Shown here: in pieces, positions 1-51,087 of the stretch
Numbering within the stretch: the first letter of the stretch is position 1
Layout: each line of letters begins with the position of its first letter
Source of the DNA: Clostridiales bacterium
GTDB taxonomy: Bacteria > Bacillota > Clostridia > Lachnospirales > Lachnospiraceae
Length of the DNA stretch: 51,087 bases
Direction of reading: 5' to 3'
NCBI GenBank assembly: GCA_029100885.1
Contig: JAQXPY010000147.1
Coordinates: forward strand, 1 to 51,087
Program-made: the position numbers and the translations under genes
Notes under the pieces: model-generated
Told to the model about the DNA's origin: nothing
Databases searched by the model: none
Seen by the model: only the letters and a program-made list of their open reading frames with translations

Positions 1-66
1 CCGAGGCTGTTCTCCCGGAACATACGGCTTAAGCGCCGCCAGTGTTTTTGTAAAATATCTGCTCAT
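1..66 (-). CDS. hisC: histidinol-phosphate aminotransferase, N-terminal fragment (truncated by window edge)
   Basis: Reverse complement gives ATG...MSRYFTKTLAALKPYVPGEQPR; the LKPYVPGEQP N-terminus is typical of HisC, and it follows hisD on the same strand. Confidence 0.75.
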   Translation of the reverse strand, partial: MSRYFTKTLAALKPYVPGEQPR

Positions 67-114
67 TTTTCTATCCCGTAATATTGCTTACCGGCCTGCT
101 GCCGTCCGCCTGTC

Positions 115-1476
115 CTACTGTTCCGACTGCTTTGGTTCCTCCGCTTTCAGCCGCTCCGCTTCATCTGTTCCGACTGCTTCGGCTCCTCTGCTTTCGGCTC
201 CTCTGCTTTCGGTTCTTATCAATGCGCTTCTTGCATGCCCCGTAAGGCCCTCCCTGCCGGCGAAAAGCGCAATGTCGGCTGCCGCCCTGTCCAATGCGTC
301 GGCGGAATAATATATGTACTGTGTTTTCTTTACAAAATCATCCACTGACAGAGGGCTGAAAAATCTTGCTGTACCGCCGGTAGGCAATGTATGATTAGGT
401 CCCGCAAAATAGTCTCCGACTGCCTCCGGACAGTTCCTTCCCAAAAATACAGAGCCGGCATTTCTGATCTTGTCAAGATACTCAAACGGTTCATCCACGC
501 AAAGCTCCAGATGCTCCGGCGCTATCTCGTTTGCGATGTCTATGGCTCTCATAAGACTGTCTGCCACTACTATCTTTCCGTTATCATCGATGGATGCTCT
601 TGCGATATCATATCTTTCCAGCTGAGAAAGCTGTTTTTCTATCTCATCCCTCACTGCCACGGCAAATTCATCCGAATCCGTAACAAGCACTGCGGAAGCA
701 TTTCTGTCATGCTCTGCCTGTGACAAAAGATCCGCCGCTATAAACTCCGGTCTGTTCTTTGCATCTGCAACTATCAGGATCTCACTCGGTCCTGCCGTCA
801 TATCTATCGATACGGTTCCGTAAAGCTGCTTTTTTGCCTCTGCGACAAATGCGGAGCCTGGTCCCACGATCTTGTCGACCTTCGGTATGGTCTCGGTTCC
901 GTAGGCAAGGGCGGCTATTGCCTGAGCTCCTCCTGCCTTAAATATCCTGTCTGCTCCTGCCACATGGGCTGCCGCAAGTATATAAGGGTTTATCTTTCCG
1001 CGGCTGTCAGGAGAGGATACCATGATGATATCCCTGCAGCCCGCGATCTTAGCCGGAATGGTATCCATAAGAACCGTCGATGACAGCGGAGCGCTGCCTC
1101 CCGGAACATAGACCCCCACCCTTTCTATCGGAATTATCTTCTGTCCTGTAACCACACCGTCCTGCTCGTTTATAATAAAGCTGTTCCTGACCTGCCTTGA
1201 ATGAAATGCCCTGATATTGGCAGCCGCCCTCTCAAGGACCTCCATAAACTCAGGCTCTACCTGTGCAAGAGCTTCCCGCATCTCCACTTCGGAGACCTCT
1301 AACGCCTCTGTCCTGTACCCGTCAAATCTCTCATTATATCCGGCTACGGCTTTGTCTCCGCCTTCCTTAACGGTAGTGATTATTTCGGCCACCGTCTCAG
1401 ATACATCATTCAGAGGATCGTTCCTGCTGAAAAGCTCTGTATTTTCGACCTCTCCGTATTTCAGTATTTTAATCAT
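115..1476 (-). CDS. hisD: histidinol dehydrogenase
   Basis: Characteristic HisD sequence (ERVGVYVPGGSAPLSSTVLM, AAHVAGADRIFKAGGAQAIAALAYGT, VGPGSAFVAEAKKQLYG, PEHLELC, NHTLPTGG). Start taken as MIKILKYGEVE (1476); the ORF is open to an upstream ATG at 1521. Confidence 0.95.
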   Translation of the reverse strand: MIKILKYGEVENTELFSRNDPLNDVSETVAEIITTVKEGGDKAVAGYNERFDGYRTEALEVSEVEMREALAQVEPEFMEVLERAAANIRAFHSRQVRNSFIINEQDGVVTGQKIIPIERVGVYVPGGSAPLSSTVLMDTIPAKIAGCRDIIMVSSPDSRGKINPYILAAAHVAGADRIFKAGGAQAIAALAYGTETIPKVDKIVGPGSAFVAEAKKQLYGTVSIDMTAGPSEILIVADAKNRPEFIAADLLSQAEHDRNASAVLVTDSDEFAVAVRDEIEKQLSQLERYDIARASIDDNGKIVVADSLMRAIDIANEIAPEHLELCVDEPFEYLDKIRNAGSVFLGRNCPEAVGDYFAGPNHTLPTGGTARFFSPLSVDDFVKKTQYIYYSADALDRAAADIALFAGREGLTGHARSALIRTESRGAESRGAEAVGTDEAERLKAEEPKQSEQ

Positions 1477-1490
1477 TATCCCGCCCTCTG

Positions 1491-1554
1491 TCTGTACGTT
1501 TCCTGATCGTTTTCTGATCATTTCTGTACGTTTCCTGATTGTTTCCTGATCATT
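1491..1554. repeat. 32-bp tandem duplication at the hisG-hisD junction
   Basis: TCTGTACGTTTCCTGATCGTTTTCTGATCATT (1491-1522) followed by TCTGTACGTTTCCTGATTGTTTCCTGATCATT (1523-1554); 2 mismatches. Confidence 0.9.
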
Positions 1555-2188
1555 TCCTGTCTTGTCCCGACCTGATATAAGCCTGTGCTGCAGCTCTTAC
1601 TCTGTTTATCTCTTCCTTTTTGAACTCATAGGAGGATTTGTTTGCGATAAGTCTGGCGCTGATATCGATTATCTTCTCATTTACACATAGATCGTTCTCC
1701 CTGAGTGTAGTTCCTGTCTCCACGATATCCACAATAACATCGGAAAGACCAAGTATCGGAGCCAGCTCGATAGAGCCGTTGAGATGTATGATATCGATGT
1801 CTCTCCCTACGGAGGCGTAATAGTTTCTTGCTATATTTTCAAACTTTGTTGCAACCTTAAGTGTTCTGTCGGTCTGGTCTGTGTAGCCGTTCTTTCCTGC
1901 CTCGGCCATAATGCATTTTCCTATGCCGAGATCCATAAGCTCATATACATCCGGCTCATACTCCAGCAGAATATCCTTGCCCGCAACTCCGATATCCGCA
2001 GCTCCCCTCTCCACATATATGGCAACATCCGAGGGCTTGACCCAAAAATAGCACACTCCCTTCTCCTCGTTTTCGAAGAGCAGCTTTCTGTTTTTTTCAT
2101 GAATAGCCGGGCATTCAAAACCGGCTTTTTCAAAGATATCGTATACCTTTTCTCCCAATCTGCCCTTTGGCAGTGCAATGTTAAGCAT
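1550..2188 (-). CDS. hisG: ATP phosphoribosyltransferase catalytic subunit (short form)
   Basis: MLNIALPKGRLGEKVYDIFEKAG, GAADIGVAGKDILLE, ILGLSDVIVDIVETGTTLREN; 212 aa short-form HisG adjacent to hisZ. Confidence 0.95.
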   Translation of the reverse strand: MLNIALPKGRLGEKVYDIFEKAGFECPAIHEKNRKLLFENEEKGVCYFWVKPSDVAIYVERGAADIGVAGKDILLEYEPDVYELMDLGIGKCIMAEAGKNGYTDQTDRTLKVATKFENIARNYYASVGRDIDIIHLNGSIELAPILGLSDVIVDIVETGTTLRENDLCVNEKIIDISARLIANKSSYEFKKEEINRVRAAAQAYIRSGQDRK

Positions 2189-3119
2189 CAGCAGGCTCCT
2201 TTATCTCAAATCTCTCCAGCAGATCCATATATACCGCAAAGCCTGCGGCTCTTGATCTTCTGCCCATCTTTACAAGCAGACTGTCGTACTGTCCCCCTGA
2301 CAGAATGCCTGCAGGTATCCCCTTGATATACCCCTTGAAGACGATCCCGTTGTAATAATTCATATCGTTTACTACCGAAAAATCGATCACCGCCTTGTCC
2401 GCATACCCTGCTTTCTCCAGAGTTATTATTACATCCTCCAGCTCTCCTACGGTCTCTGAAGGACAGTCAGCCGCTTTCAGTTCATCTATTATCTCGGCAG
2501 TGTTCTTGTCGATGTTCAGTATTTCCGATATTTTTTCACACCTGTCTTCCGGCACGCCGCTGTCTGCGAGCAGCTCCCGAAGCTCATGCATATTTTTCTC
2601 ACCGATATATTTCAGAGCCTGCCTGTGCTTTTCTCCTGACAATCCCGTTTCTTCCAGCAGCCATGTCAGAACTCCCTGATGTGATATCGTCAGCACAAAG
2701 TCATCGGATATCACAGCGAGACTCCTGGCCGCCAGCTGCAGGACCTCGCCCACATCTGCCCGGCTGAGGTCTCCTATACACTCGATCCCGGCCTGCAGTA
2801 TTTCCTTATATCCATGGGATCCTCTTGATACCCTGTAAACATTCTCATCATAATAGACCTTGGTCACACTGCCCGGAACATCTCTGCTGCCCCTGACTAT
2901 CGAAAGAGTAACATCCGGCTTAAGCGCCATCAGCTTTCCGTTCGTATCGGTAAAGGAGATAATGCTGTCAGATACCAGGAAATCTCTGTTAGCAGCATAA
3001 AAATCATATTCCTCGAATTTGCTCATTTTATATCTGATATATCCGCTCCTCTGATAGAGCGTCCTCAGGGCAAAGGTAATCTTTTCTTCATTTTTCAAAA
3101 CTGACTCGTCGATATACAT
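2181..3119 (-). CDS. hisZ: ATP phosphoribosyltransferase regulatory subunit (HisRS-like)
   Basis: HisRS-like domain (RSGYIRYKMSKFEEYDFY, ALKPDVTLSIVR, GGQYDSLLVKMG) directly upstream of short hisG. Confidence 0.9.
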   Translation of the reverse strand: MYIDESVLKNEEKITFALRTLYQRSGYIRYKMSKFEEYDFYAANRDFLVSDSIISFTDTNGKLMALKPDVTLSIVRGSRDVPGSVTKVYYDENVYRVSRGSHGYKEILQAGIECIGDLSRADVGEVLQLAARSLAVISDDFVLTISHQGVLTWLLEETGLSGEKHRQALKYIGEKNMHELRELLADSGVPEDRCEKISEILNIDKNTAEIIDELKAADCPSETVGELEDVIITLEKAGYADKAVIDFSVVNDMNYYNGIVFKGYIKGIPAGILSGGQYDSLLVKMGRRSRAAGFAVYMDLLERFEIKEPADA

Positions 3120-3162
3120 GCTTTTCTCCGGTATAGTGATATTAATTCTGTTGCGTTATCAC

Positions 3163-3191
3163 ATTATCACACTAAAGTGTATTAATGTCAA
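3163..3191 (-). promoter_or_regulatory. sigma-A-type promoter of the his operon with palindromic operator candidate
   Basis: Minus strand TTGACA (3191-3186), 17-nt spacer, GATAAT (3168-3163); interrupted palindrome ATTAtcACACTaaAGTGTatTAAT covers 3163-3186. Confidence 0.7.
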
Positions 3192-3266
3192 CTTATTTTT
3201 GCTCCCCTTTATTTTTATCATAAAATATGCTACACTTCATTGGTTTCGCTGATCCGTATTTGATCA

Positions 3267-3422
3267 CATATGCAAGAATTCATATGCAGCAGGATTCAAA
3301 TGCGATAAGTCAGATTCATGACAGAGCAGATATTCTGCAAGTCAGATATTCTGCAGGTCAGATACTTGGCGGATCAGATCTGTGACAGAGCATATATTCT
3401 GCAGGTCATACCTGCTGACAGA
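3267..3422. repeat. degenerate tandem array, about ten 14-16 bp units, upstream of azlC
   Basis: Phased units such as CAGATTCATGACAGAG / CAGATATTCTGCAAGT / CAGATATTCTGCAGGT / CAGATACTTGGCGGAT / CAGATCTGTGACAGAG / CATATATTCTGCAGGT. Confidence 0.8.
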
Positions 3423-3443
3423 TAAAAATACAAGGATGTATCA

Positions 3444-4205
3444 ATGGACAACAAAGAACTGCGTCAAACCGAATCAAAAAGAGAGCCCGGAGCCGCATGG
3501 ACCCCGGCAAAGGGTGTCCGCGACGGCTTTCCTGTTTTTTTAGGCTATTTTGCCGTTGCCTTCTCCCTCGGTATTGCTGCCGGAAATGCGGGCTTCACTC
3601 CTTTTCAGGGCTTTATCATGAGTCTTACCAGCCTATCCTCTTCGGGACAATATGCGGGTCTCATGCTGTTTTCAGAAAACGCAGGCTACATCGAGCTGGC
3701 TCTGATGATCCTCGTCGCCAATGCCCGGTATATACTCATGAGCTGTGCCCTCAGTCAGCGGTTTTCCCCTGCAACACCTTTTATCCACAGGCTGCTTATT
3801 GCGTTCGGACTAACTGACGAAATGTTCGGTCTCGGCATCACCACTCCCGGATATCTCAGACCCGCCTATATGTATGCCGCTCTTTGTACCATGGCTCCCG
3901 GCTGGGCTCTCGGAACCGCCTTCGGTGTCATAGCAGGAAACATCCTGCCCGACATTTTCTCTCAGGCCATGAATGTTGCCATTTTCGCCATGTTCCTTGC
4001 CATAATCATTCCTCCCGGAAAAAAGGATCGCCGCATTCTTCTGTCAGTTATCATAAGCTTTGCTGTCGGTTTTGCTGCAGCTTATGCACCGGTTCTTTCC
4101 GGTATGTCCTCGGGAACACGCGTACTTATACTTACTATTATTATCTCGAGCGTGACAGCAATCGTTTTTCCTGTTAAAGAAGACAGCGAACAGATAGACG
4201 GCTGA
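3444..4205 (+). CDS. azlC: AzlC family branched-chain amino acid exporter subunit
   Basis: GVRDGFPVFLGYFAVAFSLGIAAGNAGFTPFQGFIMSLTSLSSSGQYAG; paired with an AzlD protein. Confidence 0.9.
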   Translation: MDNKELRQTESKREPGAAWTPAKGVRDGFPVFLGYFAVAFSLGIAAGNAGFTPFQGFIMSLTSLSSSGQYAGLMLFSENAGYIELALMILVANARYILMSCALSQRFSPATPFIHRLLIAFGLTDEMFGLGITTPGYLRPAYMYAALCTMAPGWALGTAFGVIAGNILPDIFSQAMNVAIFAMFLAIIIPPGKKDRRILLSVIISFAVGFAAAYAPVLSGMSSGTRVLILTIIISSVTAIVFPVKEDSEQIDG

Positions 4206-4317
4206 CAACAGCCTTCCCTTGTATATCTTCCGGGACTCTGATCCTTCAATTTAAGAGAAAACTCCGGAATCATTACGGAATCACATACTACACACTTGAC
4301 TTTGAGGAGCATAATAT

Positions 4318-4623
4318 ATGAGACCCAGCGTTTTCGGATATATTTTTGTTATGTTTGCAGTCACATATGCCATACGTGTTCTGCCCATCACACTGCTGAG
4401 AAAGCCTATCACAAACAGATTTATTAAATCCTTCCTTTACTATGTGCCATATGTCACGCTGGCTCTCATGACCTTTCCGGCGATTCTTGATGCCACCTCA
4501 AGTCCCGTATTCGGTCTGGTCGCCTTTGTCGCCGGCATTTTAGTGGCATGGTTCAACGGCAATCTTTTTATTACCGAGATATGCTGCTGCCTGATAGTTC
4601 TGGTTCTCAGCTTTTTCGGCTGA
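4318..4623 (+). CDS. azlD: AzlD domain-containing protein
   Basis: 101 aa membrane protein (VTYAIRVLPITLLRKPITNRFIKSFLYYVPYVTLALMTFPAIL) downstream of azlC. Confidence 0.88.
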   Translation: MRPSVFGYIFVMFAVTYAIRVLPITLLRKPITNRFIKSFLYYVPYVTLALMTFPAILDATSSPVFGLVAFVAGILVAWFNGNLFITEICCCLIVLVLSFFG

Positions 4624-4644
4624 GCCCGCTGTTTGCTGATGCTG

Positions 4645-4701
4645 TAAAAAAAGACCCCGGAGGAGTTCCGAAGTATTTCGGTTTCCTTCCGCGGGTCTTT
4701 T
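4645..4701. terminator. bidirectional intrinsic terminator between azlD and the response regulator
   Basis: AAAAAAAGACCC...GGGTCTTTT hairpin with A/T flanks between convergent genes. Confidence 0.8.
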
Positions 4702-4814
4702 CTGAAATTATCATTTTTCCGTGAGCTCCGTTTTCGGCAGGCTCTGTTCCGGCAGTGCTTTACTATCTCTTTTATTCCGGCATTAAACCTGCTGCTGCCG
4801 GCAGCTGCTTAAAC

Positions 4815-5507
4815 TCAGACCTTGAAGCGGTATCCGACGCCCCATATGGTCTCGATATACTGTGGCTTTGAGGTATTATACTCGATCTTCTCTCTGATCT
4901 TTTTGATATGCACTGTCACTGTCGCAATATCTCCGTAGGAATTCATATCCCAGACATTTTTAAATATCTCTTCCTTTGTAAACACTCTGTTAGGGTGCTC
5001 TGCAAGGAACAGCAGCAGGTCGAACTCCTTAGTGGTAAATATCTTCTCATCTCCGTCCACCCATACCCTGCGGGCATCCTTATCGATCTTCAGACCTCTG
5101 ATATTGATCTCGTTATTTCTTTCGACTGCAGTTCCCTTTAATCTGTCGTACCTGCCGAGATGGGCCTTGACCCTCGCCACCAGCTCCGACGGGGAAAACG
5201 GCTTCGTGATGTAGTCATCGGCTCCGAGACCGAGTCCTCTTATCTTGTCGATATCCTCCTTTTTAGCGGTCACCATCAGGATAGGTGTCTCCTTTACCGC
5301 TCTGACATTTTTCAGAATGTCAAAGCCGTCTATTCCCGGAAGCATTATATCCAGTATTATCAGGTCATAATCTTCACCGAGAGCCGATGCCTGGCCGGAA
5401 ATACCGTCATTCTTCATCACTACCTCGAAGCCTGACAGCTCCAGATAATCCTTTTCCAGCTCAGCGATGCTGACCTCATCCTCAATTATTAGAATCCGCC
5501 TTGCCAT
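4815..5507 (-). CDS. OmpR/PhoB-family response regulator
   Basis: Receiver domain (ILIIEDEVSIAELEKDYL, DLIILDIMLPGIDG, VTAKKE) plus winged helix (IWGVGYRF). Confidence 0.93.
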   Translation of the reverse strand: MARRILIIEDEVSIAELEKDYLELSGFEVVMKNDGISGQASALGEDYDLIILDIMLPGIDGFDILKNVRAVKETPILMVTAKKEDIDKIRGLGLGADDYITKPFSPSELVARVKAHLGRYDRLKGTAVERNNEINIRGLKIDKDARRVWVDGDEKIFTTKEFDLLLFLAEHPNRVFTKEEIFKNVWDMNSYGDIATVTVHIKKIREKIEYNTSKPQYIETIWGVGYRFKV

Positions 5508-6537
5508 CGATATTCACCTCGATATACTTTCTTAAAATAAAATGTACGGAAAGCCCCTGTCCCTCTTCACAGGATGCCCAGATCTGTCCACCATGGTCTT
5601 CAATGATCTTTTTGACTATGGAAAGACCTATTCCGCTGCCTCCCTGGGACGAATTCCGGCTTGAATCGGTTCTGTAAAATCTCTCAAATATCTTCGAGAG
5701 ATCCTTTTTGTCCACTCCCCTGCCGTTATCCGTAATATCGCACTGAATAAAATCTCCGATATCTCTGATCTTCATTTCTATGATCTTCGGGTCGTTTATC
5801 ATGTATTTTACGGAATTTCCGATAATATTGCTTATTACCTTATGCAGCTGCTCCTGATCTCCTATGACCTGAATATCCGGGTCTAACTCACACCTGTATT
5901 CAAACCGGATACCCTTGCCCTCCATATCTATGGCAATATCCTCCGCGCAGTCATCAAAATAATTTTTGATATTCAGCCTGGAAAAGTTGTACGGTATCCT
6001 GTTCGTTCCGATCTTTGCATAAAAGGAAAGCTCTTCTATCAGTCCTGTCATCTCAACAGACTTGTTGTAGATCGTTCTGATATACTTTTCCTTCATCTGA
6101 GGAGTTGATGCCACCCCGTCCATGATACCCTCTGTATAACCTCGTATAGTGGTTATCGGTGTTTTCAGATCATGGGCAATATTGCTGATGAGATCCTTGA
6201 GCTCCTTATCATAGTTGAGCTTTTCCTCATTGGACTCCTTGAGCCTTATCCTCATTTCTTCAAAATCGGAGGTCAGCTCTCCGATCTCATCATCTGATTC
6301 CACCTCCAGAGTAAAATCCAGATCTCCGTTTTTGATCTTGTGAATACCCTTTTTCAGCTCACCAAGAGGCCTGACAATAGACGAGTACATTGTAAGTACC
6401 AGGAAAAATCCCATCGACAGCATCAGGATGACCGATGTCTCATAGGTCATCCTGCCGCCCACAGTCATCATCAGCAGCAATATAGGGAAAAATGTCGCTA
6501 TGAATATCGTTACGCAGAGCCTTGTAAATAGTTTCAT
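5482..6537 (-). CDS. HAMP domain sensor histidine kinase
   Basis: Two TM segments, HAMP, H-box (ISNIAHDLKTPITTIRGYTEGIMDG), N/G boxes (DNGRGVDKKDLSKIFERFYR, GGSGIGLSIVKKIIEDHGG). Start taken at MKLFTRLCVTIF. Confidence 0.92.
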   Translation of the reverse strand: MKLFTRLCVTIFIATFFPILLLMMTVGGRMTYETSVILMLSMGFFLVLTMYSSIVRPLGELKKGIHKIKNGDLDFTLEVESDDEIGELTSDFEEMRIRLKESNEEKLNYDKELKDLISNIAHDLKTPITTIRGYTEGIMDGVASTPQMKEKYIRTIYNKSVEMTGLIEELSFYAKIGTNRIPYNFSRLNIKNYFDDCAEDIAIDMEGKGIRFEYRCELDPDIQVIGDQEQLHKVISNIIGNSVKYMINDPKIIEMKIRDIGDFIQCDITDNGRGVDKKDLSKIFERFYRTDSSRNSSQGGSGIGLSIVKKIIEDHGGQIWASCEEGQGLSVHFILRKYIEVNIDGKADSNN

Positions 6538-6607
6538 GGTCATCCGTCCCCTAACACAGCCTTTTTGAAGGCATAACAGGCCTGATCCGGCGCTGACAGT
6601 ATCCGTA

Positions 6608-8023
6608 TCAGAAATCAAACCTGCCGTCGAAGTAGCTCAAAAGCTCATCCACCCTGACACGCTCCTGCTCCATGCTGTCACGATGACGAACGGTAACGGT
6701 ATTGTAGTTCGGTGACTCAGGATCGTCTGTCTCAAAATCATAGGTTATGCAGAAAGGTGTACCGATCTCATCCTGTCTGCGGTATCTCTTTCCGATGCTG
6801 CCGCGGTCATCAAACTCACAGTAGTACTTGTTGAGCAGTGTGTCAAATAACTTCTCCGCATTCTCGTTCAGCTTCTTTGAAAGCGGAAGTACAGCGATCT
6901 TGACAGGCGCAAGGGCCGGATGGAAATGCATAACTGTACGCTTGTCGCCGCCCTCCAGCTCCTCCTCATCATATGCAGAGCAAAGGAATGCGAGCGTCAC
7001 GCGGTCTGCTCCCAGTGAAGGCTCTACGACATAAGGAACATACTTTTCGCCTGTCTCATCATCATTATATGTAAGATCAGCCTTGGAAACATTCATATGC
7101 TGGGTCAGATCGTAGTTTGTTCTGTCCGCAATTCCCCAAAGCTCGCCCCAGCCGAACGGGAAGAGGAACTCCAGGTCTGTCGTTGCCTTGGAATAGAAGG
7201 TAAGCTCATCCTGTGAATGATCGCGGGCTCTCATTTCCTCAGGTCTGATTCCGAGATCCTGAAGCCACTTGATGCAGAATTCCTTCCAGTATGCAAACCA
7301 CTCAAGATCGGTATCAGGCTTGCAGAAGAATTCCAGCTCCATCTGCTCAAACTCTCTGGTACGGAATGTAAAATTGCCCGGAGTGATCTCGTTTCTGAAG
7401 GATTTACCGATCTGTCCAATACCGAAAGGAAGCTTCTTTCTGGAGGTCCTCTGAACGTTTTTAAAGTTCACGAAGATACCCTGTGCTGTCTCAGGTCTTA
7501 AGTATACGGTATTCTTGGCATCCTCGGTCACGCCCTGGAAGGTCTTGAACATCAGGTTGAAGCTCCTGATATCTGTCCAGTCAAAGCCTCCGCAGGATGG
7601 GCAGACGATATTGTTCTCTCTGATGAAATTCATCATCTCTTCCTGGCTCATGCTGTCAGCCGAGCCGCCCGGGATCTCCATACCCTTTTCACCGCAGTAA
7701 TCCTCAATAAGCTTATCGGCTCTGAAACGCTCCTTACACTTCTTGCAGTCCATCAGAGGATCTGAAAAGCCTGCCAGATGTCCGGAAGCGACCCATGTCT
7801 GAGGATTCATCAGGATCGCGCAGTCAACTCCTACATTGAGCTTTGATCCCTCTACGAATTTCTTCCACCATGCCTTTTTTACATTGTTCTTGAGTTCTAC
7901 TCCAAGGTTGCCGTAATCCCATGTATTTGCAAGTCCTCCGTAGATCTCCGAACCCGGATAAATAAAACCGCGGGTCTTGCACAGAGCGATAATGTCTTCC
8001 ATTTTGAGCTTTGTTCTGTCCAT
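6608..8023 (-). CDS. glyS: glycine--tRNA ligase (dimeric class II form)
   Basis: [62 protein letters not shown]. Confidence 0.95.
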
Positions 8024-8227
8024 CTTTTAATATCCTTTTCTGTAGTTTTTTTATGCTTATATATAGTTTATAAATATTATCTGTCCGCACCCGAAGGATC
8101 AAAGCGGAAAAACATACCTGTTTGTTTTTCCTGAAAGATCCAACCTAACTATAATAGTTGCTTTGGAGTGATCAGGCAATCCCTATCCTGTATTTTCTGA
8201 GCCGCTGTCTCCGCCGTCTCCGACATC

Positions 8228-8884
8228 TCAGATCGTCTGTGCTATCACAGACAGTGATCTGAACCTGTGTCCGACTGTTTTTGTGAAAAATCTGTCGGCA
8301 CTCCGACAGAATTCGTCCGCTCCGGGAATCCCGAAGATGTCTTTATCATAGAGCCGGTTAAGTGGGGCGCCTATGCAGTACTGCCACAGTCGGATGACCT
8401 CAGGATCATCACTGTCCGCAGGCGCCGTCGTATATTCACCCTGAAGCACAAGAAGCCTGAGTCCGTATATTCGTCTGATAAGCTCCGCTTCCGGGGCTCC
8501 CGAACGCAGCGCTCTTAAGGTCACGAACATCAGATTGAGAAGCTTCTTTGAATCCTCCTCAGCCATGCCCTCTGCGCTGAAATATTCTCCGGCCTCCAGA
8601 ACATACGCGGCATAGACCGATTTGTCAAAATCTCTTCCCAGATCATCAAAGGAGTCAATAACGCTGATCCCGTGAATATTGTAGGCACTCCTGCCCTTGC
8701 CAAGAATAAATGAGGCACATGTGACAGGTCTTGCCGAGCCTGTGATACCGGAGCTCACCTTTGCGGCTCCGCCGGCAAATGCAGTGATTTTTCCGAGCTT
8801 GTCCGAAATTATTACCAGTCTCTTTCCGTACTCTCCCTGCGGCGAGGAGGATACTATTATGCCTTTAACTGAAATTTCCTGCAT
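8228..8884 (-). CDS. recO: DNA repair protein RecO
   Basis: N-terminal OB-fold pattern (VKGIIVSSSPQGEYGKRLVIISDKLGKITAFAGGAAK, YNIHGISVIDSF) and position next to era. Confidence 0.82.
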   Translation of the reverse strand: MQEISVKGIIVSSSPQGEYGKRLVIISDKLGKITAFAGGAAKVSSGITGSARPVTCASFILGKGRSAYNIHGISVIDSFDDLGRDFDKSVYAAYVLEAGEYFSAEGMAEEDSKKLLNLMFVTLRALRSGAPEAELIRRIYGLRLLVLQGEYTTAPADSDDPEVIRLWQYCIGAPLNRLYDKDIFGIPGADEFCRSADRFFTKTVGHRFRSLSVIAQTI

Positions 8885-9789
8885 TATCTATATTTTCTGA
8901 GGTCATAACCAAAATTTTTTACCATGTTTTCATCATCGCGCCAGTTCTTTCTGACTTTGACAAAGAGCTTGAGATTGACCTGGGCTCCAAGCTGCTCTTC
9001 TATCTCTGCTCTGGCGGCGGTTCCTATACGCTTGAGCATCTCTCCTCCACGACCGATGATTATTCCCTTATGACTGTCCCTCTCGCATATTATATCCGCG
9101 TCGATATCATAAAGCCCGTCTCTTCTCTCCCTGAACTTCTGAATGTTCACTGCGATACCGTGAGGGATCTCATCCTTGATATTTTTGAGCAGCTGCTCCC
9201 TGATCAGTTCCTCGGCAATGGATCTTAGAGGTATCTCGGTAACTGTCTCCTCATCATAATACAGAGGTCCCTCCGGGATAAAGCTGAAGATCGACTCCAT
9301 AAGCTCATCCTCGTTTCTTCCGGTTATCGCCGATACACATATGCAATCATCGAAGCTGCATTTTTCCGAATATGCCTTTATCACATCTTCGATCATTCCC
9401 GGATCCCTTACTGTATCCGCCTTGTTTATCACAAGGAGCACCGGTCTCTTCCGCTTGTTGACAGTTTTCAGCAGCTGAGCTATCCGCTGCTCTCCTGCTC
9501 CTATATATGTGGTCGGCTCCACCAGCCAGAGGATCACATCCGCATCGGAAAAGCTCCTTTCCGCAACGCTGTCCATGTATTCTCCCAGCTTGTTTTTGGC
9601 TTTGTGTATACCCGGAGTATCCACAAATATGATCTGCCCCCTCTCATCGGTGTAGACCGTCTCTATCCTGTCTCTTGTTGTCTGCGGGCGGTCGGATGTT
9701 ATGGCTATCTTTTGTCCGATCAGCCTGTTCATCAAGGTGGATTTTCCTACATTCGGTCTTCCCACCAATGCGGCATAACCTGATTTCAT
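8884..9789 (-). CDS. era: GTPase Era
   Basis: GRPNVGKSTLMNRLIGQKIAITSDRPQTTRDRI, VDTPGIHKAKNKLGEYM, NKAD, KH domain GIIIGRGGEMLKRIG. Confidence 0.97.
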   Translation of the reverse strand: MKSGYAALVGRPNVGKSTLMNRLIGQKIAITSDRPQTTRDRIETVYTDERGQIIFVDTPGIHKAKNKLGEYMDSVAERSFSDADVILWLVEPTTYIGAGEQRIAQLLKTVNKRKRPVLLVINKADTVRDPGMIEDVIKAYSEKCSFDDCICVSAITGRNEDELMESIFSFIPEGPLYYDEETVTEIPLRSIAEELIREQLLKNIKDEIPHGIAVNIQKFRERRDGLYDIDADIICERDSHKGIIIGRGGEMLKRIGTAARAEIEEQLGAQVNLKLFVKVRKNWRDDENMVKNFGYDLRKYR

Positions 9790-9814
9790 ATACTGGATCC
9801 TTTCGCTTTTGTTG

Positions 9815-9863
9815 CCGGAAGCCCTCTGCCTTAAGGCAGAGGGTCTTTGATATATTCTTCCGG
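9815..9863. repeat. 22-bp perfect palindrome nested in a 7-bp outer inverted repeat
   Basis: CCCTCTGCCTTAAGGCAGAGGG (9822-9843); outer arms CCGGAAG (9815-9821) and CTTCCGG (9857-9863). Confidence 0.85.
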
Positions 9864-9879
9864 GTCGTGTACAGCCGTT

Positions 9880-12825
9880 TCAGAAGAGATCTCGCACCGA
9901 CTTGAACATGTTGCTGCATTCATCTATCTGACCTGCGTTTCCTATAGCGCATATCGCTTCCGATCTGAGCAGCGCTCTTATATACGGCGCTGTGTTTCTG
10001 ATATCCTCTGCGGTACAGCTGAGCATCTGATCCCTTTCCAGCTGAAGCTCCTCATCTGTTGTACCGAAGAAGCAGTCTGAGATTGCCTGATTTGCCCTGT
10101 CCGAGGCGGTCAGTGGTCTGTCTGAGGCAGAAACAGCTCCGATAATATACTTTGCAACAGTACTCTCATCTCCCTGCCAGTTCTCCAGATACTCCGGAAG
10201 CTCTTCAAATACATCGTTTGTCTTTGCCACCTCAGGATCTCTGTAGGAAACAAGGAAGCATCTGCCTGTCCTTGCAAAGCCAGACATGCACCCGTAGGCT
10301 CCTCCCAGTACCCTGAGTCTGATCCAGAGATAGTCGTAGTTGAGCATGACTCTGAGAACCTTAAGCACACCGGTACTGTCCAGTCCCGCTTCAGTAAAGC
10401 TTCCGCAGCGTGCCACATAATTGACCTGGGAGCTGGTCCTGAAGCCTTCATTCAGCGTGCTCAACGGCATCAGCTGCCTACCCTGCGTATCTCTCTGCTC
10501 CTGAGGTGATGCGCTGCATTCTCTCAGATCGTTTTCAAAGGCTTCAATGCTGCTGCCTAATCTTTCATTTACTTCCCTGCTTCCGTACAATGCATATACA
10601 GCCTGTCCCTGTCTGAATATCCTGTCATGCACGCTCCTTAAGGAGCTTATGAAGCGTTTCATATGCACGGGCTCCTTTGTCAGTCTGCAGGCAGCATTTA
10701 CAAAGTCGTAATAAGCGATTCCCGATGTCAGGTCATTGAATCTCGCAGCCTTGCTGATATAAGACGAGGCTCTCAACGCGGCTGCCGTATGCGAGCCGGA
10801 TTCGAGCTTTGACTGCTGTCTGCTTCTTATCTCCAGAAGCAGCTCGGTGAGTCTTTCCGGATCATCAAAGACAGTACAGTTGATCATCTCCGAGGTCAGC
10901 CTGAAGCCCTCTTCCACCTTGCTGTCAAGAGTATGGAGCTCCGCGGAAAGCATTCCCGAGAGCTTGAATTCCAGTTTTCCTTCTCCTCTTTCCGTATAAG
11001 GCTCTATTGCAAAGGATATTCCTCCGGTGTTCAGCATGACCTCATCATACAGGTCACTGTAGCTGCGCTTCACGGTATTGAGTTCTCCTATGATATCAGT
11101 CAGAAGCGCCGCAAACTGAAGCTCGTCCTCATTAAGCCCCTCAACAGGGAACAGCACCTTTATGTACGATATTCCTCTGGTGTCCGCCTCGGTAAATATC
11201 CTGCTGCCGTTTCTGACCGTGCCTATGTGCTCGGCCTTCCTGTCTATATCGCTTATCTGAAGGACCGGAAGCATCGCCAGTGTCTCCGGGCTGTCCGGCT
11301 CTGCCTGATAAGCCTTGAGTTCCTCTGTCTGCTCGGCTATCCTCTTCTTTTCCTCAAAGCTCATGCTGTCCTTGAGGAGCTTTAGTTTTTCTGCATTTTC
11401 TCTGTTCTCACGCTCTGTCATTCCCTTGTCCGGAACGATCCTTACACGAGCTCTGAAGCTGTTTCCGATAAGAAATCTCTCGATCTTTTTCTCAAAGAAG
11501 TCTGTATCGATCAGTTTCCTGACCTCTTCGACCGCCTCATTGTAGAACAGATATGTGAACGGACTTTCATCATAAAGCCATGATCCGAACATTCCGATCC
11601 CTATGGCAAGTCCGGCAGGAAGGCTGCCGTAATCCTCCTCCCTGAACCTGAACTCTATGTAATTAAGCTCCGCCCTCAGACTCTTCTTGTTGATTCCGTT
11701 CCTTACAAGCTCGTTCAGAGTGCTGTCGATGATCCTCTCAAACTCCTCCTGCCTGTCCTCATCGGTATTCTTTGCCACTATCGAAAAATATGGCTGAAGT
11801 ATCTCGGAGCAGACACCCCCGTAGATATCCTCTCCGATGCCTGCCTTTACAAGAGCCTCCCTGAGTACCGCTCCCGGCGATGTCAGAAGAACCGATTCCA
11901 GTATCTGCCATGCAATGGCATTTACCTGTGTAGGCTCGTCCTCAATGACATAGTTCTCGGACAGGTAGCATTTTCCCTTTTCCGATTCGTTTTCTCCGAT
12001 GGCATAGAGCCTTCTAACATTTTTTGGTTCCTCAAACGGCTTCTGAGGCTTTATTTCCGAATTGACCGATATTCTCTCATATCTGTCAAGATAATTGCTG
12101 TCGATCCACTCCAGCTTTTCCTCCATATCCATATCTCCGTAGAGATAGATATATGAGTTTGACGGATGATAATAAGTTCTGTGGAAATCCAGAAACTCTT
12201 CGTAGCTGAGCTTTGGAATATCCGAAGGCAGTCCGCCGGATTCGTTGCTGTAGACAGTATCGCAGAACAGCTCGTTCATGGTATATCTTTCCAAAACGGA
12301 ATCCGGATTGGAAAAGGCTCCCTTCATTTCATTATATACAACACCGTTGATCTTAAGCTCTTCCTTCTCTCCGCCCAGATCCGTCAGTTCATAATGCCAG
12401 CCCTCCTGACTGAATATCTTAGGCTCCTCATATACCTTCGGATTGAATACAGAATCCAGATATACATCCATCAGATTCATGAAATCCTTATCATTCATGG
12501 ATGCGATCGGATATATTGTTTTGTCAGGAAAGGTCATTGCATTCAGAAAAGTGTTGAGAGAGCCCTTGGCCAGCTCAACAAAGGGATCCTTGAGCGGATA
12601 TTTTTCCGATCCGCACAGAACCGAATGCTCCATAATATGGGCTACACCCGTGGAATTCTCCGGAGTTGTCCTGAAGCCGATCATAAAGACCTTGTTCTTA
12701 TCCTCATTTTTCAGCGTAAATACCCTTGCGCCTGTCCTGATATGCTCATAGACCGTTCCGGTTCCCCTGAGCTCATCAATTACTTTTTCTTCTATTAAAC
12801 GGTACTTTAGGCATGTGTGATTCAT
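9880..12825 (-). CDS. M16C-family insulinase/presequence protease-like metallopeptidase
   Basis: 981 aa; HxxEH motif in GVAHIMEHSVLCGSEKYPLKDPFVELAKGSLNTFLNAMTFPDKTIYP. Confidence 0.93.
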   Translation of the reverse strand: MNHTCLKYRLIEEKVIDELRGTGTVYEHIRTGARVFTLKNEDKNKVFMIGFRTTPENSTGVAHIMEHSVLCGSEKYPLKDPFVELAKGSLNTFLNAMTFPDKTIYPIASMNDKDFMNLMDVYLDSVFNPKVYEEPKIFSQEGWHYELTDLGGEKEELKINGVVYNEMKGAFSNPDSVLERYTMNELFCDTVYSNESGGLPSDIPKLSYEEFLDFHRTYYHPSNSYIYLYGDMDMEEKLEWIDSNYLDRYERISVNSEIKPQKPFEEPKNVRRLYAIGENESEKGKCYLSENYVIEDEPTQVNAIAWQILESVLLTSPGAVLREALVKAGIGEDIYGGVCSEILQPYFSIVAKNTDEDRQEEFERIIDSTLNELVRNGINKKSLRAELNYIEFRFREEDYGSLPAGLAIGIGMFGSWLYDESPFTYLFYNEAVEEVRKLIDTDFFEKKIERFLIGNSFRARVRIVPDKGMTERENRENAEKLKLLKDSMSFEEKKRIAEQTEELKAYQAEPDSPETLAMLPVLQISDIDRKAEHIGTVRNGSRIFTEADTRGISYIKVLFPVEGLNEDELQFAALLTDIIGELNTVKRSYSDLYDEVMLNTGGISFAIEPYTERGEGKLEFKLSGMLSAELHTLDSKVEEGFRLTSEMINCTVFDDPERLTELLLEIRSRQQSKLESGSHTAAALRASSYISKAARFNDLTSGIAYYDFVNAACRLTKEPVHMKRFISSLRSVHDRIFRQGQAVYALYGSREVNERLGSSIEAFENDLRECSASPQEQRDTQGRQLMPLSTLNEGFRTSSQVNYVARCGSFTEAGLDSTGVLKVLRVMLNYDYLWIRLRVLGGAYGCMSGFARTGRCFLVSYRDPEVAKTNDVFEELPEYLENWQGDESTVAKYIIGAVSASDRPLTASDRANQAISDCFFGTTDEELQLERDQMLSCTAEDIRNTAPYIRALLRSEAICAIGNAGQIDECSNMFKSVRDLF

Positions 12826-13648
12826 CGACTGTTAAATTCCCCATAAATAAATCTTTTATTATTGCTGCGCTTTCTCTGACACAATTGTGAATATACAGAA
12901 TGCTGTCCGACCGGGCCGGTATCGATCTGACATCCTTAAGGCCTCCTGCCACAGCCATCGTCCTGGCTCTGAACATGTGATAATCACTGGTTATGATTCC
13001 GACACTCGGCTCATAATCGGAACTCCACACACTGTCTCCGGGTCCCTTCGGAATACGCCTGAGCTCCGTATCCTTCCTGATGATTCTGACCGCACCCATA
13101 ACAATATCCGAGGTCGAGGTGGCTCTGGCCTCCATGAGCATTTTCGACTGGGGCACCCCCTTCATACTCAGATAATTATACATCGCAAAGGCCTCCGGCA
13201 CCGCATCTCCTTTATCCTGACCCCCTGCCAGCACCAGTGTTGCTTCCGGATCCTGATAAAATACCTCATAAGCCTTATCCAGCCTGTAAACAAGCGTTTT
13301 GGATACTCCGTCGGAATATACCCTCGCTCCCAGCACGATGCAATAATCTGTTCCTGTATCCTCCGACGCAGCGGAGGAGGCCATAACAAGATTCATGATC
13401 AGAACGAACAGTCCGAGAAACAGACCGAAGGATGTATAAATAAACGCAGGAAGCAGCTTAGGCATTTCGTACCTGCGCCTTAAGCTCCTCCGGAGCATTA
13501 TTCCCATTGCGGTAAATACTGCCGCAAAGAATGGCCAGATCAGGCAAAAAGAGGTATTAATGCCTCCGTAACCGATGATAACGGTGAAATAGGCGATACA
13601 TAAGCCTGCACATATGAAAAAAAACAGAGAAAGTACTTTTCTTTTCAT
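12776..13648 (-). CDS. YdcF/SanA-like DUF218 membrane protein
   Basis: N-terminal TM helices then DYCIVLGARVYSDGVSKTLVYRLDKAYEVF...VLAGGQ...ITSDYHMFRARTMA. Confidence 0.85.
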   Translation of the reverse strand: MKRKVLSLFFFICAGLCIAYFTVIIGYGGINTSFCLIWPFFAAVFTAMGIMLRRSLRRRYEMPKLLPAFIYTSFGLFLGLFVLIMNLVMASSAASEDTGTDYCIVLGARVYSDGVSKTLVYRLDKAYEVFYQDPEATLVLAGGQDKGDAVPEAFAMYNYLSMKGVPQSKMLMEARATSTSDIVMGAVRIIRKDTELRRIPKGPGDSVWSSDYEPSVGIITSDYHMFRARTMAVAGGLKDVRSIPARSDSILYIHNCVRESAAIIKDLFMGNLTVDESHMPKVPFNRRKSN

Positions 13649-13672
13649 TATTTTTATGCTGAACAGCTGTAT

Positions 13673-14911
13673 TCAGCTGCCTTTGACCGTAAGCAGTTCA
13701 TTCACACAAGGAGTGCTGCTTAATGTCACATTGAGTATCTGTTTTGAATGAGGACAGCTCTCCTGCTCTGTCATGGAGACTGCGTCCCTTATTGCCAGCA
13801 CCCTGACCTTTTCACTTGTACAGTCGGGCTTCAGTATCTCTATCTCATCTCCCTTGCAGAACTTATTTTTCTGCTCGATGATGATACTGCCGTCAGGAAG
13901 GACCTCTCTGACAGTTCCGAGATATATATAATTGCGGATATAGGTATTGCTGTCATATATCTGAGCCTCACTGTCGGGTTTTCCGAAATAAAAGCCGGTG
14001 GTGAACTCTCTGTAGGTGCATTTGGATATTTCTTCCTTATAAAAATCCAGTGAGCTGTGATAAACTGACGGATCCTTGAAATAATCGTCAATAGCTCTTC
14101 TGTAGGCTCTTGCGACCACCGCAACATACAATGCGGTCTTCATACGTCCCTCGATCTTGAAGCTGTCAATACCCGCCTCCACCAGCTCGGGAATATGATC
14201 TATCATGCACAGATCCCTGGAATTGAAGATAAAGGTACCTCTTTCGTTCTCCTCCAGAGGAAAATATTCACCCGGTCTCTTTTCCTCCATGACAGCATAG
14301 TTCCATCTGCACGGATGGGTACAGGCTCCCTGATTTGAGGATCTTCCTGTCATATAGCCGGAGAGAAGGCATCTTCCGGAATAGGAGATGCACATGGCTC
14401 CGTGAACAAAGGACTCGATCTCAAGCTCGTCCCCTATATCTCTTCTTATCTGCTTAAGCTCGTTCAGCGACAGCTCCCTGGCATTGACCACACGCTTTGC
14501 TCCGAGACTCTTCCAGAAAAGAAAGGCTTCGGAATTTGTGGTATTCATCTGAGTGGAAACATGTATATCTATCTCCGGAATGATCCGCCTTGCGAGACTG
14601 AACATTCCCGGATCCGATATTATAACAGCATCGGGCTTTATCTCCTTCAGCTCCTTAAAATACTCCTCTGCCGGTGCAAGATCATAATTGTGAGCAAATA
14701 TGTTGGCAGTCACATATACCTTTACCCCGTGTTCATGGGCATACCTTACGGCCTCTGTCATGGACTCCCTGTCAAAATTATCCGCCTTTGCCCTCAGAGA
14801 AAAGGCCTCTCCGCCAATATAAACGGCGTCTGCTCCGTAAAAAACCGCTGTTTTCAGGGTCTCGAGATTCCCTGCCGGTATCAGCAGCTCCGGTTTTTTT
14901 CTATTGTTCAT
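13673..14911 (-). CDS. peptidase U32 family protein
   Basis: KPELLIPAGNLETLKTAVFYGADAVYIGGEAFSLRAKADNF; ESFVHGAMCISYSGRCLLSGYMTGRSSNQGACTHPCRW. Confidence 0.93.
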   Translation of the reverse strand: MNNRKKPELLIPAGNLETLKTAVFYGADAVYIGGEAFSLRAKADNFDRESMTEAVRYAHEHGVKVYVTANIFAHNYDLAPAEEYFKELKEIKPDAVIISDPGMFSLARRIIPEIDIHVSTQMNTTNSEAFLFWKSLGAKRVVNARELSLNELKQIRRDIGDELEIESFVHGAMCISYSGRCLLSGYMTGRSSNQGACTHPCRWNYAVMEEKRPGEYFPLEENERGTFIFNSRDLCMIDHIPELVEAGIDSFKIEGRMKTALYVAVVARAYRRAIDDYFKDPSVYHSSLDFYKEEISKCTYREFTTGFYFGKPDSEAQIYDSNTYIRNYIYLGTVREVLPDGSIIIEQKNKFCKGDEIEILKPDCTSEKVRVLAIRDAVSMTEQESCPHSKQILNVTLSSTPCVNELLTVKGS

Positions 14912-15581
14912 ATTCTTCCGTTTCCGCTCTGTCCTCTGCTGTCATAACACTTAAAGAAACACCGTCGCCCACATTGAGTATGCAGCTTTCGAGTCTGTCA
15001 TGATGCTTGACCGCATATAGAAATTCTCTCATTCTTTCGTGTGTTGTTCTCTCCCGCCTGGAGACCGTATATCTCGATTCCAGCACCGTCTGTTCCTGAA
15101 GCACATTGTCGGCAACCAGCAGCGCTCCCGGTCCCATAAGCTCCAGAATATCCGGCAGCCATACGATATACTGTGCCTTGGCAGCATCCAGAAATACCAT
15201 ATCAAAATGTCTTTTTTCTTCCCTGAAACGCTTAAGGACCGTTCCGGCCTCCTCCGGCAGCAGTCTTATCCTGTCCCCCAGCCCGGAGCGCATAATGTTA
15301 TCCCGTGCCAGCGGTATCCTTTTTTCATAGTTTTCAATAGTTGTGATATCTGCCCCGGAGGCCTTTGCCATCGCAATGCTGCTGTATCCTATGGCAGCTC
15401 CTATTTCAAGGATCGAGGATGGCTTTTTCAGCATGAGCAGTACTCTGATGAGACTTTCGGTCTCTCTCCGGATGATGGGAACATTATTATCTCCGGCATA
15501 GTCCCTGAGCTCTGAGAGCAGCTCGTCTCTGTCCGGCTCCATTGAATGGAGAAAGTCACTCATTCTGCTGTTGTCCGTCAT
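14901..15581 (-). CDS. SAM-dependent O-methyltransferase
   Basis: SILEIGAAIGYSSIAMA, DMVFLDAAKAQYIVWLPDILELMGPGALLVADNVL. Start chosen at MTDNSRMSDF. Confidence 0.88.
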   Translation of the reverse strand: MTDNSRMSDFLHSMEPDRDELLSELRDYAGDNNVPIIRRETESLIRVLLMLKKPSSILEIGAAIGYSSIAMAKASGADITTIENYEKRIPLARDNIMRSGLGDRIRLLPEEAGTVLKRFREEKRHFDMVFLDAAKAQYIVWLPDILELMGPGALLVADNVLQEQTVLESRYTVSRRERTTHERMREFLYAVKHHDRLESCILNVGDGVSLSVMTAEDRAETEEYEQ

Positions 15582-16077
15582 CGGATGCTCCCTCCGCAGC
15601 TGATTCATTATACATATAGGTCTCTGTTCCCTCGTCTCCTCCGGCTATGATGCCGCCGTCCTCAACTGTCTCGGCCTCTCTGCTAAGCCTGTCGTTATAC
15701 TCCTGCTCTGTCATATCGAGGCTCCTGATCATCTCTCTTACAGACATCGAAGTGTTCAGCTTATATGTACCCGGATAGATGCTGAGTCTATAGAGCCCGG
15801 CCTGCAGCTTAAAGGCTTCGGCATTGTGAATGATGCCGTTTTCATACAGCCTTTCTCCCAGCTCATCGGCAGTCTCTCCCTCTTCTATCTCTATCTCGAT
15901 ATCGGTTCCGGGAGCCGGCTCCACGGTATCGGCACAGAACAAGGTGTATCCGAATCTGAAGCCGTAATTAACTGTCGTAAATCCCACCAAAACAAGCAGG
16001 GCTATTGCAATAATACGCCCTGCCACTCCTTTGGTTATTTCCGTAATGCTGTTGTCCGGCGATCCGTCTCTGTACAT
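15556..16077 (-). CDS. short YceG/MltG-like membrane protein (N-terminal region only)
   Basis: 173 aa; single TM then IEEGETADELGERLYENGIIHNAEAFKLQAGLYRLSIYPGTYKLNTSMSVREMIRSL, similar to the LysM-like region of MltG. Confidence 0.65.
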   Translation of the reverse strand: MYRDGSPDNSITEITKGVAGRIIAIALLVLVGFTTVNYGFRFGYTLFCADTVEPAPGTDIEIEIEEGETADELGERLYENGIIHNAEAFKLQAGLYRLSIYPGTYKLNTSMSVREMIRSLDMTEQEYNDRLSREAETVEDGGIIAGGDEGTETYMYNESAAEGASDDGQQQNE

Positions 16078-16078
16078 A

Positions 16079-18238
16079 TCAGACCTCTGAGATCACCGGA
16101 AGAATAATAGGAGTACGTTTCATCCTGCGCCAGATATAATCACTGAGTTCGTTTCTGATAGTATTTCTGACACGAGCCATATCCTTGTATTTTCGGCATT
16201 CATCTATTGCCTTCAGGACAACATTCCTTGCCTCTTCTATGATCTCTTCATTTTCCTTTACATATATGAGACCTCTTGTTACTATCTCCGGTCCCGCAAT
16301 GATCTGTGCCGAATGCTTTTCTATGGCAAGTGATACGATCATGATACCATTCTGTGACAGACTTTGTCTATCCTTGAGCACCACATTGCCTACATCACCG
16401 ACGCCCAGACCGTCGACCATGACCGGTCCCGCCTGAACCTTGTCTATGACTCTGCAGGAATCCTGTGACAGCTCAGCCACATCTCCGGTATCGATCAGGA
16501 AACAGTTCTCCTTAGGCATTCCGACTGCCACTGCCACCTCCTTCTGGGCGAGTCTGTGTCTCAGCTCGCCGTGAACAGGTATGGAGAACCTCGGACGAAC
16601 TAAGGCATAGATCAGCTTCAGTTCCTCGGCACAGGCATGTCCCGAGACATGTGTATCCTGATATATCACCTTTGTCCTTCGCCTTGAAAGCTCGTTAATT
16701 ACCTTTGAAACCGCTTTTTCATTTCCCGGAATCGGCGTGGAGCTCAGAACGATCACATCATTTGAGCTTAAGGATATCTTTCTGTGCTGTCCCGTAGCCA
16801 TTCGGGACAGAGCAGCCATGGACTCGCCCTGACTTCCCGTAACTATCAGTACTATCTTATCGTCAGGATAGTTTTTTATCTCGGAAATATCCAGCAGTGT
16901 GCCCTCCCGGATCCTGATATAGCCGAGTTCGGAAGCGGCCCCGATGATATTGATCATGGATCTTCCGTCGATAATGACCTTTCTTCCGTATTTTTCCGCA
17001 GTCGTTATCACCTGCTGGACCCTGTCGACGTTTGACGCAAATGTTGCCACAATGATCCTGTTTTCTTTATTTTCATTGAAAATAGTATCAAAGGTATGAC
17101 CTACGGTCCTTTCGGACATGGTAAAGCCCTGTCTCGCCGCATTTGTAGAATCGCACAGCAACGCCAGGACACCCTGCTTTCCAAGCTCAGCAAATCTCTG
17201 CAGATCTATAGTATCGCCGAATACCGGTGTATAGTCGACCTTGAAGTCTCCGGTATGAAGGATCACTCCCGCCGGAGAATGAATGGCAAGAGCCGCCGCA
17301 TCCTGGATAGAGTGATTTGTCTTGATGAATTCAACGCTGAAATCTCCCGCGCTGACAAAGTCTCCGAAGGATACGGTATTGAGCTTTGCACTCTCTATCA
17401 GCCCATGCTCTCTCAGCTTGTTTTCAATAAGTGCCCGCGTCAGCCTGGTGCTGAATACAGGAACATTCAGCTCCCTGAGTATGTAAGGAAGCGCTCCGAT
17501 ATGATCCTCATGACCGTGGGTGATAAAAAAGCCCTCTATCTTATCAGCATTCTCCCTGAGATATGTGATATCAGGTATGACAAGGTCTATTCCAAGCATC
17601 TCCTCATTCGGAAATGCCATGCCGCAGTCAACTATAACGATGCTGTTCTCAGACTCTATAACAGTGATATTCATTCCGATCTGTTCGAGTCCTCCGAGAG
17701 GGATCACCCTGATCTTTTTTCCGGAAACCGGAGGTACATACAGACCATCGGCTTTTTTTATCTGTCTCCACTGGGAATTTTGCTGTCTGTCGTTTCCGTT
17801 CCCCTTCCCGGTCCTTGTACGTCCTTCGTTTCTTCTGCTTCCGCCGAATTCCTGTTCCGAAGCTGCTGTTTCGTTTTTTGGGAAGGCAGTGTTTTTTGCG
17901 GACTGTTTTTTTGCATTCTGGGGTCTGACTCTGCTCCTCAGCTTTCTTTCCAGCTTCTTGCTGATCCTGTCACTGTTCTTTTTTTCTGTCTGGCGCTTTA
18001 CGCCCTGCTTTTTGTCCCCGCCAGTGACAAGCTTGTCCTGCAGCCTTTTCTCCGAAATTCTGTCGTCAGTATGCTCCTGAGGCTGCTTTCTGTCATTTTG
18101 TCTGTCATGACGTGCTGCTTCTGCCTGTCTGTCCGTATTATTCTTGTCGTTTCTTTTCTTCTTAGGCATCGAAACACTGCCGATCTTCTTTTTCAGCTCC
18201 CTGACCGGCTTATTGTCATTTATTCTGTTTTTGCTCAT
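16079..18238 (-). CDS. rnj: ribonuclease J with a long basic N-terminal extension
   Basis: IRVIPLGGLEQIGMNITVIE, FFITHGHEDHIGALPYIL, LHTGDFKVDYTPVFGD; roughly the first 170 residues are low-complexity K/R/N/Q-rich. Confidence 0.93.
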   Translation of the reverse strand: MSKNRINDNKPVRELKKKIGSVSMPKKKRNDKNNTDRQAEAARHDRQNDRKQPQEHTDDRISEKRLQDKLVTGGDKKQGVKRQTEKKNSDRISKKLERKLRSRVRPQNAKKQSAKNTAFPKNETAASEQEFGGSRRNEGRTRTGKGNGNDRQQNSQWRQIKKADGLYVPPVSGKKIRVIPLGGLEQIGMNITVIESENSIVIVDCGMAFPNEEMLGIDLVIPDITYLRENADKIEGFFITHGHEDHIGALPYILRELNVPVFSTRLTRALIENKLREHGLIESAKLNTVSFGDFVSAGDFSVEFIKTNHSIQDAAALAIHSPAGVILHTGDFKVDYTPVFGDTIDLQRFAELGKQGVLALLCDSTNAARQGFTMSERTVGHTFDTIFNENKENRIIVATFASNVDRVQQVITTAEKYGRKVIIDGRSMINIIGAASELGYIRIREGTLLDISEIKNYPDDKIVLIVTGSQGESMAALSRMATGQHRKISLSSNDVIVLSSTPIPGNEKAVSKVINELSRRRTKVIYQDTHVSGHACAEELKLIYALVRPRFSIPVHGELRHRLAQKEVAVAVGMPKENCFLIDTGDVAELSQDSCRVIDKVQAGPVMVDGLGVGDVGNVVLKDRQSLSQNGIMIVSLAIEKHSAQIIAGPEIVTRGLIYVKENEEIIEEARNVVLKAIDECRKYKDMARVRNTIRNELSDYIWRRMKRTPIILPVISEV

Positions 18239-18504
18239 CTTTCTATATCGATCTCTCCGTCCAGCATCTTAAGGAAGATGTCAAACACGGCATTTTCTTC
18301 CTCCTCATCCTGTATATCCTCATATACAGCTTCTGTATCGTCGGGAGCCGAAACCTCCTTAAATACTCTGCATTCACCGTCTTCGTCATCAGGCGCATCT
18401 GTTACAAGAATATAGTTATGTCCCTGAAATGTCGTACTCTCGAGAATAGTGAATTCGATCTCACTTCCGTCGTCAAGTATCATTACAATAGAATTGTCTT
18501 CCAT
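18235..18504 (-). CDS. DUF1292 domain-containing protein
   Basis: Acidic protein IVMILDDGSEIEFTILESTTFQGHNYILVTDAPDDEDGECRVFKEV. Confidence 0.85.
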   Translation of the reverse strand: MEDNSIVMILDDGSEIEFTILESTTFQGHNYILVTDAPDDEDGECRVFKEVSAPDDTEAVYEDIQDEEEENAVFDIFLKMLDGEIDIER

Positions 18505-18604
18505 ATTTCCTCCGATTATCTATCTGTTCTGCTTTCTTTCTTCCTTTCAGGCTTCTGTCAAGTTCATTCGCAAAGCCGCTGCTTCCTTTGCTCATGCTCT
18601 TGAC

Positions 18605-18671
18605 GTCTGCTAAGCAGACCCTGATTCCGAGCAGGATAAAAAAATTATGTTAACATATTTTTATCCTGCTC
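18605..18671. repeat. two adjacent inverted repeats downstream of ruvX
   Basis: GTCTGCTAAGCAGAC (18605-18619) and GAGCAGGATAAAAA...TTTTTATCCTGCTC (18629-18671, 14-bp perfect arms). Confidence 0.85.
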
Positions 18672-18675
18672 TTCA

Positions 18676-19128
18676 TCAGAAGCCTGAATTAGGTACTTTG
18701 TTCTTCATGTAATCTTCAAGAATGATGGCTGCGGCTATGCGGTCGATGTATTGCTTGCGTCTGGAATGCTCTACCCGGGTCTCTTCAAGTATCTCGTCGG
18801 CGCTGACGGTGCTGAGCCTCTCATCCCACAGCTCCACCGGAATGTCCAGCCCCTCTGCCTCCAGCCTTCTCGCAAGCTCTCCGGCAAAGGTCTCTGTTTT
18901 TATCGCTCTTTCTCCCCTGCTGTCATCCATATTGAGTGGAAGTCCTATGACGATCCTTCCGACTTCATACTCTGCCGCAAGAGCGGCTATGCGTCTGAAG
19001 GAGGATCTGAGCCCGTTCTCCTTTTCTCTGACAATAGTCTCCAGTGGTGATGCAATTACATTTAACGGATCGCTGATCGCGACTCCTATGGTCTTTGAAC
19101 CAAAATCCAGTCCCATCAATCTCTTCAA
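18676..19128 (-). CDS. ruvX: Holliday junction resolvase RuvX/YqgF
   Basis: RLMGLDFGSKTIGVAISDPLNVIASPLETI, VIGLPLNMDDSRGERA, LWDERLSTVSADE. Confidence 0.95.
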   Translation of the reverse strand: MKRLMGLDFGSKTIGVAISDPLNVIASPLETIVREKENGLRSSFRRIAALAAEYEVGRIVIGLPLNMDDSRGERAIKTETFAGELARRLEAEGLDIPVELWDERLSTVSADEILEETRVEHSRRKQYIDRIAAAIILEDYMKNKVPNSGF

Positions 19129-19212
19129 GGTGATTCTCCGTTGTTCAGAATATAGTGTGACTAATCATCTCCCGGCAGACAGCATCCGGTGATAGATGGT
19201 TGCAATATAACA

Positions 19213-19235
19213 CAAAAAAGCCGTTAAAAAACGGC
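19213..19235 (-). terminator. intrinsic terminator downstream of ireB
   Basis: Minus strand GCCGTT-TTTT-AACGGC followed by TTTTTTG. Confidence 0.8.
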
Positions 19236-19301
19236 ACCTCAATATTCCGGTCGTTCCCGGCAGATAACAGGTCTTCAGAACTCGCAAGGCTTTATATAGA
19301 A

Positions 19302-19326
19302 GCAGACCGAAGCAGCTCCGGTCTGC
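19302..19326. repeat. inverted repeat immediately downstream of ireB
   Basis: GCAGACCG AAGCAGCTC CGGTCTGC, 8-bp perfect arms. Confidence 0.6.
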
Positions 19327-19334
19327 AGCTGACC

Positions 19335-19598
19335 TTATCTGAGTCTTGAATCCACATATGCAGCCATAAGTTCTTCAAGGATCTCGTCCCTTTCGACCTT
19401 CATGATAAGACTGCGTGCGTTTTTGTGGCTGGTGATGTATGTAGGATCCCCTGACATAATGTAGCCGACGATCTGATTGATCGGATCATAGCCCTTCTCG
19501 ACCAGTGCTCCGTATACATGCTTAAGAACATCTGCTGCATTCAGCTGTTCCGGTGTCTTGACCGGGGCGATCACCTGTGTATTTTCAATATTGCCCAT
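19335..19598 (-). CDS. ireB: IreB family regulatory phosphoprotein
   Basis: [59 protein letters not shown]. Confidence 0.93.
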
Positions 19599-19629
19599 GT
19601 TTCTGACCTCTTAAGTACTAATGTAGATT

Positions 19630-20952
19630 TTAAACTAAAAGCAAGGCCTCGTCTATAACATTTTCATGAATAATCTGTGAAGCTTTTCCCGATATTATCT
19701 CATTCTGATGAACTTCCGATGAAGGGCGAAGGCATCTGACATACTCCGGAGTAAAGCCGGTCTCATATGTTCTGCCGCCGATTGACACAAGCTCTTCACT
19801 GAGGAAACTTACTTCCTTTCCTATATAATACTGCCTGAAATCATGGGACATCCTGCCGCAGATCTCCATCAGTCTCTCACTGCGGGCGCTTTTCTGCGCA
19901 TCCGACAGCTGTCCGTCCATTCTGTCTGCAGGTGTTCCCCGCCTTCTCGAATATTTGAATATATGCGCCTCATAAAAGCCGATCCTTTCGGCAAAGGCAC
20001 ATGTGCTTTCAAACTGTGCCTCGGTCTCCCCCGGAAAGCCTACGATAATATCTGTTGTAATAGCCGGATGGTCAAAAGCTTTTCTGAGAATGCCGCACCT
20101 CTGTGCATATTCTTCAGCTGTGTAGTGCCTGTTCATTTTCTTCAGTATCTCATCGTTTCCCGACTGAAGAGACAGATGAAAATGAGGACACAGCTTCTTG
20201 TGTGAGGCAAGCTCTGCGGCAAACTCCTCGGTTATCAGCTTCGGCTCTAAGGACCCGAGTCTGACCCTTTTGATCCCGTCAAACTTCTCAATCTCAGAAA
20301 TAATGTCCAGAATACCGTTCCCCAGCGAGCTCAGATGGATACCTGTTATGACGATCTCGGCAGTCCTGCTTTCCGCAAGGAGTCCGACCTCCTTTGCGAT
20401 GTCCTCTAAAGGCCTTCTCTTAAGCGGACCTCTGACATAAGGAATGATGCAGTAGCTGCAGTACATGTTGCAGCCGTCCTGAACCTTAATAAATGCTCTC
20501 GAGTGTCCGTCAAGCTCGGTGATGAACGGATTATCCTGAAATTTTTCAGGTTTCAGCAGATCATTATCGCCGAATATGTTGATTCTTTCGTTTATAAGCT
20601 CAACTATTTTGTTTTTATCCTTGTTTGAGACAGCCACATCGATAACTCTGTCACTGATCAGCTCTTCCAGTCTTTCGTTTTTAACCGCATCATCCACATA
20701 GCAGCCTGCAGCGACTATCAGTGCATCAGGATTCAGCCTTCTGGCTCTGCGCAGCATCTGTCTGGATTTTCTGTCGGCAATATTCGTCACCGTACAGGTA
20801 TTTATCACGTAGACATCCGCTGTTTCTTCAAAACCGCATTCCGTAAGCCCTGCCGCCCGAAGCTTTTCCGCCATTGCGTCCGACTCATATGTATTGACCT
20901 TGCAGCCCAGAGTATGAATAGCAAATCTTATTCCCTTTTGCTTCAGCTGCAC
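19630..20952 (-). CDS. mtaB: tRNA (N6-threonylcarbamoyladenosine-37-C2)-methylthiotransferase
   Basis: HTLGCKVNTYESDAMAEKL, radical SAM CNMYCSYCIIPYVRGPLKRR, TDIIVGFPGETEAQF, FKYSRRRGTPADRM. Confidence 0.93.
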   Translation of the reverse strand: MQLKQKGIRFAIHTLGCKVNTYESDAMAEKLRAAGLTECGFEETADVYVINTCTVTNIADRKSRQMLRRARRLNPDALIVAAGCYVDDAVKNERLEELISDRVIDVAVSNKDKNKIVELINERINIFGDNDLLKPEKFQDNPFITELDGHSRAFIKVQDGCNMYCSYCIIPYVRGPLKRRPLEDIAKEVGLLAESRTAEIVITGIHLSSLGNGILDIISEIEKFDGIKRVRLGSLEPKLITEEFAAELASHKKLCPHFHLSLQSGNDEILKKMNRHYTAEEYAQRCGILRKAFDHPAITTDIIVGFPGETEAQFESTCAFAERIGFYEAHIFKYSRRRGTPADRMDGQLSDAQKSARSERLMEICGRMSHDFRQYYIGKEVSFLSEELVSIGGRTYETGFTPEYVRCLRPSSEVHQNEIISGKASQIIHENVIDEALLLV

Positions 20953-22124
20953 CAGATCACCTCTTCACCGGCTATTGCCTCATCGACCATGGCATCAATT
21001 ATTTCCGCAAGCTTCTGTTCCGACTTTCTGATCACGTTTACATTTGGCTTCGTTACAGGATGCTTGGCAACAAATATAGTGCAGCAGTCTTCATACGGCA
21101 GAATACTTGTCTCGAAAGTGCCGATCTTTTCCGACAGATCTATGATCTCCTGCTTGTCAAAGCCGATCACAGGTCTGTATACCGGCAGCTCACAGACCTC
21201 ATCTGTGGTTCTGAGCGAAAACATAGTCTGGGAAGCTACCTGACCTATTGATTCACCGGTAATGAGTCCTATGCAGTCATTCGCCGCAGCAAGCTTTTCC
21301 GCTATCCTCATCATATATCTGCGCATAATGATGGTGAGCTCATCATGAGGACACTTTTCATATATTGCGAGCTGAATATCCGTAAAATTCACCACATGCA
21401 GCCTGATGGCTCCCGCGTAGGCAGCCACCTCTTTAGCAAGGTCGACCACCTTCTGCTTTGCCCTCTCCGATGTATAAGGCGGAGCATGGAAATAGACAGC
21501 CTCGATCATAACTCCGCGCTTTGCGATCATGTAGCCTGCCACCGGACTGTCAATTCCTCCGGAAAGCAGCAGCATGGCCTTGCCGTTGGTTCCGATAGGC
21601 ATTCCTCCTGCACCCGGAATGACCTGGGTGAAAATATTGATCTTCTGTCTTATTTCAATGTAAATAATAAAATCCGGATCATGCACATCGACCCTGGAGC
21701 CCGGATATGCCGTCAGAACATCATATCCCACATCTGCATTTATTGTATCTGAGGTAACGGGATAATGCTTGTCCGCTCTTCTGGTACGTACCTTGAAGGA
21801 AAACTCCTGCTCCGGATGCTCCGACTTCACAAACTCCAGAACCCTCTGGCGAAGCTCCTCGTAGCCGCACTTTTCTATCTGCTTCATAGGGCAGATTCCT
21901 GTCACTCCGAATACATGCCTGAGTGCATCGACGGTGTCCTCATAATCGTAATCGGTCTTAGCGTTTACATATATACGGCCCTGTTCCTTCTGAACGGCAA
22001 ATTCTCCTTCGACCTTCTTAAGATGCTCCCTTATCTGATGCATCAGGGCATCCTCAAAGATATATCTGTTTTTTCCTTTCGTGCCGATCTCGGCATATTT
22101 GATCAAAAAACTCTGATACTGCAT
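20943..22124 (-). CDS. thiI: tRNA 4-thiouridine synthase ThiI (no C-terminal rhodanese domain)
   Basis: FLIKYAEIGTKGKNRYIFEDAL, LLLSGGIDSPVAGYMIAKRGV; 393 aa. Confidence 0.94.
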   Translation of the reverse strand: MQYQSFLIKYAEIGTKGKNRYIFEDALMHQIREHLKKVEGEFAVQKEQGRIYVNAKTDYDYEDTVDALRHVFGVTGICPMKQIEKCGYEELRQRVLEFVKSEHPEQEFSFKVRTRRADKHYPVTSDTINADVGYDVLTAYPGSRVDVHDPDFIIYIEIRQKINIFTQVIPGAGGMPIGTNGKAMLLLSGGIDSPVAGYMIAKRGVMIEAVYFHAPPYTSERAKQKVVDLAKEVAAYAGAIRLHVVNFTDIQLAIYEKCPHDELTIIMRRYMMRIAEKLAAANDCIGLITGESIGQVASQTMFSLRTTDEVCELPVYRPVIGFDKQEIIDLSEKIGTFETSILPYEDCCTIFVAKHPVTKPNVNVIRKSEQKLAEIIDAMVDEAIAGEEVIWCS

Positions 22125-22133
22125 ATTTTCCTC

Positions 22134-22541
22134 TTATTCTCCCAGTCCGAAAAGCTTTGTCAGCGGCTCGACAACATCCTTGAGATTCTTTATCGACCTG
22201 TTCAGGGCATCAATATTAAGTCCATCGATGCTCTTCAGAGTCGAATTTACCACCTCTTTGTTTTCCTCTACGAGATCATTGATACTATTGATCATATCTT
22301 CTATCTCCTTAAGAGAGGTATCCGCCTGCTCCAGCATTGAATTGGAATTCTCCACCAGAACATCTATCCTGTCGATTGTTTCTTCTGCCTTTGGAACAAC
22401 AGAACACACAAGAAACAGCATAAGTGCTGCAGCAATAAGACCTGAGGCTGCTGTAATAAGCAAAAATATCCCGTTTTTCCGCTGATTTCTGACTATCTCT
22501 CCCAGCAGCTCTTTTTCTGTCATATCTTCGATATTCTTCAT
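22134..22541 (-). CDS. small membrane-anchored coiled-coil protein of unknown function
   Basis: One TM (IFLLITAASGLIAAALMLFLVCSVV) followed by a heptad-like region; in register between thiI and pfk. Confidence 0.7.
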   Translation of the reverse strand: MKNIEDMTEKELLGEIVRNQRKNGIFLLITAASGLIAAALMLFLVCSVVPKAEETIDRIDVLVENSNSMLEQADTSLKEIEDMINSINDLVEENKEVVNSTLKSIDGLNIDALNRSIKNLKDVVEPLTKLFGLGE

Positions 22542-22556
22542 ATTCTTCCCTGTTCT

Positions 22557-23798
22557 TTAACAAAATACCTTGTTGTATGAGGTAAAATCCGGAAGTCCCT
22601 TCAGATACCTTGTCGGCGACTCTCCCTGAATCAGAGGAAGCGCATATTCAATAAAGCTGTCGGTCACATAATTTCCTTCTTCATTTATCCATTCCTTAGG
22701 GAAGGTTCTCTCATAATTGGCAGCCTTCTCCAAAGGCAGCAGAATAATATGGCTGTCATAGCCGCCGAAAGGATATCTGGCACACTCAAAGCCCACCATT
22801 CTGTCAGTGACTCCCTGAAGCATATTTTCGACAGCTGCATTTCCGGCCATGTATGCCTCGCTTACGTCTCTTCCCGATGAGCAGTGGGCGGCGCATCTCT
22901 GAAGCAGACTGAACTCGATTCCCCTCGTCTTGTATCCTAAACGATCCCTGACCTCAGCCGCCAGATATGAGGCGAGTCCTCCCAGCTGAACATGTCCGAA
23001 GCCATCGGTAGAAGAGGTTCCCGATTCTGAAATAAAGCTGCCGTCCGCATAATGTATGCCCTCGGACACCGCCACGTTGCAATTGCCGTTCTTTTCAAAG
23101 CATACCCGTATGTCCTCAATAAATCTGTCCATGTCGAAATCAGTTTCGGGAAGATATATAAGATCCAGATAATGACCGTTGACATTTGACAGAGCCGCTG
23201 CGGCAGTGAGCCAGCCGGCATGTCTTCCCATACATTCGAATATAGTGACCGCGCCCTTGTTGTATACAGCCGCATCACAAGCGACCTCCATGATCGAAGT
23301 CGCAATATACTTTGCCGCAGAACCATACCCCGGACAATGATCCGTTCCGAACAGATCGTTATCTATTGTCTTCGGTACTCCCATGATCCTGCACTCATAT
23401 CCAACTGCCTTCATGTACTTGGATATCTTGTTGCAGGTATCCATGGAATCATTTCCGCCTATATAACAGAAATATCTGACATCATGCTTTTTGAATACAT
23501 TGAGAATAGCTCTGTAAGGGGTTTCATCCACCTCGGGATCCGGCATCTTGGTCCTGCAGGAGCCCAGAGCAGAAGCCGGTGTGAACAGGAACTTATCGAG
23601 CTCTGTCACTCCTGCCTCATCCATTATAAGCAGCCTGTCGCCGATCACTCCGTCTATTCCGTAATTTGCTCCGTATACCTTGGTAATGCTTTTGGACGCA
23701 AGCGCCGTGCGGATCACCCCCAGAGCACTTGCGTTTATGACCGGACTCGGTCCCCCTGACTGACCGACAATAAGCGAACCCCTGATCGCCTCTCCCAT
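22557..23798 (-). CDS. 6-phosphofructokinase, probably PPi-type
   Basis: LIVGQSGGPSPVINASALGVIRTAL, YIGGNDSMDTCNKIS, GVPKTIDNDLFGTDHCPGYGSAAKYI. Confidence 0.9.
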   Translation of the reverse strand: MGEAIRGSLIVGQSGGPSPVINASALGVIRTALASKSITKVYGANYGIDGVIGDRLLIMDEAGVTELDKFLFTPASALGSCRTKMPDPEVDETPYRAILNVFKKHDVRYFCYIGGNDSMDTCNKISKYMKAVGYECRIMGVPKTIDNDLFGTDHCPGYGSAAKYIATSIMEVACDAAVYNKGAVTIFECMGRHAGWLTAAAALSNVNGHYLDLIYLPETDFDMDRFIEDIRVCFEKNGNCNVAVSEGIHYADGSFISESGTSSTDGFGHVQLGGLASYLAAEVRDRLGYKTRGIEFSLLQRCAAHCSSGRDVSEAYMAGNAAVENMLQGVTDRMVGFECARYPFGGYDSHIILLPLEKAANYERTFPKEWINEEGNYVTDSFIEYALPLIQGESPTRYLKGLPDFTSYNKVFC

Positions 23799-23822
23799 TT
23801 CCTACTCCTCCGTATTTTATGC

Positions 23823-23894
23823 GCCCTTATAAGGGCAGAATATGCAGTTTCACAAACTGCGGCAAGGCTCTGAACAATACAGGCACCTTGCCGC
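23823..23894. repeat. three consecutive inverted repeats between fba and pfk
   Basis: GCCCTTATAAGGGC (23823-23836); GCAGTTT CAC AAACTGC (23844-23860); GCGGCAAGG...CCTTGCCGC (23859-23894). Confidence 0.85.
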
Positions 23895-23915
23895 AAAAGA
23901 AAAATCACATGTAGA

Positions 23916-24890
23916 TCAGGCTTTTCCAGCGCATCCGAGAACATTGATAAGCTTGTGGCGAACCAGCTCCTTGATGTTGGCTCTTGCAGGCTTCAGATAC
24001 TCTCTCGGATCGAACTTATCCGGATGCTCAGCCATGAACTGACGCAGAGTGCCTGTCATGGCAAGTCTGATATCGGAATCAATATTGATCTTGCATACCG
24101 CCATCCTTGCAGCCTCTCTCAGCTCCTCCTCAGGGATTCCTACCGCATCCGGCATTCTGCCTCCGTTTTCGTTGATCATCCTGACGTATTCCTGAGGAAC
24201 AGAGGAGGATCCGTGAAGTACGATAGGGAAGCCCGGAAGCCTGTCCGCAACATCCTTGAGAATATCAAAACGAAGAGGCGGCGGAACAAGTATGCCCTTC
24301 TCGTTTCGTGTACACTGCTCCGCTGTAAACTTGTATGCTCCGTGAGATGTTCCGATAGCGATCGCAAGGGAGTCGCAGCCTGTCCTCTCCACAAACTCCT
24401 GAACATCCTCGGCTCTTGTATAGGAGGAGTCTGCGGCGTCCACCTTTACATCATCCTCTACTCCCGCCAGGGTGCCCAGCTCTGCCTCGACAACAACTCC
24501 GTGAGCATGGGCATACTCCACTACTTTCTTTGTGATCTCTATATTCTTCTCAAAGCTCTCAGACGAGGCGTCGATCATTACGGAGGTAAATCCGCCGTCT
24601 ATGCATGATTTGCAGGTCTCAAAATCAGGACCGTGGTCAAGGTGCAGCGCAATAGGAATATCAGGGCATTCCAGCACTGCCGCTTCAACAAGCTTTACAA
24701 GATATGTATGGTTTGCATATGCTCTTGCGCCCTTGGAAACCTGAAGAATGACCGGAGCCTTCTCCTCGCGGCAGGCCTCGGTGATTCCCTGAACGATCTC
24801 CATATTATTTACATTGAAAGCGCCTACCGCATAACCCTCCTTGTATGCTTTGGCAAACATTTCCTTTGTGGTTACAAGTGCCATTGTCAA
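23916..24890 (-). CDS. fba: class II fructose-bisphosphate aldolase
   Basis: AYKEGYAVGAFNVNNMEIVQGI, PIALHLDHGPDFETCKSCIDGGFTSVMIDAS, PIVLHGSSSVP, KINIDSDIRLAMTGTLRQF. Confidence 0.94.
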   Translation of the reverse strand: MTMALVTTKEMFAKAYKEGYAVGAFNVNNMEIVQGITEACREEKAPVILQVSKGARAYANHTYLVKLVEAAVLECPDIPIALHLDHGPDFETCKSCIDGGFTSVMIDASSESFEKNIEITKKVVEYAHAHGVVVEAELGTLAGVEDDVKVDAADSSYTRAEDVQEFVERTGCDSLAIAIGTSHGAYKFTAEQCTRNEKGILVPPPLRFDILKDVADRLPGFPIVLHGSSSVPQEYVRMINENGGRMPDAVGIPEEELREAARMAVCKINIDSDIRLAMTGTLRQFMAEHPDKFDPREYLKPARANIKELVRHKLINVLGCAGKA

Positions 24891-25003
24891 ATCCCCCTGT
24901 TTTATTATTGCGGCTGTTCGTATTCCTGAAGGACGGTTTGCATATGCCGTCCGGATAATTCCCGCACAGTATTATTATAGCACACAATAACAGCTGTTTA
25001 AAA

Positions 25004-26161
25004 TCAATATCTTCTGAATCTTCTCAGAACCGGAAGCAGCTCCGTGATACAGTCCGCGGCAATGTCGGCTTCCTCCTCATTGTTATATATTCCGAAGGAA
25101 AACCTCAGTGTTGAATCCAGCAGATCCTTTCTGACGCCTATTGCCTTCAGTGTACCGCTGATGGCCGGATGATTTGAGGAGCAGGCTGAGCCGGAGGAAA
25201 CATAGATTCCTTTTTCCTCCAGTGCATGAAGCAGTACCTCGGCTCTCACGCCTTCAAAGGAAGCGCTGACGATATGAGGTGCCGAAAGCTCTCCCCTTTC
25301 CGAATTGACATATACTCCGTCCATGGCATTCAGCCTGTCTGTAAGTCTGTTCTTTATCCGGAGCATCCTTCCGATTATCTCATCATGCTCCCGTCTGTAA
25401 AGCTCGGCGGCAAGACCCGTTCCGGCAATACCCGGAACATTTTCGGTTCCGGATCTTCTGTCCTTTTGCTGACCTCCTCCGAATATCACGGGAGACACAT
25501 GGGCCTTTTCGTTTATGTACATAAAGCCTGCCCCCTTAGGACCGTGGAACTTGTGGGAGCTCACGGTGAGCATGTCCACATTTGCCTCCCTGGGTCTGAG
25601 GGTAAGCTTTCCGAAGGCCTGAATGGCATCTGTATGAAAATATGTTCTGGAATTTTTTTCCTTGATCAGCCTTCCTATCTCCGGGATATCCTCAACAGCA
25701 CCGATCTCATTGTTGACCCACATGGCGCTGACGAGAATAGTATCCGGTCTTATCGCGGCTATCAGTCCCTCTTTGTCGATATGACCCTTGCTGTCCGTTC
25801 CTATTATCGTTATATCACAGCCCATATCCTGAAGAAATTCCAGAGGCTTATACACAGCGGCATGCTCGATATTCGTACTGATAATATGTTTTCCATAGCC
25901 CTTTCTGGCAAGGAACGTGCCTATAACAGCGGTATTGTTGCCTTCGGTTCCTCCGGAATTAAACACGATCTCACCGGGCTTGACCTTGAGCGATGCCGCA
26001 ATCTGCTGCGCAGCGGTACGGATATGATTCTCAGCCTTCATTCCGATGATATGTCTGGCTGAAGGATTTCCGTAATCCTCTCCCATCACCCTGTCCATCA
26101 GCTCAATGACTTCAGGTCTTACTCTGGTAGTAGCAGCATTGTCAAAATATATTTCTCTCAT
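25004..26161 (-). CDS. cysteine desulfurase (NifS/IscS-like)
   Basis: IYFDNAATTRVRPEVIELM, NSGGTEGNNTAVIG, SSHKFHGPKGAGFMYI, SSGSACSS. Confidence 0.94.
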   Translation of the reverse strand: MREIYFDNAATTRVRPEVIELMDRVMGEDYGNPSARHIIGMKAENHIRTAAQQIAASLKVKPGEIVFNSGGTEGNNTAVIGTFLARKGYGKHIISTNIEHAAVYKPLEFLQDMGCDITIIGTDSKGHIDKEGLIAAIRPDTILVSAMWVNNEIGAVEDIPEIGRLIKEKNSRTYFHTDAIQAFGKLTLRPREANVDMLTVSSHKFHGPKGAGFMYINEKAHVSPVIFGGGQQKDRRSGTENVPGIAGTGLAAELYRREHDEIIGRMLRIKNRLTDRLNAMDGVYVNSERGELSAPHIVSASFEGVRAEVLLHALEEKGIYVSSGSACSSNHPAISGTLKAIGVRKDLLDSTLRFSFGIYNNEEEADIAADCITELLPVLRRFRRY

Positions 26162-26222
26162 CGTTTCTTCCTGCAGGTAAGACAGCTATTGTATCATTAA
26201 TAGTATCGTTGACCGTATCCTA

Positions 26223-27014
26223 TCAGTCATTATCCGCATCAAAATTCATTTCCCGGGCTATTTCCAGCCTGATCATTATCAGACTGAGAATCGCCACCGC
26301 AGCAGTCTCAACTCTCAGAATACGCTTTCCGAGAGATATCGGAACCACTCCGTGCCTTGAAGCCATAGCCGCCTCCAGGGGATCGAAGCCTCCCTCCGGA
26401 CCTATTATGACACCGATGCTTCGTCCGGGGAGAAAGCTGACTATTGCCTCGCAGGTTCCTGTAAGTCCCTTCTCTGCTTCATATGGAATAATGCTCACAT
26501 CACAGCCGCTGCACATTTCGACAGCGTCCCTGAAGTTCACCGGCTCATGCACCTGAGGAACCAGACTGCGCTTGGACTGTTTTGCGGCATTCCCGGCAAT
26601 GGCCTGCCAGCGTTTTACTCTTGAGGCTGCCTTTTTATCATCCAGCTTTACGACACAGTTTTTTGAGGCTACCGGAAAAATATCGCTTACCCCAAGCTCC
26701 ACTGCCTTCTGGATGATAAACTCCATCTTTTCGGACTTTGGAAGACACTGAAACAGCACGATCCTTGAAGGAAGCTCATGATTTTCTGAGCACACCTCTT
26801 CAACGGAAAGCCTGATATGACCGCTCTCAGCTCCCGCAGCTGCGCATATCTCTTCCACGGCACAAATATAATCCGTTCCCTCTGAATCGCTCACAATAAG
26901 CCTTTCCCCGACGGACAGTCTCAGCACTCTCACTGCGTGGTTGTAATCATTGCTGTCATTGATAATTATGCTTCCGGCAGCAACATTCCCCTTATCTACA
27001 AAAAAATGATGCAC
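26223..27014 (-). CDS. rsmE: 16S rRNA (uracil(1498)-N(3))-methyltransferase
   Basis: HHFFVDKGNVAAGSIIINDSNDYNHAVRVLRLSVGERLIVSD, VIIGPEGGFDPLEAAMA, SLGKRILRVETAAVAIL. Confidence 0.93.
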   Translation of the reverse strand: MHHFFVDKGNVAAGSIIINDSNDYNHAVRVLRLSVGERLIVSDSEGTDYICAVEEICAAAGAESGHIRLSVEEVCSENHELPSRIVLFQCLPKSEKMEFIIQKAVELGVSDIFPVASKNCVVKLDDKKAASRVKRWQAIAGNAAKQSKRSLVPQVHEPVNFRDAVEMCSGCDVSIIPYEAEKGLTGTCEAIVSFLPGRSIGVIIGPEGGFDPLEAAMASRHGVVPISLGKRILRVETAAVAILSLIMIRLEIAREMNFDADND

Positions 27015-27029
27015 GATAATTCCTCTTGA

Positions 27030-28313
27030 TCAAAATTCGTGAATAAATAATCCGCTGCGCAGCTTCGGCTCGAACCATGTGGACTTCGGCGGCATCAGCA
27101 TTCCAGCGTCCGCGACCCTGAACAGCTCGGCGATAGAGGTCGGATACATGGCAAATGCCACAGCCGGTCCCGCTTCGGTCACAGGCGCTCCGTCAACTCT
27201 TCTGACGAGCTCTCCGAGACCTCTGATGCCTCCCACAAAGCTGATCCTCGGATCTGTCCTTGGATCCTCAATGCCGAGAAGCTTTGACAGCACCTCCTCC
27301 TGAAGCACCGAAACATCCAGACTTCTTACAGGATCCGACGAGACCTTTTCTATGTACTCCGGCTTGACATGCAGCATGTAGCTTCTTCCGTTGAGATACA
27401 TGCCGATATCGTATTTCTTCTCAGGTCTTAATATCTCATCTGCTCTGCAGGCAAGGGCTGTGAGCTCCACATCAAATACCTGCTCCAAAGCCTCAAGAAA
27501 ATCACTTGTCTCCATACCGTTGAGATCCTTTACTATCCTGTTATAGTCCATGATCTCAAGCTGGTCATCCGGAAACAGAACAGAAAGGAAGTAGTTGAAC
27601 TCTGCCTCAGAACTGTAATTCTCTCCTGCTGCAGTCCTTCTCTTAAGAGCTACCTTTACAGCCGATGCAGCTCTGTGATGACCGTCGGCAATATATGTAC
27701 ACTCCAGTGCCCCGAATTCAGACTCCAGTGCAGATATGGCAGCATCATCGTCGATCACCCAGACCCTGTGTCTGATGCCGTCCTCCGAGGTAAAATCATT
27801 TACCGCTGTGCGGGACTGCTTCCAGCTTTCTACGATCGCGTCGATGCCGTCCCTTTTATGGTAGCTCAGACAGATCGGTCCGGTCTGGGCAGACATGTGA
27901 TCCACATGCTCGATCCTGTCGGTTTCCTTTTTCTGAACGGTATTTTCATGCTTTCTGCATACACCGTTAATATAATCGTCCACGGAGGAGAGGGCGGCTA
28001 TTCCTGTCTGGCTCCGACCGTTCATGGTCTCCTCATATATGTAATAGCATGCCTTCCCGTCGACCTCATATATTCCCTCGGCCTTCTGGGCTTCATATCT
28101 GTTTCTTGCTGCCTCGTACACGTCCTCAGCATACATATCATGATCGGCAGGAAACATGGTCTCCGGTCTGTCTATATTTAAAAAACTGAGTGGTCTTCCC
28201 TTTACCGCCTCCGCAGCCTCTTCTCTCGAATAAACATCATAAGGAAGCGCAGCCACCTCTGCCGCATACTTGTCTGCCGGTCTAACCGCTCTGAAAGGTC
28301 TAACAACTGCCAT
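27030..28313 (-). CDS. DUF1015 family protein
   Basis: VRPFRAVRPADKYAAEVAALPYDVYSREEA, YIADGHHRAASAVKV, FNYFLSVLFPDDQLEIMDYNRIVKDL. Confidence 0.92.
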   Translation of the reverse strand: MAVVRPFRAVRPADKYAAEVAALPYDVYSREEAAEAVKGRPLSFLNIDRPETMFPADHDMYAEDVYEAARNRYEAQKAEGIYEVDGKACYYIYEETMNGRSQTGIAALSSVDDYINGVCRKHENTVQKKETDRIEHVDHMSAQTGPICLSYHKRDGIDAIVESWKQSRTAVNDFTSEDGIRHRVWVIDDDAAISALESEFGALECTYIADGHHRAASAVKVALKRRTAAGENYSSEAEFNYFLSVLFPDDQLEIMDYNRIVKDLNGMETSDFLEALEQVFDVELTALACRADEILRPEKKYDIGMYLNGRSYMLHVKPEYIEKVSSDPVRSLDVSVLQEEVLSKLLGIEDPRTDPRISFVGGIRGLGELVRRVDGAPVTEAGPAVAFAMYPTSIAELFRVADAGMLMPPKSTWFEPKLRSGLFIHEF

Positions 28314-28361
28314 GATCAGCTCCTCCTGCCTTAATTATTTCGTTTTTCTCTGTTTCTGTAT

Positions 28362-29531
28362 TTACTTTACGATCCTGACCCTGAGCATTCCTGAAATGCT
28401 TCTGATCTTTTCCAGCGCCTCATCCGATATTCTGCTGTCGATATCAATGAGAGTGTATGCATATTTATCACGGCTTGCATTCTGCATATTTGCAATGTTG
28501 CACTGATCCTCTCCCATGATAGCCGTAAGCTGTCCGAGCATATTCGGAACATTTCTGTGAAGGCAGGCAATTCTCGATTCCGACTTGCATTTTCCCGCAT
28601 TTATATCCGGGAAGTTTGCCGAATGACTGATATTGCCGTTGTCAAGATAATCCTGAAGCTCCTCGACTGCGAGCTTTGCACAGTTATCCTCTGCCTCCTC
28701 TGTCGATGCTCCAAGATGCGGCGTTACTATGGTGTTTTTCATTTTAACTGTCCTGATCCCCGGGAAATCAGTCACATATTTTGCGACCTTTCCGCTTTCC
28801 AGTGCAGCCGCAATGTCCTCGTCGTTTACAACGAATTCTCTTGAGAAATTGAGTATCTTGACTCCGTCCTTCATTCTTGCAAAGGTAAGCTTGTTAAGAA
28901 GATCTCTGCTTGAATCGACTGCCGGCACATGAACGGTAATGAAATCACAGACCTCAGCCAGCTCCTCCATGGTCTCCGCATGTCTGATCTCTCTCTTAAG
29001 TCTCCATGCGGCATTGACGGAAATATACGGATCATAGCCGTAGACCTCCATGCCGAGAGACACGCACATATTTGCGACTATAATACCTATGGCGCCGAGT
29101 CCTATAACTCCGATCTTCTTTCCGATGACCTCATTTCCGGCAAAGGCCTTCTTTTCCTTTTCTGTTCTTGCCGCAATATCGGGATCGTCGGCATTAGCCC
29201 TGACCCATTCGATTCCTCCGATAATATCTCTGGAGGCCAGCATCAGTCCGGTAAGAACCATCTCCTTTACCGCATTCGCATTGGCTCCAGGAGTATTCAT
29301 TACAACGATGCCCTGCTCCGTACATCTGTCTATCGGAATGTTATTAAGTCCTACACCGGCTCTGGCAATAGCTCTGAGAGACTGCGGAAACTCCATATCA
29401 TGCATCTTCTGGGATCTTACGAGAGCTCCGTGAGCCTGATTAAAATCATGTGTGATGGTGTAGCCGTCTCTGAATTCCCTTAATCCGTAATCGCTGATAT
29501 TATTTAATAGAAAAATCTTTCTGTTTTTCAT
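28362..29531 (-). CDS. serA: D-3-phosphoglycerate dehydrogenase with C-terminal ACT domain
   Basis: RAGVGLNNIPIDRCTEQGIVVMNTPGANANAVKEMVL, GVIGLGAIGIIVAN, ACT-like C-terminus. Start chosen at MKNRKIFLLN after GGAGAA. Confidence 0.92.
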   Translation of the reverse strand: MKNRKIFLLNNISDYGLREFRDGYTITHDFNQAHGALVRSQKMHDMEFPQSLRAIARAGVGLNNIPIDRCTEQGIVVMNTPGANANAVKEMVLTGLMLASRDIIGGIEWVRANADDPDIAARTEKEKKAFAGNEVIGKKIGVIGLGAIGIIVANMCVSLGMEVYGYDPYISVNAAWRLKREIRHAETMEELAEVCDFITVHVPAVDSSRDLLNKLTFARMKDGVKILNFSREFVVNDEDIAAALESGKVAKYVTDFPGIRTVKMKNTIVTPHLGASTEEAEDNCAKLAVEELQDYLDNGNISHSANFPDINAGKCKSESRIACLHRNVPNMLGQLTAIMGEDQCNIANMQNASRDKYAYTLIDIDSRISDEALEKIRSISGMLRVRIVK

Positions 29532-29565
29532 GACGTTTTCTCCGTAAATTATCCAGTTATAAAAA

Positions 29566-30645
29566 TCAATGCTTTTTTTCAAAGTCTTCCATTACGCTGA
29601 CAAGTCTTGCCACGCCCTCATACGGCATTGCATTGTATATCGAAGCCCTCATTCCTCCGACAGTTCTGTGACCCTTAATATTTCTGATATCCGCCTTTGT
29701 ACATGCGGCAATGAATTCCTTGTCGAGGTCAGCATTGCCCGTTACAAACGGGACATTCATCAATGAACGTGAATCCTTGCGTACCGTTCCCCTGAACAAA
29801 GCAGAATTATCCAGATAATCATACAGGAGCGCAGCCTTTTTCTCATTTCTTTCCTTCATCGCAGTAAGACCGCCGTTTCTCTTTATCCACTCGAACACCT
29901 TGCCGCAGACATAGATAGCCCAGGTATTTGGAGTATTGTACATCGAGTCGTTATCTGCCTGTGTCTTCCATTTAAGCATGGTAGGTGTATACTCGAGACA
30001 TTCGTCTGTTATGAGATCCTCCCTGATTACCGAAACAACAAGTCCGGCCGGTCCTGCATTTTTCTGGACTCCGGCGTAGATCACACCGTATTTTGAGACA
30101 TCCAGCGGCTCCGATACAAACATCGAGGATACATCCGCAACCAGAGTCTTTCCCTTGGTATTCGGAAGCTGAGGATATCTTGTTCCGTAGATAGTATTGT
30201 TCTGGCAGATATAAACATAATCGGCATCCTCTGATACCGGAAGATCCTCCACATCAGGAATATAGGAGAACATGCTGTCCTCCGAGGATGCAATGACATT
30301 TACCTTTCCGTACAGCTTTGCTTCCTGAATAGCCTTTTTGGTCCAGTTTCCGGTATTGATATAGTCTGCGACTCTGTTTTTCATCAGGTTCATCGGAACC
30401 GCCGCAAACTGCTGCGATGCACCTCCCTGAATGAACAGCACACGGTAATTATCAGGTATTTCCATAATATCCCTAAGTGTCTGCTCCGTGCCGTGAAGTA
30501 TAGCCTCAAAGTCACCGGACCTGTGACTCATTTCCATAACGCTCATTCCTGAGGCTCCGTACTCAAGCATCTCCGACTGTATCTCTCTCAGAACCTCCTC
30601 GGGCATCACTGCCGGCCCCGCACTAAAATTATATACTCTGCTCAT
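29566..30645 (-). CDS. serC: phosphoserine aminotransferase
   Basis: VYNFSAGPAVMPEEVLREIQSEML, GVIYAGVQKNAGPAGLVVSVIREDL, KGHRTVGGMRASIYNAMP. Confidence 0.96.
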   Translation of the reverse strand: MSRVYNFSAGPAVMPEEVLREIQSEMLEYGASGMSVMEMSHRSGDFEAILHGTEQTLRDIMEIPDNYRVLFIQGGASQQFAAVPMNLMKNRVADYINTGNWTKKAIQEAKLYGKVNVIASSEDSMFSYIPDVEDLPVSEDADYVYICQNNTIYGTRYPQLPNTKGKTLVADVSSMFVSEPLDVSKYGVIYAGVQKNAGPAGLVVSVIREDLITDECLEYTPTMLKWKTQADNDSMYNTPNTWAIYVCGKVFEWIKRNGGLTAMKERNEKKAALLYDYLDNSALFRGTVRKDSRSLMNVPFVTGNADLDKEFIAACTKADIRNIKGHRTVGGMRASIYNAMPYEGVARLVSVMEDFEKKH

Positions 30646-30682
30646 GATTCTTCTCCTGGTTTTAAGAATTCATTTATGCTGC

Positions 30683-30729
30683 ATATTGTATAAATAAAGA
30701 CGTTTTATTTTTTATATTTTATACAATAT
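30683..30729. promoter_or_regulatory. split inverted repeat upstream of serC
   Basis: ATATTGTATAAA (30683-30694) and TTTATACAATAT (30718-30729), perfect 12-bp arms 35 bp apart. Confidence 0.55.
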
Positions 30730-30816
30730 CAGTTCATCTCTTTAAATTAATAGTATATCTCGGCTATTGATTTTTATCAACTTATTATTATCCCAAACGA
30801 TCTTATGAAGCACAAC

Positions 30817-31719
30817 TTAGAAAGCAAGAGCCTTCCCTGCTGCGTCCGCAATATCCGACGCAAGTATGCTGTGACAGCCCTTTTCTGCAGCGGCTATTGA
30901 CCCGGCTCTGCCGTGAAGCCAAACTGCCACCGGGACAGCGTCCGCTGTATTCCCTCTGAGCACTCCGGTTATTCCGGCAATGAATCCGCACAGTACATCT
31001 CCGGAGCCCGCCTTGGCCATAGCTCCGCAGCCGCTGTCCGAGAGAATGGATTTTTCTCCAGCCACGGCAGTAATGTTATCCTTTAGCACAACAGTAACAT
31101 TTTTATGCTTCTCTCTGTATCTCCTGGCACATCCCATGGGATCCCTTTTTATATCTTCCGCCTTCGAACCGGTCAGTCTTCCCATCTCACCGATATGGGG
31201 TGTGATTACTGTATTCCTGCACAGGCCCCCGGGATCTCTCCCGGATTCGGCAATAATATTCAGGGCGTCAGCATCCAGAATGAGAAGTTCCTTATCCCGC
31301 AGTCGCCTCCTGATATCCTCTTCATACAGCAGAGCCATGAGAGCTTCGGCATAATCCGACCTGGACAGACCGGAGCCCACAGAAATATAATCAGCCCATC
31401 CCACAGCCCTGACAAGCTCATCCCTGTCTATGGATCCGTCAGGCTTATCCGCTGTCGAATACATTGCCTCCGGAAGAGATGTCTGCAGAATGCTCCTGTT
31501 TGCCTCAGGTCCGAAGACCCGGACCATTCCTATCCCCGTTCTGAATGCACCGATACAGTTAAGATATGCCGCTCCTGCCATTCCTTTGCTTCCGGCGATC
31601 ACGAGCAGGCGCCCGTAGGTTCCCTTGTTTGCTTTTGGATCTCTGTTTTTCAAGCTGTCTTCATTTTCCTTAAGCAGCGTCTCTATATCTGTCATTTTTC
31701 GTACCGCCTGTCCTGACAC
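30817..31719 (-). CDS. nnrD: ADP/ATP-dependent NAD(P)H-hydrate dehydratase
   Basis: KGTYGRLLVIAGSKGMAGAAYLNCIGAFRTGIGMVRVF, VITPHIGEMGRL, GCGAMAKAGSGDVLCGFIAGI. Confidence 0.9.
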   Translation of the reverse strand: MSGQAVRKMTDIETLLKENEDSLKNRDPKANKGTYGRLLVIAGSKGMAGAAYLNCIGAFRTGIGMVRVFGPEANRSILQTSLPEAMYSTADKPDGSIDRDELVRAVGWADYISVGSGLSRSDYAEALMALLYEEDIRRRLRDKELLILDADALNIIAESGRDPGGLCRNTVITPHIGEMGRLTGSKAEDIKRDPMGCARRYREKHKNVTVVLKDNITAVAGEKSILSDSGCGAMAKAGSGDVLCGFIAGITGVLRGNTADAVPVAVWLHGRAGSIAAAEKGCHSILASDIADAAGKALAF

Positions 31720-31730
31720 CGGTCACCCCT

Positions 31731-32810
31731 TCACACTCTTTTGGCAGTTACTCCTGCCCACTCTCCGAGAGTATTCACCTCAAGAATCTCCCATGCAGGA
31801 TTGGCCTCAAATGCCGAGATCACCTCCTGCAGCTTTGTATCTATGATTCCGGAAGTGATAAATATGCCGCCCTTTTTGCAGAAAACATCCGTTACTCCGG
31901 CCGAAGCAAGCATCACTATCACCGGAGCCAGAATGTTGGCTATGACCACATCATAGCCTTCCGGGGATTTTTCCCTTACTGAGTCTCTTACATTGTCATC
32001 TCCGATGATATTTCCCATTATCAGTGCAAACTGACTGTCGGTGATTCCGTTATATCCCGCATTATCCCTTATGGAAGGCTCGCACATCTCATCCAGCTCG
32101 GTTGCCGCCGCCATTTTTGCCCCGCAGCTTATCGCGGCTATGGCAAGGATACCGCTTCCGGTGCCTATGTCCAGAACCGTATCTCCGTGTGAAACATATT
32201 TTTCAACTGCCCCAAGACAAAGTCTGGTCGTTTCATGGGAGCCTGTGCCGAAGGCAGTTCCCGGATCTATCTCTATGATCTTTAACGCTCCCTCCGCAAA
32301 TTCCTCTGCGGTCTCTTCCGGTATCTCCTCCCAGGAAGGCTTTATCAAAAATCCACCTGTCCTGATAGGCTTAAAATACTGCTTCCAGCTGTTTCTCCAG
32401 TCTGTATCCTCCGTGGTACCGATCTCAATGCTGCCCTCTCCTATATTCATATAGGTACGCATTTCATCAAGCTCCGCCCTTACGGTATTGAGAAGCTCTT
32501 CTATCTCCTCCTCTTTCCACAGTCTGTCGGCTATGGTGTAGGAAAGATCTGCTCCCGCCGGATCCGCAGAATGCTCCAGTGCGGCATCCCCGTCCTCATA
32601 TAAATGAAGAAAAAAGCTCAGTCTGGCTGTTCCGTCGTCTTCCCCTATATCCGGCAGTATATCAATAAACATTCCCTTCGTATCCGAATCCGACAGCGGT
32701 ACCTTGTCCTCGATCTGAACTCCCTCTACTCCGTTTTCACTGAGCATCAGGCTGATCATATCTTCTGCTTCAGTCGTTGTATTGATCGTATATTTTCTCC
32801 ATTTCATCAT
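31731..32810 (-). CDS. prmA: ribosomal protein L11 methyltransferase
   Basis: IEIDPGTAFGTGSHETTRLCLGAVEKYV, GDTVLDIGTGSGILAIAAISCGA, VIANILAPVIVML. Confidence 0.94.
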   Translation of the reverse strand: MMKWRKYTINTTTEAEDMISLMLSENGVEGVQIEDKVPLSDSDTKGMFIDILPDIGEDDGTARLSFFLHLYEDGDAALEHSADPAGADLSYTIADRLWKEEEIEELLNTVRAELDEMRTYMNIGEGSIEIGTTEDTDWRNSWKQYFKPIRTGGFLIKPSWEEIPEETAEEFAEGALKIIEIDPGTAFGTGSHETTRLCLGAVEKYVSHGDTVLDIGTGSGILAIAAISCGAKMAAATELDEMCEPSIRDNAGYNGITDSQFALIMGNIIGDDNVRDSVREKSPEGYDVVIANILAPVIVMLASAGVTDVFCKKGGIFITSGIIDTKLQEVISAFEANPAWEILEVNTLGEWAGVTAKRV

Positions 32811-33052
32811 TCGTCTCCTTTTACAAACAGCAGCCCCTGTCAGCTCCTTTTATTTTTTTGTATTATCCTGACCTGCTTCTTTTGTTCATGAACCGTAAGA
32901 CTGCAGGAAAGACCGCCAATAAAACCGGTCAATGAAATTTTTGACCTTGGAACAGGGATGTGATAAAATCATAACTGCCTCTGAGATCTTTTAAAGTTCT
33001 CTGCGGTCTCATCAGTTTATCACTACATTTTATGCTTCATCAAGGAGTTTTT

Positions 33053-33571
33053 ATGGATCAGACAAAAAATCAGAATCAGACCGTTTCCAAAGCGCCGCGT
33101 GGGGAAAAGAAAACACTTCACAGACATTTTAAGGAAAACATGTACAGGCTGATGGATTTTCTTCACTGCTTTATTTCATTAACGATAGTTATCGCTATCC
33201 TTATTACTCTTTTCAGTATTCCCGAACAGCTTGCACGTCTTACGGATGTTGAATCAAAGAGCCTGATAACCTTTCTGGAATACGTCATCAATGTAATAAT
33301 TGCTGTTGAGCTTATTCACGTGCTGCTGCACCAGTCTCTGGATACTATTGTAGAGATCCTTTCCCTTGCGATAACCAGAGAGCTTATCCTGGAGAGAATG
33401 CATACATATGAGCTCTTTATTGGCGTTGCAGCAATAGCGCTGCTGTTTGTAATCAGAAAGTTCCTGTTTATTTCAGCAAAAGACAGAGAAAAGCATTCCG
33501 CTTCCGAGTATATTATCGGAGAGGAGGTTCCGGATCAGGCAGAGGATCAGACTATCAGCTCTCATCTTTGA
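33053..33571 (+). CDS. PsiE-family (phosphate-starvation-inducible) membrane protein
   Basis: Multi-TM protein with VINVIIAVELIHVLLHQSLDTIVEILSLAITRELI; start ATGGATCAGAC preceded by AAGGAG. Confidence 0.75.
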   Translation: MDQTKNQNQTVSKAPRGEKKTLHRHFKENMYRLMDFLHCFISLTIVIAILITLFSIPEQLARLTDVESKSLITFLEYVINVIIAVELIHVLLHQSLDTIVEILSLAITRELILERMHTYELFIGVAAIALLFVIRKFLFISAKDREKHSASEYIIGEEVPDQAEDQTISSHL

Positions 33572-33591
33572 ATCCTAAGCATTACTCGCAT

Positions 33592-33637
33592 AAAAAATCT
33601 GCACCGGCCGGTTTTGCCGCGGTGCAGATTTTTTTTA
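33592..33637. terminator. bidirectional intrinsic terminator
   Basis: AAAAAATCTGCACCG...CGGTGCAGATTTTTTTT between convergent genes. Confidence 0.92.
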
Positions 33638-33678
33638 AGCTGTTCCGTTGTCTGTCTGTCTGATTCTTCAGAGCCGTT

Positions 33679-34569
33679 TCAGAAATCTATCTCGCCCTCT
33701 ATCAATACATTGTCATTAGGTTCAAATACGACCTTTTTATATGCATCAATATCCATCTTTACGCCTGTCCAGTCAGAATGAATATCTCCGTTCTGCTTGA
33801 TTATGATATCGTACAGGATCGCATAAGTGATGCCGTCATCACCCTTTTCAATAATAGTCGAGTACGGAAGCGTCTTATGATAGGTCATATGAAGACCCTT
33901 ATACTCAAAATGGAAGCCGTTTCTCATTCGGCAGCCGTCAAGCCCCTTATAGGTAAAATAATGCTTGAGATCCTGAAGCACCGGATCTGCTTCCTGCTCG
34001 TAGAGATTCTCCGGAGTAGTATCGGTATAATCAAATCTGAACTGAACAGGTATTCCGTATTTCACGAAACGATCCGCATATGCCGTAAGCTGCTCCTTTG
34101 GATACTTTTTATACAGCACGCAGTTTACCCTTTTCTTTGCGGCAATACGTGAAAGCACCTCATCCGGTGATTCCTCAACATACTTTACCAGGTGCCTGGA
34201 AATATTAAAGCAGGTCACCTTATCCTTATTTCTCTCGGTAAATGCGATCATATCATCGGCAGAGTAATCCTGCTGAACCGGGAATGTCGTATTGATAAAA
34301 ATCCTGTGAGTATCGGGAATGCAGTCAAGCATCGTCTGAAGCGACTCTAAGTTCGCCATAGGCTCCCCGCCTGTAAATACAAAATCACAATATGGTGTGA
34401 TCGAGTTCATGAGCCTGATGCTCTCACAAATCTTCTCAAGGCTGAAGCCTGTCATATCTCCGTACTCTTCCTTGTTGATACAGAAAGGACAATGATTCTT
34501 GCAGTCATATGGAACAAATACAGTTACTGTTGCTCCGCCTTCTCTGGTTTTATATGGGTATTCTGCCAC
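33679..34569 (-). CDS. radical SAM protein of unknown function
   Basis: CKNHCPFC (CxxxCxxC) and FTGGEPMANL; no second cysteine cluster. Confidence 0.85.
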   Translation of the reverse strand: MAEYPYKTREGGATVTVFVPYDCKNHCPFCINKEEYGDMTGFSLEKICESIRLMNSITPYCDFVFTGGEPMANLESLQTMLDCIPDTHRIFINTTFPVQQDYSADDMIAFTERNKDKVTCFNISRHLVKYVEESPDEVLSRIAAKKRVNCVLYKKYPKEQLTAYADRFVKYGIPVQFRFDYTDTTPENLYEQEADPVLQDLKHYFTYKGLDGCRMRNGFHFEYKGLHMTYHKTLPYSTIIEKGDDGITYAILYDIIIKQNGDIHSDWTGVKMDIDAYKKVVFEPNDNVLIEGEIDF

Positions 34570-34762
34570 TTTATTTTTTCCCCTTCAATTAAGAATCTGC
34601 GAATCAGCCTCTTACCGATTGACACATTAATTCAGATTATAACATAAATCCGTCAGAAATAAAGTATTGTTATTCAAATAACAAAACCAATGAATAAGCC
34701 TGACGCAGGCAAAACAGGGGTTTTGACCGTCCGTTTCCTGCACGGACAGGCAGGCTGCATGC

Positions 34763-34793
34763 AAAAAGGAAGAGGCAGTTCCCTGTCTCTTCC
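34763..34793 (-). terminator. intrinsic terminator of the rnf operon
   Basis: Minus strand GGAAGAGACAG GGAA CTGCCTCTTCC followed by TTTTT. Confidence 0.8.
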
Positions 34794-34905
34794 CTGTTGT
34801 ACAATTCATACCGGTAATTTATGTCGGTAATTCATTCTGCTGTACGCATCCATGTATCGGCTCGTCTGAGATTCCATTCATGGATATGCGGCGGCGTATT
34901 CTTTC

Positions 34906-35706
34906 TTATTCACCCTTGAACATGTGAATGATCTTCTTAGGGCACTTGCTTGCGCAAAGTCCGCAGCCTACGCACTTGCTGTAGTCGATCTTTGCAACAT
35001 TTCCATCCATGGAGATAGCCTCCTTAGGACATGTCTTTACGCAGAGTGTACATCCGATACAGCCTGTCTTGCAGACATCCATAACAGCCTTGCCCTTGTC
35101 CTTATTTGCACAGTTTACTCTGTACTTTGAAGAAGCCGGCACAAGCTCGATAAGCTTACGAGGGCAGACCTTGATGCAGGCCTGACAGCCTGTACACTTA
35201 GACTCATCAACCTTTGCAACACCGTCAACGATGTGCATTGCATCAAAAGTACATGCCTTAACGCATGATCCGTGACCGAGACAGCCATAGTTGCAGGCCT
35301 TGTCTCCGGATCCGGGAACAGGACCCATGTTGTTGCAGTCGTCCGGACCTGTATAGTTATATCTCTTAGGTGCTGCCTCACAGGTTCCTGCGCACTTTAC
35401 AAATGCTACATTTCTCTCTGCTCCGCCGGCCTCAACTCCCATGATAGCTGCGATAGCATCCCAGCATGGCTTCTGTCCTACAGGACAAACGCTTACAGGA
35501 GCTGTTCCTTCATTGATGGCCTTAGCCGCGCCGTCACAACCAGGGAAGCCGCAGCCTCCGCAGTTATTGCCCGGAAGAGCCTCACGAATCGCAGCCTCTC
35601 TCGGATCTACTTCAACCTTGAACTTCTCACCGAAGATACCAAGTCCGATACCTACGATAATACCGGTCACTGCCACTACAGCAGCAGCAAAAATAATTCC
35701 TGTCAT
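34906..35706 (-). CDS. rnfB: Rnf electron transport complex subunit B
   Basis: NNCGGCGFPGCDGAAKAI and repeated ferredoxin motifs CTGCQACIKVCP, CIGCTLCVKTCP, CVGCGLCASKCP. Confidence 0.96.
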   Translation of the reverse strand: MTGIIFAAAVVAVTGIIVGIGLGIFGEKFKVEVDPREAAIREALPGNNCGGCGFPGCDGAAKAINEGTAPVSVCPVGQKPCWDAIAAIMGVEAGGAERNVAFVKCAGTCEAAPKRYNYTGPDDCNNMGPVPGSGDKACNYGCLGHGSCVKACTFDAMHIVDGVAKVDESKCTGCQACIKVCPRKLIELVPASSKYRVNCANKDKGKAVMDVCKTGCIGCTLCVKTCPKEAISMDGNVAKIDYSKCVGCGLCASKCPKKIIHMFKGE

Positions 35707-35724
35707 TTCGCAAACTCTCCTTCC

Positions 35725-36303
35725 TTATGAAATAACTCCGGAGAATCCGAAGAATGCTATTGACATAAGCGCTGCCGAAACGATAACGATCGGAACGCCC
35801 TGGAAACTCTTAGGAACATTGTTTCCTGCTGTATGCTCACGGATACCTGCAAGAAGCACGATAGCAATGAGATAACCTACAGCTGTAGCAAATCCGCATA
35901 CTACAGACTCAATGAAGTTGTAGCCGTTCTGAGCGTTTGTAAGAGCAACACCGAGAACTGCGCAGTTTGTTGTGATCAGAGGAAGGTAAATTCCAAGTGC
36001 GTTGTAAAGTGATACCATGCACTTGTGCATGAACATCTCAACGATCTGAACCAGAGCCGCAATTACAAGAATGAACACGATCGTCTTGAGATATACAAGA
36101 TCGAACGGAACAAGTACAAAATCGTAGATAAGGCTGGCAACGATAGTAGCCATTGTGATAACGAATACTACGGCTCCGCCCATACCTGCTGCAGTCTTAA
36201 CATCGGTCGATACACCGAGGAATGAACAGATACCAAGGAACTGGCTCAATACGACATTGCTTACAAGACATGCGCTGATCGCAATTACTATTAAATTCAT
36301 CAT
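35725..36303 (-). CDS. rnfA: Rnf complex subunit A
   Basis: VSNVVLSQFLGICSFLGVSTDVKTAAGMG, YLPLITTNCAVLGVALTN. Confidence 0.95.
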   Translation of the reverse strand: MMNLIVIAISACLVSNVVLSQFLGICSFLGVSTDVKTAAGMGGAVVFVITMATIVASLIYDFVLVPFDLVYLKTIVFILVIAALVQIVEMFMHKCMVSLYNALGIYLPLITTNCAVLGVALTNAQNGYNFIESVVCGFATAVGYLIAIVLLAGIREHTAGNNVPKSFQGVPIVIVSAALMSIAFFGFSGVIS

Positions 36304-36317
36304 ATCGATCCCCTCCC

Positions 36318-36977
36318 TTACTTAGCAGCTTCTTCACTGTCTGCTGAAGCGCATGAAGCGCAGTTTCCGCTGCAGCTCTTCTTTGCTCTCGGCATCTTAA
36401 GCTTGTTCTGCAGAGCAGTAAGTCCTGCATAAACAAAGAATGCGCCTGGAGCGAGAATGAAGATGGAGCAAGGAACATAGCTTGCAGGCATGATCTGAGC
36501 GCCGAAAATGGTTCCTGCGCCGATAAGCTCTCTTACAGCACCGATCATTATAAGAGCGATGGTGAAGCCGAGACCCATACCGATTCCGTCAAACAGTGAG
36601 ATCACCGGACCGTTCTTCATAGCGAAGGACTCAGCACGGCCGAGAATGATACAGTTAACAACGATAAGAGGAATATATACTCCGAGTGACTCGTACATCG
36701 AAGGTGTAAAGCCTGCCATGAGCATGTCAACGATAGTAACGAGCGACGCTACGATAACGATCTCTGCAGGAAGTCTCAGTCTGTCAGGAATGAGCTTTCT
36801 GAGTGCTGCAATGATCATATTAGAGAAAACAAGAACCGCTGTTGTTGACAGTCCCATTCCCATGCCGTTGATTGCCGATGTGGTAACCGCAAGTGTAGGA
36901 CAGGTACCGAGCACAAGGACAAGCAGAGGGTTTTCTTTCCAGATACCATTATAAATTCTTTCTACATATTTATTCAT
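36318..36977 (-). CDS. rnfE: Rnf complex subunit E
   Basis: GIWKENPLLVLVLGTCPTLAVTTSAINGMGMGLSTTAVLVFSN, GVYIPLIVVNCIILGRAE. Confidence 0.95.
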   Translation of the reverse strand: MNKYVERIYNGIWKENPLLVLVLGTCPTLAVTTSAINGMGMGLSTTAVLVFSNMIIAALRKLIPDRLRLPAEIVIVASLVTIVDMLMAGFTPSMYESLGVYIPLIVVNCIILGRAESFAMKNGPVISLFDGIGMGLGFTIALIMIGAVRELIGAGTIFGAQIMPASYVPCSIFILAPGAFFVYAGLTALQNKLKMPRAKKSCSGNCASCASADSEEAAK

Positions 36978-36994
36978 GATGAACCCCCTTTCCC

Positions 36995-37618
36995 TTATTT
37001 AACGTAATTGTTTACAAAATACAGTGCAGCATTTGTGGCCTTTTCTACCGCTCCCGATGTGAAGGAAGCTCCGCTGATGGCATTGAACTGCTTATCTGTA
37101 GCTGTGCCGCTCTTGATCATTTCGATGGAGCCTGTTGCATCCTTGCCCACAAACTGATCTCTGAACGAAGCATCCTTTGCCTTAAGTCCGAGACCTACTG
37201 TCTCATTGATGGTCAGGAAACCGATACCGGTCACCTTTCCGTCATTGGATACGCCTACAGTCATCTTGATGTCTCCGCCGTATCCCTCTCCCGATGTGGA
37301 GATGATCATGTATCCTACTTCACTGCCTGATGCATCCTTAGCGATCATGGCATCATTGATGCTGAGCTTGCCGCTCTTGTTTCCAAGTCCCCAGCCCTCA
37401 ATATCAGCATTTGCAGCTTCTACCGCAGCTGTGAGCTCATCTGTGTTTTCAAAGCTTACTGCCTCAGGATAAACCTCTGCATAAGTTGCATTTGTGGCAG
37501 CGATCTGCGCCTGATTGATAGGCTCAAGTGTGATTGCGTGTACGGCTCCGAGTGCTACACCCGCAATAAGTGTAATAACGAACAGGATAGCCGCATCCTT
37601 TATTATTGTATTTTTCAT
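36995..37618 (-). CDS. rnfG: Rnf complex subunit G (FMN-binding)
   Basis: FMN-binding type C-terminus ...SGTATDKQFNAISGASFTSGAVEKATNAALYFV with SGAT-like flavinylation motif region. Confidence 0.93.
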   Translation of the reverse strand: MKNTIIKDAAILFVITLIAGVALGAVHAITLEPINQAQIAATNATYAEVYPEAVSFENTDELTAAVEAANADIEGWGLGNKSGKLSINDAMIAKDASGSEVGYMIISTSGEGYGGDIKMTVGVSNDGKVTGIGFLTINETVGLGLKAKDASFRDQFVGKDATGSIEMIKSGTATDKQFNAISGASFTSGAVEKATNAALYFVNNYVK

Positions 37619-38574
37619 TTCTTGCTACCTCCCATTCCGAAAGCCTTAGGAATAGTATAGCGCTCAAAGATAGGAACGAGCAGGTTGCCCAGAAGGATCG
37701 AATACGAAACGCCCTCTGCAGAAGGAGCAAATGTACGGATAACACCTGTCATGATGCCGAGGAAGATACCGTAAAGGATCTGTCCCTTATGGGTCACAGG
37801 ACTTGTTACATAGTCATTTGCCATGAAGCATGCACCGAACAGAACACCGCCGGACATAAGCTGCATAAGAACAAACTGTCCGTTGAAGCCGCTGACAAGA
37901 AGCTCAAATACAGCAAATGTGATCAGATAAGATGCCGGGATCTGTATCGTGATAACATTTCTGTAGAGCATGTATGCGATACCGATAAGAAGGCAGAGAA
38001 CCGAAACCTCACCGATACATCCTGCGGTATTGCCGAGGAACAGATCCGTCATGGTTCCTGTATATGTGCCTGCATTGATCTGTGCCAGAGGAGTTGCGCT
38101 TGTTACAGCATCAAATCCGATCTTCGCACATGAGAAGTCATTCATAAGTCCGGCGAAGGCAATGTGAAGGAATGCTCTTCCTGCGATTGCCGGGTTCATG
38201 AAGTTCTGACCGAGTCCGCCGTAAAGCTGCTTAACAACAACGATAGCAAAAACAGCGCCCACCATAGGAACCCATACAGGAACCTGAGGAGGCATATTGA
38301 GCGACAGGATCATACCTGTTACTACCGCCGAAAGATCGTTGATGGTGATCGGAAGGTGAAGAGCCTTCTCGTAAATATACTCAGATGCCACTGCCGCAGC
38401 AACTGTAGCGATCATGATAACAAGTGAGTAAATGCCGAAATGATAAATACCCCAGAGCGAGATAGGAACCATTGCGATGATAACATCGAGCATCTCTCTG
38501 TGTGTCGTCAGCTTGCTCCTGAAATGAGGCGATGATGACACATTAGGAATCTTTTTGATCTCTGTGTTTTCCAT
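37615..38574 (-). CDS. rnfD: Rnf complex subunit D
   Basis: VSSSPHFRSKLTTHREMLDVIIAMVPISLWGIYHFG, FMNPAIAGRAFLHIAF, FEVTSATPLAQ-like segment (DAVTSATPLAQI). Confidence 0.95.
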   Translation of the reverse strand: MENTEIKKIPNVSSSPHFRSKLTTHREMLDVIIAMVPISLWGIYHFGIYSLVIMIATVAAAVASEYIYEKALHLPITINDLSAVVTGMILSLNMPPQVPVWVPMVGAVFAIVVVKQLYGGLGQNFMNPAIAGRAFLHIAFAGLMNDFSCAKIGFDAVTSATPLAQINAGTYTGTMTDLFLGNTAGCIGEVSVLCLLIGIAYMLYRNVITIQIPASYLITFAVFELLVSGFNGQFVLMQLMSGGVLFGACFMANDYVTSPVTHKGQILYGIFLGIMTGVIRTFAPSAEGVSYSILLGNLLVPIFERYTIPKAFGMGGSKK

Positions 38575-38589
38575 TAGTTCATCTCCTCC

Positions 38590-39981
38590 TTACGCTTTCT
38601 TCTCTGCTGCTGCCTTCTCGGCCTCAGCCTTCTTTGCTGCCTCAGCGGCCTGTCTTGCCCTGCGCAGTCCCATGACCTCACGGCGTCCCTGCTTGAAGTA
38701 CTGTGTAAGAGGTCTCTTTGCCGGACAGATATATGAGCAGCTTCCGCACTCGATGCATTCCTGACCGTTGAGGGACTCTAACTTAGCCCAGTCTCTTGCT
38801 TCAACAGCCTTTGCCATAAGCACAGGTGTAAGGAAGATAGGACAGGCGTCGATGCAGCGTCCGCATCTGATACAATGGGTCTGAACCGCCTGTGCCTCGG
38901 AAACCTCATCGTGCTGGAAAGCAAGAAGAGCCGCCGAGTTCTTAACGACCGGAACGTCTGTGCTGAACAGAGCCATTCCCATCATAGGTCCGCCGCAGAT
39001 GATCTTTGCCGGCTCTGTCTTGAAGCCGCCTACCGCCTCCGCGATACGTCCGTAGGAAACACCGAGTCTGATCCTTACGTTTGCAGGCTGTGCAACAGCA
39101 TCTCCGGAAATGGTAATGACCTTCTGCATGATCGGAGTGCTCTTTGCCACAGCATCATAGATAGCCGCAAGAGTAGCAACGTTATCAACAACGCAGCCTG
39201 CATCTGCAGGAAGAACTGCCGAGTTGATGGAACGTCCTGTGCATGCGAAGATAAGCTGACGCTCTCCGCCTTCAGGGTACTTTGTCTTCATGACTGTAAC
39301 GCTGATGCGATCCTCGTCTGCGGTAAGCTTCTGCATTACCTCGATAGCCTCAGGCTTGTTCTCCTCAATGGCGATGATACCCTTTGCATTAGGGAAGAGC
39401 TGAAGACATACCTTCATTCCTCCGATAATACGCTCAGGCTCCTCGATCATGAGTCTGTGGTCGTTCGTAAGCATCGGCTCACACTCTGAACCGTTGGCAA
39501 TAACGAAATCAATGGCATCATCATTCTTTGGAGCGAGCTTGACATGTGTAGGGAATCCGGCACCACCCATACCGATGATACCTGCTTCCTTAACGATGCT
39601 TCTGATCTCTTCCTTTGAAAGCTTGGTGTAGTCCCTTTCCTCACCAACCCCCTCGGCTGTCTCGAACTTACCGTCACTCTCAATGACGATAGCCTGAACA
39701 TACATACCCATGGTAATGAGTCTCTGCTCAATAGCCTTGACTGTACCGGAAACTGAAGATGTGATAACTGCGCCGATAAATCCGCCCGGCTCCGCTATCT
39801 TCTGTCCGGCAAGTACATGGTCTCCAACAGCAACAATTGGCTTTGAAGGAGCTCCGAGTCCCTGGACCATCGGAAATACATAATCTCCGTCGAACTCCGG
39901 GAGCAGCTGAATAGCACACTTCTCGCTGAGTTCCTTGCCCTCATAGGGATGGATGCCGCCTTTAAATGTCGCAAGGCCCAT
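38590..39981 (-). CDS. rnfC: Rnf complex subunit C
   Basis: TFKGGIHPYEGKELSE, GMGGAGFPTHVKL, 4Fe-4S motifs CIRCGRCIDACP and CIECGSCSYICP. Confidence 0.96.
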   Translation of the reverse strand: MGLATFKGGIHPYEGKELSEKCAIQLLPEFDGDYVFPMVQGLGAPSKPIVAVGDHVLAGQKIAEPGGFIGAVITSSVSGTVKAIEQRLITMGMYVQAIVIESDGKFETAEGVGEERDYTKLSKEEIRSIVKEAGIIGMGGAGFPTHVKLAPKNDDAIDFVIANGSECEPMLTNDHRLMIEEPERIIGGMKVCLQLFPNAKGIIAIEENKPEAIEVMQKLTADEDRISVTVMKTKYPEGGERQLIFACTGRSINSAVLPADAGCVVDNVATLAAIYDAVAKSTPIMQKVITISGDAVAQPANVRIRLGVSYGRIAEAVGGFKTEPAKIICGGPMMGMALFSTDVPVVKNSAALLAFQHDEVSEAQAVQTHCIRCGRCIDACPIFLTPVLMAKAVEARDWAKLESLNGQECIECGSCSYICPAKRPLTQYFKQGRREVMGLRRARQAAEAAKKAEAEKAAAEKKA

Positions 39982-40033
39982 ATTTTATATCCCCTTTCTT
40001 AAAATAAAGATATTAGATTACATAGTTGTTTTG

Positions 40034-40061
40034 ATTATAACATTAAATACAGCATTTTCAA
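40034..40061 (-). promoter_or_regulatory. predicted sigma-A promoter of the rnf operon
   Basis: Minus strand TTGAAA (40061-40056), 16-nt spacer, TATAAT (40039-40034). Confidence 0.7.
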
Positions 40062-40090
40062 GCAGAAATCTTTTGCATGCAAACTGAATT

Positions 40091-40250
40091 ACCTGTTCAG
40101 GCATCTGCCGCAGGGCGGAAGGAAAAATATGCCGGCATATTTTTCCGGACGCAAAGCGGCAGGGTCTGAGGAGCAGACAGCAGACGCATGAGCAGTCGGA
40201 GCGCGAAGCGTGACGGCTGCGAATGCAGGCTGCGGGATGCCTGAACAGGT
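40091..40250. repeat. nested inverted-repeat element with 15-bp terminal inverted repeats
   Basis: ACCTGTTCAGGCATC (40091-40105) / GATGCCTGAACAGGT (40236-40250); inner CTGCCGC/GCGGCAG and 26-bp palindrome GGAAAAATATGCCGGCATATTTTTCC (40121-40146). Confidence 0.9.
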
Positions 40251-40318
40251 CGATGAATGTTTTTTTGCAGACAGCAGACGCATGAGCAGTCGGGCGCGAA
40301 GCGGCACGGCTGCGAATG
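40173..40318. repeat. 52-53 bp direct repeat, two copies
   Basis: GCAGACAGCAGACGCATGAGCAGTCGG(A)GCGCGAAGCG(TG/GC)ACGGCTGCGAATG at 40173-40225 and 40267-40318. Confidence 0.92.
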
Positions 40319-40343
40319 TTCTAAACTTCAAACACATATTTGC

Positions 40344-40372
40344 TTGTATACCAAATTCTTCAATGATAAAAT
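40344..40372 (+). promoter_or_regulatory. predicted promoter of the aminotransferase gene
   Basis: TTGTAT-17 nt-TAAAAT upstream of ATG at 40406. Confidence 0.5.
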
Positions 40373-40405
40373 ATTTTGCTATACCAATGAATAGAGGGAT
40401 GTTTT

Positions 40406-41587
40406 ATGTCAAACGCTTCAATAGCTTCACGCATTGAATTATTAAAAACCGAATCTGCATTTAAGATCCTTGCCAGAGCCAACGAGCTCGAAGCCTCGGG
40501 AAGAAGTATAATACATTGTGAGATCGGACAGCCTGATTTCAAGACTCCGGAAAATATCATCAAGGCCGGTTGTGATGCCATGAACAGCGGTTTCACCGGA
40601 TACACTCCGTCTCCGGGTTTCATTAAGCTTCGCGAAGCCATTGCAGATTTTTACAGTGTAAATAAAAATGTTCCGGCCGAGGCGGATGAGGTCGTTGTTG
40701 TTCCCGGCGGAAAGCCTGTGATGTTTTTCACCACTCAGATGCTGGTCAATCCGGGCGATGAGGTCATCTATCCAGACCCTGGGTTTCCTATATACCACTC
40801 CTGTATAGCCTTTTCCGGCGGCGTTCCGGTTCCTGTTCCCCTGAGGGCAGATAATGATTTCAGATTTGATCTTGAGGTATTCAGGAATTCTATTACTCCG
40901 AAGACCAAGCTTGTTATCCTGAACAGCCCTTCCAATCCTACCGGGGGTGTTTTTTCTAAAGAGGACATCAATGCGATTGCAGACATACTGGGAGATCGTC
41001 CGGATATTTTCATTCTATCGGACGAGATCTATGACAGGCTGGTGTATGATGACGCTGTCGCTCCCTCTATCGCAGCTGTTCCCGGCTTCAAGGATCGAAC
41101 AGTTATTCTGAACGGCTTTTCCAAGGCCTATTCCATGACCGGCTGGAGACTCGGCTACGGCATTATGAACAAAGAGCTTGCAAAAGCAATGGAGCTTCTC
41201 ATGGTCAATTCCAATTCCTGTGCAGCTTCATTTACCCAGATAGCTGCCATTGAGGCGCTGAAGGGTCCTCAGGATTCGGTAGAGTATATGAAAAACGCCT
41301 TTATGGAGAGGAGGGACTGGCTCATCACAGCTCTCAATTCCATTCCGGGAATCTCCTGCTGCATGCCTAAGGGTGCCTTCTATGCTTTCCCGGATATTTC
41401 ATCCTTCGGTCTGTCCAGCTTTGATTTCTGCAACAGACTGCTTGAGGAGGGAGGCGTAGCTGCTTCCTGGGGCTCCTCCTTCGGAGAAAACGGTGAGGGT
41501 CATATCCGGCTGTCATATGCCAACTCCCTTGAAAACCTTAAGGCTGCGGTGGACAGACTGTATGTATTTTCCAGAGGACTCCGGTGA
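40406..41587 (+). CDS. pyridoxal phosphate-dependent aminotransferase (class I/II)
   Basis: IIHCEIGQPDFKTPENI, LNSPSNPTGGVFSKED, NGFSKAYSMTGWRLGYG. Confidence 0.92.
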   Translation: MSNASIASRIELLKTESAFKILARANELEASGRSIIHCEIGQPDFKTPENIIKAGCDAMNSGFTGYTPSPGFIKLREAIADFYSVNKNVPAEADEVVVVPGGKPVMFFTTQMLVNPGDEVIYPDPGFPIYHSCIAFSGGVPVPVPLRADNDFRFDLEVFRNSITPKTKLVILNSPSNPTGGVFSKEDINAIADILGDRPDIFILSDEIYDRLVYDDAVAPSIAAVPGFKDRTVILNGFSKAYSMTGWRLGYGIMNKELAKAMELLMVNSNSCAASFTQIAAIEALKGPQDSVEYMKNAFMERRDWLITALNSIPGISCCMPKGAFYAFPDISSFGLSSFDFCNRLLEEGGVAASWGSSFGENGEGHIRLSYANSLENLKAAVDRLYVFSRGLR

Positions 41588-41631
41588 TTCGAAATAATAA
41601 AAGGCGCTGAACCGCTGCATTTCATAATAAT

Positions 41632-41687
41632 AAGACCTGCAAATGCTCCGTATCATTTATCTGTGACTTTGGACATTTACAGGTCTT
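41632..41687. terminator. bidirectional terminator between convergent aminotransferase genes
   Basis: AAGACCTGCAAATG...CATTTACAGGTCTT followed by TTCTT. Confidence 0.7.
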
Positions 41688-41743
41688 TTCTTATATTCAG
41701 CTTTATTTTTATACGTTATTTTATAAGTTGATATTATGCGTTA

Positions 41744-43033
41744 TTATTCAGCGGTCTCAAGCAGCTTTCTTACTGAAGCCCTCTTTACACAGAGAGTAAA
41801 CAGCTTCATTGCCGCTCTTATCTCCTCTTCGCTCGGATATGTCGGAGCTATACGGATATTGCTGTCCTGCGGATCCTTTCCGTATGGGAATGTGGCTCCG
41901 GCCTTTGTCAGCTGTACTCCTGCTTTCTTCGCATCAGAAACGATAGCCTTTGCGCAGCCCGGAAGTGAATCGAAGGAAATAAAGTATCCTCCATTCGGCT
42001 TCGTCCATGTGCCGATGCCAAGCTCGCCGAGTTCCTGCTCAAGGATCTCCTCAACTGCCTCAAATTTTGGTCTGATGATATCGGCGTGAAGTCTCATATG
42101 CTCCACTACTCCGTGAATATCCTTGAAGAATCTCACATGGCGAAGCTGGTTCACCTTGTCATGGCCTATTGTCTGGATGGTCATCTGCTTGTTGATATCC
42201 GCAAGATTGTTATGCGATGCTGCAAGCATTGCAATACCCGAGCCCGGGAAGCTTACCTTTGATGTCGAAGCAAATTTGTACACCAGATCAGGGTTTCCCG
42301 CTCTCTTGCATTCAGCAAGTATCTCGATCAGGTGATCCTGATTATGATCATACAGATGGTGGATGGTGTATGCGTTGTCCCAGTAAATTCTGAAATCCGC
42401 TGCGGCCGGCTTCAATCTTGCAAAACGGCGTACAGTTTCATCCGAGTAGGAGTTTCCGGTCGGGTTGGAATATTTAGGCACACACCAGATACCCTTGATG
42501 GCATCATCCTCACTTACAAGCTTTTCTACCATATCCATGTCCGGTCCTGTAGGCAGCATCGGAACATTTATCATCTCAAAGCCGAAATACTCGGTTATTG
42601 CAAAATGCCTGTCATAGCCCGGTACAACACAAAGCCACTTGACCTTCGGAAGCTTGCACCATGGTGTCGAGCCCATAACTCCATGGCTGTAGCTGTGTGC
42701 GATACAGTCAAACATTACATTAAGGGAGGAGTTTCCGAAAATGATCATATTGTCCGGATTCACTTCCATCACATCCGCAAAAAGCTCCTTTGCCTCAGGA
42801 ATACCTGTAAGAATGCCGTAGTTTCTGCAATCTGTTCCGTCCTCACATTTAAGATCCGCCTTGGAGCTGAGCACATCCATCATTTCCATAGAAAGGTCAA
42901 GCTGTGCAGGTGAAGGCTTTCCCCTTGCCATGTTCAGATTGAGCGGGTTATAGCTGTACTTTTTGTACTCCTTGTCAAGGCGTTCAAACTCCTCGCGGAG
43001 CTCATCCTTGCTCATCTCGGTATACTTTTTCAT
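41744..43033 (-). CDS. aminotransferase class I/II (MocR-like/aspartate aminotransferase Ic-type)
   Basis: LNLNMARGKPSPAQLDLSMEMMDVL, NYGILTGIPEAKELFADV, KFASTSKVSFPGSGIAMLAAS. Confidence 0.88.
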   Translation of the reverse strand: MKKYTEMSKDELREEFERLDKEYKKYSYNPLNLNMARGKPSPAQLDLSMEMMDVLSSKADLKCEDGTDCRNYGILTGIPEAKELFADVMEVNPDNMIIFGNSSLNVMFDCIAHSYSHGVMGSTPWCKLPKVKWLCVVPGYDRHFAITEYFGFEMINVPMLPTGPDMDMVEKLVSEDDAIKGIWCVPKYSNPTGNSYSDETVRRFARLKPAAADFRIYWDNAYTIHHLYDHNQDHLIEILAECKRAGNPDLVYKFASTSKVSFPGSGIAMLAASHNNLADINKQMTIQTIGHDKVNQLRHVRFFKDIHGVVEHMRLHADIIRPKFEAVEEILEQELGELGIGTWTKPNGGYFISFDSLPGCAKAIVSDAKKAGVQLTKAGATFPYGKDPQDSNIRIAPTYPSEEEIRAAMKLFTLCVKRASVRKLLETAE

Positions 43034-43164
43034 ATCGACTCCTTCTCTAATAGATCATTCATCAAAGCTGCTGTATTAAATCAATTTGGTTCGAAATTAT
43101 AGCACAGCATACATGCCAGTGCAATTCAAAGTTTTTCACTTTTCACACTATTGTACATATCCCC

Positions 43165-43194
43165 TTGCCTGAACTGTCAAAAATATTCTATAAT
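43165..43194 (+). promoter_or_regulatory. predicted promoter of ligA-eda
   Basis: TTGCCT-18 nt-TATAAT (43189-43194), ending 6 nt before the ATG at 43201. Confidence 0.6.
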
Positions 43195-43200
43195 CCATGT

Positions 43201-45207
43201 ATGGACAACAATACAAAGATCAACAGAATAAAAGAACTTACAGACCTTCTGAACCTTGCTAGCCGTGTCTATTATCAGGAAGGCAGAGAAATAATGCCTA
43301 ACATTGATTATGACAAATACTATGATGAATTGCTGGATTTAGAAAAGGAGACCGGCTTCAGGCTTGCAAATTCACCTTCGCAAAACGTCGGATATGATAT
43401 CATTTCAGAGCTTCCGAAGGAACGCCACGAAAAACCAATGCTCTCGCTCGACAAGACAAAATCCGCCGACGAGCTGATCGACTGGCTTAACGGAAAACGG
43501 GGAGTCCTGAGCTGGAAGCTGGACGGCATAACCTGTGTCGTTACCTATGAGAACGGAAAGCTGGTCAAGGCCGTCACCAGAGGAAACGGTGAGATCGGCG
43601 AGGTCGTAACGCCAAATGCCAGATTCTTTGAAAACCTTCCGGGTCAGATCCCTTTTGAAGGAAAGCTGATCATACGCGGTGAAGCTGTCATTTCCTACAG
43701 TGATTTTGACAGGATCAACGAGGAGATCGAGGATACTGCTGCCAGATACAAGAATCCTCGCAATCTGTGTTCCGGTTCTGTAAGACAGCTGGATCCTTCA
43801 GTCACATCCGGAAGGCATGTGAGACTCATCGTGTTTACTCTCGTTTCGGCAGAGGGCACGGCAGAGCATCCTGAGGTTCCTGATTTCGGCAACTCCTTCT
43901 CGTCCCAGTATGACTGGCTGGAGAAACAGGGCTTTGAGGTCGTCGAGCATAGATTCACCGATGCTTCAACGCTCAAGGATGATATTGAATACTATAAGAA
44001 AAAGATACCGGAATATGATATTCCTTCGGACGGTCTGGTCCTTGCCTTCGAGGACATTGCCTACGGCATCTCACTGGGACGCACCGCGAAGTTCCCGCGC
44101 AGCTCTATTGCCTTCAAATGGCAGGATGAAACAGCGGAAACTGTTCTGAGGGATATCGACTGGTCCGCGTCACGAACAGGACTTATCAATCCCGTTGCGG
44201 TTTTCGATCCTGTTGAACTGGAGGGAACTACGGTCAGCAGAGCCAGTGTCCATAATGTTAGTATCGTTGAGGAGCTTCAGCTTGGTATCGGAGATACAAT
44301 TACCGTCTACAAAGCCAACATGATCATTCCTCAGATATCGGACAACCTGACCAGAAGCGGCAGGCTTGCCATTCCGGATCATTGTCCGGTCTGCGGAGGA
44401 AAGACAGAGATCCGCAGAGACAGCACAGCTGCTCTGCTCTATTGCCTGAACGAATCATGTCCCGCAAAAAAGGTCAAGTCCTTTGAGCTTATGACCAGCA
44501 GAAATGCTCTGAATATCGACGGGCTTTCCGACAAGACCCTTGAAAAGCTTGCCGGAGAAGGCTTCATACACGAATACTCAGATCTGTTCGGTCTGGACAG
44601 ATACCGGGACAGTATCGCACAGCTCGAAGGCTTCGGAGAAAAATCCGCCGACAACCTGATAAACGCCGCAAAGGAGGCCTCTGCCACCGAGCTGTACCGT
44701 ATGATCTACGGACTCGGAATTCCCGGTGTCGGACTTGCAGGCGCAAAGCTGATATGCAGAAAATTCAATAATGAGCTCGACCGTGTGATCTCGGCGGATC
44801 GTGACAGTCTGATGGAGATAGACGGTATTGGTCCCGTTCTTGCGGACAGCTTCACAGCATTCTTTGCCGATGCTGAAAACCGCCGTATCACATCGGAGCT
44901 CGCAGAAAAGCTCAGCTTCGTCACAGACGCTTCGGATCACAGCGAACTGCCTCAGGTATTTTCCGGAAAGACCTTTGTCATAACAGGCGAGCTCAATTCC
45001 TTTTCCAACCGGAGAGAGGCACAGGAGTTGATCGAAAGACTCGGCGGAAAAGCCACAGGCTCAGTCTCTTCGAAAACAGATTATCTTATCAATAATGATA
45101 AGACCAGTCAGTCTTCAAAAAACAAAACTGCCGCAAAGCTTGGAGTCCCGGTAATTACCGAGGACGAGTTCATAGAAATGATACCAAAGGAGGCAAAGAA
45201 TGTTTGA
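43201..45207 (+). CDS. ligA: NAD-dependent DNA ligase
   Basis: LSWKLDGITCVVTYENGKLVKAVTRGNGEIGE, ENLCSGSVRQLDP-like segment, Cys4 zinc finger (CPVCGG...CLNESCPAK), C-terminal BRCT. N-terminus MDNNTKINRIKEL fits LigA. Confidence 0.95.
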   Translation: MDNNTKINRIKELTDLLNLASRVYYQEGREIMPNIDYDKYYDELLDLEKETGFRLANSPSQNVGYDIISELPKERHEKPMLSLDKTKSADELIDWLNGKRGVLSWKLDGITCVVTYENGKLVKAVTRGNGEIGEVVTPNARFFENLPGQIPFEGKLIIRGEAVISYSDFDRINEEIEDTAARYKNPRNLCSGSVRQLDPSVTSGRHVRLIVFTLVSAEGTAEHPEVPDFGNSFSSQYDWLEKQGFEVVEHRFTDASTLKDDIEYYKKKIPEYDIPSDGLVLAFEDIAYGISLGRTAKFPRSSIAFKWQDETAETVLRDIDWSASRTGLINPVAVFDPVELEGTTVSRASVHNVSIVEELQLGIGDTITVYKANMIIPQISDNLTRSGRLAIPDHCPVCGGKTEIRRDSTAALLYCLNESCPAKKVKSFELMTSRNALNIDGLSDKTLEKLAGEGFIHEYSDLFGLDRYRDSIAQLEGFGEKSADNLINAAKEASATELYRMIYGLGIPGVGLAGAKLICRKFNNELDRVISADRDSLMEIDGIGPVLADSFTAFFADAENRRITSELAEKLSFVTDASDHSELPQVFSGKTFVITGELNSFSNRREAQELIERLGGKATGSVSSKTDYLINNDKTSQSSKNKTAAKLGVPVITEDEFIEMIPKEAKNV

Positions 45208-45850
45208 ATTAATGAATGAGCAGCTGACAGCTATCGGTGTGATACCCGTGATCGTTATCAACAATGCTTCTGATGCACTTCCTCTCGGCAAAGCTCTTTC
45301 GGCTGCCGGCATGAAATGTGCCGAGGTCACCTTCAGAACAGATGCCGCCGAGGAAACTATCCGTATCCTCTCCGAAAACTATCCCGACCTTATCGTAGGC
45401 GCCGGAACTGTATTTACAACAGAACAGGTCGATACGGCTGTGAACGCCGGAGCAAGATTTATTGATTCTCCGATAATAGATACAGAGCTTATCGATTACT
45501 GCATCTCAAAAAATATTCCGGTCTATCCCGGTGTTGCTACTCCTTCGGAGGCTGCTGCGGCAGTCAAGAGAGGTCTTAAGATCCTCAAATTCTTCCCTGC
45601 AGAGCAGAACGGTGGGCTTGCGGCTATCAATGCAATGAGTGCTGTCTTCAAGGATCTTCGTTTCTTCCCGATGGGAGGTATTGATAAATATATCATGAGA
45701 GATTATCTTGCCTCTCCTCTTGTAGCAGCAGTCGGAGGTTCCTGGATGGTAAAGGCCTCTCTTATCGATGCCGGAAAATTCGATAAGATCGAGAAGCTGG
45801 CAAGAGAAGCGGTCTACAGTGCTTCGGATGTAAGAGGAAAGCTTTCCTGA
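45200..45850 (+). CDS. eda: KDPG/KHG aldolase
   Basis: GVIPVIVINNASDALPLGKALSAAGMKCAEVTFRTDAAEETIR, VGAGTVFTTEQVDTAVNAGARFI, PGVATPSEAAAAVKRGLKILKFFPAE. Confidence 0.92.
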   Translation: MFELMNEQLTAIGVIPVIVINNASDALPLGKALSAAGMKCAEVTFRTDAAEETIRILSENYPDLIVGAGTVFTTEQVDTAVNAGARFIDSPIIDTELIDYCISKNIPVYPGVATPSEAAAAVKRGLKILKFFPAEQNGGLAAINAMSAVFKDLRFFPMGGIDKYIMRDYLASPLVAAVGGSWMVKASLIDAGKFDKIEKLAREAVYSASDVRGKLS

Positions 45851-45884
45851 GAAATATGCGCCGCGGGCGCACTGACTGAAAACA

Positions 45885-45921
45885 GCGGCGTGCAGAATGA
45901 GCATTCATTCCTGCACGCCGC
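45885..45921 (+). terminator. strong hairpin/terminator downstream of eda
   Basis: GCGGCGTGCAG...CTGCACGCCGC (11-bp perfect arms) followed by CTGATATTTTAT; preceded by TGCGCCGCGGGCGCA (45857-45871). Confidence 0.65.
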
Positions 45922-46008
45922 CTGATATTTTATACAATACTGTCTTAAAGCCCCTGCCCTGCATCCATGAACAGAGCCTCTGCTTTTTTGCTGAGACAGT
46001 CTTTCCGA

Positions 46009-47163
46009 TTATTTATGCTGAGCAAACATCCAGTCCCTGAACTCCTGGTTTGCATACATAGGAACCCATGAGAAGTGCGCGGATGTACCGAATACCGTGC
46101 CAGGAGCATAGAGTGTTGACTTATAGTAGATGCCTGCAGCCTTAAGAGCCTCAACTGTAGGGTTGTAATACTCTACGATCTTTACTGTAGGGTCGTCTGC
46201 TGCCTGGAATATCCACATAGGCATACCTCTGAGAGCTTCAACCTTTGCCGGGTCTGCGCCTGCCGCATCCGGAGCTATTGCAGCAAATACTTCAGGATGC
46301 TCGATAGCAAGAGTATATGTTGCGAAGCCGCCTGCCGAAAGGCCTGTCATATAGACTCTGCTTCTGTCTACCGAATACTCATCCATGACCTTAAGAAGAA
46401 GATTATAGGCAGCATCGAGATACTTCATCGGTGCAAATGCGTTTTCAGCCTGACCTGCTCTGTAAGCCATGAGCGTAGTCCAGTTCTCTATATTGGCATC
46501 TGCGACCTTGCACTGAGGTGCAAGTACGATGCACTCGTTCTTTCCTGCCTCTGAATCCTTAGCCCAAACTGTTGCCATCTGGTATCTCTTCAGAACCATA
46601 TCCACAGACTGTGTTCTCTGACCGGATCCGTGAAGCGCAAATACGATAGGATACTTCTTGTTAGGATCGTAGTTTGTCGGAACATAAAGCTCATACGGCA
46701 TTACAACACCGGTTGCCGCATCAACATATTCGCCAGGTGTAAACAGATTGTAAACAGCTGTATCGCAGTCTCTTACAACATTCACCGTATAGGTTGTGGT
46801 CATGCCGTTCTTGGAGGCCGTAACAGTGATCGGCGTCTCAAGCACAATATCATAATTAGGATAGCTTCCGTCGATAGCTACGATCTTGCTCTTGCCGGAC
46901 TCGATTTCCTCTCCGTTGACAGCTATTACTGTTCCCTCAGGTGCCATGGCTGTGACCTTAACTCCGTAGCAGTCGCTCTGAACATTGTAAGTGTAGTCTG
47001 TAACTGACGGAACGAAGGAAATGTTCTTTCCGTCCTGAACAGCTGTAAGAACAGAAAGACCTGTAAGAATAGGAGCTCCGGTGTCAGCAAACGCGGTCTG
47101 TGTCATTCCCAGCAGAAATGCCGCTGTCATAACAAGCGCGACCAGCTTTTTTAGTTTCTTCAT
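46009..47163 (-). CDS. secreted esterase/PHB-depolymerase-like hydrolase with N-terminal cadherin-like beta-sandwich domain
   Basis: Signal peptide MKKLKKLVALVMTAAFLLGMTQTAFA; YVPTNYDPNKKYPIVFALHGSG; nucleophile elbow TGLSAGGFATYTLA. Confidence 0.85.
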   Translation of the reverse strand: MKKLKKLVALVMTAAFLLGMTQTAFADTGAPILTGLSVLTAVQDGKNISFVPSVTDYTYNVQSDCYGVKVTAMAPEGTVIAVNGEEIESGKSKIVAIDGSYPNYDIVLETPITVTASKNGMTTTYTVNVVRDCDTAVYNLFTPGEYVDAATGVVMPYELYVPTNYDPNKKYPIVFALHGSGQRTQSVDMVLKRYQMATVWAKDSEAGKNECIVLAPQCKVADANIENWTTLMAYRAGQAENAFAPMKYLDAAYNLLLKVMDEYSVDRSRVYMTGLSAGGFATYTLAIEHPEVFAAIAPDAAGADPAKVEALRGMPMWIFQAADDPTVKIVEYYNPTVEALKAAGIYYKSTLYAPGTVFGTSAHFSWVPMYANQEFRDWMFAQHK

Positions 47164-47313
47164 TGAAATTGTCCCCCTTTCGATAATCACGCGCAGTGCA
47201 CTAAGAGAACTGCACATTGCCTAAAGCCAAAGGCTTCACGGTTAAGTCACTGCCGTTTCCTTTAAAATGCAGCGATGCATTAATAATATCAGAATTTTCC
47301 GTCAGATTAAATA

Positions 47314-47360
47314 AAAAAAACAATTGAGCGTGTATGTTTTTTGTATGTACACGCTCAATT
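47314..47360 (-). terminator. intrinsic terminator downstream of the decarboxylase
   Basis: Minus strand AATTGAGCGTGTA...TACACGCTCAATT (13-bp perfect arms), then GTTTTTTTTATTT. Confidence 0.9.
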
Positions 47361-47373
47361 ATCAACAGTGCGT

Positions 47374-48762
47374 TTATAAAACGACTTGTACGGTTCTGAT
47401 ATCGTAATACCTGAAGCAGTCTACAGTTCTCTTTGTAATCCGCTCCCCGCAGACAGCAGCCGGTACTGCAGGCGGACATGACACCTCCGACACCGCCAGT
47501 ATTCTGCCCTCCGACTCTGCCGCAGATATGATCTCGCTTTCTGACAGCATAGCCTCTCCGGGAGACATCACATACTGACCCCGCTCCGGCACCGGCGGTT
47601 TTGGAAAAAACAGAGATCTCTTCGGAATCCTTTCCAGAGTTCTCTCCAGCTTTTCAAAATCATCCGGGCTGTTGAAGGGGGACGGCATCAGAACCAGATA
47701 TCCGGGATCCGCAAACTCACATTCTATTCCGTTTCTGCGAAGCTGCTCCGCCAGCTCGTCTCCCCTGTATCCGTAGGCATTCGCATCAATGGTGAGCTTC
47801 ATAGGCTCGCAGCCCGCAAATCGATAGCCTCTCCGACTCAGCCTGTTTCTGATCCCGCATATCCTTTCAACAGTATCCTTTACAGTATTTCCGAAGCCTT
47901 CCTCCGCCAGACGATTGAAATTATCCAGTGACTGCAGGATAAGATACGAAGGACTTGTGGATGCAAAGACAGACATGGCACTGTCTGCCTTTTCCGCAAA
48001 GTACTCCGGAGCCTGTCCGGAAATATGCAGGTACGCCCCTCCGGTAAGAACCGGCAGAGTCTTATGGGCGGAATCACAGCACATATCAGCCCCGCATTCG
48101 ATAGGATGCATTCCCTTTCCTGCGAACTTCAGATAAGCTCCGTGTGCATTATCGACCAGCAGCAGGCAGCCGTGCCTTCTGCATATCTCAGATATTGCCT
48201 TGATATCAGCTATATTGCCCAGATAATCGGGACTGGTTATATAGACAGCGTCCGGATGCTTCCCGGAAACCGTCCTGTCGATCTCATCAGGTGTCAGGAT
48301 ACACGATACAAGCCCGGGAGTATCTGAATACATCCACTCAATATCTATATTCATTAATGCGGACGCGGTAATAAAGGTCTTATGGACATTTCTTGCAGCC
48401 GCTATCAATGGTCTCCTTCCCGCTCTCACAGCAGCCGACTTCACAAGCCACAGCATTGCCCTGATGCATAGGGATGAGCCCTCTGCAGAATATACTGTCC
48501 TGACTGTTCCAAATACTCTTGCTGCATTTCTTTCGCTTTCCAGTATTATTCCTTCCGGATGATACAGCTCGTCCGCACCCTTGATCTCGGTAATATCAAG
48601 AGCTTCGAGGCTCTCGCTGCCTGAAACAGCCGCTCCCTTATGCCCCGGCATGTGCATTCTGATCGTCCCTGACCTCGAATATCCTTTCGCAAATTCACAG
48701 ACGGGGGCATAGGACTCCGCGAACAGCTCTGCTTCGGACAGGGTTTTCATTTCTTCCATCAC
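47374..48762 (-). CDS. Orn/Lys/Arg decarboxylase family protein
   Basis: MHMPGHKGAAVSGSE, PLIAARNVHKTF-like segment, LLVDNAHGAYLKF, CCDSAHKTLPVLTGGAYLHI. Confidence 0.9.
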   Translation of the reverse strand: MMEEMKTLSEAELFAESYAPVCEFAKGYSRSGTIRMHMPGHKGAAVSGSESLEALDITEIKGADELYHPEGIILESERNAARVFGTVRTVYSAEGSSLCIRAMLWLVKSAAVRAGRRPLIAAARNVHKTFITASALMNIDIEWMYSDTPGLVSCILTPDEIDRTVSGKHPDAVYITSPDYLGNIADIKAISEICRRHGCLLLVDNAHGAYLKFAGKGMHPIECGADMCCDSAHKTLPVLTGGAYLHISGQAPEYFAEKADSAMSVFASTSPSYLILQSLDNFNRLAEEGFGNTVKDTVERICGIRNRLSRRGYRFAGCEPMKLTIDANAYGYRGDELAEQLRRNGIECEFADPGYLVLMPSPFNSPDDFEKLERTLERIPKRSLFFPKPPVPERGQYVMSPGEAMLSESEIISAAESEGRILAVSEVSCPPAVPAAVCGERITKRTVDCFRYYDIRTVQVVL

Positions 48763-50144
48763 TTCAGCCCTTCAAGCCTTTTCTTCGCCTCAATGTAGAT
48801 CGCGCATTCCATGCGCTTTCTGAACAGCCTGCAGCCGTTTTCATATATTCCTGTTATGCTTCCTGTCGCATGAAAGGCGTTTGCTGCACAGCCTCCTGAG
48901 CAGTAGAGCTTTGCCCAGCAGTCGGCGCATTCCGGATGCGCATATACATTGCAGTTCTTAAATTCCGACTGAACAGCGGAATTATCGATCCCGTTCCAGA
49001 TGTCTCCGAGCCTGAAATGCTCATCTCCCACGAACTGATGACACGGATAGAGATCTCCCCACGGTGTTACGGCCATATACTCTGTTCCGGATCCGCATCC
49101 CGAGATGCGCTTGTAGATGCACGGTCCTCCGGAAAGGTCTATCATATAGTGGTAAAATGTGAACGGTCTTCCTTCTCTTTCTCTCCTAAGCATCAGCTCG
49201 GCAAGCTGCTCATACTGCTCCGTCACCACAGCCAGATCCTCATCGGTAAGTGCCGAAGGATCATCCGGTGCGCATACCACAGGCTCCATGCTCAGCTCAG
49301 TAAAGCCAAGCTCCAGCATTTTCTCTATGTCCTTCAGAAAATCCGGATTTGCATGGGTAAAGGTACCGCGCATATAATAATTCCTTCCTCCGCGGGCACT
49401 GACCAGCTGCTGAAAGTTCGGAACTATCCTTTCCCAGCTGCCGTTTCCGGCGTAGTCTACGCGGAAACGATCGTGGATCTCTTTTCTGCCGTCCAGGCTA
49501 AGAACCACATTGCTCATCTCACGGTTGGCGAAATCAATGACATCCTCATCTATAAGCATCCCGTTTGTGGTAAGCGTAAATCTGAAGTTCTTGCCTTTTT
49601 CCTTTTCAATGCTTCTGGCATAGGCAACCAGCTGCTTTACCACATCAAAATTCATAAGCGGCTCTCCGCCGAAGAAATCCACCTCCAGATTGTGTCTGGT
49701 TCCGGAGTTTTCTACCAGAAAATCCAGCGCACGCTTTCCTGTTTCGAAACTCATCACCGCCCTGTCGCCGGAATACCTTCCCTGACTTGCAAAGCAGTAG
49801 GAGCAGTTCAGATTACAGGTGTGAGCAACATGAAGGCAAAGAGCCTTGACAACTCCGGATGTACGTTCCTTCAGCACTCCCGCAGCCTCTTCAAAAACAT
49901 CCTCTGAGAAGAGCTTTCCCGTGTCCTTCAGTTCTGCTATCTGCTCATAGCATTCTTCGAGCTCCTCCTTAGTGATCTCCGGATCATCTGCATATTTTAC
50001 AAGCAGCCCGCCGATGAGTTCCTCTTTTCCCTTCTCCTGAAATGCTTCAATAATATCAAAGGCGGCATCATCCACAATATGTATCGAGCCTGAAAAGGTA
50101 TCCGTCACAATATTAAGACCGCCCTGCTTATAGCAATGTACCAT
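48759..50144 (-). CDS. scfB: thioether cross-link-forming SCIFF peptide maturase (radical SAM/SPASM)
   Basis: MVHCYKQGGLNIVTDTFSGSIHIVDDAAFDII, CNLNCSYCFASQG, FGGEPLMNFDVVKQLV, SPASM-type Cys-rich C-terminus; scfA upstream. Confidence 0.94.
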   Translation of the reverse strand: MVHCYKQGGLNIVTDTFSGSIHIVDDAAFDIIEAFQEKGKEELIGGLLVKYADDPEITKEELEECYEQIAELKDTGKLFSEDVFEEAAGVLKERTSGVVKALCLHVAHTCNLNCSYCFASQGRYSGDRAVMSFETGKRALDFLVENSGTRHNLEVDFFGGEPLMNFDVVKQLVAYARSIEKEKGKNFRFTLTTNGMLIDEDVIDFANREMSNVVLSLDGRKEIHDRFRVDYAGNGSWERIVPNFQQLVSARGGRNYYMRGTFTHANPDFLKDIEKMLELGFTELSMEPVVCAPDDPSALTDEDLAVVTEQYEQLAELMLRREREGRPFTFYHYMIDLSGGPCIYKRISGCGSGTEYMAVTPWGDLYPCHQFVGDEHFRLGDIWNGIDNSAVQSEFKNCNVYAHPECADCWAKLYCSGGCAANAFHATGSITGIYENGCRLFRKRMECAIYIEAKKRLEGLK

Positions 50145-50213
50145 ATATTTTTCCTTTCACCGTCCCTGACAACCCGGGATAATCCGATATTCAAACGCTC
50201 CCTCTTTCAACTG

Positions 50214-50239
50214 AAAAATGCCGCCCAAATAGGCGGCAT
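50214..50239 (-). terminator. hairpin (partial terminator/attenuator) between scfA and scfB
   Basis: Minus strand ATGCCGCC TATTTG GGCGGCAT followed by TTTTCAG. Confidence 0.65.
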
Positions 50240-50259
50240 CTGCACAAGTTTCCTGAAAA

Positions 50260-50412
50260 TTACTGCTGAGCCTCTGCGTTCTCACACTTCTGGTTAGCAA
50301 TACCGCAGCTTGTCTTGCAGGCTGACTGGCATGATGTCTGGCACTCGCCGCATCCACCGTTCTTTGCGCTCTCACAAAGGTTGCGTGTCTCTAATGTCTG
50401 TATATGCTTCAT
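50260..50412 (-). CDS. scfA: SCIFF ranthipeptide precursor
   Basis: MKHIQTLETRNLCESAKNGGCGECQTSCQSACKTSCGIANQKCENAEAQQ; conserved GECQTSCQSACKTSC core; GGAGG Shine-Dalgarno. Confidence 0.96.
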   Translation of the reverse strand: MKHIQTLETRNLCESAKNGGCGECQTSCQSACKTSCGIANQKCENAEAQQ

Positions 50413-50455
50413 ATCATTTTCCTCCGGGTAGAATCTTTCTTTTTTTATCCCGATA

Positions 50456-50484
50456 ATTCTATCATGGCTCAAAAAAGAAGTCAA
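50456..50484 (-). promoter_or_regulatory. predicted sigma-A promoter of scfA
   Basis: Minus strand TTGACT-17 nt-TAGAAT upstream of scfA. Confidence 0.65.
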
Positions 50485-50712
50485 TCAGCATGGGTCATAT
50501 CCTTTAATAATATATTGACAATAACTGCATGATCAGTTTTTTCTGTTCGTGTTATTCTCCGTCCCTGCAAAAGCTGTTTTCAGTATCTTTTAAAACCGTT
50601 TAAAAATATTCAATGCACTTTTTTTCTTCTCATGGGGTATATTATGCACGGTATACAGGCATTATGAAAGTGCCTGAAAGATGTGTAATACTTGTTTTCA
50701 AGGAGGAAAATA

Positions 50713-50952
50713 ATGATTTTTTACAATATCAAGGATATTGAAGGATTTATGAATGCCGTCAATGACTGTGAGGGAAAGGTTGAACTTCTTACAGATCAGG
50801 GGGATGTTCTCAATCTCAAGTCCAGCTTATGCAAATATGTTGCTCTTGCAAAGCTTGTCGGTGCGCAGAGCGAGATTAAGGATATAAAGGTTAATGTTGA
50901 AAATCCGAATGATGTATGGAAAATTATCAATTACCTTTCAACTGAAAAGTGA
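50713..50952 (+). CDS. small HPr-like protein lacking the phosphorylatable histidine
   Basis: 79 aa; KVELLTDQGDVLNLKSSLCKYVALAKLVGAQSEIKDIKVNVENPNDVWKIINYL resembles the HPr fold; no His in the protein; AAGGAGG Shine-Dalgarno. Confidence 0.6.
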   Translation: MIFYNIKDIEGFMNAVNDCEGKVELLTDQGDVLNLKSSLCKYVALAKLVGAQSEIKDIKVNVENPNDVWKIINYLSTEK

Positions 50953-51087
50953 TAATGATACCGCCATATATAGTTTTTTACCCTTTTTATTTCAACTCAT
51001 TTCAATAATCATAATGAAACATCTTTTTAAAACACGGCTTCAGTAATCAGGCCGTGTTTTTAGTATTGCTTGAAACCGCTTTGATTA

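Follow-up and report, generated by a model that had tools for sequence, protein, structure and literature searches.

A probable MITE-like copy of a Clostridiales-1 (RF01699) structural variant between the rnf and aminotransferase genes of a Lachnospiraceae genome

The spacer between the divergent rnf and aminotransferase genes of a Clostridiales bacterium (GCA_029100885.1, contig JAQXPY010000147.1) contains a compact unit of nested palindromes and direct repeats, which raises the question of what kind of element this unit is. Here, the window is the whole 51,087-nucleotide stretch of DNA that was analyzed. A previous sequence-only reading of the window left three options for the unit: a small structured RNA gene, a MITE/REP-like element, or a boundary that acts at the level of the DNA. 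Our analysis leads us to assign a probability of about 0.83 to the reading that positions 40088-40253 are a non-autonomous, MITE-like element, a decayed copy of a Clostridiales-1 (RF01699) structural variant, based on sequence comparison. Among the three options, the MITE/REP-like one is supported because the element is present in dozens of copies, because target duplications flank its intact relatives, and because it is absent from the corresponding spacer of a congener (G020). We found no support for a DNA boundary.

Anatomy of the unit

The perfect 15-bp terminal inverted repeat described in the sequence-only reading is present, with 40091-40105 (ACCTGTTCAGGCATC, plus strand) being the perfect complement of 40236-40250 (GATGCCTGAACAGGT, plus strand). 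A repeat of this length is well beyond chance; when the 441-bp region was mononucleotide-shuffled 60 times, the longest inverted repeat to appear was 9 bp. Likewise, the CTGCCGC/GCGGCAG arms (40105-40111 and 40156-40162) and the perfect 26-bp palindrome that they enclose (40121-40146) were found as that reading had described them. The minimum free energy of 40085-40275 is -96.6 kcal/mol, compared to -60.5 kcal/mol (sd 3.5) for dinucleotide shuffles (z = -10.3), and the minus-strand fold of the unit is also more stable than its dinucleotide shuffles (z = -7.8).

In the predicted plus-strand fold, a stem (P1) closes the structure around a long hairpin (P2), a small one (P3), and a fourth one (P4). 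The left arm of P1 is the inner terminal inverted repeat at 40091-40105, and its right arm at 40236-40250 is assigned from complementarity, the fold, and covariation. P2 (40105-40162, plus strand) includes the 26-bp palindrome and is built from 29-nt arms that are 79% complementary and 0 nt apart. P3 (40164-40178, plus strand) has the form GTCTG-AGGAG-CAGAC and is diagnostic of the variant, with TGAGGAGCAGAC being invariant in 21 of 21 aligned copies. P4 (40180-40234, plus strand) carries an ATGAG (40188-40192) and GCGAAT (40219-40224) core, predicted to form tandem G-A mismatches. The direct repeats of the unit also proved to be real: 40173-40199 is identical to 40267-40293 at 27 of 27 positions, and 40201-40225 matches 40294-40318 at 23 of 25 positions (92%). 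They arise because 40267-40318 (plus strand) is a truncated second 3' module, a duplicate of 40173-40225 that comprises the end of P3 together with P4.

The sequence-only reading also predicted that a plus-strand transcript would end as a closed stem followed by U7. This prediction is not supported: the T7 tract (40260-40266) begins 9 nt past the stem, and a consensus scan detected no terminator-like site. Of the two promoters that were said to point away from the unit, the leftward one (40061-40034) was recovered by the scan (11/12) and the rightward one (40344-40372) was not. The same scan gave no promoter directed into the unit, and the sole open reading frame across it, which encodes 82 amino acids on the minus strand, is spurious.

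Sibling copies in the host genome and their covariation

The host assembly is a fragmented Lachnospiraceae MAG of 1.96 Mb in 183 contigs, and several copies of the element lie at contig ends. A BLASTN search of this assembly with the unit, proposed in the sequence-only reading, returned 30 matches; in this model-free comparison with the window DNA, the other genomic loci are 75-82% identical (best E = 8e-14). We also built a covariance model (R1) from an alignment of 21 copies, 20 of which come from the host genome and one from another genome, G015. R1 has 63 matches in the MAG. They represent fewer than 63 separate copies, since some are partial and others fall on the reverse strand of a palindromic copy that is already matched. 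The matches include the window copy at 40088-40253 (plus strand; model positions 1-165), whose score of 128.5 bits is not independent since this copy is one of the 21 sequences used to build the model. A second copy of the same variant is present in the window at 18539-18697 on the minus strand (model positions 1-165, 76.9 bits, E = 3.9e-18). Upstream of it lies a coding region, and downstream an ATG that is preceded by GGAGG.

The genomic copies are built alike, measure about 165 bp, are intergenic, and are dispersed through the genome. In sibling copies, complete 3' modules are tandemly repeated. Tandem arrays of 3' modules, with units of about 75-80 bp, were seen at L010 with L069 (at the ends of contigs C82 and C172), at L037, and at L070. 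Such arrays probably broke the assembly, since two contig ends share one array. One copy upstream of a uvrA-like gene occurs between the same flanks in two forms, one with a tandem 3' module (L004, contig C25) and one with an internal deletion (L049, contig C98), apparently as variation among strains in the MAG. One of two hits of a pattern scan in genome contigs, in Candidatus Peribacteria (L055), was rejected as a chance match because its surroundings lack the element.

Compensatory substitutions, which the sequence-only reading had suggested looking for among homologs, are abundant in the 21-copy alignment, where 43 of 68 base pairs show two-sided changes. With both further copies and compensatory substitutions present, the check that this reading had set for refuting its own interpretation spoke against refutation. 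The covariation score is 0.262 for the structure and 0.063-0.077 for slid structures. In the alignment, 81.9% of cells are paired, a percentage that is lifted by the fact that the structure was derived by folding the aligned sequences themselves, so more weight rests on the two-sided changes. P2 is very variable in sequence among the copies, yet its pairing is retained, with two-sided changes in 22 of 26 pairs. P1 has an invariant or nearly invariant core and also covaries between copies; for example, columns 8 and 183 are A-U in 12 copies and G-C in 7. The motif ATGAGCA is invariant and TGCGAAT nearly so.

Relation to the Clostridiales-1 RNA

When the whole window was scanned against Rfam at gathering scores, there were zero matches. 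The relation to RF01699 was therefore hidden, and it was revealed by a permissive scan of sibling copies in which three loci match RF01699 over positions 1-166 of 166, with E-values down to 2.7e-6. The host genome has 19 matches to RF01699 within the E threshold of 0.001, two of which exceed the gathering cut-off of 48 bits (49.7 and 48.8) and several of which score 35-47 bits. The window copy aligns poorly with the model and scores 17.9 bits (E = 0.15), and for this reason it is a variant rather than a member of the family by score.

Both types have a P1 closing stem, a long P2 hairpin, an ATGAG...CGAAT hairpin, and a length of about 165 nt. They differ in the order of their parts. In canonical RF01699, P1 is followed by P2 with a CUUG loop, the ATGAG...CGAAT hairpin, a GGGAG/CGGAG hairpin, and P1', whereas in the window type P1 is followed by P2, the GTCTG-AGGAG-CAGAC hairpin, the ATGAG...CGAAT hairpin, and P1'. 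Thus, the TGAGGAGCA hairpin that precedes the ATGAG hairpin is an addition absent from canonical RF01699, and the canonical final hairpin (GGAUUGCGGGAG...CGGAGCAAUCC) is missing from the window type, its model positions being skipped in the alignment of a sibling copy. The CUUG loop of P2 is found in RF01699 and in most sibling copies, while in the window copy the loop of P2 is the palindrome center. The terminal sequences of the variant (GTAACTATTCAG) are also unlike the canonical ends. These comparisons make the window type a structural variant, or divergent relative, of the Clostridiales-1 RNA. In the congener G020, RF01699 matches 38 times (E up to 1) and R1 0 times, and G015 has matches to both models; judged by these matches, both structural classes are present within the genus. 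Clostridiales-1 has been an Rfam orphan since 2010, and the second structural class shows that part of the family escapes the Rfam model.

Rfam files the family as an sRNA, and Weinberg et al. 2010 (PMC2864571) rated Clostridiales-1 as probably an RNA and not cis-regulatory. In the library that we searched, few papers mention Clostridiales-1 by name, and among the titles listed there is none on its function. Given this filing and the abundance of compensatory change, the unit may yet be a structured RNA, and we considered whether the copies might be a family of functional, trans-acting small RNA genes, multiplied in the genome and active as plus-strand RNA. The strong covariation and the invariant loop and mismatch motifs would suit such genes, as would the 2010 rating. 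In addition, G-U pairs exceed A-C combinations at paired positions of the plus strand, at 56:30 for our own copies and 90:51 for the canonical ones, compared to about 55:45 when shuffled, and deriving the structure from the minus strand does not remove the bias. We take this excess as only a hint because it is modest, because the copies share ancestry and are not independent, and because one column pair contributes nine of the 56. Covariation would also be expected of a selected DNA hairpin, and no promoter was found to read into the window copy. Moreover, the dozens of copies, the variable tandem modules, and the target duplications and deletions to about 35 bp described below are traits of a mobile repeat. 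We therefore hold a family of trans-acting small RNA genes to be a minority possibility.

Ends, target duplications, and genomic setting of the family

RF01699 is present in 217 of 397 sampled genomes of the family Lachnospiraceae. The per-genome counts of that survey are capped; in a separate count, the complete genome G318 has 92 matches, G279 has 31, and G438 has 3. Examination of 53 G318 copies with their flanks revealed that the Rfam model spans only the body of a larger element, which runs from GATACCAGGGTCAAAAG to CTTTTGACCCCAACATC and measures about 183-204 bp in most G318 copies. Intact canonical copies carry conserved terminal repeats, GATRYYRGGGTCAAAAG, and the same ends occur across many genera. 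A search with these ends as a pattern located 127 sites, spread over 7 of 8 genomes, compared to 0 for the reversed control; some of the sites are shortened derivatives, the smallest of about 35 bp. At L253 (1762 and 3145) and L269 (1367), hairpins of about 35-50 bp contain little beyond the two element ends and look like terminal deletion derivatives.

Exact target duplications of 7 bp (21 copies) or 8 bp (8 copies) flank 29 of 41 intact canonical copies. With shuffled right flanks, the mean number of duplications is 1.2 and the maximum in 5000 shuffles is 6. These duplications are of AT-rich sequence, roughly of the form AT-N-N-TAT. In the case of the window variant, whose copies are more decayed than the canonical set, at least 7 of 8 bases beside the ends match in 5 of 22 copies, a result reached by 0 of 5000 shuffles. 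Insertion of the family by a putative transposase that creates 7-8 bp duplications is well supported as an inference. In a search that covered one transposase family, PF00872, no autonomous partner sharing the element ends was found, and none of the loci that we fetched has a long terminal-repeat pair around a transposase. IS256-type transposases (PF00872) were rejected as the partner, since the termini of their loci in seven genomes differ from the element ends. A 1.4-kb inward-facing pair of ends in G366 was likewise rejected as an autonomous element because it consists of two separate mini-hairpins (about 35 bp) around unrelated genes.

Like MITEs, the element is short, non-coding, intergenic, and present in high copy number, and it has terminal inverted repeats (15/15 bp in the window copy). 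Target duplications are likewise seen at the level of the family, but the flanks of the window copy match at only 3 of 8 positions and lack a duplication. Unlike MITEs, the element has a body of several hairpins in which internal motifs are conserved and paired positions covary. In the mechanism that we propose, a DDE-type transposase would act in trans on the ends of the element and move it, with duplication of 7-8 bp of AT-rich target. Selection might maintain the self-complementary body either because the folded nucleic acid is needed for mobilization or because the transcript has a role, and the tandem 3' modules could have arisen later by slippage or recombination. More tentatively, Clostridiales-1 may be a mobile element whose folded RNA, or single-stranded DNA, is required for its spread, with the window copy belonging to a second class. 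If this were true, selection on structure would be acting on a bacterial transposable element.

The element also resembles REP/REPIN sequences in being a small, extragenic, multicopy palindrome, which suggests mobilization by a RAYT (Y1) transposase as an alternative. It is larger, however, with four hairpins, and its family shows target duplications of 7-8 bp, with which REP/REPINs are not known to be associated. We consider this alternative highly improbable. The BOX elements of Streptococcus pneumoniae are modular, strongly folding intergenic repeats with a tandemly variable module. As far as we know, they are not related to the element in sequence, and the variable part of the element is the 3' module with the right arm of P1.

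Returning to the rnfC/aminotransferase locus, the two genes are likewise divergent neighbors in G020, whose rnfC product is 91% identical over 331 residues. The rnfC-proximal 100 bp or so of the two spacers align, divergence begins at the start of the element, and the orthologous G020 spacer contains no element. Because the remainder of the spacer has diverged too, this is an absence and not a clean empty site, so the sequence-only reading's proposal of finding an empty site here is borne out only as far as the absence. The G020 spacer contains a glycine riboswitch (RF00504; L153 2780-2876, minus strand, 55.2 bits) upstream of the aminotransferase gene; the window has no Rfam hit. This position raises the possibility that the window copy acts in cis on the rnf operon or the aminotransferase gene (as an attenuator, an mRNA stabilizer, or a regulator), taking the place of the riboswitch of the congener. 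With gene neighbors taken from simple ORF calling, 51 G318 copies are divergent in 17 cases, convergent in 4, tandem co-directional in 20, and anti in 10. These counts indicate that G318 copies favor upstream regions, and the preference for divergent spacers may reflect the choice of AT-rich targets. In the host genome, 16 classifiable copies are tandem co-directional in 5 cases, anti in 5, divergent in 5, and convergent in 1, and they adjoin unrelated genes with neither a consistent neighbor nor a preferred orientation. Together with the lack of a terminator-like site in the scan, this makes a cis-acting element very unlikely. At this locus, the MITE-like insertion is probably passive, and any influence that it has on its two neighboring genes would be incidental.

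Judged by its copy numbers, its terminal repeats, and the target duplications, Clostridiales-1 either is itself a mobile element or travels within one, and this element is widespread in Lachnospiraceae. A mobile element would shift the relevant questions to transposition and the effects of insertion, besides riboregulation. A search of plasmids for the element gave zero matches; matches in a phage collection are to 15 unannotated human fecal contigs, and matches in IMG/VR amount to one and two stretches. One IMG/VR contig (L212) has a canonical copy at 12267-12460, near the contig end. Some G318 copies, e.g. those at 1798432, 2135662, and 3261493 (L252, L250, and L239), form a 204-bp subfamily with an insert in the body (GGGTGCTGAACATCC...GTTTAGCAC), the start of which resembles the right P1 arm of the window variant (GGGTGCTGAACAG).
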